A DNA stretch of 46,703 nucleotides, taken from positions 1 to 46,703 of the IMG/VR virus record IMGVR_UViG_3300028146_000016. One strand, 5' to 3'. Shown in pieces: positions 1-46,703 of the stretch. This DNA comes from a virus. The stretch's first letter is position 1. Every line of letters starts with the position of its first letter. A program made the position numbers and the translations under genes. The notes under the pieces are model-generated. The model made no database searches and was not told the origin of the DNA. It saw nothing but the letters and a program-made list of their open reading frames with translations.

Positions 1-310
1 GTACCAGAACGTCACCGGCTTCCTCCATCTCCTCCTCGGTCACGATGCAGCCGAGGCCGAAGGTCGCATTCGTCAGCCGAGTCGTCGGACCCTGCTGCTG
101 GGCGACAAACTCGATCGAGGCGCCCTGCTGCTTCAAGCGGGCAATGGGGAAGCCGGTGACGTTCTGGTACTCCTCGTACATCTTGTCCGACTTCACGGTC
201 GCGAACATCTTCGTATACGTCTTCGGATGCGCGCGGTAGGTCATGCCAAAAACTTCCTGCAGGCCAGGCCACCCGAGCTTGGGCAGTGTGCCGGTGTTGA
301 TGACGGCCAT
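1..310 (-). CDS. Major capsid (coat) protein, N-terminal part
   Basis: The first 103 codons of a coat protein run off the left edge. The start ATG (308-310) follows an AAAGGAG ribosome site at 7 nt. The product begins MAVINTGTLPKL and continues with a TGFPIARLKQQG-like stretch, which I recall from coat proteins of podoviruses and related phages. This stretch also lies at the expected place, downstream of portal and scaffold. The frame is open to the edge, and a long open frame on the same strand at 12-497 is its shadow. The subunit would form the icosahedral shell around the scaffold. The HK97-type fold is inferred and cannot be tested on this fragment. Confidence 0.75.
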   Translation of the reverse strand, partial: MAVINTGTLPKLGWPGLQEVFGMTYRAHPKTYTKMFATVKSDKMYEEYQNVTGFPIARLKQQGASIEFVAQQQGPTTRLTNATFGLGCIVTEEEMEEAGDVLV

Positions 311-322
311 GATCGGTCTCCT

Positions 323-940
323 TTACACGCCTAGCGTGCCGACGGATTTGAGTTCGTGGACATTCCAGGTCGCGTTCCAGATCGCGTAGGGGCCGTAGCC
401 GTTGCCGGGAATCTGCGCCAGGCCCATCAGCTTGACGATGAGGGTGGCGGTAACGTCGATGCTCGCCGAGGCGATCACGGTGGCCGAACTCGACCACGCG
501 GTAGGTCCACTAGCGATAGTCAGGCTCGCGTTTTTGTTGCACGAGGTTGCGATCTGCTTGGTCGTGGTCGCATCGCCCTGAACTTGGAAGATTCCCATCG
601 GATCATCCCAAATCATGGCGTAGTAGTCACGGGTCTTGGTCGCCGGAATGTTCGTGGCGGACAAATCCAACGGTGGGGTGCCCTGCAGGCTGGGATTGTT
701 CCAGTTGGCGGGGTAGGCGCCGAGAAAGATGCCGCGTGGGGTTTCAGTCCCAGCGGTCCCGCGAATCACTGCGGGTACACCGTTGGTGTCACCGCCCGCA
801 GCAGAGAGCACCATGTCGCCGATCTGGTATTGGTTGGGGTCGGAGGAAACGATGTAGTAAGTGTTGACCTGGTTCGGCCAGTTGCCGGCCCCGAGGCTGC
901 GGACGGGCCGCAAGCCGAAGGGCGAGTTGAGGTTCGCCAT
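323..940 (-). CDS. Head structural protein, decoration-like
   Basis: This 205-aa protein starts MANLNSPFGLRPVRSLG, an opening I recall from conserved phage proteins encoded beside coat genes. It is rich in Gly, Thr and Ala, has no membrane segment, and has an SPFGLRP start followed by beta-rich sequence. The start is supported by AGGAGCG 6-7 nt upstream. It ends 12 nt before the coat start, so the two are probably co-translated in quantity. The decoration or head-stabilising role is inferred from position only. Confidence 0.6.
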   Translation of the reverse strand: MANLNSPFGLRPVRSLGAGNWPNQVNTYYIVSSDPNQYQIGDMVLSAAGGDTNGVPAVIRGTAGTETPRGIFLGAYPANWNNPSLQGTPPLDLSATNIPATKTRDYYAMIWDDPMGIFQVQGDATTTKQIATSCNKNASLTIASGPTAWSSSATVIASASIDVTATLIVKLMGLAQIPGNGYGPYAIWNATWNVHELKSVGTLGV

Positions 941-949
941 AGAGCGCTC

Positions 950-1696
950 CTAGCGATAGAGCTTGGTGTTGATCTCGATCGGCGGCAGGGCCGAGCCGGG
1001 CTGGGCCGTGTAGCGTCGATCACCGGGTTTTGCGTTCAGCGTCCCGGCGGTCATCGCCTGCTCGATGCGCTGGTGGTGCTTCTCGAACTCTAGCTTTTGC
1101 CGCTGATGCAATTCCCTCGGAATCTTCATCAGCCAGCCCCTCGTCGGAGGGACCAGATTGGGGTTCATGATGTAACTGACGTTCGACCCCAGATCGTTGC
1201 CGCCGATGACGGTATCGGCCATGATGACTTCGTCGTGCGTGACATGACTCCAGCCGCTGCGATGCGCCATTGCTATAGTGATGCCGGTATTGCCAGGATC
1301 GTTGAACCAGTACAGGTCGTAGCCGGGGATGGGATCGGTGATGCTGCCGTTGCGTCCCATGACGGTGAGCTTTTGCATCCGGCCGTCGAACAGGCTATGC
1401 ACGAACTCGTCGGGCAGATCTTCTTCCGAACTCACTCGGTCGGAGAGCGTTCGCTGCGCGGTTTCAGCAGCCATCGCGCTGACGTCGGCCTCGGGCAGGA
1501 ATGACGGCGACGGCTCGGGGCCGAAGACGTTCGGCGCCTGCGGCGGCGGGATCTGGCCGGCGTCGCGACGACCCGCGCGTGCCTTCGGCGGGGCGACCTC
1601 GGGATGCGCGGCCAGGTATTCGGCCCGCAGCCGGTTCCACTGTGATTGGGGCTTGCCCTTGTAGACGTCGCGCATCCAGTTGACTTTGGTCGCCAT
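950..1696 (-). CDS. Conserved phage structural-module protein
   Basis: A 248-aa protein of unknown function between scaffold and the putative decoration gene. The N-terminal 60 residues are basic and Pro-rich. The central part (about residues 105-190) has many aromatic and Gly residues. The C-terminus is charged, and I recognise no catalytic motif. The start has GGAGATAAGCG just before the ATG. It is 3 nt from the scaffold stop and 9 nt from the next start, so it belongs to the head operon. A minor head component or assembly factor is possible, but this is only a guess from position. Confidence 0.6.
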   Translation of the reverse strand: MATKVNWMRDVYKGKPQSQWNRLRAEYLAAHPEVAPPKARAGRRDAGQIPPPQAPNVFGPEPSPSFLPEADVSAMAAETAQRTLSDRVSSEEDLPDEFVHSLFDGRMQKLTVMGRNGSITDPIPGYDLYWFNDPGNTGITIAMAHRSGWSHVTHDEVIMADTVIGGNDLGSNVSYIMNPNLVPPTRGWLMKIPRELHQRQKLEFEKHHQRIEQAMTAGTLNAKPGDRRYTAQPGSALPPIEINTKLYR

Positions 1697-1699
1697 CGC

Positions 1700-2602
1700 T
1701 TATCTCCGGAAATACTGGCTGGGGTTGGCGGCGCAGTTCCTGAGGATCGCCTCTTTCGAGAGCCCCGGCACGCTGTCGAGCATCTGCTCCAGCACTTCCT
1801 TGGCCTCGGGCTTCAAGTCGTTCCAAGTACGGATGTTGCCGCGTGCGCTGCCGTTGGCGCCGCCCGCCTCGGCCATCGACACCCGGCCGGGCAGGCGCCC
1901 GAACTTGTCGGGAAAGATGCGTTTGACCAAATCCGCCGCCTCGTCCAGCATCTCGCGGCCGACCAAGGTGGAGCCGTCCTCGCGCAGATTCTTGACTTCG
2001 CGAAACAGGCGGCGGCCCAAGCGCTCGTCGTTCCTGAACTGCGGGTTGTCGGCGGTGAACTCGTTCCAGATCCGGTCGGCCTCGGGATTGACCTGAATTT
2101 GCGGCGCGGCGGGCTTCTCTCTGCCGACGGCGGCCTCGACCATTTCCGACTGGAGTTGAGCGGCGCGCTCGTGGTCGCCTTCCTCCAGCGCCTGCTTCAA
2201 CTGCAGCTTGCGGGTTTCCTTGCCTAGCTCCTCGCGCTGCTTGTCGCGCTCCCCGCGCTCGGCGAGGAGGGCGTCGACTTGGCTCTGCAGCGTCTGCAGT
2301 TGGGTGCGCAGAGTGCGATTCTCCTTGCGCACCAGAGGCAGTACACGGTTGCCGCTGTCGACCCACGCGCGGGCGTCCTTCCACTTGGCGGGGTCGCCCT
2401 GATATTCGGACTGCGGCTTCCAGCCCATCTCGCGGGCTTCAGAGATGAGCGCTTCATCAGCCAGTGGCGCAGCAGACTCTTCGGCTGCCGCATCTGCACC
2501 TTGCGGTGGGGATGGGTCCTCATTTTCGATCACCACGCTCGGCTCCGGTGGGATTTCCACATTGCCGCTGTCTTTGGCTTGGTCTAGGACTGGGTCGGCC
2601 AT
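1700..2602 (-). CDS. Scaffolding protein
   Basis: A 300-aa, highly charged protein with an acidic Pro/Glu-rich N-terminus (residues 15-55) and a long predicted coiled coil (about 90-165, with KENRTLRTQLQTLQSQ and Gln/Glu/Arg heptads). A more compact basic C-terminus ends NPSQYFRR. Size, composition and the place between portal and coat fit phage scaffolds, which organise coat subunits during procapsid assembly and then leave. The basic C-terminus would be the coat-binding end by analogy with P22 gp8. The start follows CGGAGACGATC. No protease domain is seen. Confidence 0.75.
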   Translation of the reverse strand: MADPVLDQAKDSGNVEIPPEPSVVIENEDPSPPQGADAAAEESAAPLADEALISEAREMGWKPQSEYQGDPAKWKDARAWVDSGNRVLPLVRKENRTLRTQLQTLQSQVDALLAERGERDKQREELGKETRKLQLKQALEEGDHERAAQLQSEMVEAAVGREKPAAPQIQVNPEADRIWNEFTADNPQFRNDERLGRRLFREVKNLREDGSTLVGREMLDEAADLVKRIFPDKFGRLPGRVSMAEAGGANGSARGNIRTWNDLKPEAKEVLEQMLDSVPGLSKEAILRNCAANPSQYFRR

Positions 2603-2646
2603 GATCGTCTCCGTTTATACCTAACTTGGGGGATAGTCAATTCGGC

Positions 2647-3099
2647 TTATGCCGCCTGGCTATCGTTGACCCCGAACACTTCGGCGCTCGACTGCGCGCC
2701 GCGGATGATGGAGTCGGGCATCCTGGTCGCCTTGCCGATGACGTCGCGAGCCTTCATGATCCAGTAGTCCTTCCCATCGACCGGAAACTTGCAGCCGCTG
2801 TAGCGCTGAAAGAGGACCAGATCGCCGACGTTGATGCCCGCGAGTTCCGGACACAGGTGGCAGGTATTGCCCATCGCCAGCACGGTGCCGATCTGCTGGG
2901 CGAGCATTTCCTTGTCGACACTCTGGTCGGCGAGGATGATGCCTCCGGCGCTGGTTTTCTTGACCTGCGCCGGTTCAATCAACACTCGATCGGCGGTCGG
3001 CAACAAACCGCTGTGGTTGATCGGCTCGGGCTTGAGCGCGGCGGGATTCCACGCCGGCAGTTCCATGCTGTCGGTGCCGTCAGGCTGGTGCAGGTGCAT
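2647..3099 (-). CDS. GroES-like co-chaperonin
   Basis: 150 aa, of which about residues 33-120 show the GroES pattern: LLPTADRVLIEP, then AGGIILAD, IGTVLAMG, VGDLVLFQRYSG and a closing VDGKDYWIMKARDVIG. The flexible GGIIL stretch corresponds to the GroES mobile loop that docks on GroEL. Two Cys lie in the CHLC insertion after residue 75. It lies between the portal-side genes and the scaffold, as do phage co-chaperonins needed for coat folding. It should cap the host GroEL while the coat protein folds. The start has CGGAGAAAGCG. It overlaps the preceding gene by 20 nt. Confidence 0.85.
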   Translation of the reverse strand: MHLHQPDGTDSMELPAWNPAALKPEPINHSGLLPTADRVLIEPAQVKKTSAGGIILADQSVDKEMLAQQIGTVLAMGNTCHLCPELAGINVGDLVLFQRYSGCKFPVDGKDYWIMKARDVIGKATRMPDSIIRGAQSSAEVFGVNDSQAA

Positions 3100-3343
3100 C
3101 GCTTTCTCCGGTCTCGATGTTCTCGATTTCCTGAATGATCTTCATCTTGGCGTTCACCTCGCCCAGCGCCGCGGCGTTCATCTGCACCGACTCGTCGATG
3201 GACAGCACGTTGATGAACTGCCTATTGCACCATTGCTCCTGATCCGTTTGCACCGCCTGGCGCAGCAATTGCAGGAACGCCTGCGTTTGCGGGTGGTGCT
3301 TCCACTCGACCCATTCCGGCGTGGTCATTTCCAGCATCGCCAT
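3080..3343 (-). CDS. Small protein overlapping the portal gene
   Basis: An 87-aa protein of unknown function. It begins MAMLEMTTPEWVEWKHHPQT and contains a likely helical middle (FLQLLRQAVQTDQEQW, then NAKMKIIQEIENIE). Its first 40 codons are read in a different frame from the end of the portal gene (shared 3222-3343), and its last 20 nt overlap the GroES-like gene. The helix-forming composition and a WxxHPxTQ-type start are features I recall from small proteins encoded next to portals in podoviruses. A head-assembly role is inferred. Confidence 0.65.
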   Translation of the reverse strand: MAMLEMTTPEWVEWKHHPQTQAFLQLLRQAVQTDQEQWCNRQFINVLSIDESVQMNAAALGEVNAKMKIIQEIENIETGESDAPAPA

Positions 3344-5453
3344 TCATCTTCTCCGCGTGGCCCATCAGGCTGTCGATCAGTTTCATGATCCGGTCCTGGC
3401 GCTTCGATTCGCTCTCGATCTCGGCGAACAGCATCTTGATCAGCGGGTCGGTCTTGGCCACCTGCGCCTCGACCAGCAGTTTCACCGTCTCGGCCTGCAT
3501 CTTCTCGACCTTGGCCCGCGACTCGGCCAATTCCATTTGCAGCGTGAGCTTGAATTCCATCTGCTTGCTTTGGAGCTCGGTCTGCTTCAACTGCACCAGC
3601 GCCGCCTTGTTCTGGGCCTCGATCATCTTTGGATTGGGCATCGGCGGGAAGTCGGCGCCGGGCTGCGTCTGCCCGTTCGGGCCTTGCGTCGTCGGTGGCG
3701 GCATGATCTCCTCGTAGCCGCTGATGTGCATGGCGGTGTAGAGACGCTTGAGCGCCTTGTACTTGTTGTGACCGGGCAACTGGAAGGCGTTGCTGACGAG
3801 CAATTTGGCTTGGTCAATCCGTTGCGTATCGCTGACGACGTGCGGATCGGCGGCGGGAAAAACCGTGAGGCCCATGCTGCGGTAGTCGTCGATGCTGATG
3901 AGGCCGTCGCGCTTCAACTGCGGGTAGGCGACGTCGGCCTCGAGGAACAGCTCGTCGTTCCTCGCCTGAATTCGGTAGTCGTTCCGCTCCGCCCGCCAGG
4001 TGCGCTTGAAGATGGCGTTGTAGACCCGGGCGCCATTCTCGTTCATGGTACGCGCGGTTTCGGCCGGGGTGTTCTGGCCGACGTTCTCACCCACCTGCAT
4101 CTCGGTGGCGGAAACGATGCGCTCGGCATACTGGACCAGGAAGCCGATCAATTGCATCAGCAATTGCGGCGGTTCGCCGGTGGGCAGCGGGAAGATTTGC
4201 TTGCGGATGTCGTCGCCCGGCGCGTCGACCGGCTTCCACTCGTTGGGGGCGAAGGACATGGCGCCGCCCTTGCCCTTGAAGCCGCGCCCGAGGAAGCCGC
4301 CGCCGAGCGCCTTCATCGTGCCCTGGTCGAAGATCAGGTTGAAGCCGGTGTTGACCGATTCGTTGATCGGACCAAGAAGGGCGCCCATGCCGAGATCGTA
4401 GAAGCCACCGTCCGGTGACGGAATGAAGCCGTACTTGGTGTAGAACTCGACCGGGTCAATGTGGTAGACCTTCGGCCCCGCCTTCCACTCCTTGCTGCCG
4501 AAAGAATGGCCCTGCACGTTCTTGATGCCCGATGGCAGGTAGCGGGCGACGATGCGGTAGACGGTGCCGGAGCCGACGTCGAAGGTGACGATGTAGGGCT
4601 CCTGATAACCGTCACCGTCCAAGTCGAGCTTGCAGTACTGCTCGGCGGTATAGAACGGCGTGACGGCATCCTCGGCCATCGCCCGGATGCCCTGGCGCTC
4701 GTCCATCGCCTCTTTCTGCAAATCCGCAGTCTGAGCTTGAGCGTCGGGCACGATGGTCGGCCGCTTGGAGTTGCCGGTATGGGCCTTGTCGTCTTCGGGC
4801 AGATTGACGTCGCGGAAGCGCTTGTCGACAATCCTCTGGCGGATGTCGTTCTGGGAGAGGTAGTACGTTTCGGTGTACCGCTCCGCGGAGGCGATGTCGC
4901 GGGTCCAGTAGTTGACGACGAAGTTGCGCGGCAGCACGAGGCGCGTCGCCTGCCGCCCCTTGGCCGGGTCGAACAGGCGCTTCTTGAAGGCGCACCCGGC
5001 GATGGCTTGAACCAGCAGGAGCTTGTCCTGCTCCTCCTCCCAGCCGAGGTCCTGCTCCAGATTCTGCCAACTCATGTGGGCGCTAACGCGCTCGGCCAGC
5101 GCCGCCTTCCTGCCATCGGGGTCGGGGCCGAAGATTTTCGCCTTCACCAGCTCGGTGCCGGGCACCAGCGCCGGGTACGCTCGCGCCTGGTACTGCATGG
5201 CGGCGACGGTGACCAGGGGAAACTTGACGTTGCTCGCATTCATCCACGGCCAGGTCTTTTGCTTCACCACTTGCAGCGCCAGTTCCATCGCCTGGGCGTT
5301 GCGCTCGTCCCACTCGGCGCGGCTCGACAAGTCGGTGCGCAGGCCCTCGGCGGCGGTCGTCCCGATCTCCGTGATCTGCTCGTCGGTGAGCAGCGAACAC
5401 ACATTCGGGGCGGCGACGAGGTCGTCGAGCGACGGGTACTTGGGGGCGGTCAT
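3222..5453 (-). CDS. Portal protein
   Basis: A 743-aa protein directly downstream of the terminase genes, in the size range of P22-type portals. Visible portal-like features include WPWMNASNVKFPLV near residue 68, FVVNYWTRDI near 180, and EMQVGENVGQNTPAETARTM near 460. A long Gln/Lys/Glu-rich helical region follows (about 610-700), as expected of the portal barrel. The dodecamer would sit at one vertex, admit DNA during packaging and hold the tail adaptor. Its ATG overlaps the stop of the small upstream gene (ATGA). Its last 122 nt also code for the next gene in another frame. Confidence 0.85.
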   Translation of the reverse strand: MTAPKYPSLDDLVAAPNVCSLLTDEQITEIGTTAAEGLRTDLSSRAEWDERNAQAMELALQVVKQKTWPWMNASNVKFPLVTVAAMQYQARAYPALVPGTELVKAKIFGPDPDGRKAALAERVSAHMSWQNLEQDLGWEEEQDKLLLVQAIAGCAFKKRLFDPAKGRQATRLVLPRNFVVNYWTRDIASAERYTETYYLSQNDIRQRIVDKRFRDVNLPEDDKAHTGNSKRPTIVPDAQAQTADLQKEAMDERQGIRAMAEDAVTPFYTAEQYCKLDLDGDGYQEPYIVTFDVGSGTVYRIVARYLPSGIKNVQGHSFGSKEWKAGPKVYHIDPVEFYTKYGFIPSPDGGFYDLGMGALLGPINESVNTGFNLIFDQGTMKALGGGFLGRGFKGKGGAMSFAPNEWKPVDAPGDDIRKQIFPLPTGEPPQLLMQLIGFLVQYAERIVSATEMQVGENVGQNTPAETARTMNENGARVYNAIFKRTWRAERNDYRIQARNDELFLEADVAYPQLKRDGLISIDDYRSMGLTVFPAADPHVVSDTQRIDQAKLLVSNAFQLPGHNKYKALKRLYTAMHISGYEEIMPPPTTQGPNGQTQPGADFPPMPNPKMIEAQNKAALVQLKQTELQSKQMEFKLTLQMELAESRAKVEKMQAETVKLLVEAQVAKTDPLIKMLFAEIESESKRQDRIMKLIDSLMGHAEKMNGDAGNDHAGMGRVEAPPANAGVPAIAAPGGANGSGAMVQ

Positions 5454-5638
5454 TTGAGTTGCGGCACGAAGGCCGGGTCGTCCATCGTAGCGGCGCCGCG
5501 CAGTTCCTGCTTGACCGCATCGCTGAGACCGTTGGCGAGGAAGCCGGCGAGAAAAATGCGCCGGTCGCGGAACGTCACCTCCCCGCCGCCGAAGGTGCGG
5601 ATCGCCTCGTCCATCGCTTTCAGCGCGGCAGCGTCCAT
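5450..5638 (-). CDS. Small protein between HNH gene and portal
   Basis: A 62-aa protein of unknown function beginning MDAAALKAMDEAIRTFGGGEV, mostly helical and amphipathic, with an FLAGFLANGL stretch. The stop TGA overlaps the portal ATG, so it is probably translated with the portal. It may originally have followed TerL directly before the HNH gene arrived. Confidence 0.6.
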   Translation of the reverse strand: MDAAALKAMDEAIRTFGGGEVTFRDRRIFLAGFLANGLSDAVKQELRGAATMDDPAFVPQLK

Positions 5639-5639
5639 G

Positions 5640-6122
5640 TCAATACACCAGTTCCTCGACCAATTTGGTCGCTTTGCGCCAGTTTTCCTGCGCCGGAATC
5701 ACACGCACGTTCCACGGGACATTCAATCCACAGACCTTGGACGAACCGATCGGAACGATGTGGTCGCGATGCCAACGAAAGCCCATGACTTTCGTTCTTT
5801 GTTTGGCAAGGGCTGACGCTTCAGCCAGCATGAAATAATCGCCTTCGGTCAGCCAAGAGGGTGTGGCAATCCGAGTGCGTCCGCGATAGCGCTCGGCGCG
5901 CTCGATTGCCTTGTGCGGATAACGCTCACGATACCGGGCGGCCTCTTCCCGGCTCTTGCGCTTGCCTTTGGCCCGATACTCGCGCACCCGACGATGATTG
6001 CAATCGAGACAAAGTGTGTCGATGCCATCCGAAAACGCTCGGTTGCTGACGAATTGCGACTTGTGCTTGACCACACCGCAGTCCCGGCATGGCCTGTTTT
6101 CTGGTTTGTCCTTACATTTCAT
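5640..6122 (-). CDS. HNH homing endonuclease
   Basis: A 160-aa protein. The N-terminus has paired cysteines (CRDC near residue 12, CLDC near 38) followed by a very basic linker (REYRAKGKRKSREEAARYRERY). The C-terminal half carries the HNH core: HRDHIVPI, then GLNVPWNVRVIPAQENWRKA, in which the His pair, Asn and following Asn are visible. Such enzymes nick or cut DNA and spread as free-standing genes. It sits between TerL and the portal-side genes, 8 nt after the TerL stop, consistent with insertion into the late operon. A second ATG lies 5 nt downstream in another frame. Confidence 0.85.
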   Translation of the reverse strand: MKCKDKPENRPCRDCGVVKHKSQFVSNRAFSDGIDTLCLDCNHRRVREYRAKGKRKSREEAARYRERYPHKAIERAERYRGRTRIATPSWLTEGDYFMLAEASALAKQRTKVMGFRWHRDHIVPIGSSKVCGLNVPWNVRVIPAQENWRKATKLVEELVY

Positions 6123-6130
6123 ATGGTTAT

Positions 6131-7594
6131 CTAGTAGCCGGTGACCTGTGAACGGCCGAGGGACAGATGCTCGCGGATTGCCTCCTCGCGCTCCTCCTCG
6201 TCCTCGTCCTCCACACTCAAGGGCGTGACCATGCGCGCCAAGCCGCGGCCGAGGATGCTGGAAGCATCGACCGCGTCGTCGTGGGTGCCGCGGTCGAACT
6301 GCAGCAGCTCCTCCTGATAGTCGGGGAACCAAACCGCGTCGCGGTCGTAGCGCACGGCGCGCGCCCGTGTTCGCGCCTGAAAGCTGCGGGCGCGGGTGCG
6401 CTTGTCGGTGGTGGAGGGGAGCGGCGTGAGATTGAGGAAGATGCCCTGGCCCTCGTTCACCTCGCGGCTTCTGACGTCGATGATCGGCCCCAGCGCGCGG
6501 TTCAAGACCCCGGCCTCGATGAACCACTCCACCGGCTCCCAGGTCTGCTGGACGGAAAACATCTCGTCGATGATCTCGTTGGCGTCCCACCGCCCGCGCC
6601 GCACGTCAACGATGTTGAGGAACCCGGCGGCGTCGAGCCCGCCGACCACGAACACGGTGAAGTCGCGCCGCTCGGCCGTGGAGATGGCGAAGTCGCTGCC
6701 GACGTAATACGTCAACCGCTGGCGGTCACAGTCCTCGGGGATCGGGGGGAAGTCCTCGGGGCGGAAGAAGCCGGAGGTCGCGTCGCGGGCGACGTTGCGA
6801 TACTCCATGTTGAAGCCGGCCAAGTCCCCGGCGTCGATGAAAGATTGTTTCAGTTTCAGCAACCGCGCTTGGCTGAACATCTGCGGCCACAGGATCGACT
6901 CGGCGGAAACGGTTTCGTCGCACGCCGAGTCGATGCGCCATTTCCAATCGGAAAGACGGGTGATGCGCATCAGGATCGAGTCCTGGTGCAGAATGGTGCC
7001 GACCACACGATTTAAGGTGTGGCGCCCGCCGACGGGAAGCAGCACCCGCATGAACCATTTCATCGCCTTGTCGCGCCGGCTCATGCTCTCGACCTGCTCG
7101 TCGTCCTCCATGTCATCGCCGAGAATGAGGTTCGGGCGGTTGGTGCCCCACGATTTCCCCCGCACTTTCTGCTCCATCCCCAGCGCGTACATCCGCATCT
7201 GGTAGCCGGAAGTGAACTCGGCGATGAAGTCGTTCTCGGTGTCCTTGACGAACCGGCGGAAGCCGAACACGTGCTTGATCTTCTCGTTGTCGGTGAGCGT
7301 CACCTTGGCTTGCTGCAGTTTCTCGCAAGCGAGTTCGTAGGTGCGGCTCACCTTGAACTGGAACGGGCAGATTTCAAACAGGCCGGCGGCCATGCCCCAG
7401 GCGTGATTGAGGCTAGTCGACTTGGTGTGCTCGCGCGGCCCCGCGATCATCACGTTGCGATCCGGCAGACAGAACATGGCCCACCACAGCCGCTGAAATT
7501 GCGGCGTCGGGTGCGGGTCCTCGTAGTCGGCGAGCAGGAAATCCTCGACAAAGCCCTCGATCAGTTGCGCGTCGAAGGGCTGGTCGAGTCTCAT
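6131..7594 (-). CDS. Terminase large subunit
   Basis: 487 aa with the two halves of a packaging motor. The ATPase part has a variant Walker A (GPREHTKST, residues 52-60) and Walker B (LILGDDMEDD, about 156-165). The RNase H-like nuclease part has acidic residues at GSDFAIS (D301), FIEAG (E360) and HDDAVDA (D439/D440). It pumps DNA through the portal and cuts the concatemer. The ATG overlaps the TerS stop. The acidic tail EDEDEEEREE (about 460-470) is a likely partner-binding segment. Confidence 0.93.
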   Translation of the reverse strand: MRLDQPFDAQLIEGFVEDFLLADYEDPHPTPQFQRLWWAMFCLPDRNVMIAGPREHTKSTSLNHAWGMAAGLFEICPFQFKVSRTYELACEKLQQAKVTLTDNEKIKHVFGFRRFVKDTENDFIAEFTSGYQMRMYALGMEQKVRGKSWGTNRPNLILGDDMEDDEQVESMSRRDKAMKWFMRVLLPVGGRHTLNRVVGTILHQDSILMRITRLSDWKWRIDSACDETVSAESILWPQMFSQARLLKLKQSFIDAGDLAGFNMEYRNVARDATSGFFRPEDFPPIPEDCDRQRLTYYVGSDFAISTAERRDFTVFVVGGLDAAGFLNIVDVRRGRWDANEIIDEMFSVQQTWEPVEWFIEAGVLNRALGPIIDVRSREVNEGQGIFLNLTPLPSTTDKRTRARSFQARTRARAVRYDRDAVWFPDYQEELLQFDRGTHDDAVDASSILGRGLARMVTPLSVEDEDEEEREEAIREHLSLGRSQVTGY

Positions 7595-8118
7595 TTGCTT
7601 GGGGTGACGTCGATGGGCGGCGACTGCCGGGCGCGATGGCGCAGCGCCTTGGCGAGCTCGTTCAAGTCCATGCGCCCATCCTGCGGCGGCTTGGAGTCGT
7701 CGATCTTCTCGATCCCGCGCTGGATCTCGGCCAGGCGGCTGGCGAGCGTGGCAAGAGTGAGCGCGGAGAGCTCACGGGTGTACTTCTCGCCCTCGCGGGT
7801 GTAGCCCACGTCGCCGTGGGCGATGCGGGCGTCGATCAGGTTGAGCGTCTGGGCGAGGCTGCGGGTCAAGCGCCCGCGCAGCAGGTCCTGCGCTTCCGGC
7901 AGCAGGTCCACCGCGAGGGCGCCCCAGAGCGGGGAGCGCTGCCAGCCTTCGGGAAAACCCTTGGTGACACCCAGGCGCTTGGCGAGGTTCTCGAACGATT
8001 CGCCCAGCAAGTAGTCGCGCACCGCGTCCTTCAACGCGGCGTCGGTGCAGGTCGCCGGCAGCCCCGGGGGACGCTCGCGCGCCTCGCCCTTATCCTCTAG
8101 CCTGACCACGTCACCCAT
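7591..8118 (-). CDS. Terminase small subunit (putative)
   Basis: A 175-aa protein immediately upstream of TerL with a 4-nt overlap. Residues about 28-60 resemble a helix-turn-helix (DYLLGESFENLAKRLGVTKG). Residues 75-145 look like a helical oligomerisation region, and the C-terminus is basic. This layout is usual for small terminases, which recognise the packaging site and load TerL. The assignment rests on position and architecture. A sigma-70-like promoter places the predicted mRNA start about 2 nt before the ATG, so translation may be leaderless. Confidence 0.7.
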   Translation of the reverse strand: MGDVVRLEDKGEARERPPGLPATCTDAALKDAVRDYLLGESFENLAKRLGVTKGFPEGWQRSPLWGALAVDLLPEAQDLLRGRLTRSLAQTLNLIDARIAHGDVGYTREGEKYTRELSALTLATLASRLAEIQRGIEKIDDSKPPQDGRMDLNELAKALRHRARQSPPIDVTPSK

Positions 8119-8126
8119 AACGGGGC

Positions 8127-8155
8127 GTTATAGCCCCCACCGACAGTGAAGTCAA
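8127..8155 (-). promoter_or_regulatory. Predicted late promoter for the head operon
   Basis: On the minus strand, TTGACT (8155-8150) is followed after exactly 17 bp by TATAAC (8132-8127). Both differ from the sigma-70 consensus by one base. The start of transcription would fall near 8120, beside the TerS ATG at 8118. Confidence 0.55.
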
Positions 8156-8164
8156 TGCGTTATG

Positions 8165-9283
8165 TCAAAATCGGGTCAGCCAGTCGAGCTCGGCGCGCTC
8201 GGGGTACTCGCCGTACCAGCCCTTGGGATTGGCGTAGAGGCGAGCGAGCGTGGCGAAGTATTCCTCGTACATCAGGCTGACACGCTCCATCGCGTAGTTG
8301 GCCTTGGCGTACATCCTGCAGACCTTGGGGCTGATGCGGTCGATGTTGCGCGCCGCCCAGACGAACTGCTCGAGCGTGCGGCAGCGGTAACCGACGATGC
8401 CGTGGGCCACCGTGTCGCTGAACGCCCCGAAGTCGGTCGTTATCACCGGCGTGCCGCAGAGCAGGCTCTCGATCACGGTGCCGCCGAAGGGTTCCAGATA
8501 GGTCGTCGGCACGAAGCTCGCTTGCGCCCGCGACAGCAACCGGCCACGTTCCTCGATGCCGATGCAGCCGACGTGGGTATGGAGTCGCGGCGGCTTGATC
8601 TGCTCGAATGGATTTCCTTGCCCGGCCGTGATCAATTCAGCGCCGATCGCATCGCAAACCCGAGCCGCAATTTCCCAGCCCTTGGCGGGCGTGGGTCGGG
8701 CGAGCATGAAGAAGTAGTCGTCCTTCTCCGCGGAAAACGGATAGTCGGCCAGATCGTAGTAATTGGGGATCACGGCGTCGTAGAGGCTCGGAGTCATCAT
8801 CCGGCCCTCCTTGCCGTAGAGGTAGTGCATCCACGGATAGCTTTCAAAGACGCGGTGGGGGGCGAAGGTGTGCTCGTAGCCGATGCCGGGCTCGACCACG
8901 ATCGGCAGCTTTCCAGCGAGCTCCTGCGCGATCGGCTGATGATTCAGGCCAAACCCGCAGAGCAGGAAGTCCCGTGGCTGACTGCGCCAAGCGATTTCCT
9001 CGGCTGCCCGACGCTGGAATTCCCGGTAAGCGTCATTGTCGCGCCCGGTATCGAACGCCGTGGTGCGCCAGTCGTAGGGGTGAGAGCGTTCGTAGGTTTC
9101 ACGTGAAACAACGCTCACGTGCTCGGTCGCTTCGACCTCTGATCCTTCCGTACCGTAGTGATAGACGGTGTGGCCGGCACGGTGGAGCATGGCGCACAGC
9201 AGCCGGATCTTCTGGCTGAAGGCGTCGACGCTGTACTCGCGGTGGGTCTTGGCGTGGCTGACGCCGAGAACGTGAAAGCGCAT
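8165..9283 (-). CDS. Glycosyltransferase, GT-B fold (GT4-like)
   Basis: A 372-aa protein. The C-terminal half has the GT4 donor-site pattern EPFGGTVIESLLCGTPVITTD (about residues 275-297), preceded by FFMLARPTPAKGWEIA. The N-terminal half starts MRFHVLGVSHA and includes LRLLCAMLHRAGHTV-like sequence, typical of the acceptor-side Rossmann domain. It should transfer a sugar from a nucleotide-sugar to an acceptor that the sequence does not identify, either host surface glycan (superinfection exclusion) or phage DNA or protein. The start has GGGGAG 8 nt upstream. It lies upstream of TerS in the same direction. Confidence 0.85.
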   Translation of the reverse strand: MRFHVLGVSHAKTHREYSVDAFSQKIRLLCAMLHRAGHTVYHYGTEGSEVEATEHVSVVSRETYERSHPYDWRTTAFDTGRDNDAYREFQRRAAEEIAWRSQPRDFLLCGFGLNHQPIAQELAGKLPIVVEPGIGYEHTFAPHRVFESYPWMHYLYGKEGRMMTPSLYDAVIPNYYDLADYPFSAEKDDYFFMLARPTPAKGWEIAARVCDAIGAELITAGQGNPFEQIKPPRLHTHVGCIGIEERGRLLSRAQASFVPTTYLEPFGGTVIESLLCGTPVITTDFGAFSDTVAHGIVGYRCRTLEQFVWAARNIDRISPKVCRMYAKANYAMERVSLMYEEYFATLARLYANPKGWYGEYPERAELDWLTRF

Positions 9284-9315
9284 GATGGTCTCCCCGGTTG
9301 ATCCTGACTGCCCTC

Positions 9316-9321
9316 AGTATA
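9316..9321 (-). promoter_or_regulatory. Possible -10 box for the glycosyltransferase gene
   Basis: TATACT on the minus strand lies 32 nt before the glycosyltransferase ATG, with GGGGAG as ribosome site. No good -35 box stands 16-18 bp upstream, so the call is weak. Confidence 0.25.
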
Positions 9322-9334
9322 ACCGACAAAACAA

Positions 9335-9365
9335 CGCCCCGCCACTCTCGGCGAGGGACGGGGCG
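9335..9365 (-). terminator. GC-rich hairpin, probable terminator
   Basis: CGCCCCG (9335-9341) pairs with CGGGGCG (9359-9365), and CTC/GAG pair within the loop. Read on the minus strand the stem is followed by TTGTTTTGT, the usual look of an intrinsic terminator. It lies in the 333-bp gap between the divergent glycosyltransferase and early operon (9284-9616). Apart from the hairpins and promoter listed here I see no gene in that gap. Confidence 0.5.
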
Positions 9366-9473
9366 CTGCGGCACGCCCCGCTCGGGGAGGAGGACAGGAC
9401 GCGCCCAAGCCGCCAAGACCAGGGAAAGCCCGGCGACAGCCGCAGTGTGAACCCGGCGGCCAGAAATGACAAC

Positions 9474-9499
9474 GCCCCGCGAGAGAGAGCCCGCGGGGC
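9474..9499. terminator. Second GC-rich hairpin
   Basis: GCCCCGCG (9474-9481) pairs perfectly with CGCGGGGC (9492-9499) around a 10-nt AGAG-rich loop. Like the hairpin at 9335 it is preceded by ACAACGCCCCG, so the two look like copies. The tail on the minus side is GTTGTCATTTCT, giving a weak terminator signature. Confidence 0.45.
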
Positions 9500-9557
9500 G
9501 CCGCTGCCTTGTGCGCCGATGGCAGGTGTCGGGTCAATGGCGGTTGGGCCTTCGCGC

Positions 9558-9587
9558 TTGACATCCTGCCACCAACAGGATTCTAAT
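9558..9587 (+). promoter_or_regulatory. Early promoter with palindromic operator
   Basis: TTGACA (9558-9563), an 18-bp spacer and TCTAAT (9582-9587) form a near-consensus sigma-70 promoter for the rightward gene at 9617. The spacer holds an inverted repeat, ATCCTG (9563-9568) and CAGGAT (9576-9581), which ends one base before the -10 box. A dimeric regulator bound there would block RNA polymerase. The regulator is not identified. Confidence 0.6.
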
Positions 9588-9616
9588 GCAAGCGTCAGTG
9601 GCAATAGACAAAAACT

Positions 9617-9976
9617 ATGGGCCTAACCACCGATTACCGCCGCCTCGCCGCCAGCGCTCCAAAGAAAGCGCGGCACAAGTCGTTCGCCGATCCCACCCCC
9701 CCGCGCGACAAAGCACTGCTCATCGAGCAATGCGCGGTCGGTAAGCCGGCGCACCTGTCGCAACTCGTTCCTCCTCTCGGAGTCGCCCGCTACTATCTGC
9801 GGGTCCCGGCCTCCAAATACCAACACGCACTCAAGGCCGGCTGTCGCTGGGATACCTCGATTCACCGTCTGTACATCGACAATCCGAATCCCCTGTCCGA
9901 CTTCGCAGCCTGGAAGCCATCCCTCTATCGGCCTCCAGCGGCAAAATCCGCCGTCAACGGACCCGAGGCGCCCTAG
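9617..9976 (+). CDS. DUF5710-type small protein
   Basis: A 119-aa protein. Residues about 60-100 (YYLRVPASKYQHALKAG, then RWDTSIHRLYID and FAAW) match the pattern of the DUF5710 domain: a short YLxVP strand, a conserved GxRWD and an aromatic end. This domain occurs in DNA-handling and plasmid or phage proteins and may bind nucleic acid, but its function is not established. The N-terminus is basic. It is the first gene after the promoter at 9558. I see no clear ribosome site before the ATG. Confidence 0.65.
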   Translation: MGLTTDYRRLAASAPKKARHKSFADPTPPRDKALLIEQCAVGKPAHLSQLVPPLGVARYYLRVPASKYQHALKAGCRWDTSIHRLYIDNPNPLSDFAAWKPSLYRPPAAKSAVNGPEAP

Positions 9977-10271
9977 CTCCGCTCAAATAACGGATACCCG
10001 GCCCCTATCGGCCGCCAAGGCGTAATGGCGGGCAGCCTCCTCTCTGCCCCGCGGCATCAGCGCAAATTTTCCCCGCGCGCGCTATGGTCGAATATTGACT
10101 GTCGCAATCAGATCAGCATTATCCTGATCCTGTGTTGCATTGCAGCATAGCCATTTCCTGTTTTTCTTCAGCAGCGGGAAACACTGCATTACGCAAATTT
10201 CGCCGGATCGCGATTTGCTCCCCCCACCCCCTACACTGGCCAGGTGGGGCCCGGACGGTCTGGGCCCGGCC

Positions 10272-10280
10272 TTATCCACC
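10272..10280 (+). promoter_or_regulatory. DnaA-box-like site
   Basis: TTATCCACC matches the DnaA box TTATCCACA at eight of nine positions. It is single and so weak alone, but it lies in the repeat-rich non-coding region. Confidence 0.4.
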
Positions 10281-10470
10281 CCTGCGGTGGGAAACGGTGA
10301 GTTGACATAACACCCGTTACCCGACGTGAGTGGAGCGAAGTGGGGAATGATGCATAGTGATCACTAACGTCGGACGGTACATAAGCCAAGCTAATGGGGC
10401 CATAAACCAGACTGATGGACGGACAGGAGCAAGCAGGAATGCGTACCCACGTCCGTTTCAAACGAACGCT

Positions 10471-10530
10471 TGTCCCGGCAGAATGACCGTTGTCCCGGCG
10501 AAGTGACGGATTGTCCGTCGAAATGACGGT
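10471..10530 (+). repeat. Three tandem 20-bp repeats (iteron-like)
   Basis: Copies start at 10471, 10491 and 10512. The shared pattern is TGTCC, then GRCGAARTGACGG-like sequence. The 20-21 bp spacing puts each copy on the same helix face, as in iterons. An alternative is the remnant end of an IS21-like element, whose ends carry similar TGTCC...TGAC repeats. No transposase or helper gene of that family is near. Confidence 0.55.
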
Positions 10531-10533
10531 GGT

Positions 10534-10604
10534 GGCTCATAACCTGAGCTACGCACAATGTGCGCAGGCCCATAACGAAACAGTATTGGACGCCTACGCA
10601 CAAT
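10534..10604 (+). repeat. Interleaved direct-repeat pairs
   Basis: GGCTCATAAC (10534) recurs as GGCCCATAAC (10567). CTACGCACAAT occurs exactly twice (10549-10559 and 10594-10604). They lie 40-110 bp before the gene at 10647 and probably bind a regulator of that operon or form part of an origin. Confidence 0.5.
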
Positions 10605-10646
10605 CAGCGCATTCTGCAAGCGTAGTCCAACCACAGAGAGGGAATT

Positions 10647-10832
10647 ATGCGCTACTACATCAACGGATCGCCGGTCAGCAAGCAACGCGCCGAGTCACGC
10701 TTTGCCTATCGTTACCTGATGCTCTACGGGGCCGACCTGGAACCGGGCGAGTTCGACAGCTACTGTGCGAGCGAGGAAGGCCGCGATGCACTGGCCGATG
10801 TCGCGCCTGATCTGGAAGTCATCGCGAGCTAG
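10647..10832 (+). CDS. Small early protein
   Basis: A 61-aa acidic protein of unknown function, beginning MRYYINGSPVSKQRA. It has conserved-looking aromatic residues and an EPGEFDSYCASEEG middle. AGAGGG lies 6 nt before the ATG. It is the first gene after the repeat region. No motif points to a function. Confidence 0.6.
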   Translation: MRYYINGSPVSKQRAESRFAYRYLMLYGADLEPGEFDSYCASEEGRDALADVAPDLEVIAS

Positions 10833-10900
10833 CCCGCACACGACAGCCCGTTGTGGCTGTCGCCTGCCGGTTGGCGGGATTGACCAGAGAGGAGCACGAC

Positions 10901-11134
10901 ATGGCAAAGTACAACGGACACAAGAACTGGAACCACTGGAACGTGTCGCTGTGGATCAACAACGACGAAGGGCTGTACAACCTCGCGCGGGAATGCGTGC
11001 GCAAGAGCCGTAGCCGCACCGAAGCCGCCGGCGCCATGCTCGGACTGCTGCGCGACGACGGCACCAACAAGACACCCGATGGCGCGCCCTACAGCCTGTC
11101 AACGGTGCGGGCCGCGATGTCGGGAATGGTATGA
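10901..11134 (+). CDS. Conserved small phage protein
   Basis: 77 aa starting MAKYNGHKNWNHWNVSLWINN. The NWNHWNVSLWINNDEGLY pattern is one I recall from many phage early regions, where these proteins have no known role. A TPDGAPYSLSTVRAAM stretch follows near the C-terminus. GAGAGGAGC precedes the ATG by 6 nt. An in-frame upstream start at 10853 exists but lacks a ribosome site. The stop overlaps the next start (ATGA). Confidence 0.7.
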   Translation: MAKYNGHKNWNHWNVSLWINNDEGLYNLARECVRKSRSRTEAAGAMLGLLRDDGTNKTPDGAPYSLSTVRAAMSGMV

Positions 11135-11325
11135 GCGCCCACCCCAGCCCGCTCGAGCTGCGCCAAGCGCGCGAGGCTGCCGGCTTGACGCAGGGCCGCG
11201 CCGCGGGGCTGGTCGGTTCCAGTCTGCGGGCGTGGTCGGCGTGGGAGACCGGGGATCGTCGCATGCCGGTCTCCAAGTGGGAGCTATTCAGGATCAAGAT
11301 TGCACGCGAGACAGAGAGGAAATGA
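11131..11325 (+). CDS. Helix-turn-helix regulator, XRE-like
   Basis: A 64-aa single-domain protein. Residues 8-48 (LELRQAREAAGLTQGRAAGLVGSS, then AWSAWETGDRRMP) fit the XRE/Cro helix-turn-helix, with LTQ starting helix 2 and the WSAWETG that follows helix 3. It is likely a DNA-binding repressor or activator of early genes. No toxin partner is apparent next door. It is translated with the previous gene through ATGA. Confidence 0.75.
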   Translation: MSAHPSPLELRQAREAAGLTQGRAAGLVGSSLRAWSAWETGDRRMPVSKWELFRIKIARETERK

Positions 11326-11327
11326 TC

Positions 11328-11537
11328 ATGGATAAACTGAAAACGAACGCCGAAGCATTGCAGATACTCATAGAAGCAAGCGGACGGTATCGACGCGGAG
11401 CAGGTCAAGGACTTCCGCAATGGCCCAGTGTCGAAGAACGAGAACGAATTCTGCTCGCCGCAATGAAGTTGTGGCATCGAGCCTATGGCTACGATTTCGA
11501 TAACCAGTCGGCCAAGAATCTAGGCTTGATGGACTGA
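11328..11537 (+). CDS. Small early protein
   Basis: A 69-aa protein of unknown function beginning MDKLKTNAEALQILIEASGRY. It is mostly helical, with a WPSVEERERILLAAMKLW stretch. The ATG at 11328 was chosen because AGAGGA stands 7 nt upstream. An in-frame ATG at 11322 overlaps the previous stop and would add two residues. The neighbour at 11540 has a similar Arg/Ala/Tyr-rich start, so the two may be distant paralogues. Confidence 0.6.
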   Translation: MDKLKTNAEALQILIEASGRYRRGAGQGLPQWPSVEERERILLAAMKLWHRAYGYDFDNQSAKNLGLMD

Positions 11538-11539
11538 CC

Positions 11540-12133
11540 ATGATGACACGACGCGAAGCGTTCAAAATCGTTATGCGCGCAGCCAACAAGTACAGCCGTT
11601 GCGGATCATCTCAAGTGGCCGCAACGATTCCATCTGATGATGAACGGGCAAAGATACGGGCCGCATCAGAAAAACTGCTGAAAGTTGAGCAATTAGTAAT
11701 CAGGGCGCACCTCCCAAGGACGACTGCCGGAACGGGAGCCATGGGAACCGACCAAGATGAGATGGATTACGCGCTGTCCATTGCCAAAACTGTTCTTGAT
11801 CGAGTCAATGCCGATCCCGATGACGATTGGGCAATTATTTCCAGAAACCTTCTACGATCGGAGGAGACTGTTTTCTCTCTGAAGGAAGCGAACGACATGC
11901 TGCTGTCAAGAGCGGAAGATGCGGAGCTAGAATTGGTAATTGTAAATGCCGAAAAGACGAGTGCGCCGCCTACTGTTAATCAAGGATGGCAAAACGAAAT
12001 GCAATTGAACGCGGGCCGCTACGTTTGGATCAGAGCGAACCAAATGAAATTGTTAGGAAAGACTTCGGCCGAGGTTGACGCTTCGATTGATCTAGCAATC
12101 GCCAACAGAAACAATAAATCAGATCACCCATGA
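11540..12133 (+). CDS. Hypothetical protein with long helical region
   Basis: A 197-aa protein of unknown function, beginning MMTRREAFKIVMRAANKYSR. The first 60 residues echo the neighbour at 11328 (helix, SGxxYxR, then SDDERAKIRAA). The middle is acidic and helical (about 85-145), and there is no membrane segment or catalytic motif. Base composition is visibly more AT-rich than in neighbouring genes, which may mean recent acquisition. The stop overlaps the next micro-ORF (ATGA). Confidence 0.6.
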   Translation: MMTRREAFKIVMRAANKYSRCGSSQVAATIPSDDERAKIRAASEKLLKVEQLVIRAHLPRTTAGTGAMGTDQDEMDYALSIAKTVLDRVNADPDDDWAIISRNLLRSEETVFSLKEANDMLLSRAEDAELELVIVNAEKTSAPPTVNQGWQNEMQLNAGRYVWIRANQMKLLGKTSAEVDASIDLAIANRNNKSDHP

Positions 12134-12201
12134 GCGTCCTCGCCATTCTCGCCGTGACGCTGGCGCTCGAGTTGGGCGCCGCGTGGTGGTGGCGGGGCTA
12201 G
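12130..12201 (+). CDS. Micro-ORF, one membrane segment
   Basis: 23 codons encoding MSVLAILAVTLALELGAAWW and three more residues. A single hydrophobic helix fills most of it and ends in three tryptophans, typical of a membrane interface. The ATG overlaps the stop of the upstream gene. Its own stop overlaps the convergent gene at 12198. It could be a real small membrane protein or chance. The coupling is its main support. Confidence 0.4.
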   Translation: MSVLAILAVTLALELGAAWWWRG

Positions 12202-12515
12202 GCGTCGTCCTCGCCGGGCTGGCGGCTGCGTAGCGCATCTCGCAGGCTTTGCCAGCCCCGTGGTGGTGGAGCTGCACTCTTCGGTAGCTTGCGAAAACCG
12301 GGATAGTGCTGCCGGCAATACCAGGGTCCACCGCCGGTCGTACTGTCCGACAGTGATCCTGGTTTGTCGCAGCGGGCGCCGTTGATCGGATCCACATCGC
12401 AGCAGCGCCACCAGTTAGGGTCTCGGGGCAGCGCCTTGGTTTTCGGCTTTCCGGTGTCGCAATGCGGGCAGAACTCGCCGTCAACAGCCATACCGCAGGT
12501 AGGACAGTTTTTCAT
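12198..12515 (-). CDS. Zinc-ribbon protein
   Basis: 105 aa. The N-terminus has CPTCGMAVDGEFCPHC (residues 4-19), two CxxC knuckles of a zinc ribbon. Further Cys/His residues (CCDV, CDKPG, WYCRQHYPG) suggest a second metal site at about 37-72. No catalytic domain is visible. It is the last gene of the leftward early operon, just after the replication protein, and may bind nucleic acid or protein. It converges with the rightward early genes. Confidence 0.65.
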   Translation of the reverse strand: MKNCPTCGMAVDGEFCPHCDTGKPKTKALPRDPNWWRCCDVDPINGARCDKPGSLSDSTTGGGPWYCRQHYPGFRKLPKSAAPPPRGWQSLRDALRSRQPGEDDA

Positions 12516-12519
12516 CGGT

Positions 12520-13245
12520 TCACCTCACGGGTTCGCATTCGCAGCGCCGAATCCAGTTGCGCCAGGTGGCGTGCCAGTTCTGCTTGACCGCGCCGGCGCC
12601 GGATCGTCCGAGCCAGTAATCGCGGAAGGTAATGGACTCGCGGACGACGCCTTGTGACGTCCAATCTGGTCTGATCTGCAAGGCCCATTCAAGCCACTCG
12701 TCGGGTAAACGCCAGTCCTCGGGTAGTCGGGTGCCTTTTGTCGACGGGGTTTTCTGTCTGGGGACGCGCGCAGCGCGGACCAAAGACGTTGAACTGCTTT
12801 TATCAACACCTACACCTACTTCTACACCTACTTCAGCCGGAGGTCCGCAGAGGTCCGCAGGAGGCCGCATGTGTTCCGCATGCGTTTTTTTGTCAAACCT
12901 TTGTTTTTCCTCGTTTGTTGCCCACGGGGATAAGGGCCAGACATGACCCAACCAGCGGCAAGACTGGCGGAAACGGGGAATGTGGAGGTAGGGCTTGCTG
13001 TCCGCGGTGTAGCGCCTGGTGAGGTCGACGTCGACCAGATCGCCGAAACATTTGGCTGCCTTTTCCGGAGTGTCGATGCCGTAGGGGCGCCACAACCGGA
13101 CAAGGCGTTGTGGACCGGCCGGCATGTCGCCGAAGGTATCCACCGTGAGTACGCAGGCGATCCAAGCCGCCCGATCGGCATTGTCCTTCAAGGCGAGCCA
13201 AGGCTCGGACTCGATGAGTTCGGCGCGTAGGATGCGGTTGGGCAA
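12520..13245 (-). CDS. Phage replication protein, DnaT/O-like
   Basis: 241 aa. The N-terminal half (IESEPWLALKDNADRAAWI, then DTFGDMPAGPQRLVRLWRPYG and YLHIPRFRQ) resembles the winged-helix domains of phage initiation proteins. A variable linker follows (about 120-170). The C-terminal domain (LPEDWRLPDEWLEWA, FRDYWLGRSG, then NWHATWRNWIRR) matches the DnaT-type DNA-binding domain of phage replication proteins. It probably recruits the host helicase at the phage origin. No helicase or loader gene is seen in the window. Confidence 0.8.
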   Translation of the reverse strand: MPNRILRAELIESEPWLALKDNADRAAWIACVLTVDTFGDMPAGPQRLVRLWRPYGIDTPEKAAKCFGDLVDVDLTRRYTADSKPYLHIPRFRQSCRWLGHVWPLSPWATNEEKQRFDKKTHAEHMRPPADLCGPPAEVGVEVGVGVDKSSSTSLVRAARVPRQKTPSTKGTRLPEDWRLPDEWLEWALQIRPDWTSQGVVRESITFRDYWLGRSGAGAVKQNWHATWRNWIRRCECEPVR

Positions 13246-13338
13246 AAGCGACCCCCTTATGGTCAGGAAAGGTTCTCCGGGGTGCCCCGATAAGGGCGGG
13301 GCAAGCGTCGGCCAACGCGTGCCCCGGATTGCCTTCGA

Positions 13339-13530
13339 TTATCCGCGCGGCGGGGCGCTCGTCAAGGCCGGATCAGCACAGGCTGCTGCTTTCTGTGCCA
13401 GCATGGCTTTCCATGCCCCGTAAGGACCAAGAACGAAACGACCGTCCGGCGCTTTCCATACGTTCATCCTGACGCGCTCCCAACCGGCTGCGGCCAACTC
13501 GGCGATCCATTTCTCCGGGTCTTGGCTCAT
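13339..13530 (-). CDS. Small conserved phage protein
   Basis: A 63-aa protein beginning MSQDPEKWIAELAAAGWERV. A GWxxVxxNVWKxPDGRFVLGPYGAW pattern suggests a small alpha/beta domain of the kind seen in phage early operons. Its function is unknown. The start at 13530 was chosen over a longer frame to 13584 because the upstream residues look non-conserved and TGGAGCG lies just before the ATG. Confidence 0.55.
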   Translation of the reverse strand: MSQDPEKWIAELAAAGWERVRMNVWKAPDGRFVLGPYGAWKAMLAQKAAACADPALTSAPPRG

Positions 13531-13645
13531 CGCACGCTCCAGCGCCAGTCCGGCGCGACAGGTATGACTGCCCGGCGCCAACACGTTGCCAGACGGTATC
13601 CGTGCCGGCCTGGATCGCGGCCAGAACGCGGGCGCGCAGGGTCAT
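13373..13645 (-). CDS. Doubtful ORF overlapping its neighbour
   Basis: The ATG at 13645 overlaps the stop of the gene at 13642-13860 (ATGA), which argues for translation. The product begins MTLRARVLAAIQAGTDTVWQ, a plausible helical start. However, most of its length overlaps the better-supported gene at 13339-13530 in another frame, and the tail looks random. A short real gene with a later frameshift is possible. Confidence 0.2.
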   Translation of the reverse strand: MTLRARVLAAIQAGTDTVWQRVGAGQSYLSRRTGAGACDEPRPGEMDRRVGRSRLGARQDERMESAGRSFRSWSLRGMESHAGTESSSLC

Positions 13646-13860
13646 TGGTCGGGATCGAACCCGAAGCGTCGGCATAGCCCATGCGCCAAAGTGCTACCGC
13701 AGGAGAATTCCTCGCCGACAATGACCCACAGCGAATCGCGGCGCCGCTTGGCGCGACGAGCGCAGTTGTTCATGGCGCGCTGCAGCAGAACGCCGTCCGA
13801 GTACAAAGTACCGGACTTGGCCATCCGTTCGTTGTCATCAATGGTGATGTCGGTCATCAT
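13642..13860 (-). CDS. Small early protein
   Basis: A 72-aa protein of unknown function. It begins MMTDITIDDNERMAKSGTLYS and has a very basic middle (NNCARRAKRRRDSLWVIVGEE) and three Cys. It may bind nucleic acid, but no named domain was recognised. It lies in the leftward early operon between the DUF1064-like nuclease and the small genes before the replication protein. Confidence 0.5.
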   Translation of the reverse strand: MMTDITIDDNERMAKSGTLYSDGVLLQRAMNNCARRAKRRRDSLWVIVGEEFSCGSTLAHGLCRRFGFDPDQ

Positions 13861-13888
13861 GCCGCCCGACCGCCGCGGTAGTAGGCCA

Positions 13889-14188
13889 TCAGAACAATTC
13901 CCGCGTCCAACCCCCGCCCGCCCTCTTAGCGCGCGCCGTCACGGCAATGAACTGGAACGGGTAGAGGTCGGCGGCAACCTTGATCTTGACCCGGGCATCG
14001 TCGCGCCAGAAGCCCTTGACCTCGTGCAGCTCGAGCCCGCGATCGGCGGTCATGACGGCGAAGTCCGGGGTGTAGAAGGTGTTGTCGGCAAGCCTGAGCT
14101 TCACCCCTTCGAACTTCCACCACAGGATGAAACCGGCGAACTTCTGGGCATCCAGGTAGGCGGCATACGCCTGCTCCGATTTGTTCAT
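13889..14188 (-). CDS. PD-(D/E)XK nuclease-like protein, DUF1064 type
   Basis: 99 aa. FYTPDFAVM (P41, D42) and LHEVKGF (E56, K58) form the acidic/Lys core of the PD-(D/E)XK fold. MNKSEQAYAAYLDAQ plus a WWKFEGVKLRLADN strand fit the DUF1064 phage family. It probably cuts or binds branched or recombination DNA, though the family's activity is not settled. The same reading frame continues upstream of the ATG with family-like residues (GRLPTGQ) up to the methyltransferase stop. There is no ATG, GTG or TTG there, so a CTG start or a shortened gene is possible. Confidence 0.75.
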   Translation of the reverse strand: MNKSEQAYAAYLDAQKFAGFILWWKFEGVKLRLADNTFYTPDFAVMTADRGLELHEVKGFWRDDARVKIKVAADLYPFQFIAVTARAKRAGGGWTRELF

Positions 14189-14260
14189 CTGCCCGGTCGG
14201 CAGGCGCCCGAGCGCGAACCGCCCCGCCGCCGCCGCCGACGCCGCCGCCGCTAGGGGGCG

Positions 14261-14986
14261 TCAGCTCGACTCCACGATCGCCCGCCCGATTACTTCCGCG
14301 ACTTGCGGGACGATGGCGTTGCCTATGGCTCGATTGCGGTCCATCCGATCGGAAACCCCATCAGCGTTTCGGTAAAGTGCGGATGGATTCGCCAGCCGTG
14401 CAAGCCAACCAGTTCTTGCACGCGGCGAACCGTCGTCAGTTTGTAGCGCCCGCTCCGCTCGTGCAAAGGAATCCCGAAACCACGTCCACCCGTGCTCGCT
14501 GTCGGCGTAGGCCACAATGAACACTCGTTCACGCATGTGTGGCGCCCCCATTCGACACGCCGATAGCACCGACCACTCCGCATCGTACCCGAGCGCGGCC
14601 AAGTCTCCGAGAACGCGCTCAAGCCCCCGTCCAAGCAAAGCTGCGACGTTCTCCACGAGGACGTAGCGGGGTCGTAGTTCGCAAACGAGTCGGCCGAATT
14701 CAGCCCACAATCCGGAACGGCAACCGTCAATGCCCGCACGCTCGCCAGCGTTGGAAATGTCTTGACATGGGAAACCTCCGCAAAGGACATCGCATCGCTC
14801 GACGGGAGGAAAGTGAATTGCTCGGATATCGCCATGATTGGGCACCATAGGCCAGTGTTTGCGCAGCACCGCGCTCGCGTAGGGGTCGATCTCGCTCTGC
14901 CAGATCACACGCATCCCGGCCCGCTCCAGACCAAGGTCGAAGCCGCCGATGCCGGAGAAGAGCGAGCCGATCGTCAATTGTCTCAT
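14261..14986 (-). CDS. DNA (cytosine-5) methyltransferase
   Basis: 241 aa with the ordered C5-methyltransferase motifs. They are motif I LFSGIGGFDLGLERAG (9-24), motif IV GGFPCQDIS with catalytic C74, motif VI VENV (111-114), motif VIII near MRERVFIV (R152, R154) and motif X GNAIVPQVAE (222-231). The gap between VIII and X, which holds the target-recognition part, is only about 45 residues, so this is a compact enzyme. It would methylate phage (and host) DNA, probably to escape restriction. The ATG at 14986 overlaps the upstream stop. A second long frame lies inside it. Confidence 0.9.
   Translation of the reverse strand: MRQLTIGSLFSGIGGFDLGLERAGMRVIWQSEIDPYASAVLRKHWPMVPNHGDIRAIHFPPVERCDVLCGGFPCQDISNAGERAGIDGCRSGLWAEFGRLVCELRPRYVLVENVAALLGRGLERVLGDLAALGYDAEWSVLSACRMGAPHMRERVFIVAYADSEHGWTWFRDSFARAERALQTDDGSPRARTGWLARLANPSALYRNADGVSDRMDRNRAIGNAIVPQVAEVIGRAIVESS
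14323..14835 (-). CDS. Overlapping frame inside the methyltransferase gene
   Basis: A 170-codon frame lies wholly inside the methyltransferase gene, shifted +1. Its product contains SFANYDPATSSWRTSQLCL, then ETWPRSGTMRSGRCY, WPTPTAS and ETLMGFPIGWT. I recall these motifs from a widespread set of separately annotated phage proteins. No ribosome site precedes its ATG. It is either a real overprinted gene or a frame that looks conserved because the methyltransferase under it is conserved. I cannot decide between these from one sequence. Confidence 0.4.
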   Translation of the reverse strand: MAISEQFTFLPSSDAMSFAEVSHVKTFPTLASVRALTVAVPDCGLNSADSFANYDPATSSWRTSQLCLDGGLSAFSETWPRSGTMRSGRCYRRVEWGRHTCVNECSLWPTPTASTGGRGFGIPLHERSGRYKLTTVRRVQELVGLHGWRIHPHFTETLMGFPIGWTAIEP

Positions 14987-15324
14987 TCGTTCGCCGCGCG
15001 CACGCTCACCGGGCGCTCGCAAACTGTTTGGCCCAGCAATTGCTGAATGTCCAGCACAGCCTGGGCGAGCTTCCGCGGCGGATAGCGCAGGATGCGCCAG
15101 CCCAACATCGCCGCCGCGTTGTACTTCTCCATGTCGCGCAGGAAGCCCGCCCCGCGGGTGTGCCGCCCGCCTACGAAACCGCCTCCCTCAACCTCGACCG
15201 CGATCCAGAGGGACAAGAACGCATAGTCAAACCGCCAGCGCCGGGGCGGGGCGAAGCGGTACTCGGCGACCGGCACCGGCAGGCCAGCGGCGCGGCACAG
15301 GCCGATGAGGGGACTGGCGGTCAT
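14983..15324 (-). CDS. Endonuclease-like protein, PD-(D/E)XK type
   Basis: 113 aa beginning MTASPLIGLCRAAGLPVPVAE. WRFDYAFLSLWIAVEVEGG (about 29-47) supplies the D...ExE core of a PD-(D/E)XK fold. It is followed by a conserved GGRHTRGAGFLRDMEKYNAAAMLGW-like stretch and a strand WRILRYPP. I recall phage relatives annotated as DUF559/VRR-like nucleases. It is coupled to the methyltransferase by ATGA. A Vsr-like repair role or a restriction-like pair is conceivable but unproven. Confidence 0.65.
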   Translation of the reverse strand: MTASPLIGLCRAAGLPVPVAEYRFAPPRRWRFDYAFLSLWIAVEVEGGGFVGGRHTRGAGFLRDMEKYNAAAMLGWRILRYPPRKLAQAVLDIQQLLGQTVCERPVSVRAANE

Positions 15325-15521
15325 TCGACGGCCCGGTGCTGATAGCAATAGCCGTCTGGACCCGCCTTGCGCCGGCATTGCTTGAGGTTGTAGTGCATCT
15401 CGAAGCCGCTCTTGGTGCGTCCGGTACGCCGGTAGGTATCCCGGTGATAGACACCGGCCTTGCAATGCTGGTCGTCGGCCCACGGCACCGGCAGACACGG
15501 GATGCGGTCAAAAGTTGGCAT
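15321..15521 (-). CDS. Small cysteine-containing protein
   Basis: A 66-aa protein of unknown function. The sequence MPTFDRIPCLPVPWADDQHC, with later CRRKAG and CYQHR, offers four Cys and several His that could bind a metal. The stop overlaps the start of the nuclease-like gene, so the two are coupled. The longer frame to 15572 was not used because the shorter start leaves a 14-nt overlap with the gene at 15508. Confidence 0.5.
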   Translation of the reverse strand: MPTFDRIPCLPVPWADDQHCKAGVYHRDTYRRTGRTKSGFEMHYNLKQCRRKAGPDGYCYQHRAVE

Positions 15522-15681
15522 AGAAGAACCGGGCAATCGCCAGTTCAAGCGAACTCTCCGCGAACTGCCCACCCTCGCCCGACTTGTGCGCGATCCAGAT
15601 CGTGCCGTCGGGAAGCCGGATCAGGCGGTAGGCGCCCACCGTGATCTGGCGGTCGCGGTCGAGGGTGTCGGCGGCATTCAT
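15508..15681 (-). CDS. Small early protein (57 aa)
   Basis: A 57-aa protein beginning MNAADTLDRDRQITVGAYRL. The strand-rich middle GAYRLIRLPDGTIWIAHKSGEGG suggests a small beta domain, and the end SLELAIARFF is helical. Its ATG overlaps the stop of the gene at 15678-16013. The frame is uninterrupted and fills a 170-bp interval that otherwise has no gene. Confidence 0.55.
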   Translation of the reverse strand: MNAADTLDRDRQITVGAYRLIRLPDGTIWIAHKSGEGGQFAESSLELAIARFFYANF

Positions 15682-16013
15682 GTCAGGATGGATTCAGTCT
15701 CGAGGCAGCCTTCGCAACCCTCACCAATTCGCTTCCAGCCCCACAACGCACACGATGGACAGGTCTTGGGGTCTTTGACCACATGAACGATCCCGGCCGC
15801 GAGCAGCTGCGGATCGGCTTCCTCAAACAGCCAAGGACGGTTTTTCATCCACAGCACGGCCACATCGGTCCACGGCGCATCGAACCAATCAGAAATCGTT
15901 ACCCATGCCTTACGGCGCGCTTCTTTGGCGGTCGGGGCAAAGACAAGACACGCGCCCTCGCAGCTACCCATATCGCGCGAGAATCCCATATAGGCTTTGA
16001 GCGGTTTGCTCAT
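15678..16013 (-). CDS. Hypothetical protein with C-terminal cysteines
   Basis: A 111-aa protein of unknown function beginning MSKPLKAYMGFSRDMGSCEG. It contains CPSCALWGWKRIGEGCEGC near the end, two CxxC-like pairs that may bind zinc. The middle (ARRKAWVTISDWFDAPWTDVAVLWM) looks like a small folded domain. The ATG at 16013 was chosen because the upstream extension is Arg/Ala-rich shadow sequence. Confidence 0.55.
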   Translation of the reverse strand: MSKPLKAYMGFSRDMGSCEGACLVFAPTAKEARRKAWVTISDWFDAPWTDVAVLWMKNRPWLFEEADPQLLAAGIVHVVKDPKTCPSCALWGWKRIGEGCEGCLETESILT

Positions 16014-16068
16014 GCGCCCGCCCGCTGGCGCTCTGGTGAGGCTCGCGGCGCGGCGGGGCGCGGGGCGG

Positions 16069-16410
16069 TCATGCCGCTTTCCCGTCCCGCAGCAGTTCTT
16101 TGCCGCGATGCCAGATTCGGATCGGGAAGCCCTGAATCTTGCGCGCTTGCGTCCAAGTGAACGCCTGGGCGAGCCGCCGGCAGTCCATTTCCTTGCACAT
16201 CTGCGGCTTCGTGTCCTGAATCGAGCAGCCGCCAGCCACAAGATAGACGCAATCGCCGTTGGCCTTGTGCGCGAGCATCCGATGGCCGGGGTAATGATCA
16301 TGCGGCACGGTCTGCCAACGGCTCGCGTCCTCATGCGGCAAGATGCGGATGGCATCGCCGTGGCAGCACAGCATGCAGCCGTTGCAGGGCACATCAGGAA
16401 ACTCGCTCAT
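16069..16410 (-). CDS. YkgJ-family cysteine cluster protein
   Basis: 113 aa. CNGCMLCCHGDAIRILPHE near the start, then CVYLVAGGCSIQD and MCKEMDCRRL, give the Cys pattern of the YkgJ family, which probably binds a zinc or iron-sulfur cluster. The family is widespread in bacteria and phages without a firm function. It is the second gene after the Cro-like regulator and is coupled to it by ATGA. The ATG at 16410 was chosen because the family starts near this point. Confidence 0.75.
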   Translation of the reverse strand: MSEFPDVPCNGCMLCCHGDAIRILPHEDASRWQTVPHDHYPGHRMLAHKANGDCVYLVAGGCSIQDTKPQMCKEMDCRRLAQAFTWTQARKIQGFPIRIWHRGKELLRDGKAA

Positions 16411-16592
16411 GCCCGCGCCTTGCCGTTGCCGCCGGCGCGCAGCTTGCCATGGGTGGCGATCTGGATCATGGCTTGCCGGCCCGGTGGAATACCGTATCGC
16501 TTCCACAGGCTGACCGCCGCACGGGTGACGCCCAGTTTCTCGGCGGCTCGGACGGCGCTACCATAATAGGCGCAGAGGTCAGCATGGGTCAT
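16407..16592 (-). CDS. Cro-like DNA-binding protein
   Basis: 61 aa beginning MTHADLCAYYGSAVRAAEKLG, followed by VTRAAVSLWKRYGIPPGRQ. This is the helix-turn-helix of Cro/YdaS-type regulators: helix 2 SAVRAAEKLG, turn, helix 3 TRAAVSLWKRY. The basic tail GKLRAGGNGKARA may contact DNA. It is the first gene of the leftward early operon and faces a divergent operon, as Cro does in lambdoid phages. No CI-like partner is visible. A longer frame to 16718 would run across the control region and is rejected. Confidence 0.75.
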   Translation of the reverse strand: MTHADLCAYYGSAVRAAEKLGVTRAAVSLWKRYGIPPGRQAMIQIATHGKLRAGGNGKARA

Positions 16593-16719
16593 GGGGCCGA
16601 TGGTAAGCCTTGTGTCAACGTACGTAAACCACCGTTCGTCGGCTGGCGTAAATATATCTTGACGACGGTTTGCGCGGTATGGTCCAATCACGATTAGCGG
16701 CAAACCGGAGTATTCCAAG
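16593..16719. promoter_or_regulatory. Divergent early control region
   Basis: A 127-bp gap between the Cro-like gene and the rightward operon. It contains AAACC (16626-16630), GGTTT (16667-16671) and AAACC (16702-16706), each with a neighbouring CG-rich base pair, about 35-41 bp apart, as candidate operator half-sites. TTGACG (plus, 16659-16664) and TTGACA (minus, near 16611) are possible -35 boxes, but neither has a good -10 at 16-18 bp. Promoter calls are therefore weak. Confidence 0.45.
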
Positions 16720-16908
16720 ATGAACTACCAAGACGTGATCGAGCAAATCGACAGTGTGCTGCGCTCGCACTGTGACGACCCGGTTGCCGAGATCAGGAAG
16801 ATGGGTGAGGCGATGATAGGGATCGCGCAGGCACTCGACGGCAGGAGCGTGGCTGAGGCGCGGGCGATCATTGAGGCCGTGCGGCAACTGCAATTGGTGC
16901 AGCGATGA
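16720..16908 (+). CDS. Small early protein
   Basis: A 62-aa, mostly helical acidic protein of unknown function (MNYQDVIEQIDSVLRSHCDD, then two helices ending VRQLQLVQR). GGAG lies 9 nt upstream. It is the first gene of the rightward operon and overlaps the next start by ATGA. Confidence 0.55.
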   Translation: MNYQDVIEQIDSVLRSHCDDPVAEIRKMGEAMIGIAQALDGRSVAEARAIIEAVRQLQLVQR

Positions 16909-17135
16909 AGTGGTTAGCATCCCGCCTGCATAGAATTGCGAATCGGCTTTGCCCCGGCGAGCGGTGGCTGCCGACGCCCAGCATGGCCGACGAGACGGAG
17001 GCATGGAGGAAGCAATTGCAGGTCGAAGGCGAGCGCGAGTTCGGGCCACGGATCGAGTTCGTCAGTGAGCCGTACACGGTCGGGCAATTACTTGGTGGCG
17101 ATGTGCTGATCTTCCACCGCAAGGAGCGCAAATGA
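16905..17135 (+). CDS. Small early protein
   Basis: A 76-aa protein of unknown function. It begins MKWLASRLHRIANRLCPGER, a basic amphipathic helix, and ends in the strand-rich VGQLLGGDVLIFHRKERK. The ATGA overlaps on both sides place it firmly in the operon. Confidence 0.55.
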   Translation: MKWLASRLHRIANRLCPGERWLPTPSMADETEAWRKQLQVEGEREFGPRIEFVSEPYTVGQLLGGDVLIFHRKERK

Positions 17136-17425
17136 GAGTCAATGTATACGCGGAAGAGATGACCGAGCGTTTGGAAATCATTTCCAAGCGCATCGACGGT
17201 CACGACTTCACGGGCCTTCGCTTCTACCTAGAGCTTCCCATGACATCGTATGTCGATGGACGAGGAATTGCGAACAACATTCGTGGGCCATTCATCCATC
17301 GCCTAGGTGATGATGATTCAGCCGCCGTGACTTTTTGGGGCAAGCAAGATTTGCGTGTCGTTCTGCGCAAGGCTCTTGAAATGCTTGACGCGCACTACGC
17401 CAAACCACGCGACGAGACCGCGTAA
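17132..17425 (+). CDS. Small early protein
   Basis: A 97-aa protein of unknown function. It begins MRVNVYAEEMTERLEIISKR and has strands (FTGLRFYLELP, AVTFWG) plus a C-terminal helix (LRVVLRKALEMLDAHY). It may be a small alpha/beta fold. The start overlaps the previous stop, and its stop overlaps the next start as TAATG. Confidence 0.55.
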   Translation: MRVNVYAEEMTERLEIISKRIDGHDFTGLRFYLELPMTSYVDGRGIANNIRGPFIHRLGDDDSAAVTFWGKQDLRVVLRKALEMLDAHYAKPRDETA

Positions 17426-17598
17426 TGACCCGCGAACGCGAATACCTGAACAGTTACTCGCCCGAGCATTTCACGTTCGTGCGCCAATCTGGCCTGCACC
17501 GCAGCGACTTCGGCCCGCCCCGCCCCGCCTGGACCGGCTACCTCATCGGCCTCGCGCTGGCGCTGGCCCTGATCGGACTCGCAAGGTGGCTAGCGTGA
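17425..17598 (+). CDS. Small membrane protein (57 aa)
   Basis: A 57-aa protein beginning MTREREYLNSYSPEHF, then a Pro-rich hinge and one hydrophobic segment (WTGYLIGLALALALIGLARW). It is probably anchored in the inner membrane with the N-terminus exposed to the cytoplasm. It is coupled to the neighbours on both sides by TAATG and GTGA. Its function is unknown. Confidence 0.55.
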   Translation: MTREREYLNSYSPEHFTFVRQSGLHRSDFGPPRPAWTGYLIGLALALALIGLARWLA

Positions 17599-17605
17599 GC
17601 ATCCC

Positions 17606-17613
17606 CAAAAAAC
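17606..17613 (+). repeat. Target-site duplication, left copy
   Basis: CAAAAAAC, identical to the copy at 19631-19638. An 8-bp duplication is the usual size for ISL3-family elements. Confidence 0.9.
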
Positions 17614-17627
17614 GGCTATTCGGCATA
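17614..17627 (+). repeat. ISL3 left terminal inverted repeat
   Basis: GGCTATTCGGCATA, a perfect 14-bp inverse of the right end. It lies 21 bp beyond the transposase stop. Confidence 0.9.
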
Positions 17628-17648
17628 AGGGGTGGAATCGTGGGTAGG

Positions 17649-18977
17649 TCACGTCTCTCGGCTCGTGTGGAATCGCTTGTGGCAGTTCGGGCACAGGCTG
17701 AGGGCGTTTGTGGGGTGCTCGCCCCGCACGATTGGCTGGATGTGATGCGTCGAGAGGATGCTGGGCGGAAAGACACCGCCGCACGATTCGCAGCGATGCG
17801 CTGGGGTTGGTGGCACGATTCGCTCCTTGCGAAACAGGACGCGGGCGCGCAGCACCTCGAAGGTGTAGCCGCGCCCTTGTCGGTTGATGACCTTGGTGAC
17901 GCCGTTCAGCGCCTCGGTGTAGGCGTTGGTGAACGGGTGGGCAAAGTAGGCGAGGATCTCCGGTTCCCAGTTGCCAAGCGCCGTGGTGATCTCGCGGAAC
18001 GACTCGCGCAGGTCGGTGGGAACGGACGCCGGCCACGCCCGGATCGCGGCGGCCGCCGCCGGCCAGTCCATGTCGTAGATGTCGAAGAAGGACTCCTTGC
18101 ACTCGTAGGCCGCCTTCAACTCCGGGACGTTCTTGAGCCACCCCGACAGGTCAAGGGCCTGTTTGTCAGTGAGGCGGTGCGGGCGCTTCATCAGCATGTG
18201 GCGGCTGCGCATGAGAGCGCGGCGCTCCTTAGGGCTCTGCGCCTCACGCAGGCCCTTCCTGACGCGATCCAGGCACCGGTTGACCATCGAGAGGACGTGG
18301 TACTTGTCCACGACCACCGGGACGCCGGGGAGCGCCACGCGCACCAGGTCGCGGTAGGGGCGCCACATGTCGATGGTGACGCCCTTGATGTCACCCTTTC
18401 CCGGAAACTGGCCCAGCCACGTCGCTACGACGTGCTGGCCACGATCCCGCAGGATGTCCACCGGGATGCGCCTGCCAACGTCTGTGAGCACGCAGCGCAG
18501 CTTCCCGGAGACGTGTACCTCGTCAATCCCGAGCCACTCGGGGCGCGGCATCTCGTACTCCGACTCCAGCCGCAGGATGTATTCCTCGGCCACCCGGCGG
18601 ATCGTCCGCTCGTGGCAGCCGACGTGCTGGGCGACCCGCGTGAACGTGTCCCGCAGGCACTGCTGCTCGATGAAGCCGACGCACCGCATCGTCATGCGCC
18701 GACCCTCCTCGATGCCCGCCAGAGGTTGCAGGAACGTCCCAGAGCACGAGCGGCAGCGGTAGCGCTGCATTCGCACCAGCAGCAGCACCGGGTGGCCTCG
18801 GATGGGCGAATCACGGTAGCCGACGACTTTGGGGCCGTGCCGGTAGACGTGGCCGACGACACCGCACTTGATGCAGGCCGTTGGCTCGATGGCGTACTCC
18901 ACCTCCAGCTCGTAGGCTTCGTCGGCCAGACGTTTGTGCAGGACGTTCCAGTCGGGCAGGTCAAGGATGTCCGTCAC
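17649..18977 (-). CDS. ISL3-family transposase with C-terminal HNH domain
   Basis: 442 aa. The N-terminal zinc ribbon (C35/C38, C75/C78) and helix-turn-helix (about 113-132) should bind the ends. The catalytic DDE triad appears as D152 (WLGIDEVHVSG), D224 (VVVDKYHVL) and E355 (NAYTEALNG). The last 50 residues add a separate HNH-type module: C396/C399, HHI at 411-413, N424 and C429/C432 followed by H433. I do not know this fusion as a regular part of ISL3 enzymes. Its ATG overlaps the stop of the passenger gene. Confidence 0.92.
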   Translation of the reverse strand: MTDILDLPDWNVLHKRLADEAYELEVEYAIEPTACIKCGVVGHVYRHGPKVVGYRDSPIRGHPVLLLVRMQRYRCRSCSGTFLQPLAGIEEGRRMTMRCVGFIEQQCLRDTFTRVAQHVGCHERTIRRVAEEYILRLESEYEMPRPEWLGIDEVHVSGKLRCVLTDVGRRIPVDILRDRGQHVVATWLGQFPGKGDIKGVTIDMWRPYRDLVRVALPGVPVVVDKYHVLSMVNRCLDRVRKGLREAQSPKERRALMRSRHMLMKRPHRLTDKQALDLSGWLKNVPELKAAYECKESFFDIYDMDWPAAAAAIRAWPASVPTDLRESFREITTALGNWEPEILAYFAHPFTNAYTEALNGVTKVINRQGRGYTFEVLRARVLFRKERIVPPTPAHRCESCGGVFPPSILSTHHIQPIVRGEHPTNALSLCPNCHKRFHTSRET

Positions 18978-19549
18978 TGCGCAACGGGTTCGATAATCGA
19001 CAGGAACGCCGGGTCATTGTCGCAACGCTTGCACGGCTTCTGGTGTGCGTCATATAGAGACCATGAGCCCGTTGGGCTCCCGATGATCGACGGATTGAGC
19101 CGCCAGAAGCAGCCGCATTTCGTGCAGCGATACTTGTCGGTTCGGCAAAACGGAATGGGATACAGCGCCGTAATCTTGGCGCCTTGCCGAGCGCGTGCGA
19201 GGGCGAGTTGCCACCACTCTGGGCCTCGATTGGGGATGCAGCCCAGATCGCCCTCTCCGTTCGGCCATTCAACGAGCCACCCTCCCGCTTTCGGAGAACC
19301 ATCCGGGTCAAGCTCGGTGGCGAATAGCTCGCCAGGACACCATAGATCAACGATAGCGCGTCGAGCCTCCTTATACGCGTCAAGTGCCGACCGGGCGCGC
19401 TTACTCAGTTCCGCAACGGTTCGATGGTCCTCTATGGCCGGCTCAGCATCCTCAGATTTGGCCATGCCATACGCCCAGAAGTCGCCCATATCCTGCAGTG
19501 CAGCGGCCACCTCGTCAGCCAACTTGAGCACGTCGATTTCATGGATCAC
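18974..19549 (-). CDS. Passenger protein of the ISL3 element
   Basis: A 191-aa protein of unknown function inside the element and translated together with the transposase. The first 75 residues are helical and acidic. The middle is Gly/Trp-rich (GGWLVEWPNGEGD). The C-terminus has CTKCGCFWRLN (about 142-152) and CKRCDN, a likely zinc ribbon. The GTG start has AAAGGAGGTTAACC directly before it, an excellent ribosome site. It may help transposition or target choice, or be unrelated cargo. Confidence 0.75.
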   Translation of the reverse strand: MIHEIDVLKLADEVAAALQDMGDFWAYGMAKSEDAEPAIEDHRTVAELSKRARSALDAYKEARRAIVDLWCPGELFATELDPDGSPKAGGWLVEWPNGEGDLGCIPNRGPEWWQLALARARQGAKITALYPIPFCRTDKYRCTKCGCFWRLNPSIIGSPTGSWSLYDAHQKPCKRCDNDPAFLSIIEPVAQ

Positions 19550-19558
19550 GGTTAACCT

Positions 19559-19625
19559 CCTTTACACACGTTATGCCGAAATCTCATTATAGCTCAGACC
19601 ATGCCTTTACACACGATATGCCGAA
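19559..19625 (-). repeat. Tandem subterminal repeats and promoter of the ISL3 element
   Basis: Two 22-bp copies with one mismatch start at 19559 and 19604. Between them, on the minus strand, GAGCTATAATGAG contains a perfect TATAAT that can drive the passenger and transposase genes. Its -35 is poor, so binding at the outer repeat may regulate it. Confidence 0.6.
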
Positions 19626-19630
19626 TAGCC
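19617..19630 (-). repeat. ISL3 right terminal inverted repeat
   Basis: The perfect inverse of the left end, directly followed by the second copy of the 8-bp duplication. Confidence 0.9.
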
Positions 19631-19638
19631 CAAAAAAC
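19631..19638 (+). repeat. Target-site duplication, right copy
   Basis: CAAAAAAC, identical to 17606-17613. Phage coding sequence resumes at 19639. Confidence 0.9.
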
Positions 19639-19927
19639 TGGCCGACAAGTGGGACGAGGCCGAACGTACCGGTAAGCCGGTTGATGTGGGCGAAATCGTG
19701 GTCTGCGACATTTGCGACCGGGACTACACGAACCAGCCGGAGACGGGCGGGTTCATCTTCGGGAGTTATGCCTACTGCCCGGCTTGCGCCGATCACGGAC
19801 TGCGCAACATCGCCAAGTACCGTGAAGAGCGGTTTATCAAGGCCCGCGCCAAGCCGGATGAGCGGTTCTGCGACTTCGTGCTGCGCTGGCGGGGCGGCAA
19901 CAACACAATCAGCGTCATCACGCTGCC

Positions 19928-20095
19928 ATGAACCTCGACCAACTCGTGCAGGACGCCGTCGCCCGCATCAACGCAGCGACCGACGCCCACATCCGCGAGC
20001 AGCAGTCTCGGGCCAAGCGCGACGCGGAGCATGTCCGCAGGAGCCATGCGGCGGTGTGGCGCAGCGACCGCAAACACAAGGGAGGGAGCAAATGA
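19928..20095 (+). CDS. Small basic protein (55 aa)
   Basis: A 55-aa protein beginning MNLDQLVQDAVARINAATDA, then strongly basic (RAKRDAEHVRRSHAAVWRSD). It is a likely helical nucleic-acid or protein binder of unknown function. Its ATG overlaps the stop of the disrupted gene, so loss of translation upstream may reduce its expression. Confidence 0.5.
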   Translation: MNLDQLVQDAVARINAATDAHIREQQSRAKRDAEHVRRSHAAVWRSDRKHKGGSK

Positions 20096-20355
20096 ATGCC
20101 GAACTTGAACAGATGCGCCAAGCCGGATACGCTGCTTTCGGCATGCTCAAGACACTGTACGAACTGGGCTACATTCCAGAGCATCATCGGGCGCACGCGT
20201 GTACCGTGATCGCGATGTGGCCTGTGCAAACATGGCCGAGTCCGACCGAAGCCGCGCACGACGCGGGGGCGGCAGCGAGCGATGAGTATCATCCGCTCGT
20301 GCATGATGATCACGTTAACTTGTCCCTAGATTGGGACATGTCCAAGCCGTTCTAA
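20092..20355 (+). CDS. Small early protein
   Basis: An 87-aa protein of unknown function. It begins MNAELEQMRQAGYAAFGMLK with a helical first half (TLYELGYIPEHHRAH) and an acidic His-rich end. AAGGGAGGGAGC directly precedes the ATG. It is coupled to neighbours by ATGA and TAATG. Confidence 0.55.
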   Translation: MNAELEQMRQAGYAAFGMLKTLYELGYIPEHHRAHACTVIAMWPVQTWPSPTEAAHDAGAAASDEYHPLVHDDHVNLSLDWDMSKPF

Positions 20356-20888
20356 TGCCGCACGAAGCCGAACGATTCGAGGCCAACATCGCTCGCTGCC
20401 CGATGTCGGGTTGTTGGTTGTGGGCGGCAGGCATTAGTAGTCGCGGGTACGGTGAGATTTACGCTTGGGGAAGGCACTACAGCACGCATCGGTTTTCTTG
20501 GGAGATTCATTACGGACCCATCCCCGCAGGACTTCATGTGTTGCATCGTTGTGATGTTCCGTGCTGTTGCAATCCGACTCATCTTTTCCTCGGGACCGAT
20601 GCCGATAACAAGCGCGACATGATCACCAAGGGCCGTCATGCAACTGGCGATCGCAATGGATCGAGAACGAAGCCTCATCGCCAGCCTCGAGGAGAGAGAC
20701 AAGGACTAGCAAAACTCACGACCGAACAGGTTATTTCAATCAAGGAGGACACAAGGACATTAAAGGCAATCGCACGCGATTACGGAGTTCACCTTAGCAC
20801 AATTCACAATATCCGATCTGGAAAAACCTGGACTCACCTTCTACCGAACCCGACACGAACAGGACACGAACATGCCCAGAATTCATGA
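20355..20888 (+). CDS. HNH endonuclease with helix-turn-helix tail
   Basis: 177 aa. The HNH_3-type core has GCWLWAAGISSRGYGEI, HRFSWEIHYGPIPAGLHVLH, CDVPCCCNPTHLFLGT and DADNKRDM, with the His, Asn and His of the active site in place. A C-terminal segment (LTTEQVISIKEDTRTLKAIA, then HLSTIHNIRSG) looks like a DNA-reading helix-turn-helix. It is a free-standing homing enzyme lying inside the recombination operon. The start at 20355 overlaps the previous stop (TAATG). It overlaps the next gene by 17 nt. Confidence 0.88.
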   Translation: MPHEAERFEANIARCPMSGCWLWAAGISSRGYGEIYAWGRHYSTHRFSWEIHYGPIPAGLHVLHRCDVPCCCNPTHLFLGTDADNKRDMITKGRHATGDRNGSRTKPHRQPRGERQGLAKLTTEQVISIKEDTRTLKAIARDYGVHLSTIHNIRSGKTWTHLLPNPTRTGHEHAQNS

Positions 20889-21474
20889 AATGCTCGAACG
20901 AAAATTTCTCGCCAAGGAAGATTGTGGCGAGGAAGGAACCGTTGTCACCATCAAAAGTTTTGAACGGGTGAACGTTGCAATGGACGATCAGCCGCCAGAA
21001 CATAAATGGACGATGCTGTTTAAGGAACTGCCAAAACCGCTCGTTCTTAACGCTACCAACCTCCAGTTGTGCGAGAAGATTTTCAACTCCGATGATACCG
21101 ATCATTGGGTCGGCAAAAAGCTCGTCGTCTACTCCGATCCGAATATCTCATTCGGTGGGAAATTGGTCGGTGGTATCCGGGTCCGCGCGCATCGGGTCGC
21201 CCAGGCCCCGCGACAGATGAACGGCGGCAACGGCGCTGATGATTTCGGCGAAGCCGCATCGGTATCGACCAACACGCTCGCCAACGCCGAACAGGATTTG
21301 TGGGACGCCAGCAACAACGGGGTCGCGGCGTTGCGCGTAGCTTGGGTGAATTTCTCTGATGCCATCCGCAACCAACTGCGCCCGCAACTGGAGAAGATGA
21401 AAGCGGCGGCGGCCAAGGCCGACGCGCAACCCAAGCGACAGGCCGGCGACGATTTCAGCGATATCCCGCAATGA
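20872..21474 (+). CDS. Conserved recombination-operon protein
   Basis: 200 aa beginning MPRIHEMLERKFLAKEDCGE. The N-terminal 110 residues are strand-rich (KWTMLFKELPKPLVLNATN, HWVGKKLVVYSDPNISFGG) and resemble the single-domain phage proteins usually found beside exonuclease genes. The C-terminal part is helical and charged. It may bind single-stranded DNA or assist annealing, but I do not recognise a named family. It overlaps the HNH gene and the next start by ATGA. Confidence 0.6.
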   Translation: MPRIHEMLERKFLAKEDCGEEGTVVTIKSFERVNVAMDDQPPEHKWTMLFKELPKPLVLNATNLQLCEKIFNSDDTDHWVGKKLVVYSDPNISFGGKLVGGIRVRAHRVAQAPRQMNGGNGADDFGEAASVSTNTLANAEQDLWDASNNGVAALRVAWVNFSDAIRNQLRPQLEKMKAAAAKADAQPKRQAGDDFSDIPQ

Positions 21475-22475
21475 CCACCCAGATCACCGAATACTCGGCC
21501 ACTGTCTCCGGGCTGGCCGAGTTGCGGTCCCGGCTGGGGAACGTCGTCTATGACGTGACCACCGTGACCGGCATGGAGAAGGCGCGCAAGGATCGGCGCG
21601 AATGCGTAACGCTGCGCACGTCGCTGGAAGCCCTGCGGGTGAAGCTCAAGGCCCCGGCGCTGGAAAGGACGCGCCTGATCGACACCGAGGCCAAAGCGAT
21701 TACCGCCGAGATTGTGGCGCTGGAATCCCCCATCGACAGCCAGATCAAGGCCGAGGAAGGGCGCAAAGAGCGCGAGAAGCAGGAGCGCGAGCGTAAGGAA
21801 GCCGAGCGGCTGGCCGCGATCCAGGCCCGCATCGCCGGCATCCGCGGCTACGTCACTACCGCCATTGGCAAGACCGCCATCAGCATTGCCAAGATGATCG
21901 AAGACCTGACCGCGACCGTGGTGGATGAAGCCGACTATCAGGAGCTTGCCTATCTTGGCACGCAGGCCAAGGACGAGACACTTGCCAAGCTGCGCGAGAT
22001 GTACACCGCGGCCATCGCCAACGAGCTAGAGGCCGAGCGGTTGCGGGTACAGGCACAGGAACTGGCCGAGCAGAAGGCCGCCCAGGATGCGATCGAGCGC
22101 GAGGCGACCCTACGCCGGCAGGAAGAAGAACGCGCCGCCAAGGCCGCGCTAGACGCGGCAGCGGCAGCCGAGCGTAAGCGCCTGGACAACGAGGCGCGCG
22201 TGGCACGGGAAGCTCGTGCAGCAGAGGACGCCAAAGCCAAGGCCGAGCGCGACGAGCAGGACCGCATCGCCAGTGAGGCCCGTGCGGCGCAGGAGAAGGC
22301 GCTGCGTGAGCAGCAGGCCGAAGTTGCCCGCCAGCAGGAAGAGTTGCGCCGCCAGCGCGATCCACTGACCACGCTCAAGGTCATTCATGGTCTGGTCGAG
22401 GACGATTTCCTGTCCGATGCCGAAGTCCGCGCCCAAATTCGCAAGGTATGCAACCGCGCGCTGGAGGTCGCATGA
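21471..22475 (+). CDS. Coiled-coil protein of the recombination module
   Basis: 334 aa with a helical first part (about 30-110), a short folded segment (RIAGIRGYVTTAIGKTAISI), then a very long Ala/Glu/Arg coiled coil (about 185-300) and a C-terminal helix. It resembles DUF1351-type phage proteins next to recombinases. A scaffold or mediator role for the exonuclease downstream is likely but unproven. The start follows the previous stop by ATGA. Confidence 0.6.
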   Translation: MTTQITEYSATVSGLAELRSRLGNVVYDVTTVTGMEKARKDRRECVTLRTSLEALRVKLKAPALERTRLIDTEAKAITAEIVALESPIDSQIKAEEGRKEREKQERERKEAERLAAIQARIAGIRGYVTTAIGKTAISIAKMIEDLTATVVDEADYQELAYLGTQAKDETLAKLREMYTAAIANELEAERLRVQAQELAEQKAAQDAIEREATLRRQEEERAAKAALDAAAAAERKRLDNEARVAREARAAEDAKAKAERDEQDRIASEARAAQEKALREQQAEVARQQEELRRQRDPLTTLKVIHGLVEDDFLSDAEVRAQIRKVCNRALEVA

Positions 22476-23146
22476 AGGTCAATGACATGATGGCCGGTCA
22501 AGATCCGGCCGAGTCTGACAAGATCGCGGCTTGGCTGGCAGCACGCGCCGGAAAGTTGACTGGGAGTCGGGTCGCCGATGCAATGGCCACACTCAAGGAC
22601 GGACGACCCGCCAAATCGCGTGCGGACCTGATCCGTGACCTGTTGGCCGAACGCATGACCGGTTATTCCGTGCGGCACTACGTCACCGATGCCATGCAGT
22701 GGGGCTTGGATCAGCAAACCCCGGCAATCGAGTTCTATCAGTTCACGACCGGCAACGTCGTGACCCCTCAAGACTATTGCTTCTATGACCACCCGACCAT
22801 CGACGGGTTTGGCGCCACTCCTGATGGCCTGATCGGTCCCGATGGCTGTGCAGAAGTGAAATGCCCGACCACAACTACTTACATCGGCTGGCTGCTGGCG
22901 GGCGTGATACCAGAGGAATACAAGCCACAGATGCTCGCTGAATGTGCCTGCACGGGTCGTAAGTGGTGCGAGTTCATCGCTTACGATCCGCGGATCAAGG
23001 AGGAGAAGCGGCGACTGTTCGTGCGCCGGTTCACGCCCAGCCGGGACGAAATAACCAATATCGAAACTATCGCCAAAGTGTTTCTTGAAGATGTCGAGCG
23101 GGCCTGGGAACAACTGACCACCCAACTGATCGCCGCGCCCGAATAG
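22472..23146 (+). CDS. YqaJ/lambda-type recombination exonuclease
   Basis: 224 aa with AGKLTGSRVADAMATLKDGR (about 26-45). This is followed by MQWGLDQQTPAIEFYQ, the PDG box (ATPDGL, D118) and AEVKCP (E128, K130), the catalytic core of YqaJ-type nucleases. It would resect double-strand ends so that a partner can anneal the strand, for recombination-dependent replication or packaging. The partner may be the gene at 20872 or 21471. The start overlaps the upstream stop, and MMAGQ at codon 6 is an alternative. Confidence 0.88.
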   Translation: MKVNDMMAGQDPAESDKIAAWLAARAGKLTGSRVADAMATLKDGRPAKSRADLIRDLLAERMTGYSVRHYVTDAMQWGLDQQTPAIEFYQFTTGNVVTPQDYCFYDHPTIDGFGATPDGLIGPDGCAEVKCPTTTTYIGWLLAGVIPEEYKPQMLAECACTGRKWCEFIAYDPRIKEEKRRLFVRRFTPSRDEITNIETIAKVFLEDVERAWEQLTTQLIAAPE

Positions 23147-23160
23147 CGACGGAGCGAGAG

Positions 23161-23379
23161 ATGACCGAACGCGAACTGTTGATTTGGATTCATCAGCGCA
23201 TGGTGAAGGTACATGGCGAGAGCCCGTTCTTTGACTACATGCACCGGCTGCGCGAGGTCATTGCCAGAACGTCCAATGCAGAAATGTCGTCATCGGCATC
23301 TATGACGAGCATGGACGTGCTCGATGAGATCGAAAAACTCGATAGCGACACTGCGCGCGCGAGAGGGAGCAGAGGATGA
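23161..23379 (+). CDS. Small early protein
   Basis: A 72-aa protein of unknown function. It begins MTERELLIWIHQRMVKVHGE with conserved-looking FFDYMHRLREVI and a low-complexity Ser/Met/Asp-rich end. I recall similar small proteins in phage early regions. It lies 14 nt after the exonuclease stop and overlaps the deaminase start. Confidence 0.6.
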   Translation: MTERELLIWIHQRMVKVHGESPFFDYMHRLREVIARTSNAEMSSSASMTSMDVLDEIEKLDSDTARARGSRG

Positions 23380-23858
23380 TGAGTGAACGATGGGATCGGC
23401 ATTTCCTTGGCATGGCGCTGTACCATGCGCGCTTGTCCAAAGACCCAAGCACTAGGGTAGGTTCGGTCATTACTGGACCCGATCACGAAATCCTGTCGGC
23501 AGGGTTCAATGGCTTTCCGCGAAGGATTGCTGATACACAGGAGCGCCTTGCTGACCGAGAGACAAAACTAAAGTTAGTGGTTCACGCGGAAATGAACGCG
23601 CTGCTTGCTGCGGCGCGCACTGGCATGAGACTGAAAGGTTGCACCCTATATCTTGCCGCTACTGACGACTCGGGAATGGTTTGGGGTGGGCCTCCATGTA
23701 CGCGCTGTACCGTGGAAATCATTCAGGTCGGTATCAGCGAAATCGTGTCCTATCCGATCAAGTCAGCCCCGTCGCGTTGGCATGATGATCTGGCCTATGC
23801 TCGTGGTCTGATAGAGGAAGCCGGTATCATCTATCGCGAGTTGTCCGTACAACCATGA
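23376..23858 (+). CDS. dCMP deaminase
   Basis: 160 aa. It has the zinc-deaminase signature HAE (H70-A71-E72) and PPCTRC (P106, P107, C108, C111), preceded by SKDPSTRVGSVITGPDHEIL and FNGFPRR. It converts dCMP to dUMP, which feeds thymidylate synthesis during infection. No thymidylate synthase or dUTPase is visible in the window, so the host enzymes would complete the path. The length matches phage T4-like deaminases after allowing for the short C-terminus. Confidence 0.9.
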   Translation: MMSERWDRHFLGMALYHARLSKDPSTRVGSVITGPDHEILSAGFNGFPRRIADTQERLADRETKLKLVVHAEMNALLAAARTGMRLKGCTLYLAATDDSGMVWGGPPCTRCTVEIIQVGISEIVSYPIKSAPSRWHDDLAYARGLIEEAGIIYRELSVQP

Positions 23859-24307
23859 TGCTCGACATCACCCGCAAGGAACTGCACGCGATAATGGCGT
23901 GCTTCTGCAAGCCCCGCAAACCGAAACTGAGGGTGAGAACCACGCTCAAGCTCGGTGATTTCACCGTGTCATTTCTAGGAGATTGGATCATGGCAACCCT
24001 GCACGACGACAAGACCATCACCGCCAGCATTCAGCCGGTGGACAGCAAAGGCCGACCTGCCAAGGTCGACGGCATTCCGGTGTGGACCAGCGACAACGAA
24101 GCCATTGCGACGGTCGTCGCCTCGGCTGACGGCATGAGCGCCGAGATCACCCCCGGCACCGATCTTTCCCCGCCGGCGGTGACCATCACCTGCACGCTGG
24201 ACGCCGACCTCGGCCCCGGCGTGACCACCCTGACCGCGGTTGGAGAGATCACCGTCGTTGCGGCCCAAGCGGTTACCGTGGCGATGACGCTCAGCGACGA
24301 GCACTGA
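23855..24307 (+). CDS. Ig-like domain protein
   Basis: 150 aa. From about residue 46 the protein reads MATLHDDKTITASIQPVDSK, then strand-rich GIPVWTSDNEAIATV, an Ig-like (BIG2-type) fold. An internal ATG at 23990 has TAGGAGATTGG as ribosome site and would give only this domain (105 aa). The first 45 residues (Cys-rich, basic) open with an ATGA-coupled start and may be a second small gene fused in frame. Ig-like domains in phages often serve as virion decorations. Confidence 0.65.
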   Translation: MMLDITRKELHAIMACFCKPRKPKLRVRTTLKLGDFTVSFLGDWIMATLHDDKTITASIQPVDSKGRPAKVDGIPVWTSDNEAIATVVASADGMSAEITPGTDLSPPAVTITCTLDADLGPGVTTLTAVGEITVVAAQAVTVAMTLSDEH

Positions 24308-24352
24308 TGCCCCAGCATCGGTTCGGCTGGAAACCGGACAAGCCCGACGCCC
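24307..24352 (+). pseudogene. Gene stump beside the IS1-like element
   Basis: An ATG coupled to the previous stop (TGATG) starts MPQHRFGWKPDKPDA, then the element begins. FGWxPDxPDxRD is the usual opening of papain-like C1 peptidases, so I infer that the gene once encoded one. About 15 codons remain. The rest is not found on the other side of the element. Confidence 0.5.
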
Positions 24353-24376
24353 GGGTCGTGTCTCAGGTTGAATGTT
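24353..24376 (+). repeat. IS1-like left inverted repeat
   Basis: GGGTCGTGTCTCAGGTTGAA and four further bases. It pairs with 26693-26716 on the other strand with two mismatches. Confidence 0.8.
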
Positions 24377-24381
24377 TCCAC

Positions 24382-25185
24382 CTAGGATGGGGAATTATCC
24401 CCGTCTGTGTATGGAGTTGGTTGCCTTATGCATTGTTCATCAGTGTTATTGAATCTCCCATGTGGACGGAAGCTCACCAAGTTTCCATGCTTGAGAAGCT
24501 CGAAACAGTATTCGGTGCGGTGCCTATCGGCAGCATTAATAACGTTGCCGTAGTCGACCCATCCCCATATATAAACAGACCGGGCGCCAAGTTCTACCAG
24601 ATCAACTATAGACGTTGTGATGTCTACATGAGCGGATTGGATTTCGGAGTGCGGGCCTATCAAGCCAATAGACGGCGTGGCTCTATCCGAATCGGGGAAA
24701 TCAAAATCATCGGGCATGTCTCCAGCAAAGTCTCTGAAGTTAATGGCGTGCCTCATGTTTTTTGTTGGGGTCGACCCACCGTTACCCAAGGTTACGCTAA
24801 CTCGCCAACAGGGCACTGGGGAATAGGTAGAAGTAACATCTGGTATCAACTGCAAGTCTTTCGCGAAGACATACGCACGAAGCTCAGTTTTGGCAGTTTC
24901 CTTCGCACCAATGACGAGGTCATTTGTGACGCGCCACAACCTAGATGTATAGAAAGCGAGCAACGTAGTAACGATCGCCAGGATGATAGTAAACAGCGCA
25001 ACGAACGCTTCGGAATTGGTATGCAATCCGCGCCACAAGTCCCGAACGAAGAAGACAAACGCGATGCCATAAAAGGCGGCATCGTGCTTTTCGGGATAAT
25101 TGCTTATCTGATTTTGGTATTCATCGTATTCCCAATACGCAGCAAGAAACGCGATGGCAATAATGCCGGCAACGCGCCACCGCAT
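24382..25185 (-). CDS. Membrane protein carried by the IS1-like element
   Basis: 267 aa. Hydrophobic segments lie at about residues 3-20 and 65-87 (AFVALFTIILAIVTTLLAFY), with a weaker one near 40-50. A soluble strand-rich domain follows (RAYVFAKDLQLIPDV onward). LWRVTNDLVIGAKETAKTEL after the membrane helix is a pattern I recall from a widespread bacterial family of unknown function. The stop lies 6 bp inside the left repeat. The ATG at 25185 was preferred over a longer frame that enters the transposase gene. Confidence 0.7.
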   Translation of the reverse strand: MRWRVAGIIAIAFLAAYWEYDEYQNQISNYPEKHDAAFYGIAFVFFVRDLWRGLHTNSEAFVALFTIILAIVTTLLAFYTSRLWRVTNDLVIGAKETAKTELRAYVFAKDLQLIPDVTSTYSPVPCWRVSVTLGNGGSTPTKNMRHAINFRDFAGDMPDDFDFPDSDRATPSIGLIGPHSEIQSAHVDITTSIVDLVELGARSVYIWGWVDYGNVINAADRHRTEYCFELLKHGNLVSFRPHGRFNNTDEQCIRQPTPYTDGDNSPS

Positions 25186-25210
25186 TCTGGTACGGATTAA
25201 CACCGCCGAA

Positions 25211-26041
25211 TTAGTTCGCCAGCGCAGCGATCTCTTCCAACGACCAAACATGATCCGCGATCTTCGCTTCCATCGCCGGGGTAACGCGCAGCGTCTTATG
25301 GATGCGGCCGAAGTTGTAATGCATGTAATAGATCGCCAGCGCGTATTCGTGGTTAGCCGCTTTCTTTGAGAAGCCGTTCGTCAGGCGAGTGAACCGACGA
25401 TTGCCCATTCGCACGCTGAGATTTTGGCGCTCGACGTAGCTCGTTGAAATGTGATCCCACTCCGGGTCGCCGCAGACCACCCCCTTGACGGCGCCGCAGC
25501 ATTCGCCGGGGCTGTAGCGAGTTTCTGGCCCGCTTCCGGCCGATGGTCCATACAGTTTCACCAGCATCGCATAGTCGACCTCGGAACCGAACGCGTCCTC
25601 GACCGGCTTCAAATACGCCTTGAATCCGTCGCTCGTTAACTGTACGCGATCGCGCAGACGCGAAGCCAAGTCGTCGATGAACAGCTTCGCGGTTTTCGCA
25701 TCGCGCGATCCGACATAGAAGCTCGGCACTAGTTTGGTCTGCGCTTCGATCGCCACCCAGGTCCAAATGTCGCCACGCTCGCCACGGTTGCGAAGATTGG
25801 GCGGAGTGTTCTTTTGCTTGCTGTAGCAGAACGCCCACAGTTCATCGACCTGGATACGCTGGCACGGAAGATCCCGCATGACCTCGTTCTGATAGAGCAG
25901 ACACGCTGCACCAAGGTCAACTAGCAACTTGGTCACGGTGTTGATACTGCATCCGAGCAAGCGAGTCGTGGCCCGCATACTCATGCCTTCGACGAGACAT
26001 CCGATGATCTTGGCGCGGTCTTGCAGGCTCAGGCGGTTCAT
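25211..26041 (-). CDS. IS1-like transposase
   Basis: 276 aa. The N-terminal helix-turn-helix (about 8-42, MSMRATTRLLGCSINTVTKL) is followed by a DDE core: D66 (IQVDELWAF), D138 (TSDGFKAYL) and E204 (SYVERQNLSVR). A HKTLRVTPAM end is typical of the group annotated as IS1 transposases in many proteobacteria. It is a single frame, unlike classical IS1 with its programmed frameshift. It should cut and join at the 24-bp repeats. Confidence 0.9.
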   Translation of the reverse strand: MNRLSLQDRAKIIGCLVEGMSMRATTRLLGCSINTVTKLLVDLGAACLLYQNEVMRDLPCQRIQVDELWAFCYSKQKNTPPNLRNRGERGDIWTWVAIEAQTKLVPSFYVGSRDAKTAKLFIDDLASRLRDRVQLTSDGFKAYLKPVEDAFGSEVDYAMLVKLYGPSAGSGPETRYSPGECCGAVKGVVCGDPEWDHISTSYVERQNLSVRMGNRRFTRLTNGFSKKAANHEYALAIYYMHYNFGRIHKTLRVTPAMEAKIADHVWSLEEIAALAN

Positions 26042-26182
26042 AGTTTTTCCTCTCAAGCATATTATCAGTTAGATTTGAGAGGTTGTCAAGCATTTGTTCA
26101 GTTTGATTACAGACGACAAAAAACTCTCTCGCGTCGAGAAATACCGCGATAGACAAATGCAGGAGATTTTGCGTAGAATTCG

Positions 26183-26210
26183 CCTCGGCAGGTCGCAACG
26201 CCTGCCGAGG
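26183..26210 (-). terminator. Hairpin after the small-peptide frame
   Basis: CCTCGGCAGG and CCTGCCGAGG form a perfect 10-bp stem with an 8-nt loop, 12 nt beyond the stop of the frame at 26222. There is no clear T-run, so it may be a terminator or an RNA stabiliser. Confidence 0.45.
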
Positions 26211-26221
26211 ACGGTTAGGCT

Positions 26222-26314
26222 CTATTGAATCGTTGGCCGAACACGCTTGTTATTCGTGTGCAACTCGGCGAACGTTGGCGCGCCTAGGACCATAGGTGCG
26301 GCTTCGGTTTTCAT
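26222..26314 (-). CDS. 30-codon peptide with very strong ribosome site
   Basis: Encodes MKTEAAPMVLGAPTFAELHT plus ten residues (NNKRVRPTIQ). AAAGGAGG stands 7-8 nt before the ATG, stronger than that of most genes here. It lies between the transposase and the Lys/Arg-rich gene inside the element and is followed by a perfect hairpin. It may be a real small peptide such as a leader, precursor or toxin. No modification enzyme lies near, so no class is proposed. Confidence 0.4.
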   Translation of the reverse strand: MKTEAAPMVLGAPTFAELHTNNKRVRPTIQ

Positions 26315-26382
26315 AGTGCCTACCTCCTTTCTGCCAGAGCTTCCCGTCTGGTGGGGTCCGCTCCCGGACACTAGTTGCTGAG

Positions 26383-26409
26383 GGGCTGGACGTTTACGGC
26401 GTCCAGCCC
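26383..26409 (-). terminator. Hairpin after the basic-protein gene
   Basis: GGGCTGGACG and CGTCCAGCCC form a perfect 10-bp stem with a 7-nt loop, 4 nt beyond the stop at 26414. There is no T-run. It probably separates the two genes of the element. Confidence 0.5.
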
Positions 26410-26413
26410 TAGC

Positions 26414-26650
26414 TTACTTCTTGTGCCAGCGGGCGCTAGCGGCTTTCTTGGCGATCTGCTTACGCTTGCGCGGGGAAAGCGCCTCGGAGCGAGCCTGACC
26501 ACCCTTCAGGCCCCCTAGCCTGCCCCGAGCAATGGCAGCAGGATCTTTCTCAGGCTCAGGCGGATTATCTTCGACTTGGCCAGTCGAAATATCTCCGATC
26601 AGCTTCGCAAGCTGGAACGGATCGCGTGGGCGCTTCGGGCGGGTTGCCAT
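26414..26650 (-). CDS. Small basic protein carried by the IS1-like element
   Basis: A 78-aa protein beginning MATRPKRPRDPFQLAKLIGD. An acidic Pro-rich middle is followed by GRLGGLKGGQARSEALSPRK and a Lys/Ala end (AKKAASARWHKK), a histone-like or RNA-binding composition. I recall close relatives in many bacterial chromosomes, so it is probably cargo of bacterial origin rather than a phage gene. Its function is unknown. Confidence 0.65.
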   Translation of the reverse strand: MATRPKRPRDPFQLAKLIGDISTGQVEDNPPEPEKDPAAIARGRLGGLKGGQARSEALSPRKRKQIAKKAASARWHKK

Positions 26651-26692
26651 GCGCCCATTTTAGCGCGAGCGTTGAGGGGCCGCATTAACCGT

Positions 26693-26716
26693 TACATTCG
26701 ACCTGAGACACGACCC
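26693..26716 (-). repeat. IS1-like right inverted repeat
   Basis: The inverse of the left end; ...CCTGAGACACGACCC closes the element. Confidence 0.8.
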
Positions 26717-26718
26717 AT

Positions 26719-26967
26719 GATTGGATCGACAACCTGCGTGATGTCAGCCATCAGCAGAACGTTCAGAATCAACAAAGACCGAGCAAGAACAACACAACCG
26801 GTTTTCTTGGTGTTCGACTAGATAAGCGCAATAAGCGTCAACGCTATATCGCTCAAATAATGATCAACCGGAGAAACATCTATATCGGCGGGTTCGTAAC
26901 ACCAGAAGAGGCATACGCTGCGTACGTCGAAGCCAAGCGCAGGCTGCATCCTGGCGGGATGCTCTAA
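26719..26967 (+). pseudogene. C-terminal remnant of an HNH-AP2 endonuclease
   Basis: The frame starts just outside the right repeat and reads DWIDNLRDVSHQQNVQNQQ, then GFLGVRLDKRNKRQRYIAQI, INRRNIYIGGFVTPEEAYAAY and a stop. This is the NLRxxxxxQN end of an HNH domain followed by an AP2 DNA-binding domain, as in phage homing enzymes. The catalytic N-terminus is missing, and a TGA in this frame lies within the repeat. The remnant overlaps the stop of the minus-strand gene by 4 nt. Confidence 0.75.
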
Positions 26968-27878
26968 GGCGTGAGGGCCTTTACTCTCATGCCGGCGGTT
27001 CGGCAGACGGGAAGCATCCCGTTGTCGCGAGCGCCGTTGGCCTGACCATCGTAACCGATGAAGTCGAACGGACAGACCCACCAGACTTTCGCCACCGACA
27101 GGGCGTAATCGACCCAGGCGCCCGGATTCTCCCGCCACGGGCTTGCCACTCCCGGCAGAATGATCGTGCGTTGCGCGGCGGTCATCAGCGATTGCATCCC
27201 TTGGTAGAGTCCCGACAACACGCCGATTCCTTGTCCATAGGCGTCAATGCCGCAGGCGTCATGCGCCCCGATAGCGCGATAGTCCTGCTCGTCTCCGTAC
27301 ACGATGCACAGCTTCGGCATCGGCGGTGGGGTGGGTGGGAACAGGTTCTTCCACACGCTTCTCAGATCGGCACAGAAGCTCGCCAGATCGCCGCTCGGCA
27401 CTTGGGCCTCCCGGCCGGGCTCATCGACGGTGTAGAGGCCCACGATCATGTCCAGCAGCCCCGCCTTGTAGACTTGCCAGATGAAATCCTCGAGACGGGT
27501 CTGTGCCTCGACTTGGCCGAGATATTGCCGCCTGCCTCCGCCAAGGTCAGCGAATCCGGCGAAGTCCGAGGTCAGCACGCCACGGCGGATGCCCGCTGCG
27601 CGGGCGTTGCGCAGCACCGTGATCTGGGCATCAATGACGGCCTGCCGGCCCGCTGTGGAGCTCCAATCGCCTCCGGAGGGGCAATGCACGACGTTGACGT
27701 GATCGGCGGTCTGCGCGGGCTGGGCAGCGTCCGCAAGGAAGTAACCGTAGAGAAGCTCTCGGCTACCGGGTGGCTGCGGCTGCGGCTGCGCCGGTGCGGC
27801 GGTGACGGTGGCGACGGTCTGGCCACCGACCGTGACGGTCGTGGACTGCCCCGGCTGGAGGGTGATGGTTAGGCTCAT
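26964..27878 (-). CDS. Hypothetical protein, possible TIM-barrel glycosidase
   Basis: A 304-aa protein. The first 30 residues (SLTITLQPGQSTTVTVGGQT) are strand-rich, then a Gln/Pro linker follows. The main part begins LLYGYFLADAAQPAQTADHV and continues with alternating strands and helices (VLTSDFAGF, MIVGLYTVDEPG, KLCIVYGDEQDY, CGIDAYGQG, VWWVCPFDFIGYDG). This suggests a beta/alpha barrel such as a glycoside hydrolase. No catalytic pair can be named safely. The late-operon position suggests a virion-linked role, such as glycan degradation. Confidence 0.5.
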   Translation of the reverse strand: MSLTITLQPGQSTTVTVGGQTVATVTAAPAQPQPQPPGSRELLYGYFLADAAQPAQTADHVNVVHCPSGGDWSSTAGRQAVIDAQITVLRNARAAGIRRGVLTSDFAGFADLGGGRRQYLGQVEAQTRLEDFIWQVYKAGLLDMIVGLYTVDEPGREAQVPSGDLASFCADLRSVWKNLFPPTPPPMPKLCIVYGDEQDYRAIGAHDACGIDAYGQGIGVLSGLYQGMQSLMTAAQRTIILPGVASPWRENPGAWVDYALSVAKVWWVCPFDFIGYDGQANGARDNGMLPVCRTAGMRVKALTP

Positions 27879-28372
27879 GACGGCGGGAACAGCGCCACGG
27901 TCGGATTGCAGTCCTGACCCAAGCTGCACGAATTGGCCCCGGTGAAGCTCTGGTCGCGAATGTTGAGCACCCAGACCTCGCCCGCCTGCACGGTCACGCA
28001 GCCCACCTGCGGCGTCCCAATCGCCATGTGCAGGCTGGGCGTGCCACCCTGATCGGAACCGTTCGGCAGCGCGGTGAAGTCGCCCGGCTGTCGCGCGAGG
28101 TTGACCTTCCTCCAGATCGCCGGCCCTGTCGTGTTGTAGGTGCTGATCTGCATCTGCTTGCCGTTGACGCCCGTGGGAACGGTAAAGGTGCAGTAGATGA
28201 AGGTCGTCGCCGGGGTGACGCCAGTGGCGGAATGGCGCGTGCCATCAGCCTCGATGTGGCCGATGAACACGCTGCCGGGCGGCGGAGTCGGCGGGATCGG
28301 CGGCACGGGTCCGCTAACCGCAGTCACCAGAACCGAGTCGCCGGGCGATAGGGTAATTTTGGTATCGGTCAT
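27875..28372 (-). CDS. Hypothetical late protein
   Basis: A 165-aa protein beginning MTDTKITLSPGDSVLVTAVS, then a Pro-rich hinge (PPIPPTPPPG) and a strand-rich domain. It shares the start style (SLTITLQPGQS versus TKITLSPGDS) with the next gene downstream at 26964, so both may carry a common N-terminal attachment strand. It could be a small virion appendage. Function unknown. Confidence 0.55.
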   Translation of the reverse strand: MTDTKITLSPGDSVLVTAVSGPVPPIPPTPPPGSVFIGHIEADGTRHSATGVTPATTFIYCTFTVPTGVNGKQMQISTYNTTGPAIWRKVNLARQPGDFTALPNGSDQGGTPSLHMAIGTPQVGCVTVQAGEVWVLNIRDQSFTGANSCSLGQDCNPTVALFPPS

Positions 28373-28530
28373 GCCTGCTCCTGTTGCGCGAGCCACGCCT
28401 TGGCGGCAGCGATAGCCTCGGCCAATTCCTGCGCCTGCGCGGCGGTGATCTTGCCCGGTCCTTCGCCGCCAGCGGCGTTGAGTGCCGGGAACGCGGCGTT
28501 GACTAGGCGGGTCAGCACGGGCAGGGTCAT
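28369..28530 (-). CDS. Small helical protein (53 aa)
   Basis: A 53-aa protein of unknown function (MTLPVLTRLVNAAFPALNAA, then helix KITAAQAQELAEAIAAAKAW). It overlaps the holin-like gene before it and the gene after it by 4 nt, so it belongs to the lysis cassette. No membrane segment is evident. Confidence 0.5.
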   Translation of the reverse strand: MTLPVLTRLVNAAFPALNAAGGEGPGKITAAQAQELAEAIAAAKAWLAQQEQA

Positions 28531-28739
28531 TCCGGTCCCCGAATGAGGATGTCCGACTCGCGGGGTGGCGTGAGATAGCTTGCGGCGAAGCTGATCACGG
28601 TCGAGATAGCGACGGCGATTTCCGGCGGAATGTCCACCTTGCCCCAGGTCTTCACCGCCCAGACCACGATCATCGTCACTGCCCCGGCAATGCCAGCGGC
28701 GAGGGTTTTCGTGGTTGGCGCGGGGCTGCTCTGGATCAC
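28527..28739 (-). CDS. Holin (putative)
   Basis: A 70-aa protein with two hydrophobic segments (about 12-31 AAGIAGAVTMIVVWAVKTW and about 38-58 PPEIAVAISTVISFAASYL), a charged N-terminus and tail. Size and topology fit a class II holin that permeabilises the inner membrane at the end of infection. It lies 875 nt downstream of the lysozyme gene in the same operon. An alternative membrane candidate is the gene at 30091. Confidence 0.65.
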   Translation of the reverse strand: MIQSSPAPTTKTLAAGIAGAVTMIVVWAVKTWGKVDIPPEIAVAISTVISFAASYLTPPRESDILIRGPE

Positions 28740-29140
28740 TGGCAGCGCGCCCGATCAACCGTCGCCGATCCGGTCGGATGACCGCTGGCGTCGAACACGG
28801 TGCGCACGCAATTACCGTTCGTATCCAGCGATAGCGCGACCGAGGCCGGGGCAACCACCGGCACCTTGACCGGATTGACCGTGGTCGCGGTCATGGTGCC
28901 GTCAGTTCCGACCGTCACCGTTCCGTTCTGCTTGGTCTCGTCGAGGTTGATGTAAACCACAACGCCGGTTCCCCACGGCCCCATGATCTTGCTGTAGACC
29001 GCGGTTGCGTTCTTGTCGGCCGCCATCGCCCGCAACTGGCCGACCGACATATCGGGTCCTCCACCGATGGCTGCACAGCCCGAGAGCAGCAGCGTCCCGA
29101 GCGCGACGGCGAGAGCCAGCGCGAAGACGAGGCGCATCAC
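28736..29140 (-). CDS. Lipoprotein (putative)
   Basis: 134 aa. An N-terminal signal (MMRLVFALALAVALGTLLLSGCA) has the lipobox LLSGC with Cys at about 22, so the mature protein would be anchored to a membrane. The rest is a strand-rich domain (TAVYSKIMGPWGTGVVVYIN). It may act in lysis as an outer-membrane spanin partner or block superinfection. No second spanin was identified with certainty. Confidence 0.6.
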   Translation of the reverse strand: MMRLVFALALAVALGTLLLSGCAAIGGGPDMSVGQLRAMAADKNATAVYSKIMGPWGTGVVVYINLDETKQNGTVTVGTDGTMTATTVNPVKVPVVAPASVALSLDTNGNCVRTVFDASGHPTGSATVDRARCQ

Positions 29141-29457
29141 ACGCCCGGATCGGCGGCAGCGGTCGCGGTGTTGAGCGCGTCGGCCTCGGCCTGGATCTGC
29201 GCCGCAGCGGCCTGCACCGCCGGGTCGGTCGATTGTCCCAGCTTGGTCGCGAGGTCTTGCAGCACGGTCGCCGTGTGATCGACGGCGGTGATGAGGTTGG
29301 TTACAGAAGTCTTGAGGTCGTCGATGGCAGCCACGGTGTTTGCTCCTTGAGCGTTGATGGAATCGCCAACGTAGATCAGGGCGGCGATCAGGCCCGAAAA
29401 GGGATTGAAGGGGCCGGGCTTCGGCGGCTTGTCCGGCGGCGGTTTAGGCGGCGGCAT
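29137..29457 (-). CDS. Pro-rich and helical late protein
   Basis: A 106-aa protein. It has a proline-rich N-terminus (PPPKPPPDKPPKPGPFNPFS), one weak hydrophobic stretch (GLIAALIYVGD), then a long helix (about 37-105, with coiled-coil heptads). Function unknown. Its start lies inside the end of the zinc-ribbon gene at 29444, and its stop is coupled to the lipoprotein start. Confidence 0.55.
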   Translation of the reverse strand: MPPPKPPPDKPPKPGPFNPFSGLIAALIYVGDSINAQGANTVAAIDDLKTSVTNLITAVDHTATVLQDLATKLGQSTDPAVQAAAAQIQAEADALNTATAAADPGV

Positions 29458-29584
29458 GGCGCTTCCGGCGTGGCTCGTCCCACTGCGCCGACTTGCAATG
29501 CGGGCACCGGGCCGGTTTCTTCACCCGGGGCCACCAGCGATATTTGCAGCGCAGGCATCGGAGTTTTTTGACCATGACCAGCAT
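29444..29584 (-). CDS. Zinc-ribbon mini-protein (46 aa)
   Basis: A 46-aa protein (MLVMVKKLRCLRCKYRWWPR onward). CLRC at 10-13 and CPHC at 27-30 form a complete zinc ribbon, and the remainder is strongly basic. It is probably a DNA- or RNA-binding factor of the late operon. A second in-frame start at 29575 is possible. It overlaps the next gene by 14 nt. Confidence 0.5.
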   Translation of the reverse strand: MLVMVKKLRCLRCKYRWWPRVKKPARCPHCKSAQWDEPRRKRHAAA

Positions 29585-29614
29585 GGCGTCATCATATCCC
29601 CACTACCATGATAG

Positions 29615-30094
29615 TCAAGGTCGTTTCGAGTAATCGCCATCGGTCCAGATCGCCACCTCCGCCAGCCGCCTGCGAGTGAGCCCCAGCACTACCCTGCCGC
29701 CGGCATGATCCCAGCGGCCGATCTGGTAGGGCACGTCATCGAATTCCAGCGCGTTGATTCGGGCGAGCAGAGTGCTGGGCTTGCCGTTCTTGAGCACCAC
29801 GAAGCCGTCCTTCACGCCCTTGTGCCCGGCGCCGACATTGAAGCAGAAGTCGGTCAGGCAGTCGAATTCCTGTTGCGTGAGCGTGACCTGCACGGCTGCC
29901 TCGACCAGTTCCGCCGCCCAGCCAAGGTCTTGGCCCAGCGTCTGCTCGGCCCATGCCAGCGTCACTGGCAGGTGCGACGGATCGCAGGTATGGCCGTAGC
30001 CGATGGCGTAGTGGCCGCTGCCGTCGTTGTAGGGCGTGGTGCGCAAAGCCTCCCAGCCCCTGGTGAACTCGAACAGTTCAGGCGAAGGCGTCAT
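29615..30094 (-). CDS. Endolysin, GH24 lysozyme-like
   Basis: 159 aa. The N-terminal active-site region reads FTRGWEALRTTPYNDGSGHY, AIGYGHTCD. Catalytic E15 and D24 stand 9 apart as in T4-type lysozymes. The third position, Thr26 in T4, is Ala30 here. The lower part has LTQQEFDCLTDFCFNVGAG and GLTRRRLAEVAIW, both typical. No signal sequence is present, so release needs the holin. It would cleave the glycan of the peptidoglycan. Confidence 0.88.
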   Translation of the reverse strand: MTPSPELFEFTRGWEALRTTPYNDGSGHYAIGYGHTCDPSHLPVTLAWAEQTLGQDLGWAAELVEAAVQVTLTQQEFDCLTDFCFNVGAGHKGVKDGFVVLKNGKPSTLLARINALEFDDVPYQIGRWDHAGGRVVLGLTRRRLAEVAIWTDGDYSKRP

Positions 30095-30402
30095 TCGTTG
30101 CCGCCCATTTCGCGCTCGTGAACGTGCTTGGCCGTCTCCAGAATGTGCTGCATCTGGTTCGCCTGAATCATCGCCTCGCGCCAGCTTTCGAGCTTGGTGA
30201 TGCGGATGTCGAGCCGATGCACGTCCTCCAACACCAACCCCTTCAACTCCCCCACCGACTTGATCACGGCATCGAACTGGTGCAGCACCCGCATGAAAAA
30301 CCAGGTGAGGCAGGCGATGAAGGCCGCGCCGACCAGACCGAAGGCCCAGGTCAGGACTTGAACGACAAGCTGCACGTCGGCGGCGGCGGCGATGGTGGTC
30401 AT
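30091..30402 (-). CDS. Membrane protein of the lysis region
   Basis: A 103-aa protein. One long hydrophobic stretch (LVVQVLTWAFGLVGAAFIAC, extended by LTWFFMRVL) is followed by a coiled-coil tail (LEDVHRLDIRITKLESWREA). This fits an i-spanin-like or holin-associated protein with the helix in the inner membrane. The start is ATG at 30402, and the lysozyme ATG overlaps its stop. The upstream sequence at 30419-30513 belongs to the HNH leader. Confidence 0.6.
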   Translation of the reverse strand: MTTIAAAADVQLVVQVLTWAFGLVGAAFIACLTWFFMRVLHQFDAVIKSVGELKGLVLEDVHRLDIRITKLESWREAMIQANQMQHILETAKHVHEREMGGNE

Positions 30403-30418
30403 GGTGAGCGGTTCCACA

Positions 30419-30484
30419 TGCTATGATGCAGGAGCCGGGACATGCGGTTGCAACCGCCATGCTGCCCATACAGCACTTACCGGC
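30419..30484 (+). promoter_or_regulatory. HNH leader, copy A: promoter and two-hairpin element
   Basis: An extended -10 (TGCTATGAT, 30419-30427) is followed by exactly 6 nt and then by a 51-nt element (30434-30484). GCCGG pairs with CCGGC as the outer stem. Inside are GACAT, hairpin GCGGT-TGCA-ACCGC, CA, hairpin TGCTG-CCCATA-CAGCA and CTTA. Transcription should start near the first G of the outer stem, so the structure would form the 5' end of the HNH mRNA. The same layout occurs at 32304. Confidence 0.65.
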
Positions 30485-30513
30485 GAGTCTTCAATTACCC
30501 TATGGGGGGTGTC

Positions 30514-30984
30514 ATGGCAAGAAAAGAATCGGTTGCCGAACTTCTGGAACGTCGTAGCGAACGCATTACCGAATGTGGCTGCCAGATTTGGCTTGGATGT
30601 TGCGGTGCGCAAGGACATGGACAGGCCAACGTAAATGGCCGCCGAGTCTTGGTTCATCGGCTTGCATGGGAATTGAAGCGCGGACCAATTCCTGACGGCA
30701 TGTGCATCTGTCACCACTGCGATATTGGCTCTTGCATCAATGTCTATCACTTGTTCATGGGAACTCGCATCGACAACAATGCCGACATGCGAGCAAAAAA
30801 GCGCGACAGCCCGCCGCCACATCTTCCTCGCCATCAGCGCAAGTGTGCAGCGAAACTGACTGAGCAACAGGTTCGTTCGATCAGGGATGATCCACGACCA
30901 CAGCCAGTGATTGCCGCCGACTACGGAATACGCCAGCCAACCGTGAGCAAGATCAAATTGCGGCAGCGTTGGGCGCATATCTAA
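30514..30984 (+). CDS. HNH endonuclease, copy A
   Basis: 156 aa beginning MARKESVAELLERRSERITE. The HNH_3-type core includes GCQIWLGCCGAQGHGQANV, VHRLAWELKRGPIPDGMCIC, HHCDIGSCINVYHLFMGT and RIDNNADM. A C-terminal helix-turn-helix (LTEQQVRSIRDDPRPQPVIA, PTVSKIKL) reads DNA. It is related to the genes at 32399 and 20355 but clearly diverged. It runs against the late operon and carries its own promoter. GGGGGG is the ribosome site. Confidence 0.85.
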   Translation: MARKESVAELLERRSERITECGCQIWLGCCGAQGHGQANVNGRRVLVHRLAWELKRGPIPDGMCICHHCDIGSCINVYHLFMGTRIDNNADMRAKKRDSPPPHLPRHQRKCAAKLTEQQVRSIRDDPRPQPVIAADYGIRQPTVSKIKLRQRWAHI

Positions 30985-32300
30985 TACTGCCACTCTGAGG
31001 CATACCCGAATTCTTGGAGAGCAGGAATCTTGCTCCGCATCTTGTCGCCAATGTCGTTGCGGTACTTCGGGTCGTTCGGCATCTTGATGCTCGCCACCGC
31101 CTTGTAGGCTTCGTCGCGGGCCTCGCGCACCGACGAGCCGAGGCCGGTCGCCACGGCGACATAGGTGCCCGCCGTGACCATCAGATTAATGTCCTTGCCG
31201 TCGTCGTTCGGTGCGCTACCGCTCATGACCTCGCACGGCGAAAGTACGTCCCAATACGGGTTTTCCTGATTGAGCGTATAGACCGGGATGCCGGTGCAGT
31301 CCTTCATGTTCTCCGGCTCGATCGGGAACGGCGGCATCGCCACCACTACGCCAACGGCGTGATCGGTCAATGGGCGGAACGTATCTCGACCGTCAAGCAA
31401 ATCGCCCATCCACTCGCACACGTCAGGATGCAGGGGCTGCACGATGTTCATCGCGGGCCAACCCATACGGGCGGTTATTTCGTATGGGCGCGGCTCGCCG
31501 TTGTCGTCGATGCCTACCGACACGTCGAACGATCCAGTATGCCCCATCTTGATCAGGTCTTTCTCCAGCGGCAGCAGTACTTCCTCGGCCAGTTTGGAAT
31601 CCTCGACGTACTTGATCGCCGTGCCCGTTTCGCCAGTGTTTTGGCCGCAGTCCCCCGGCATTTCCTTCTTATGTTCAAAACTCTCTTCCACGAATTTGCA
31701 GAAGCCGTTCTTGCCCAGCCAACCGTTCACAGCGAACTCGATTCCGGGCACGAATTCCTGCAGCATGAACTTGCACGCGGACCCATTGAATTTCTTTGCC
31801 CAGCGTCTAAGCATGAAAATCATATCTTTCGGGTCTTTGGACAAGTAAGACAGGCTCTTGTCCTTGTCGCCATCCTGCTTGCTGACGTACCGACCCTGTG
31901 TCACGGTCACATAAGTCTCTGCCTTCCTGTAGTCGCTGAATGATTCATACGGAATCGTCTTGATCCCGTGCGCCTTGAGGAATTCCTGACCTTTGCTTCG
32001 GATCAACTCCAACTGCGCCGACTCGTAACTAGGACTCAACACCGGATAGCCCTTGCGTTTGTAGCCGTCCAACTCCTTGAGCCACTTGACGCAATCGGTC
32101 TGCACGATCAAGTCGGCCCACTTGGCCCAGCGCTCCCAATCCTCGTTCTCGACCTTATCGCAGAGTCCGTCGCCGATCTGCCGCCGCTGGTGAGTTTTCT
32201 TGTCGCGCGCGATACAGAGCTTGACCGTGTGCCCAGCGGCCATGCAGCGCAGACCGAAATCCAATCCACTCGCGGTCGGATCGACAATTAGCACGCGCAC
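30981..32300 (-). CDS. ATP-grasp enzyme, PurD-like
   Basis: A 439-aa protein. VRVLIVDPTASGLDFGLRCM (1-20) is a Rossmann-like start. The ATP-grasp part contains LSPSYESAQLELIRSKGQEF, LQEFVPGIEFAVNGWLGKNG, KKEMPGDCGQNTGETGTAIKY, then PRPYEITARMGWPA. The overall order resembles phosphoribosylamine-glycine ligase. The role in a phage is unclear: purine supply, or ligation of an amino acid to a nucleotide, DNA base or cell-wall unit. The GTG at 32300 was chosen (TGAGG upstream). The ATG at 32327 lies within the HNH leader and adds nine residues unlike the family. Confidence 0.75.
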   Translation of the reverse strand: MRVLIVDPTASGLDFGLRCMAAGHTVKLCIARDKKTHQRRQIGDGLCDKVENEDWERWAKWADLIVQTDCVKWLKELDGYKRKGYPVLSPSYESAQLELIRSKGQEFLKAHGIKTIPYESFSDYRKAETYVTVTQGRYVSKQDGDKDKSLSYLSKDPKDMIFMLRRWAKKFNGSACKFMLQEFVPGIEFAVNGWLGKNGFCKFVEESFEHKKEMPGDCGQNTGETGTAIKYVEDSKLAEEVLLPLEKDLIKMGHTGSFDVSVGIDDNGEPRPYEITARMGWPAMNIVQPLHPDVCEWMGDLLDGRDTFRPLTDHAVGVVVAMPPFPIEPENMKDCTGIPVYTLNQENPYWDVLSPCEVMSGSAPNDDGKDINLMVTAGTYVAVATGLGSSVREARDEAYKAVASIKMPNDPKYRNDIGDKMRSKIPALQEFGYASEWQY

Positions 32301-32303
32301 TGT

Positions 32304-32369
32304 GCTATCCTCAAATTGCCGGGACATGCGCTATCGAGGCGCCGTGCTGCCACAACAGCACTTACCGGC
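32304..32369 (+). promoter_or_regulatory. HNH leader, copy B: promoter and two-hairpin element
   Basis: Extended -10 TG-C-TATCCT (32303-32311), 6 nt, then a 52-nt element (32318-32369). GCCGG/CCGGC is the outer stem. Inside are GACAT, hairpin GCGC-TATCGAG-GCGC, hairpin GTGCTG-CCACAA-CAGCAC and TTA. Compared with copy A the stem sequences differ but pairing is kept, while GACAT and CTTA are identical. The -35 side of both copies is not conserved. Confidence 0.65.
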
Positions 32370-32398
32370 AAAATGTCAACCGCCTTTGTGGAGGTATC

Positions 32399-32863
32399 AT
32401 GACCCGTCCTAACACGCTCGAAACGATTGCCGCTCGTTTGGAGAATGAGGTTGCACGAATCCCTGAAAGCGGTTGCCATCTTTGGCTTGGTTCACTAGAC
32501 AATACTGGTGGCTACGGATGTTTGAAAATCCATCAGCGACGCACACGATTGCACCGTCTTGCTTGGATTATAAAAAACGGACCAATCCCAGACGGTTTGT
32601 GTATCTTGCACAAATGCGACATTCCTTGTTGTGTTAATCCGTACCACCTGTTTCTTGGCACAAACGCTGAGAATACTTACGACAAAACGCGAAAGGGAAG
32701 ACAGGCCAAGGGTTCTCAGAACGGACGAGCTAAACTGACCGAACAACAAGTGATTGCTATTCGCTCTGACCCACGTTCTCATCGGGCCGTTTCTGAAGAG
32801 TACGGTGTGTCGGCCGTTCTTATCGGCCTCATTAGAAACGGGAAGAATTGGAATCATGTCTAA
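32399..32863 (+). CDS. HNH endonuclease, copy B
   Basis: 154 aa beginning MTRPNTLETIAARLENEVAR. The HNH_3-type core has GCHLWLGSLDNTGGYGCLKI, HRLAWIIKNGPIPDGLCILH, CDIPCCVNPYHLFLGT and AENTYDK. The tail helix-turn-helix (LTEQQVIAIRSDPRSHRAVS, then SAVLIGLIRNGKNW) is intact. GGAGGTATC is the ribosome site. It is convergent with the minus-strand genes at 32860 and overlaps their end by 4 nt. Confidence 0.85.
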   Translation: MTRPNTLETIAARLENEVARIPESGCHLWLGSLDNTGGYGCLKIHQRRTRLHRLAWIIKNGPIPDGLCILHKCDIPCCVNPYHLFLGTNAENTYDKTRKGRQAKGSQNGRAKLTEQQVIAIRSDPRSHRAVSEEYGVSAVLIGLIRNGKNWNHV

Positions 32864-33039
32864 GGCGGCTCGTTCCCGCTGATGCTGATCCCGTTGTCGT
32901 CAGCATCAATCCACTCCGGATCGTCGCGACCCTCGTCCCAGGGCTGACACTCGTCCAGATCGTCGCCGCTCGGCTCGGTGCGCTCGTCCTCGGGCATACG
33001 GTTAGTCATGTACCACAGGCAGTGCTGGCGCCGTTTCAT
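32860..33039 (-). CDS. Small acidic protein (59 aa)
   Basis: A 59-aa protein of unknown function (MKRRQHCLWYMTNRMPEDER, then a strongly acidic tail DECQPWDEGRDDPEWIDADD). The acidic end suggests a DNA mimic or a partner-binding segment, but nothing supports this further. It is coupled to the gene before it by ATGA. Confidence 0.45.
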   Translation of the reverse strand: MKRRQHCLWYMTNRMPEDERTEPSGDDLDECQPWDEGRDDPEWIDADDNGISISGNEPP

Positions 33040-33176
33040 TTGCGCTTCCCCTTCGGCTTGCGCCCGGTCTTGAGCGATTGCCCCGTACTCGACTGGCAGA
33101 TGCGCGCCGCGCTCGCCTTGCCGCGCTTGCGCTTGAGCTTCTGGTAACAGCGGTCTACGCGTGTTCCGGTTGGCAT
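33036..33176 (-). CDS. Small basic protein (46 aa)
   Basis: A 46-aa very basic protein (MPTGTRVDRCYQKLKRKRGK, then SAARICQSSTGQSLKTGRKP). I recall similar 45-residue phage proteins with a helix followed by an AARIxQxxTG motif and no known function. It follows the large ejection-type gene directly, in the same direction. Confidence 0.5.
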   Translation of the reverse strand: MPTGTRVDRCYQKLKRKRGKASAARICQSSTGQSLKTGRKPKGKRK

Positions 33177-33177
33177 G

Positions 33178-34773
33178 TTATTGCTCCTTCTCGGTCTGCT
33201 GCGATCCGATGACCAGCCGCATCAGCCGCTGCTGCTCCGGTGTCAGCCGGTTACGCGGATCGACGAACAGCGACTGATAGGCGCGCGACGTGGTGATGGG
33301 ATCGAACAGGCGGGCCATCAGGTGCGCGCTCATCGCCGGCGGATGCAGCACCGCCATCGGCGTCACCCGCTTGGTGAACACGTCATCGCTCACCTCCGGC
33401 GGCTTGACCGCTTTGGGGAAGGCGGCGGTGACTTCGGCCAGGCGTTTCAGTTGCCCAGTGAGCGATCCACTTTCGGCCTGCAGCGCCGCGATCTTGTAGG
33501 CATTGACCTTGCCGGTGACCGGATCGAGCGCGGCCTCGACGTTGTGGGCTTGTGCCATCGCCTTGCGCGCCTCGCGGAAGTTCTTTACCAATTCCGGCTT
33601 ATTGATGCGCTGCGCGTTCTGCTCGACCAAGTCCTCCATTGCCGTCGCGATCTTGCGCTGCACCAGCCCGAGGCGCATGGTATCGTCGGTGGCGGTTGGC
33701 GACGAGAGATTGCGGGTGGCGCCTTCACGCAGGCGCTTGATCATGCTCATCGCGCCTTCGGTGGTGTAGCCGGGCTTGACGAAGTCGATCAGCACCTGCT
33801 GTAGACCAATGTCCTTGACCGAGTTGGGGAACTCCGAGCGTAGCCGTCGCTCCGCCAAGGCGATCTTTCTGATCTCCTGGCGGAACGCCGGCGTGCTGAC
33901 GATCTGCCCGCCCAGCGCCGGATCGGTCACCACCGGCAGCCAGCCCTCGCGGTAGTGCGCGGCGCGATAGTCCTGCAGCACCGGGGGCGAGAGTTCGGTG
34001 CCCTCGGGCAGTTTCAACTCTTTGCTGATCGCGTTCTGCACCTTCTGCTGCTGCGGATCGGGCTTCATCAGCCGCGGCGGCACCGGGATGCCGAGTTCCT
34101 TGGCTTCGCCGAAGCGTTGCGTGCGCTTGGCCGCGGCGGCACGCTCCCCGGCGGCAGGCGTTGCCGCCATGCTGGCCGCGCCCGGCAGCAGCGATCCCAG
34201 CGCGGCACCGACCGCTTCCTGTCCTTCCGGGGCGATGTCAGCACCGGCTTGCGCGCCGAGACCGGAGGTTACAGCCCCCGTCACTGCCCGCCGCAACTGC
34301 TGCATGGACGGCTTACCGATCAGGGCGCTCGGAACCGCCTGCAAGGCCGCGGCAGCGTATTTGCCGCCCACCGATTCGGGTTCGGCTGCGGGCGTGATCA
34401 CCCCGGCCTTCTTACCCAACGCCTCCAGCGACTGTGAGCCGCCAACCGCAGGCGGGATCAGGTCCGGGGGCTTCCCACCCATTGCGCCGATGGCGGTTCC
34501 GGCCCCGGCGATGCCGAGATTGAGGACATTGCGGGCGAAGTCGACCGGCAGCCCGCCCAATTGGGCTACACCCTTGCTCAGATTGCCGCCAATGAAGGCG
34601 AGCGTCGACGGCTCGGCTTCGGCCTCGGCGGGCTTAGCCGCCGGTTCTGTCGACTTAGCCGTCGGCTCTTTGTACGCCTTGATCTGCGCCAGGATCTGCT
34701 CGTCGCTCGCCCCTTCGGGTCCGGTCACCCGATATTTGGTCCCGTCCGGTGCGGTGACGTTGTACTCGGCCAT
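33178..34773 (-). CDS. Ejection-type internal virion protein (putative)
   Basis: 531 aa. The N-terminus (MAEYNVTAPDGTKYRVTGPE, GASDEQILAQIKAYK) is an APDGTxYxVTGPEGAxxEQI pattern shared by many phage proteins. An Ala/Gly-rich hydrophobic region follows (about 75-205) that may cross membranes, then a long helical part (about 215-500). The size and position after gp10-like and two other large proteins fit a pilot or ejection protein that enters the host envelope with the DNA. No lytic domain is recognised. Confidence 0.65.
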   Translation of the reverse strand: MAEYNVTAPDGTKYRVTGPEGASDEQILAQIKAYKEPTAKSTEPAAKPAEAEAEPSTLAFIGGNLSKGVAQLGGLPVDFARNVLNLGIAGAGTAIGAMGGKPPDLIPPAVGGSQSLEALGKKAGVITPAAEPESVGGKYAAAALQAVPSALIGKPSMQQLRRAVTGAVTSGLGAQAGADIAPEGQEAVGAALGSLLPGAASMAATPAAGERAAAAKRTQRFGEAKELGIPVPPRLMKPDPQQQKVQNAISKELKLPEGTELSPPVLQDYRAAHYREGWLPVVTDPALGGQIVSTPAFRQEIRKIALAERRLRSEFPNSVKDIGLQQVLIDFVKPGYTTEGAMSMIKRLREGATRNLSSPTATDDTMRLGLVQRKIATAMEDLVEQNAQRINKPELVKNFREARKAMAQAHNVEAALDPVTGKVNAYKIAALQAESGSLTGQLKRLAEVTAAFPKAVKPPEVSDDVFTKRVTPMAVLHPPAMSAHLMARLFDPITTSRAYQSLFVDPRNRLTPEQQRLMRLVIGSQQTEKEQ

Positions 34774-34774
34774 T

Positions 34775-36274
34775 TCATTGCACCTTCTCTACCTTCCACT
34801 CGCTTGGCGCACCACCCTTCACGTCCTGCACTTCCTCCGGCTTGGTCCCCGGCGCCCAGAAAGTCGGGTCGGACACGAACTTGTTGAAGAACGCCTTGCT
34901 GGTGCCGTTGATGTTGGCGCGCAAGAGGCGAATCTTCTCCGCGCGGCTGGCCTTGTCATCGCCGGGTCCCGGCGCCTGCTCGATCAGGAACCGGCGGAAG
35001 GCGTCAGAGCCACGCAAGCCACCAGTGAACACCGGAATCGCCTCGTCAATCATCGACGCCCACGCGGCATCGACCTGCTTCGCGGTCGAACTCTGCATTC
35101 CGCGCCCGACCCCGTACAGCGCCCGGCTGGCGGGATTCTCGGCGTGGGTGCCGAAGAAGGGCGACGTGTTGTTGTCAGGGAATTTCTTCTCGATCTCGTC
35201 CAAGCGGGCGAGCGAGTTGGTCACCCCGCTCTTGACGATGTTCTGGCGCACGACGTTGGTCACCCCAACCTTGGTGTCCTTGGCTTCCTTCGCCGTCCCC
35301 CCGGCCAGCGCCGCCAGCGTCGTTTCGTTGCCGTCGGCATCGAGCACGATCATCTTGCCGCCCTTGTTCACTCCGCGGGTGCCGATCGGTCCCTTGGTCT
35401 CGTCGATGCTGCCGTCGGCCTTGCGCGGGTAGATGTACTCGACCGCCTTGAGCGAACCGGCCCCGGATGCGCCCCCACTACCGCCAGTGCCGAGCCGGAG
35501 AAGATGCGCGGTCGACGCCTGCAAATGGGCGATCTGGGCGTCGGACTTTTTGGTTTCAGCCTGATCCTTGGCTTCCTTGCGGGCAAGATTCTGGGCCAAC
35601 AGTTGTTCCTGCGCGAGTTGATGCGCCTGCGCCGCCGACTCCTTCGAGCGCATGAACTGGGACAGCACGCTCGCCGCCTGATCGTTGTAGACGAGACCGC
35701 CGTTAGGATCATGCGGCAGGCGTTTGTCCAAGGCGAAAGCTTCTCCTGGACTCAAGGTTTCTCCGACATAGCGCACGAAGTCATGCAACTGCTCCGGCGT
35801 TTTCACGTCGCGGCCGAGGTTGACGATGTTCTCGTTGTCCTTCTGCTTGCGCGCGGTGACATCCTTGGCGAGTTGGCTGATGCGGGTCGTGGCCTTGTCG
35901 ATCTCGTCCTGCCACATCTTGTATTCGCTCGGATCAGCCCCGGCCTTGATTGCTACCTGCAACGTGCGCTGATACTTATCGCGCTGTTTTCCCAGATTGC
36001 GCAATTCAGCCATTTCCGGGTTGCGCTCATCGGCAACGGATTGCCGCTCTCCCACCGATGGCGCATCGGGATTGTTCTGTTGGGGATTCGGCGTCAACTC
36101 CTGCTGAATCATGAATTGCCGCACGGCTTCATCGGCCTTGACCTTGCGGTCATATGCCTCGAGTTGCTTCTGGCCCATCGCCACCTGCATCAGCCGCTGC
36201 TGGGTGTTGGCGTTGGTGTCGGCAATAGTCGACGCCTTCTGCGTCAAGTTCAGGAACGTGTCGTACATGCTCAT
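34775..36274 (-). CDS. Coiled-coil ejection-type protein (putative)
   Basis: 499 aa beginning MSMYDTFLNLTQKASTIADT. It is mostly helical, with Gln/Lys/Glu/Ala heptads (about 15-60, 85-140, 215-260) and a compact end that includes FTGGLRGSDAFRRFLIEQAP. It has the composition of phage internal virion proteins that form a tube for DNA delivery. CGGAGACGGTC precedes the start, and the stop is 1 nt before the next gene. The exact role is inferred from the neighbours. Confidence 0.6.
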   Translation of the reverse strand: MSMYDTFLNLTQKASTIADTNANTQQRLMQVAMGQKQLEAYDRKVKADEAVRQFMIQQELTPNPQQNNPDAPSVGERQSVADERNPEMAELRNLGKQRDKYQRTLQVAIKAGADPSEYKMWQDEIDKATTRISQLAKDVTARKQKDNENIVNLGRDVKTPEQLHDFVRYVGETLSPGEAFALDKRLPHDPNGGLVYNDQAASVLSQFMRSKESAAQAHQLAQEQLLAQNLARKEAKDQAETKKSDAQIAHLQASTAHLLRLGTGGSGGASGAGSLKAVEYIYPRKADGSIDETKGPIGTRGVNKGGKMIVLDADGNETTLAALAGGTAKEAKDTKVGVTNVVRQNIVKSGVTNSLARLDEIEKKFPDNNTSPFFGTHAENPASRALYGVGRGMQSSTAKQVDAAWASMIDEAIPVFTGGLRGSDAFRRFLIEQAPGPGDDKASRAEKIRLLRANINGTSKAFFNKFVSDPTFWAPGTKPEEVQDVKGGAPSEWKVEKVQ

Positions 36275-36286
36275 GACCGTCTCCGA

Positions 36287-37057
36287 TCAGCCATACCACG
36301 GGTCGGTGAGTGCGCCGCCCCAATCGGAAGGAATACCACCGCCGCCACCGGTAAAGTCGATACCGCTGGTATCGCCGGGCCAACCGCCTTGATCACCCGT
36401 TCCGGTAGAACCGGGACCGTAGGTAACATCCCCAGTCGTTGGGTCAACTCCGCCTCCTGATCCGCCACCGATAGCACGGATGATGCCGTTGATCGCCGCC
36501 TGCGGCAGCCCGCTCGCGGCGAGTGCGTTGGCGAGCCCGGTCACGCCCCCGGCGATGTTGCCCGATTGCTTGTCGAAGCCGCCAGAGAGCAAGGCGCCTG
36601 CCGTCCCGGGCGAGCCTGCCCCTACCCCGGCCATCGCCATTAGTTGGGCGATGCGGGTATCGTAAGCCTGCTCGGCGTAGCCGGTGGCGAACTTGTCGAG
36701 TTCTGGTGCGAGGCTCCCCGTGCGACCGGTACCGTAGAGGGCGTTGCTTGAGCGCGAGATCGCTTCCAATCCCTGCTCCTTGCCAAACTGGTAGCCGGGA
36801 TCGGTCTTGAACGAGTTAGGATCGGTCATCAACGCGAACAGTTGTTTCTGATAACCGGGTCGCTGCGAGGCGAACGGGTCGGCCGCCGCTGCCGCGATCT
36901 GCGATTGTCCTACCGCGCCGGTCGAGCCACCGCCGAAGGCCCCGACCAGATCGGCGATGGCGAGGCCACCACCAGCGAGCAGGTTGCCCCAGTTGATCGA
37001 GCCGTCGGGGTTGGTCATCACCGGCGGGGATGCGCCCGGAACCGCTGTCGTTGCCAT
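36287..37057 (-). CDS. DNA transfer / tail-associated protein (putative)
   Basis: 256 aa. DPFASQRPGYQKQLFALMTD followed by NSFKTDPGYQFGKEQGLEAI and SRSSNALYGTGRTG is a pattern I recall from podovirus ejection or tail proteins. The C-terminal 60 residues are Gly-rich and end in an aromatic motif (DWGGALTDPWYG). The N-terminal third has a possible amphipathic segment. It is encoded between gp10-like and the large ejection proteins, as in P22-type modules. Confidence 0.6.
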   Translation of the reverse strand: MATTAVPGASPPVMTNPDGSINWGNLLAGGGLAIADLVGAFGGGSTGAVGQSQIAAAAADPFASQRPGYQKQLFALMTDPNSFKTDPGYQFGKEQGLEAISRSSNALYGTGRTGSLAPELDKFATGYAEQAYDTRIAQLMAMAGVGAGSPGTAGALLSGGFDKQSGNIAGGVTGLANALAASGLPQAAINGIIRAIGGGSGGGVDPTTGDVTYGPGSTGTGDQGGWPGDTSGIDFTGGGGGIPSDWGGALTDPWYG

Positions 37058-37060
37058 CGT

Positions 37061-37561
37061 CTATCTCCCGCCCGCGTAGCGGGCTGCATTCTGTCCGAGG
37101 CGAGCCGCGGAGAGCCCCGCGCCCTGCCCCGCCCCCACCGCCCCGAACGCGCCCATGCCCGCCCCGCCCAGCACCAGGCTCATGATCAGCGGGCCAATCA
37201 GGTCGTAGAAGTTACTCTGCTTGGAAGGGTCGACCGTGTTGCGGCTCGACGTGATCGGGCCGTAGTTGGGATCGTTGTACCACAGGCTGGGGTCGATCAT
37301 CTTGAACCCGCCCGCGCCCTGCCCCGAGGGCTGGTCGTAGGCGCGCACGTCGAGCGGCGAGCCGTACTTGGTCTGCGGCGCGTTGGGGCCGGGCGCATAG
37401 TAGGCCGGCGTGCCGTAGGCGCCTTGAACGCTCTTGATGAGGCCCGCATCGGTCAGCGCCCCGACGTCGGGATAGTTGAGCGCGCCGTACACGCTCTTGT
37501 CCACACTCGCCTCGGGCGGGGCGCCGATGAGACTCAGCATTTGGCGCAGATCCGGCATCAC
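37061..37561 (-). CDS. Hypothetical tail-module protein
   Basis: A 166-aa protein of unknown function. It begins MMPDLRQMLSLIGAPPEASV, has a short repeat-like Tyr/Gly/Pro region (GAYGTPAYYAPGPNAPQTKY) and one hydrophobic segment (LIGPLIMSLVLGGAGMGAFG). Its stop is 4 nt before the next start, and its own start overlaps the end of the gp10-like gene. It may be a small component of the tail or ejection system. Confidence 0.5.
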   Translation of the reverse strand: MMPDLRQMLSLIGAPPEASVDKSVYGALNYPDVGALTDAGLIKSVQGAYGTPAYYAPGPNAPQTKYGSPLDVRAYDQPSGQGAGGFKMIDPSLWYNDPNYGPITSSRNTVDPSKQSNFYDLIGPLIMSLVLGGAGMGAFGAVGAGQGAGLSAARLGQNAARYAGGR

Positions 37562-39921
37562 ATCCCGCCCTGCTCGACCACGGCTTCCAGCGCCTCCAGC
37601 CGCATCGGCTGATTGTCCGTCTGGGTGTACTTGAAAGCGCGCCGCTGCGCCTGCCCGCAGCGGAACAGTTGCGGGTACGCCGTGTTCATGTTCACCGTGC
37701 GCGCGCTGCTGAAGCTCGCGTAGTCATCGTCGGTCCACGAGATCGACGGCGTGCTCGCGTTCCTGTCGCCGATGACCGTGATCGGTCCCCAGAACTTGCG
37801 GTAATTGTTGCCCGCATCGACCTTGCCGGTGATCAAGAGCGCGGTGAAGGTCGCGTTGTTGTCGGTGGTGTAGCTCATGTCGACAGTGTAAACCTTCCCA
37901 TCCGTTAGCCCCTGCTCCAGCACCAGCGCCGGGGAGTCGAGCGTGCTGGTGTTGGCGGCGTAGGCGAGCGGTGCCGTCAGGCTGTCCGCCCTGGTCCACT
38001 CGAACCATTCCTTGGTCGAGAAGTCGTAGCACCACGCCGGCAGGTTGGTGCTCGGGTACAGCACATAGCACAGGTGCCCGTTGGCGTACAGGCAGTAGGC
38101 GGCAATCGACACGCTCGCCCAGCCCGCGCCGTTGATGATCTTCTCCACCGCCGGCGTGCTGATGACTTGCGGCTGCAGGCCGTTGAAGATCATGACCTGC
38201 CGCGTCAACTGCAGATCGCGCGACACCCAGGCGATGGTCGGGCCGACCTGCACCACGCTCGCCGCGCTCTCGGCCCCGATCTTCATGTTGCCGGAGAGGT
38301 ACGAAAGCAAAGGGCTTCCTACTGCGACCCCGGCGTCATAGAAGAACTGGATCGTGTACTGCCCGAACACGACGAGGTAGTTGAGGTACTTGGCGATGGC
38401 GATGCCGTTGTCGGCCTCGTAATCCGCCCCCACGGCATTGAGCATCGGCCAGTGGAACGGATCGTTCAAGTTGCAGTTGCGAATGAGGCCGCTCGGGTCC
38501 ATCACATAGGCGAAGTCACCGAGGACGACCAGACCGGGAACGGTCTCCACCGGGTAGCCGATGTCGGTCACGGGAATCAGCACGCCGCCGGAGAGCACCC
38601 ACAAGCCGCTTTCGTTCTTGACCAGCAGTTGCGTGCCCTGGCTGAAGGGATTGAACTGGAACGGCTGGCCCGCCACCGGCGGGCTGATCGCGGTCGAGGC
38701 GTTCAATTGGGTGTTGAGCGCGGCGTAGTAGATAACGCTCGACGGGGCGAGAGTGCCGGAATTGTCGGTCCCGCCCAGCCAGTACATGGTCTGGTAATGA
38801 AAAGCGGAAATCGCGGTCGCGGTCTGGAACACGATCAACTGCCCCTCGGCGCTGGCGTTCCACGGCCCGCTGGTGGTCGCCACGCTCCACGTCACGCCGT
38901 CGGTCGAGGAATAGACCCGATGTAGCAGGGTAGTGCCGTTGTAGCCGTTGACCAGCCACATCCGGTTGGCGTAGACCGTGGCGCTCGCGAGTGTCACCCC
39001 GGGGGCGACGAAGGCTGCCGCGGTCAGTTGCACCCAGGTCTTGCCGCCATCGTTGGACGACCAGACGTCGTTGAGCGAAGTCGTGCCGGGAAGGCTTTGG
39101 CCGCCGGCGATGATGAGGCGATTCTGGTAGTACCAGGACGACATGAATTCGCGCGCGCTCCAGCCCGCCGCCGCCGTGACCTGCGCCCAGGTCTTGCCGT
39201 CGGTGGAGAAGGCGACGTCGTTGGCGACCGTGCTGGTGGCATCCTTGCCGCCGAAGATGTAGATGCCGTTATCAGCCGAAATGGAGCCGCCGGCAAAGCG
39301 CTTGCCCCAGTTGGCGGCACTCATCAGCGCCGTTTCCTGCGTCCACGAACTGCCGTCCTGGCTCGACCAGACATCGCCCAACGGGTTGCTCGCCGAGTCC
39401 GAGCCGCCGATGACGTAGATGGTGCTGCCGATGACCCCGGTCATGAACGAGTAGCGGGCGGTCCACGGTGCCGCAGCGGTGCAGAGCTTCCACCCCTGCC
39501 CCGGCTGGATCGACCACACGTCGTTCAACGCATTGCCGGCGCTGTCGATGCCGCCGATCACAAACAGCACGTTGTTGGCGACGAATGCTTGGAACAGGCG
39601 GCGCGAGTTCCACGGCCCGTTGGAGGTCGCCACCCACGTCCCGCCGTCGGCCCCGGTCGGCGTCGCCGCCGCGGTCTTTAGATTGTCGCCGACGACCGCA
39701 TAGAGCTCGCCGTTCCACACCGTCACCCCCTGTCCGGTACCGGCGCCGAACGAGGCGACTTCGACGCTACCGGGACGCTTCAGGGTGTAGGTCTTGTCGC
39801 CCGACTTCTCGTCCAGCACGTTGACCCGGCGCGAGTCCTTAGTGGTGTCGCCGGCACGCGGGTTGTACGGCCACGACCACGGCAGGCGCACGAGTTGCTG
39901 GCTGGAGGAGCCTTCGGGCAT
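37558..39921 (-). CDS. gp10-like tail hub with inserted Kelch-type propeller
   Basis: 787 aa. The ends match the P22 gp10-type packaged-DNA stabilisation protein: an N-terminal start LVRLPWSWPYNPRAGD (10-25), and from about residue 405 FQFNPFSQGTQLLVKNESGL, then GDFAYVMDPSG, AIAKYLNYLVVFGQYTIQFF and IGAESAASVVQVGPTIAWVS. Between about 95 and 395 lie Kelch-like repeats, each with a GG pair, a hydrophobic strand and a D-V-W-S-S...W end (VIGGIDSAG, DVWSSQDGSSW, IFGGKDA, IAGGQSL). This could add a five- or six-bladed propeller. The usual family length is near 470 aa. Confidence 0.8.
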   Translation of the reverse strand: MPEGSSSQQLVRLPWSWPYNPRAGDTTKDSRRVNVLDEKSGDKTYTLKRPGSVEVASFGAGTGQGVTVWNGELYAVVGDNLKTAAATPTGADGGTWVATSNGPWNSRRLFQAFVANNVLFVIGGIDSAGNALNDVWSIQPGQGWKLCTAAAPWTARYSFMTGVIGSTIYVIGGSDSASNPLGDVWSSQDGSSWTQETALMSAANWGKRFAGGSISADNGIYIFGGKDATSTVANDVAFSTDGKTWAQVTAAAGWSAREFMSSWYYQNRLIIAGGQSLPGTTSLNDVWSSNDGGKTWVQLTAAAFVAPGVTLASATVYANRMWLVNGYNGTTLLHRVYSSTDGVTWSVATTSGPWNASAEGQLIVFQTATAISAFHYQTMYWLGGTDNSGTLAPSSVIYYAALNTQLNASTAISPPVAGQPFQFNPFSQGTQLLVKNESGLWVLSGGVLIPVTDIGYPVETVPGLVVLGDFAYVMDPSGLIRNCNLNDPFHWPMLNAVGADYEADNGIAIAKYLNYLVVFGQYTIQFFYDAGVAVGSPLLSYLSGNMKIGAESAASVVQVGPTIAWVSRDLQLTRQVMIFNGLQPQVISTPAVEKIINGAGWASVSIAAYCLYANGHLCYVLYPSTNLPAWCYDFSTKEWFEWTRADSLTAPLAYAANTSTLDSPALVLEQGLTDGKVYTVDMSYTTDNNATFTALLITGKVDAGNNYRKFWGPITVIGDRNASTPSISWTDDDYASFSSARTVNMNTAYPQLFRCGQAQRRAFKYTQTDNQPMRLEALEAVVEQGGM

Positions 39922-39922
39922 G

Positions 39923-40696
39923 TCAGCGCCGCTGGTAGACCTGCTGGTCGGGCTGCATCATCATGGAGACCGTTTCCACGCTCCACGCGAACATCTCGTC
40001 CTTGTAGAACTTGGCCTTCTGCTCGATGCGGGCCAGCCGCTGCTCGGGCACGTTGTACTCGTCGGCCACTTCCGCCGCGAGTTGGTACTTGAGCCACTGG
40101 AAATTCTCCACCGGCAGGTCGAACTCGTCGGTGCCGGTGGTCATGTCGAAAATCTGCCGCTGCATATTCGCGTAGATGGTGCGAGTGCCGTCCTGCGGCG
40201 TGGCGTAGACCTGAACCGCGGCGTGACCGGTCGAGGGCGACGTAGTGCCGCCGGCAAAGGGTGTCCCGGTGTCGATCAGCGGCATGAACATGATCGAGTT
40301 CGGCACCGACAGCGTCTGTTTGCCGCCGAATTGCAGGTATTCGAGCAGCGAGATCATCCGCAACTGGGTGTCGAAGGTCTGGGTGCCGCAGACGGTGCGG
40401 ATGTAGGAGCCCTCGAACATGCGCAGCGGCCGGTTGCAGACCACGTCGGCGGGAGCGGGACCGAGGGTGTAAGTGTTCTGCCCGGCCACCATCGGGATCG
40501 GCAGCAATTGGTAGCACCACAGCGGCAGGCCGGTCGACATCATCTGCTTCAGCAGGATGTTGAGCGCTTCCGAGCAGATCGTCAGATCGTTGGTTCCGGG
40601 CGATGCACCGTCGGACAGGACGCGCAGCACGCGCAGGCTGGCCGCGATCATCTGGTCGCGGGTGCGGCTAAACGAGGCTGTTCCCGTTGACGGCAT
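39923..40696 (-). CDS. gp4-like head-tail adaptor
   Basis: 257 aa beginning MPSTGTASFSRTRDQMIAAS. LRVLRVLSDGASPGTNDLTI, ICSEALNILLKQMMSTGLPL and WCYQLLPIPMVAGQNTYTLG (about residues 20-80) fit the P22 gp4-type tail accessory family. The C-terminal helix (about 210-250) ends in MMMQPDQQVYQRR. It should sit beneath the portal and dock the gp10-like hub whose gene follows 1 nt later. A 647-codon frame covering this and the neighbour is an artefact, since the collagen-like gene ends at 40699. Confidence 0.75.
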   Translation of the reverse strand: MPSTGTASFSRTRDQMIAASLRVLRVLSDGASPGTNDLTICSEALNILLKQMMSTGLPLWCYQLLPIPMVAGQNTYTLGPAPADVVCNRPLRMFEGSYIRTVCGTQTFDTQLRMISLLEYLQFGGKQTLSVPNSIMFMPLIDTGTPFAGGTTSPSTGHAAVQVYATPQDGTRTIYANMQRQIFDMTTGTDEFDLPVENFQWLKYQLAAEVADEYNVPEQRLARIEQKAKFYKDEMFAWSVETVSMMMQPDQQVYQRR

Positions 40697-40698
40697 GA

Positions 40699-41622
40699 TC
40701 AGGTCTGCCCGTAGAGAGTGAATACCGAGCCGTCGGTGATGGCGGTGCCGTCCTGCGTCACCGTCAATTGATTGATGGCGGTGGTTTCCAGCCAGTCGGC
40801 AGTGCCGAGCATCAGCAGGCCCGCCGAGGCCGGATCGCCGGAGAAGAAGATCGCTCCCTTGTCGAAGGTGGTGCGGGCGTAGCTCATGATGAAGATCACC
40901 CCACGCGCGGTGCGGTTGGTGTTGCCGGCGTTGGGCATGGTGCCGATGAACATGCCGTTGGTGGTAGCTCCCGCCCCGGAAGCGAAGGCGCTGCTCGACT
41001 GGCTGCCGATGCGAAACGCGGTCGAGTAGTGGGCGGCGGTGGCATCGGCGTTCATCTGCAGGCGCACCACGGAGGAGCCGCTGCCGCTGGCGGTGTTCTG
41101 CGCCTCCCACATGATGGCAAGATTGGTGAAGGTCGCCGGGATGCTGGAGAAATTGGCGGTAGTCTGACTGCTCGAGGTCACGACCTGCGCGATCTGCGCC
41201 CAGCCGCTCGTCGCCGCCCCGCCGGTAGGACCGGTTGCCCCCGTCGGCCCCGTCGCCCCGGTCGGGCCCGTGGCTCCCGCTGGCCCCGTGGCTCCCGCTG
41301 GCCCCGTGGGTCCAGTGGGGCCAATGGGTCCGGTTGCCCCCACGGGTCCGGTCGCTCCTGCAGGACCGGTAGCCCCAGCTGGCCCCGTTGGCCCCAAAGG
41401 TCCGCTGGGTCCGGAAGGCCCACTCGGACCCGAAGGACCACTTGGCCCTGTCGCGCCGCCGCCACCCGCAGGACCGGAAGGACCAGAAGGTCCGGTCACA
41501 CCAGGCGAGCCGAACTGCTCCTTGCACAGAAACACGGAGAGTTCCTTGAACCAGCGCTGCAGCGCTTCCGGAATCATGTGCAGCGTGACCGGATCGGGCG
41601 GGGGCTTGCAGAAATTGGCCAT
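40699..41622 (-). CDS. Collagen-like tail protein
   Basis: A 307-aa protein. The N-terminus ([20 protein letters not shown]) contains a [18 protein letters not shown] helix. Gly-X-Y triplets (about 43-160, [10 protein letters not shown] and [10 protein letters not shown] types) give a triple-helical stalk. A strand-rich C-terminal domain (about 165-305) follows. Such a trimeric fibre is likely an external tail or head appendage. The final domain may bind the host. TGATG coupling connects it to the upstream gene. Confidence 0.7.
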
Positions 41623-42374
41623 CACGCATCGATCCACGACACCAGCACATAGCCGCCGCCGCCATTGCCGCCGGGCTTCGGCGATCCAGGCGCCCCGAAC
41701 TCGGCCGAGCCACCGCCTCCGCCGCTGCCCACCCCGTTGCCGGCGAGGCCGGGATTGAGCACGCCAAGCACCACCCCGCCGCCGTCGCCGCCGCGGCCGT
41801 AGACGGTCGCGCCGCCGCCGCCGCCGCCAGAGCCGCCGCCTTCATTGCCAGGGTGACCTTCACCACCCGCGCCGCCGATCAGGAACCCGCCCGAGCCGCC
41901 GCCGTTGAGGCCGGGCGAATTGGCCCCGCTGGTGCCGCCGTTGGAGCCACCGAACTCCTGGGCGTTGCGCTGCCCCAAGGTGCCGGGCACGGTGCCGCTC
42001 ACGTCGACCACGCCGAAGGCGCCGCCGCCGAAGCCGCCGTACTCGCCGCCGGGAATGACGTTGCCGTGGGTGCCACCATCGGTCTTGAGCGTGCCGAAGC
42101 TCGTGGTCTGCCCATCGGTGCCAGCCGGCAGCAGCGCCGTGCCGCCAGGACCGCCCACTGCCACTGTGACCGCCACCGTGCCGCCCGGGGTGACGTGGTA
42201 GGGCATGTTGATGATCGTCGCCGCTGCCCCGCCGCCAGCACCCGCGGAGCCGCCGGGATTGCCGGCGTTGCCGCCCGATCCCGAGCCAACCTGGGTCACC
42301 CAAAGGAGCGACACCGTCGGCGGCACGGTGAACGTGCCGGAGGCGAGAAAGGCTTGCGACTTGGTCGTGCTCAT
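41622..42374 (-). CDS. Glycine-rich tail protein, copy 2
   Basis: 250 aa beginning [20 protein letters not shown]. After [15 protein letters not shown] a large Gly/Ala/Pro domain follows with repeated G-rich strings, and it ends [15 protein letters not shown]. The same plan, with VSLVWVTQIGAGGGG at the start and DGADGYVLVEWVG at the end, is seen in the gene at 42374, so the two are paralogues. The poly-glycine fold would be a beta-helix-like tip for host contact, as in glycine-rich adhesins (inference). Confidence 0.65.
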
Positions 42375-43573
42375 CAGCCCACCCACTCCACCAGCACATA
42401 GCCGTCGGCACCGTCGCCGCCGGCCTGTGCAGTATTGGCTCCCGCTCCGCCGCCGCCGGCACCGTAGGCGGTGCTGGCCGCACTCACCCCTGCCGCATCG
42501 CCCGCGCCACCAGCCCCGCCGGTGCCAAAGATCGACGCTGCCCCACCACCACCGCCGGCGTGGGTAGCGGCCACCACGCCCCCCGCGCCGCCGTTGGTGA
42601 AGCCACCAGCCGCCCCGCCGGGAGCGCCGTTGCCCGAAGAGTTGCCGCCGCCGCCACCGCCGCTGCCACCGAAGTGAACCGGCGATTCCGCGGTGCCCGG
42701 CAACTGCGTCTGATTGGAGCCCGACGTTCCGGCCGCCCCACCGCGCGGTCCACCGCCCACGCCACCCGCTTGCGTCGAACCGGGCGCGCCCTTGCCGCCC
42801 AGCACCGGCAGGGTGCCGAAGTTGGTATCGCCGCCGTCGGTGCCGGCATTGGCTCCGCCACCGGCCCCGCCCGTTCCCTTGGCTCCCACCACACCCGCCA
42901 CCGTGCCCGAGGCGGTGACCGCATAGGGCATTCCGACCATGACCTCACCCGAGCCGCCACCGCCCGCGCCCGTGGTCGAGCTATTCGCCCGTCCGCCACC
43001 GCCGCCGCCGGCCCCGATCTGGGTCACCCACACCAGACTCACCCCGGCCGGAACGTTGAAGGTGAAGGCACCGGGGGTGGTGAATTCCTGCGACAGCGAG
43101 GCGCCACCGGTGCCCGCGGGACCGCTGGGGCCGCTCGGACCCGAGGGACCGCTGGGGCCGCTAACACCGGGGCCGCTCGGTCCCGATGGCCCGGTCGGTC
43201 CGGTCGGTCCGGTAGGACCGCTGCCGGTGCTCTTGAGGTCGTAGAACTCCTGCGCGCAGGGGCGACCCTCGATCACCGCACCGACCGCCCAGTTCTGGGC
43301 CGTGGTGGTGATGGCGCGGACAACGGTGAGGCTATAGCCGGTGCCGACGGTATGGTACTCGGTGACCTTGACGATCTCGCGCTGCGCCGGGGGCTGCAGG
43401 TTGATGTTGTAGCTGGGCTGGTCGACGATAGTGAGGTAGAAGTACGAATCGTTCTGCGACAGCGTCGGGAACGGCAGGTCTGGCACCGACGTGAGGAGCG
43501 TGGTCGCGCCCGGTCCCACCGCGGCAACCAGCAGACAGCGGGTGTAATCCGAGAATTCGATGTCGAGAGCCAC
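42374..43573 (-). CDS. Collagen-like and glycine-rich tail protein, copy 1
   Basis: 399 aa. The N-terminal 115 residues (MALDIEFSDYTRCLLVAAVG, IVKVTEYHTVGTGYSLTVVR) form a small strand-rich attachment domain. Gly-X-Y triplets follow (about 117-155). After these comes a glycine-rich domain with the same ends as the neighbour at 41622. A fibre with an attachment end, stalk and tip is the simplest reading. TGATG overlap links it to the next gene. Confidence 0.65.
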   Translation of the reverse strand: MALDIEFSDYTRCLLVAAVGPGATTLLTSVPDLPFPTLSQNDSYFYLTIVDQPSYNINLQPPAQREIVKVTEYHTVGTGYSLTVVRAITTTAQNWAVGAVIEGRPCAQEFYDLKSTGSGPTGPTGPTGPSGPSGPGVSGPSGPSGPSGPSGPAGTGGASLSQEFTTPGAFTFNVPAGVSLVWVTQIGAGGGGGGRANSSTTGAGGGGSGEVMVGMPYAVTASGTVAGVVGAKGTGGAGGGANAGTDGGDTNFGTLPVLGGKGAPGSTQAGGVGGGPRGGAAGTSGSNQTQLPGTAESPVHFGGSGGGGGGNSSGNGAPGGAAGGFTNGGAGGVVAATHAGGGGGAASIFGTGGAGGAGDAAGVSAASTAYGAGGGGAGANTAQAGGDGADGYVLVEWVG

Positions 43574-43576
43574 GCG

Positions 43577-43855
43577 CTAGTCCCGGCTGATCTTGTCGCG
43601 CACCACCGAATCACGCACCCGCGGACTCGACGGCTGTACCGCCTCGCAGCCGCTACCCGATTCTGGCCTCGACCAGGGAATCGGAGCCTCTGGACGTGGT
43701 GCCTTGAGCAATTCCTGCGGATGACGTGGGTCCAGACAGCGGCGGCACACGCGCAGAAAATCCCATTGCAGCAGCAATTTGGAGCTCTTGAACAGCTCGC
43801 CGCATTGATCGCACTGCGCGTTCCATTCGCCGCGAGCCCAGTATTCACCCTTCAT
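43577..43855 (-). CDS. Zinc-binding protein
   Basis: A 92-aa protein. MKGEYWARGEWNAQCDQCGE, then LQWDFLRVCRRCLDPRHPQE, gives CxxC near 15-18 and CRRC near 37-40, a complete zinc ribbon with the conserved WNxxCDxCGxxFKSSxLxxxWxxxxVCxxCxxPRHPQ pattern I recall in phage structural regions. The tail is basic. It may be an assembly factor. Confidence 0.7.
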   Translation of the reverse strand: MKGEYWARGEWNAQCDQCGELFKSSKLLLQWDFLRVCRRCLDPRHPQELLKAPRPEAPIPWSRPESGSGCEAVQPSSPRVRDSVVRDKISRD

Positions 43856-43865
43856 GATCTGATCC

Positions 43866-44048
43866 TCAGTGCGAAGTCTGCCGCTGGTCGCCGAACGCCG
43901 CCGCCCGCAGCGATTCGTCCATCGCCCACAGATTGTTGATGACGGTCGATTGCTGCCTGATCTTGGCCTTCAACTCGCGCACATCACTCTGAAGATGAGC
44001 GATGTCATCCTCAAGATAGCGAACCCACGCGCGCTCGGCGTCGGTCAT
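43866..44048 (-). CDS. Small coiled-coil protein
   Basis: A 60-aa protein (MTDAERAWVRYLEDDIAHLQ, then SDVRELKAKIRQQSTVINNL) with heptads over most of its length. It could trimerise a neighbouring fibre or serve as an adaptor. The ATG at 44048 was chosen because it overlaps the stop of the secreted-type protein upstream. Confidence 0.5.
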   Translation of the reverse strand: MTDAERAWVRYLEDDIAHLQSDVRELKAKIRQQSTVINNLWAMDESLRAAAFGDQRQTSH

Positions 44049-44389
44049 GGCGCCACACAGAGATAGGCGATCACGTCGCCGCTCGCCCACGGATAGGCGC
44101 CGCCGATGACGAGTTGCGTCTTGCTGCTGATCGTGCCCAGCGGCGCCGACCAGCCACCGCCACCCGTCTCATCGCTCGCGGCGCAACTCGGCGTGTTCGG
44201 GTACGGCGCGGAGAAGGTGAGCGTGCATAGATCGTTGGGCTGGGCGTCGATGTTGCCCAGCGTGATGTGACCGGCCTTGTTGCTGCCGGTGACGGTGGCA
44301 CCGATACCGCAATCGGGTCCAAGAGTGGGCGGTTGGGCGAAGGCAAGCGCGGAGAACAGGATGAGAACGACAGCGAGCAGATGGCGCAT
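44045..44389 (-). CDS. Secreted-type small protein
   Basis: 114 aa. An N-terminal signal peptide (MRHLLAVVLILFSALAFAQP) has a likely cleavage after AFA. The mature part (about 95 aa) is strand-rich, with Cys near 27, 55, 69 and 111 that may form disulfides. It may act in the periplasm, for example during lysis or superinfection control. A tail-module position is unusual for a secreted protein. Confidence 0.55.
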   Translation of the reverse strand: MRHLLAVVLILFSALAFAQPPTLGPDCGIGATVTGSNKAGHITLGNIDAQPNDLCTLTFSAPYPNTPSCAASDETGGGGWSAPLGTISSKTQLVIGGAYPWASGDVIAYLCVAP

Positions 44390-44400
44390 GACAGTACTCC

Positions 44401-45405
44401 TTATTGTTTAACCCACCCGTCGGCAGTCGCAAACGGGATTGCCTCGACCACCACGATGTCGGTGTTGGGCGTGCTGAACGTGGCACTGACAATGGTGTAG
44501 GTGCCGTTGTTGCCGCCGCTATTGCCGACCACGGCGATGCTGCCGGTAAGGGTGTGCGCGTCGCCGGTGACGGTGAAGGTCTTGCTGACCTGCGTCACGG
44601 CATTGATGAGGAAATACACCGCCGGATTGAGCGCGGCTGCGGTCGGCACGATGGTGTAGTACACGCGCAGCGCGCCGCCGCGGGTGCCGAATACGGTGCC
44701 ACCATTGCTGACATCGAGGGTGGTATGGGCAACGACTGGCTGGTTGATAACCGTACCCGCACCCATGCCGAGCCAATTAGAAGCCTGAGCGGCAAAGACC
44801 ATGGCGAAATCGTCAATCGGCGTGGTGTTAAGTTCCAGAATGAGATTGCCGAGATAATCACTGGCCTGCGTGCCCGCGGCATCACCCCACGTCAGCGCCA
44901 CATTGGGGTCGGTGAACCACGGATCGCCGGGCGTGACACGGGAAGCTGCCTGTTGCACGACGACGCCCAGATTCGGCCCCGGCGTTGGGATTATCACTAG
45001 ACCCGGTCCGGTCTCGGCGGCATCGAGGAACGGAGCTACCGCGAGCTGCTCAGGCGGAATGAAGATGTCGACGAATGCCCACCCCGACACATCGACCTGC
45101 CCCGCCCCCGGCTGGATCACCGTCCCGGCTGGGAAGCCGATGACGCTGATGCCGGTGTAGGTAGTAACGGTGTCGGTAACGGTGAGGCTGCCAGGATCGC
45201 TTGGCCCCGATGGGCCGCTGGGGCCAGACGGACCCGATGGCCCGCTGGGTCCGCTGGGCCCAGAAGGACCACTGGGTCCGGTAGCTCCGGTAGGCCCTCC
45301 TGCGGGACCGCTGGGTCCGGTCGGGCCGACCGGTCCGGTTGGTCCGGCAGACCCCGCGGTGGCCTCGACCATGACGATGCCGTCAGCGTTCGCTAAGCCG
45401 GGCAT
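44401..45405 (-). CDS. Collagen-like tail protein with strand-rich C-terminus
   Basis: A 334-aa protein beginning [20 protein letters not shown], then about 16 Gly-X-Y triplets (20-75, [20 protein letters not shown]), then a strand-rich C-terminal domain ([20 protein letters not shown] onward). One internal segment ([20 protein letters not shown]) repeats a hydrophobic pattern. It is likely a trimeric fibre or knob. Function not assigned. Confidence 0.6.
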
Positions 45406-45406
45406 G

Positions 45407-45940
45407 TCATTCCCCCTGGTTGATCGACATCGTCACCGCGCCGCTCGAGAACGACGTGACGTTGATGCGGATGTAGTTGGGCGGGTAGGCATAGTTGCCG
45501 TCCGCCGACGCGGTTTGAGCGGCGACGACCGGATGGTTGCCGACGAAGATGCGCTCGGTGTTGCCGGCGTTGCTCGCCGTGAGCCCGCTGTTGGCCACGG
45601 CATAGGTTGCCAGCACGCCGGAAGCGACGGTCGCCAGCGTGAATACGCCATCGAACGGAGCGCCGTAGTCGGTATTAACGATCGAGTCTCCCACCGACAG
45701 GCCGTGACTCGGGTTGTCGGTGGTCACTGGCCACGTCATCGTGGCCGTGGTGGTCACGCGGGTCATGAACAGCGGGCTGACCGGCGTGAGGTCCGAAAAA
45801 CCATGCTGCACGGTATAGGTAAGGCTCGCGCCCTCCTGCACCGTGCAGCGAAAGCCAATACCGAACGGCGACTGCTGGGTGTCGATGGGAATCCACGCAG
45901 ACGGTCCTGCCGCAGCGGCACGAATCCTGATCGGGCGCAT
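45407..45940 (-). CDS. Hypothetical tail-module protein
   Basis: A 177-aa protein of unknown function, strand-rich ([20 protein letters not shown], then [20 protein letters not shown] and [17 protein letters not shown]). I recall small phage proteins with an AWIPIDxxQSPFxIGF start, but the family name is not certain. It starts 12 nt after the beta-helix gene stop and ends 1 nt before the collagen-like gene. Confidence 0.55.
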
Positions 45941-45952
45941 GGGGAACTCCCG

Positions 45953-46703
45953 TTACGACGGATTCACGTCGAGGCCACCCGTGGAGGCGCCGCCGACGTT
46001 GCTGACATAGCTGTTGGCGAGGAAGTTGGTGTCGCCGATCTTAGTGATGCCCACGGTGTCGCAGTCTTTGAACACGACTAATCCGCCCGGGGCATTGGTG
46101 GTAAAGCTGCCCAATGCCGTCATGGTCGAGAAGCCGCCGCTCTTGATGTTGTTCACGAAAAGACAGCGGTCGAAGATCTGATGCCGATCGACACAATCGT
46201 TGCCGGTGCCAAGGATGCCGAACATCCCGCTCGCACTGCCCGTTCCGGCAAAGGGAAACACGCACTCGGTGAAGCGATTGCGCGGCGTCCCGCCAGCGAA
46301 TTCAAGCGTGGAGTTGGCCGCGGTGCGGGTCACGGTGTCGGTGCCGATGGTGCAGCGGTAGAAATCAAGTTCACCCGAGCCGGAGGCGCCGATCTTGAGC
46401 GTGCGCGCGCCCGCCGCTCCAGCGCTCGCCGCATCGGCGAGGCCCATGAGATGGCAATTGACGTAGGCGTTGCGACTGCCGGTATCGGTCCAGGCGATGC
46501 CGGTGGTCGATCCGGTGGAGAAGGCGGCGAACACCGAGAAGTTGTAGAAGTAGCACCCGCTGGCGGTGACGGTGACGAAGTTGGGACTACCAAAGGTCGC
46601 CGCGGTGTAGGTGCCAGTCGGCGGGGCGATGCGGGCGCGCTGGAAGTACGATACCGGCGAGCAGACCCCCACCAGATGGGTGGCGTTCTTGTTCCAGACC
46701 AGC
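45953..46703 (-). CDS. Beta-helix tail protein, C-terminal part
   Basis: 250 visible codons of a gene that continues past the right edge. Repeated short strands ([62 protein letters not shown]) with Cys, Asn and aromatic stacking are typical of parallel beta-helix phage proteins such as tailspikes. An internal GTG at 46672 is not the start, since the frame is open to the edge. No catalytic residues can be assigned. Confidence 0.6.

Follow-up and report, generated by a model that had tools for sequence, protein, structure and literature searches.

A three-way-junction leader RNA of phages with a covarying kissing loop at the Shine-Dalgarno sequence

Here, we report a family of phage leader RNAs, comprising at least 17 copies in 16 phage records, in which a small three-way junction presents a hairpin loop complementary to the loop of a second hairpin that carries the Shine-Dalgarno (SD) sequence of the first gene. 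Two copies are found in the window, the 46,703-nt stretch of viral DNA that was analysed (IMG/VR record IMGVR_UViG_3300028146_000016), and the others precede mainly replication genes of other phages. On sequence grounds we lean towards a cis-acting translational off-switch, in which the three-way-junction core, probably ligand-gated, would hold an SD-masking kissing loop. The masking itself is proposed with considerable confidence, and gating by a small ligand only tentatively. The family is previously undescribed, and a cis-regulatory leader that masks the SD is of a known kind; the three-way-junction core, the small size and the link to phage replication initiation appear to be new.

Results

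The two leaders of the window lie on the plus strand, each ahead of an HNH endonuclease gene, and are built from an outer stem, a first junction strand (J1), two inner hairpins (hp1 and hp2), a TTA linker and a separate downstream hairpin (hp3):

30419..30427, plus strand: extended -10 TGCTATGAT of the HNH1 leader (by sequence; -10 at 6 nt spacing family-wide)
30434..30484, plus strand: leader copy 1, three-way junction, 51 nt (fold, alignment, covariance model)
30434-30438 with 30480-30484, plus strand: copy 1 outer stem GCCGG/CCGGC
30439-30443, plus strand: copy 1 J1, GACAT
30444-30457, plus strand: copy 1 hp1
30460-30475, plus strand: copy 1 hp2, loop CCCATA at 30465-30470
30477-30479, plus strand: copy 1 TTA linker
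30496..30511, plus strand: copy 1 hp3, TACCC-TATGGG-GGGTG; loop TATGGG at 30501-30506 kisses hp2 loop CCCATA; 3' arm is the SD
30514..30984, plus strand: HNH1 gene (HNH_3, PF13392)
32303..32311, plus strand: extended -10 TGCTATCCT of the HNH2 leader (by sequence; -10 at 6 nt spacing family-wide)
32318..32369, plus strand: leader copy 2, three-way junction, 52 nt (fold, alignment, covariance model)
32318-32322 with 32365-32369, plus strand: copy 2 outer stem GCCGG/CCGGC
32323-32327, plus strand: copy 2 J1, GACAT
32328-32342, plus strand: copy 2 hp1
32344-32361, plus strand: copy 2 hp2, loop CCACAA at 32350-32355
32362-32364, plus strand: copy 2 TTA linker
32382..32395, plus strand: copy 2 hp3, GCCT-TTGTGG-AGGT; loop TTGTGG at 32386-32391 kisses hp2 loop CCACAA; 3' arm AGG is the SD
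32399..32863, plus strand: HNH2 gene (HNH_3, PF13392)

A previous sequence-only reading of this DNA had described both sites as an extended -10 followed by 6 nt and an element of 51-52 nt with the outer stem GCCGG/CCGGC, and this layout was confirmed in each. The two inner hairpins, said to stay paired despite different bases, do so, and they covary across 17 copies. Of the linkers reported as identical, GACAT and TTA are so, while the C of the supposed CTTA closes hp2. The description as a two-hairpin element holds for hp1 and hp2, but overlooked hp3 at the SD and the loop-loop pairing. Within the window, the pattern CCGG..CTTACCGG has plus-strand matches at copies 1 and 2 only, and both of its minus-strand matches lack GGGACAT. 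A covariance model trained on both window copies and 15 others recovers the two in a search of the window with E of about 1e-11 to 3e-13. The copies share the same hp2 arms and have diverged in both loops, each retaining its own 6-bp kiss. Five pairs, G-U included, are possible between the hp2 loop of copy 1 and the hp3 loop of copy 2, so that the copies are incompletely orthogonal.

Scanning of IMG/VR with CCGGGACATN{22,38}CTTACCGG returned 32 loci, six of which share the fold and lie 75-80 nt upstream of a start codon. Relaxing GACAT added L201, L207 and L210 (J1 GACAA, GACTA), and relaxing it further added, among the matches listed, L491, L492, L508, L536, L564 and L568 (J1 GACAG). The scans thus gave at least 15 relatives, one in each of 15 other phage contigs, and on this evidence the leader is a genuine RNA family, larger than the 17 copies collected here. 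All copies outside the window are in IMG/VR contigs with metagenome-type identifiers, and the covariance model, run on the members' records, recovered a single convincing copy from each phage apart from that of the window, which has two. The earlier reading had proposed a search for other copies with compensatory changes as a check, and the relatives carry such changes.

Searches for the leader among known RNAs and other genomes were negative. The earlier failure to recognise a named riboswitch or ribozyme agrees with Rfam 15, in which the leader has no match at the gathering threshold and chance matches only at relaxed thresholds; neither the cobalamin models nor those of the glnA and Downstream-peptide glutamine riboswitches match it. 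With blastn, the elements gave only chance matches to isolate phages up to E = 10. A pattern scan of genome contigs gave six matches, none with the correct fold, and 22 of 398 Pseudomonadota genomes had pattern matches, none with the expected hp2 recognisable by eye and at a level not above the reversed-pattern control. Three relaxed scans for outer-stem variants, two of them judged among the matches listed, yielded no family member with such a variant, and the motif is not described in the papers covered by a literature search.

The loop of hp2 (6-7 nt) is complementary to that of hp3 (6-8 nt) in 17 of 17 copies, at a site just upstream of and overlapping the SD. By sequence, hp3 is a small hairpin of 3-5 bp, and its 3' arm forms the SD in all 17; this arm precedes the first gene's start codon, and in most copies the SD also takes in the final GG of the hp3 loop, which sits within the kissing helix. 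The kissing sequences differ in nearly every copy with the pairing kept, as illustrated by CCCATA/TATGGG in copy 1, CCACAA/TTGTGG in copy 2, CGGTGAT/ATCACCG in L053, CCTGAT/ATCAGG in L055, CCGCTA/TAGCGG in L057 and TCCCTG/CAGGGA in L056.

In a normalised equal-length alignment of the 17 copies, which was cut into pieces by hand and is therefore biased toward the structure, pairing is present in 98.0% of 391 pair cells, as against 72.7 +/- 1.4% after shuffling, and the covariation score is 0.668, as against 0.170 +/- 0.021. Two-sided changes occur in 18 of the 23 pairs in this alignment, including every pair of the kissing helix (6/6) and of hp3 (3/3), hp2 (5/5) and hp1 (4/4); none of 500 shuffles and no slid register comes near the observed covariation. 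Because the GACAT-relaxed copies were chosen by a ranking or filter that used hp2 and loop pairing, the unbiased test is that of the first eight copies, which had been selected on sequence and ordinary folding when the loop-loop pairing was still unnoticed. Here, 98.9% of the cells are paired, the kissing helix is paired to 100%, and the covariation score is 0.786 compared with 0.210 for shuffled sequences. hp3 was never a criterion for choosing copies, and shuffles of the raw downstream sequence are independent of the hand-cut alignment: hp3 totals 75 bp over the 17 copies (shuffled mean 28.5, maximum 48), and the joint score of kiss and hp3 is 173.5 (shuffled mean 18.1, maximum 59.3).

The outer stem GCCGG/CCGGC, GAC and TTA are invariant in the 17 copies, although most search patterns required them. 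Two complete scans relaxed parts of the core, one with the outer three pairs free and one with GAC free, and the true members that they returned still carried GCCGG and GAC, which makes sequence conservation of the core likely. The junction strands are GAC-NN and UUA, and the invariance of the 16-nt core (GCCGGGAC, UUACCGGC) is partly due to ascertainment. Upstream of the core, the mean -10 PWM score of the family is 0.14 at 6 nt spacing and -2.0 to -6.4 at other spacers; the mean best -10 score is 4.4 compared with -1.3 in upstream control blocks, and only weak matches are present in L056, L058, L508 and L536. Since the score peaks exactly 6 nt upstream of the outer stem, the first G of this stem is the probable transcription start, which supports the earlier prediction that the RNA begins there.

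A second fold is available to some members. The invariant 5' CGGGAC can pair with the 5' arm of hp2 over 5-6 bp in 9 of the 17 copies (L053, L055, L057, L052, L201, L207, L210, L491 and L564), and this is impossible in the HNH copies. The alternative could be an 'on' state of these nine members in which hp2 and the kiss are abolished, or it may be a chance consequence of CGGGAC being repeated. Many replication-gene copies also have an ACCUUUC-like pyrimidine stretch 1-10 nt past the outer stem, a feature that the HNH copies lack.

In at least 13 of the 15 relatives, the first downstream gene is a replication initiation or primosomal gene, and in all 15, save for one unrecognised gene, the leader is upstream of replication-operon genes. 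The first gene is of the DUF1376/primosomal type in L026, L201, L207 and L492, together with the YFRFFPGDY protein of L020, and of replication-initiation O-like or primosomal families in L016, L210, L491, L536, L564 and L568. It encodes an AAA_25 protein with weak DnaB similarity in L012, a CHC2 primase with a VapE-like domain in L032, and a 78-aa unknown protein followed by a CHC2/D5_N primase-helicase in L033; that of L508 has no match. The sharing of one leader by such unrelated kinds of first gene argues for a common signal rather than autoregulation. DUF1376 genes directly behind the leader were noted in L057, L058, L201, L207 and L492. In the named phages with DUF1376 genes that were examined, the gene follows small or cI/cII-like ORFs, and the covariance model detected no leader. 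A leftward recombination-type gene set was seen by eye upstream in several phages.

Leaders ahead of HNH genes occur only in the window, twice. The tie to HNH genes suggested by the sequence-only reading did not hold outside it: 0 of 15 relatives precede an HNH gene, and of the HNH relatives checked elsewhere, at 17 IMG/VR loci and in 4 phages that are isolates or named, none carries the leader. A third HNH gene of the window (20331-20888) is without a leader; it is on the plus strand, belongs to phrog_59 and lies within a plus-strand cluster at about 17-25 kb. The HNH1 and HNH2 proteins are diverged, as had been stated, with 42% identity.

Both HNH genes are oriented opposite to the late operon. 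In the related phage MW202796, the ATP-grasp gene begins 4 bp past its upstream neighbour, a position occupied in the window by HNH2 and two small ORFs, and on this account the HNH genes resemble moron-type insertions with their own promoter, using this leader. The ATP-grasp proteins of the two phages are 41% identical; their upstream neighbours have no detectable similarity, so that the correspondence of the site rests on gene order. The ATP-grasp gene of MW202796 (L612, 42140-43471) is present, although unannotated in the GenBank record. That of the window is an ATP-grasp or GARS-like gene of the late operon (30981-32327, minus strand) with relatives in gut phage and Listeria phage records. 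A GTG near 32297 probably serves as the true start of this gene, whose SD would then lie inside the HNH2 promoter of the opposite strand. The shared hp2 arms, the diverged loops and the kiss kept in each copy point to duplication of leader and gene followed by constrained divergence.

Discussion

In the proposed mechanism, RNA polymerase would use the first G of the outer stem as its start site, and the transcript would fold into a compact three-way junction (outer stem, GAC-NN, UUA, hp1 and hp2) that presents the hp2 loop for a kissing complex with the loop of the weak hp3. With the core folded, probably by a putative small ligand or host factor at the invariant junction, the kiss would lock hp3 and keep ribosomes off the SD. 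With the core open, hp3 alone would be weak, its predicted stability being -3.3 to -6.6 kcal/mol in the five copies tested, and translation would proceed. MFE prediction, which is blind to the kiss, returns other folds for several copies. The usual target would be the first gene of the phage replication operon; in the phage of the window, two HNH endonuclease genes inserted opposite the late operon would use copies of the leader. The leader has two features expected of a riboswitch, a conserved structured 5' domain in 17 copies and, by sequence, an SD-masking expression platform, with hp3 and the kiss overlapping the SD in 17 of 17. It is tentatively a new phage-borne riboswitch class, whose 52-nt three-way junction might sense a host metabolite or nucleotide signal and gate the first step of phage DNA replication and, in the window, two homing-type HNH nucleases by hiding the RBS in the kiss. 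No metabolic gene among the downstream contexts hints at the compound that would be sensed.

The closest precedent is found in translational corrinoid riboswitches, in which the kissing loop L5-L13 was shown experimentally to stabilise P13 and the hairpin of the ribosome binding site (RBS) (PMC10653944). SD masking by the kissing loop is the simplest reading of the phage leader. In both systems, the loop of an aptamer-type hairpin kisses the loop of an RBS-controlling hairpin (PMC10653944), a likeness of mechanism and not of membership. The cobalamin riboswitches are large four-way junctions, whereas the leader is a 52-nt three-way junction with a kiss of 6-7 bp that uses the whole loop, another gene context and no match to the Rfam cobalamin models. 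Glutamine riboswitches (glnA and Downstream-peptide) are likewise riboswitch-type leaders carried by phages, in which riboswitches are reported to be rare (PMC9004378), but they differ from this leader in gene context, and the leader is without an Rfam match.

Control by proteins deserves the closest consideration among the alternatives. Translational repression by proteins such as RegA, gp32 and coat proteins is well known in phages, and the invariant core could serve as a binding site for a host or phage RNA-binding protein that, in place of a small ligand, stabilises the SD-masking kiss. The widely differing downstream genes fit poorly with simple autoregulation, though a host protein may be involved, and the window leaders sit away from any replication operon; gating by a protein is regarded as rather unlikely.

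The loop-loop pairing might instead activate, by opening the SD hairpin or promoting initiation. In the IncI repZ/repA system, pairing activates translation and an antisense RNA competes with it. The leaders of IncI, IncB and IncL repZ/repA resemble the phage members in target and geometry: each precedes a replication initiator gene, and the loop of a 5' hairpin pairs close to its SD. Their pseudoknot switch is established for repZ (Asano and Mizobuchi 1998, as cited in PMC10724649). In the phage leader, however, the SD itself is within the paired parts, its GG being buried in the kissing helix in the majority of copies, and an antisense RNA is known only for the plasmids. The hp3 stem covaries along with the kiss, which implies that both are maintained at once, and no leader peptide ORF was identified, although the search was not systematic. 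An activating pseudoknot is judged quite improbable.

An unregulated damper, a timer or an RNA thermometer would need no ligand: the kiss would set low or delayed translation, or melt with temperature. SD-masking hairpins are common thermometers. Phage genomes are mentioned in a paper on a thermometer-discovery pipeline (PMC11182007). For a damper, the invariant 16-nt core would be superfluous, though its invariance is in part ascertainment, and we hold out little expectation for this group of explanations.

The earlier proposal of a mobile leader for marking or stabilising an HNH homing unit draws on the position of both window copies and on the seemingly empty HNH2 site of MW202796, but the gene counts given above contradict it as a general rule, and we find it very hard to credit. 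Its components fared differently. Binding of the endonuclease is unlikely with relatives that do not precede HNH genes, and stabilisation of the mRNA leaves unexplained why a loop should kiss the SD hairpin; marking of an insertion unit is weakly supported, in that leader, promoter and HNH gene travel together here. Antitermination on RNA polymerase in the manner of the put RNAs of phage HK022, which lie downstream of early promoters and have two long stem-loops in about 70 nt (PMC9378689), was suggested by the early-operon context and by the presence of two hairpins where the transcript would begin. It was dropped once the SD kiss appeared and is exceedingly improbable, since the covarying contact is made with the SD hairpin and antitermination would not require it; by their published description, put RNAs are larger, act on RNA polymerase and have no described covarying SD contact (PMC9378689).

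Returning to the off-switch, the family offers a test set of 17 natural variants with compensatory changes, and its small scaffold with interchangeable loop pairs may be useful for building translational switches. If the reading is true, the leader would be a rare phage-borne case of riboswitch-like control, and it would give diverse uncultured phages a new point of control over the onset of replication.
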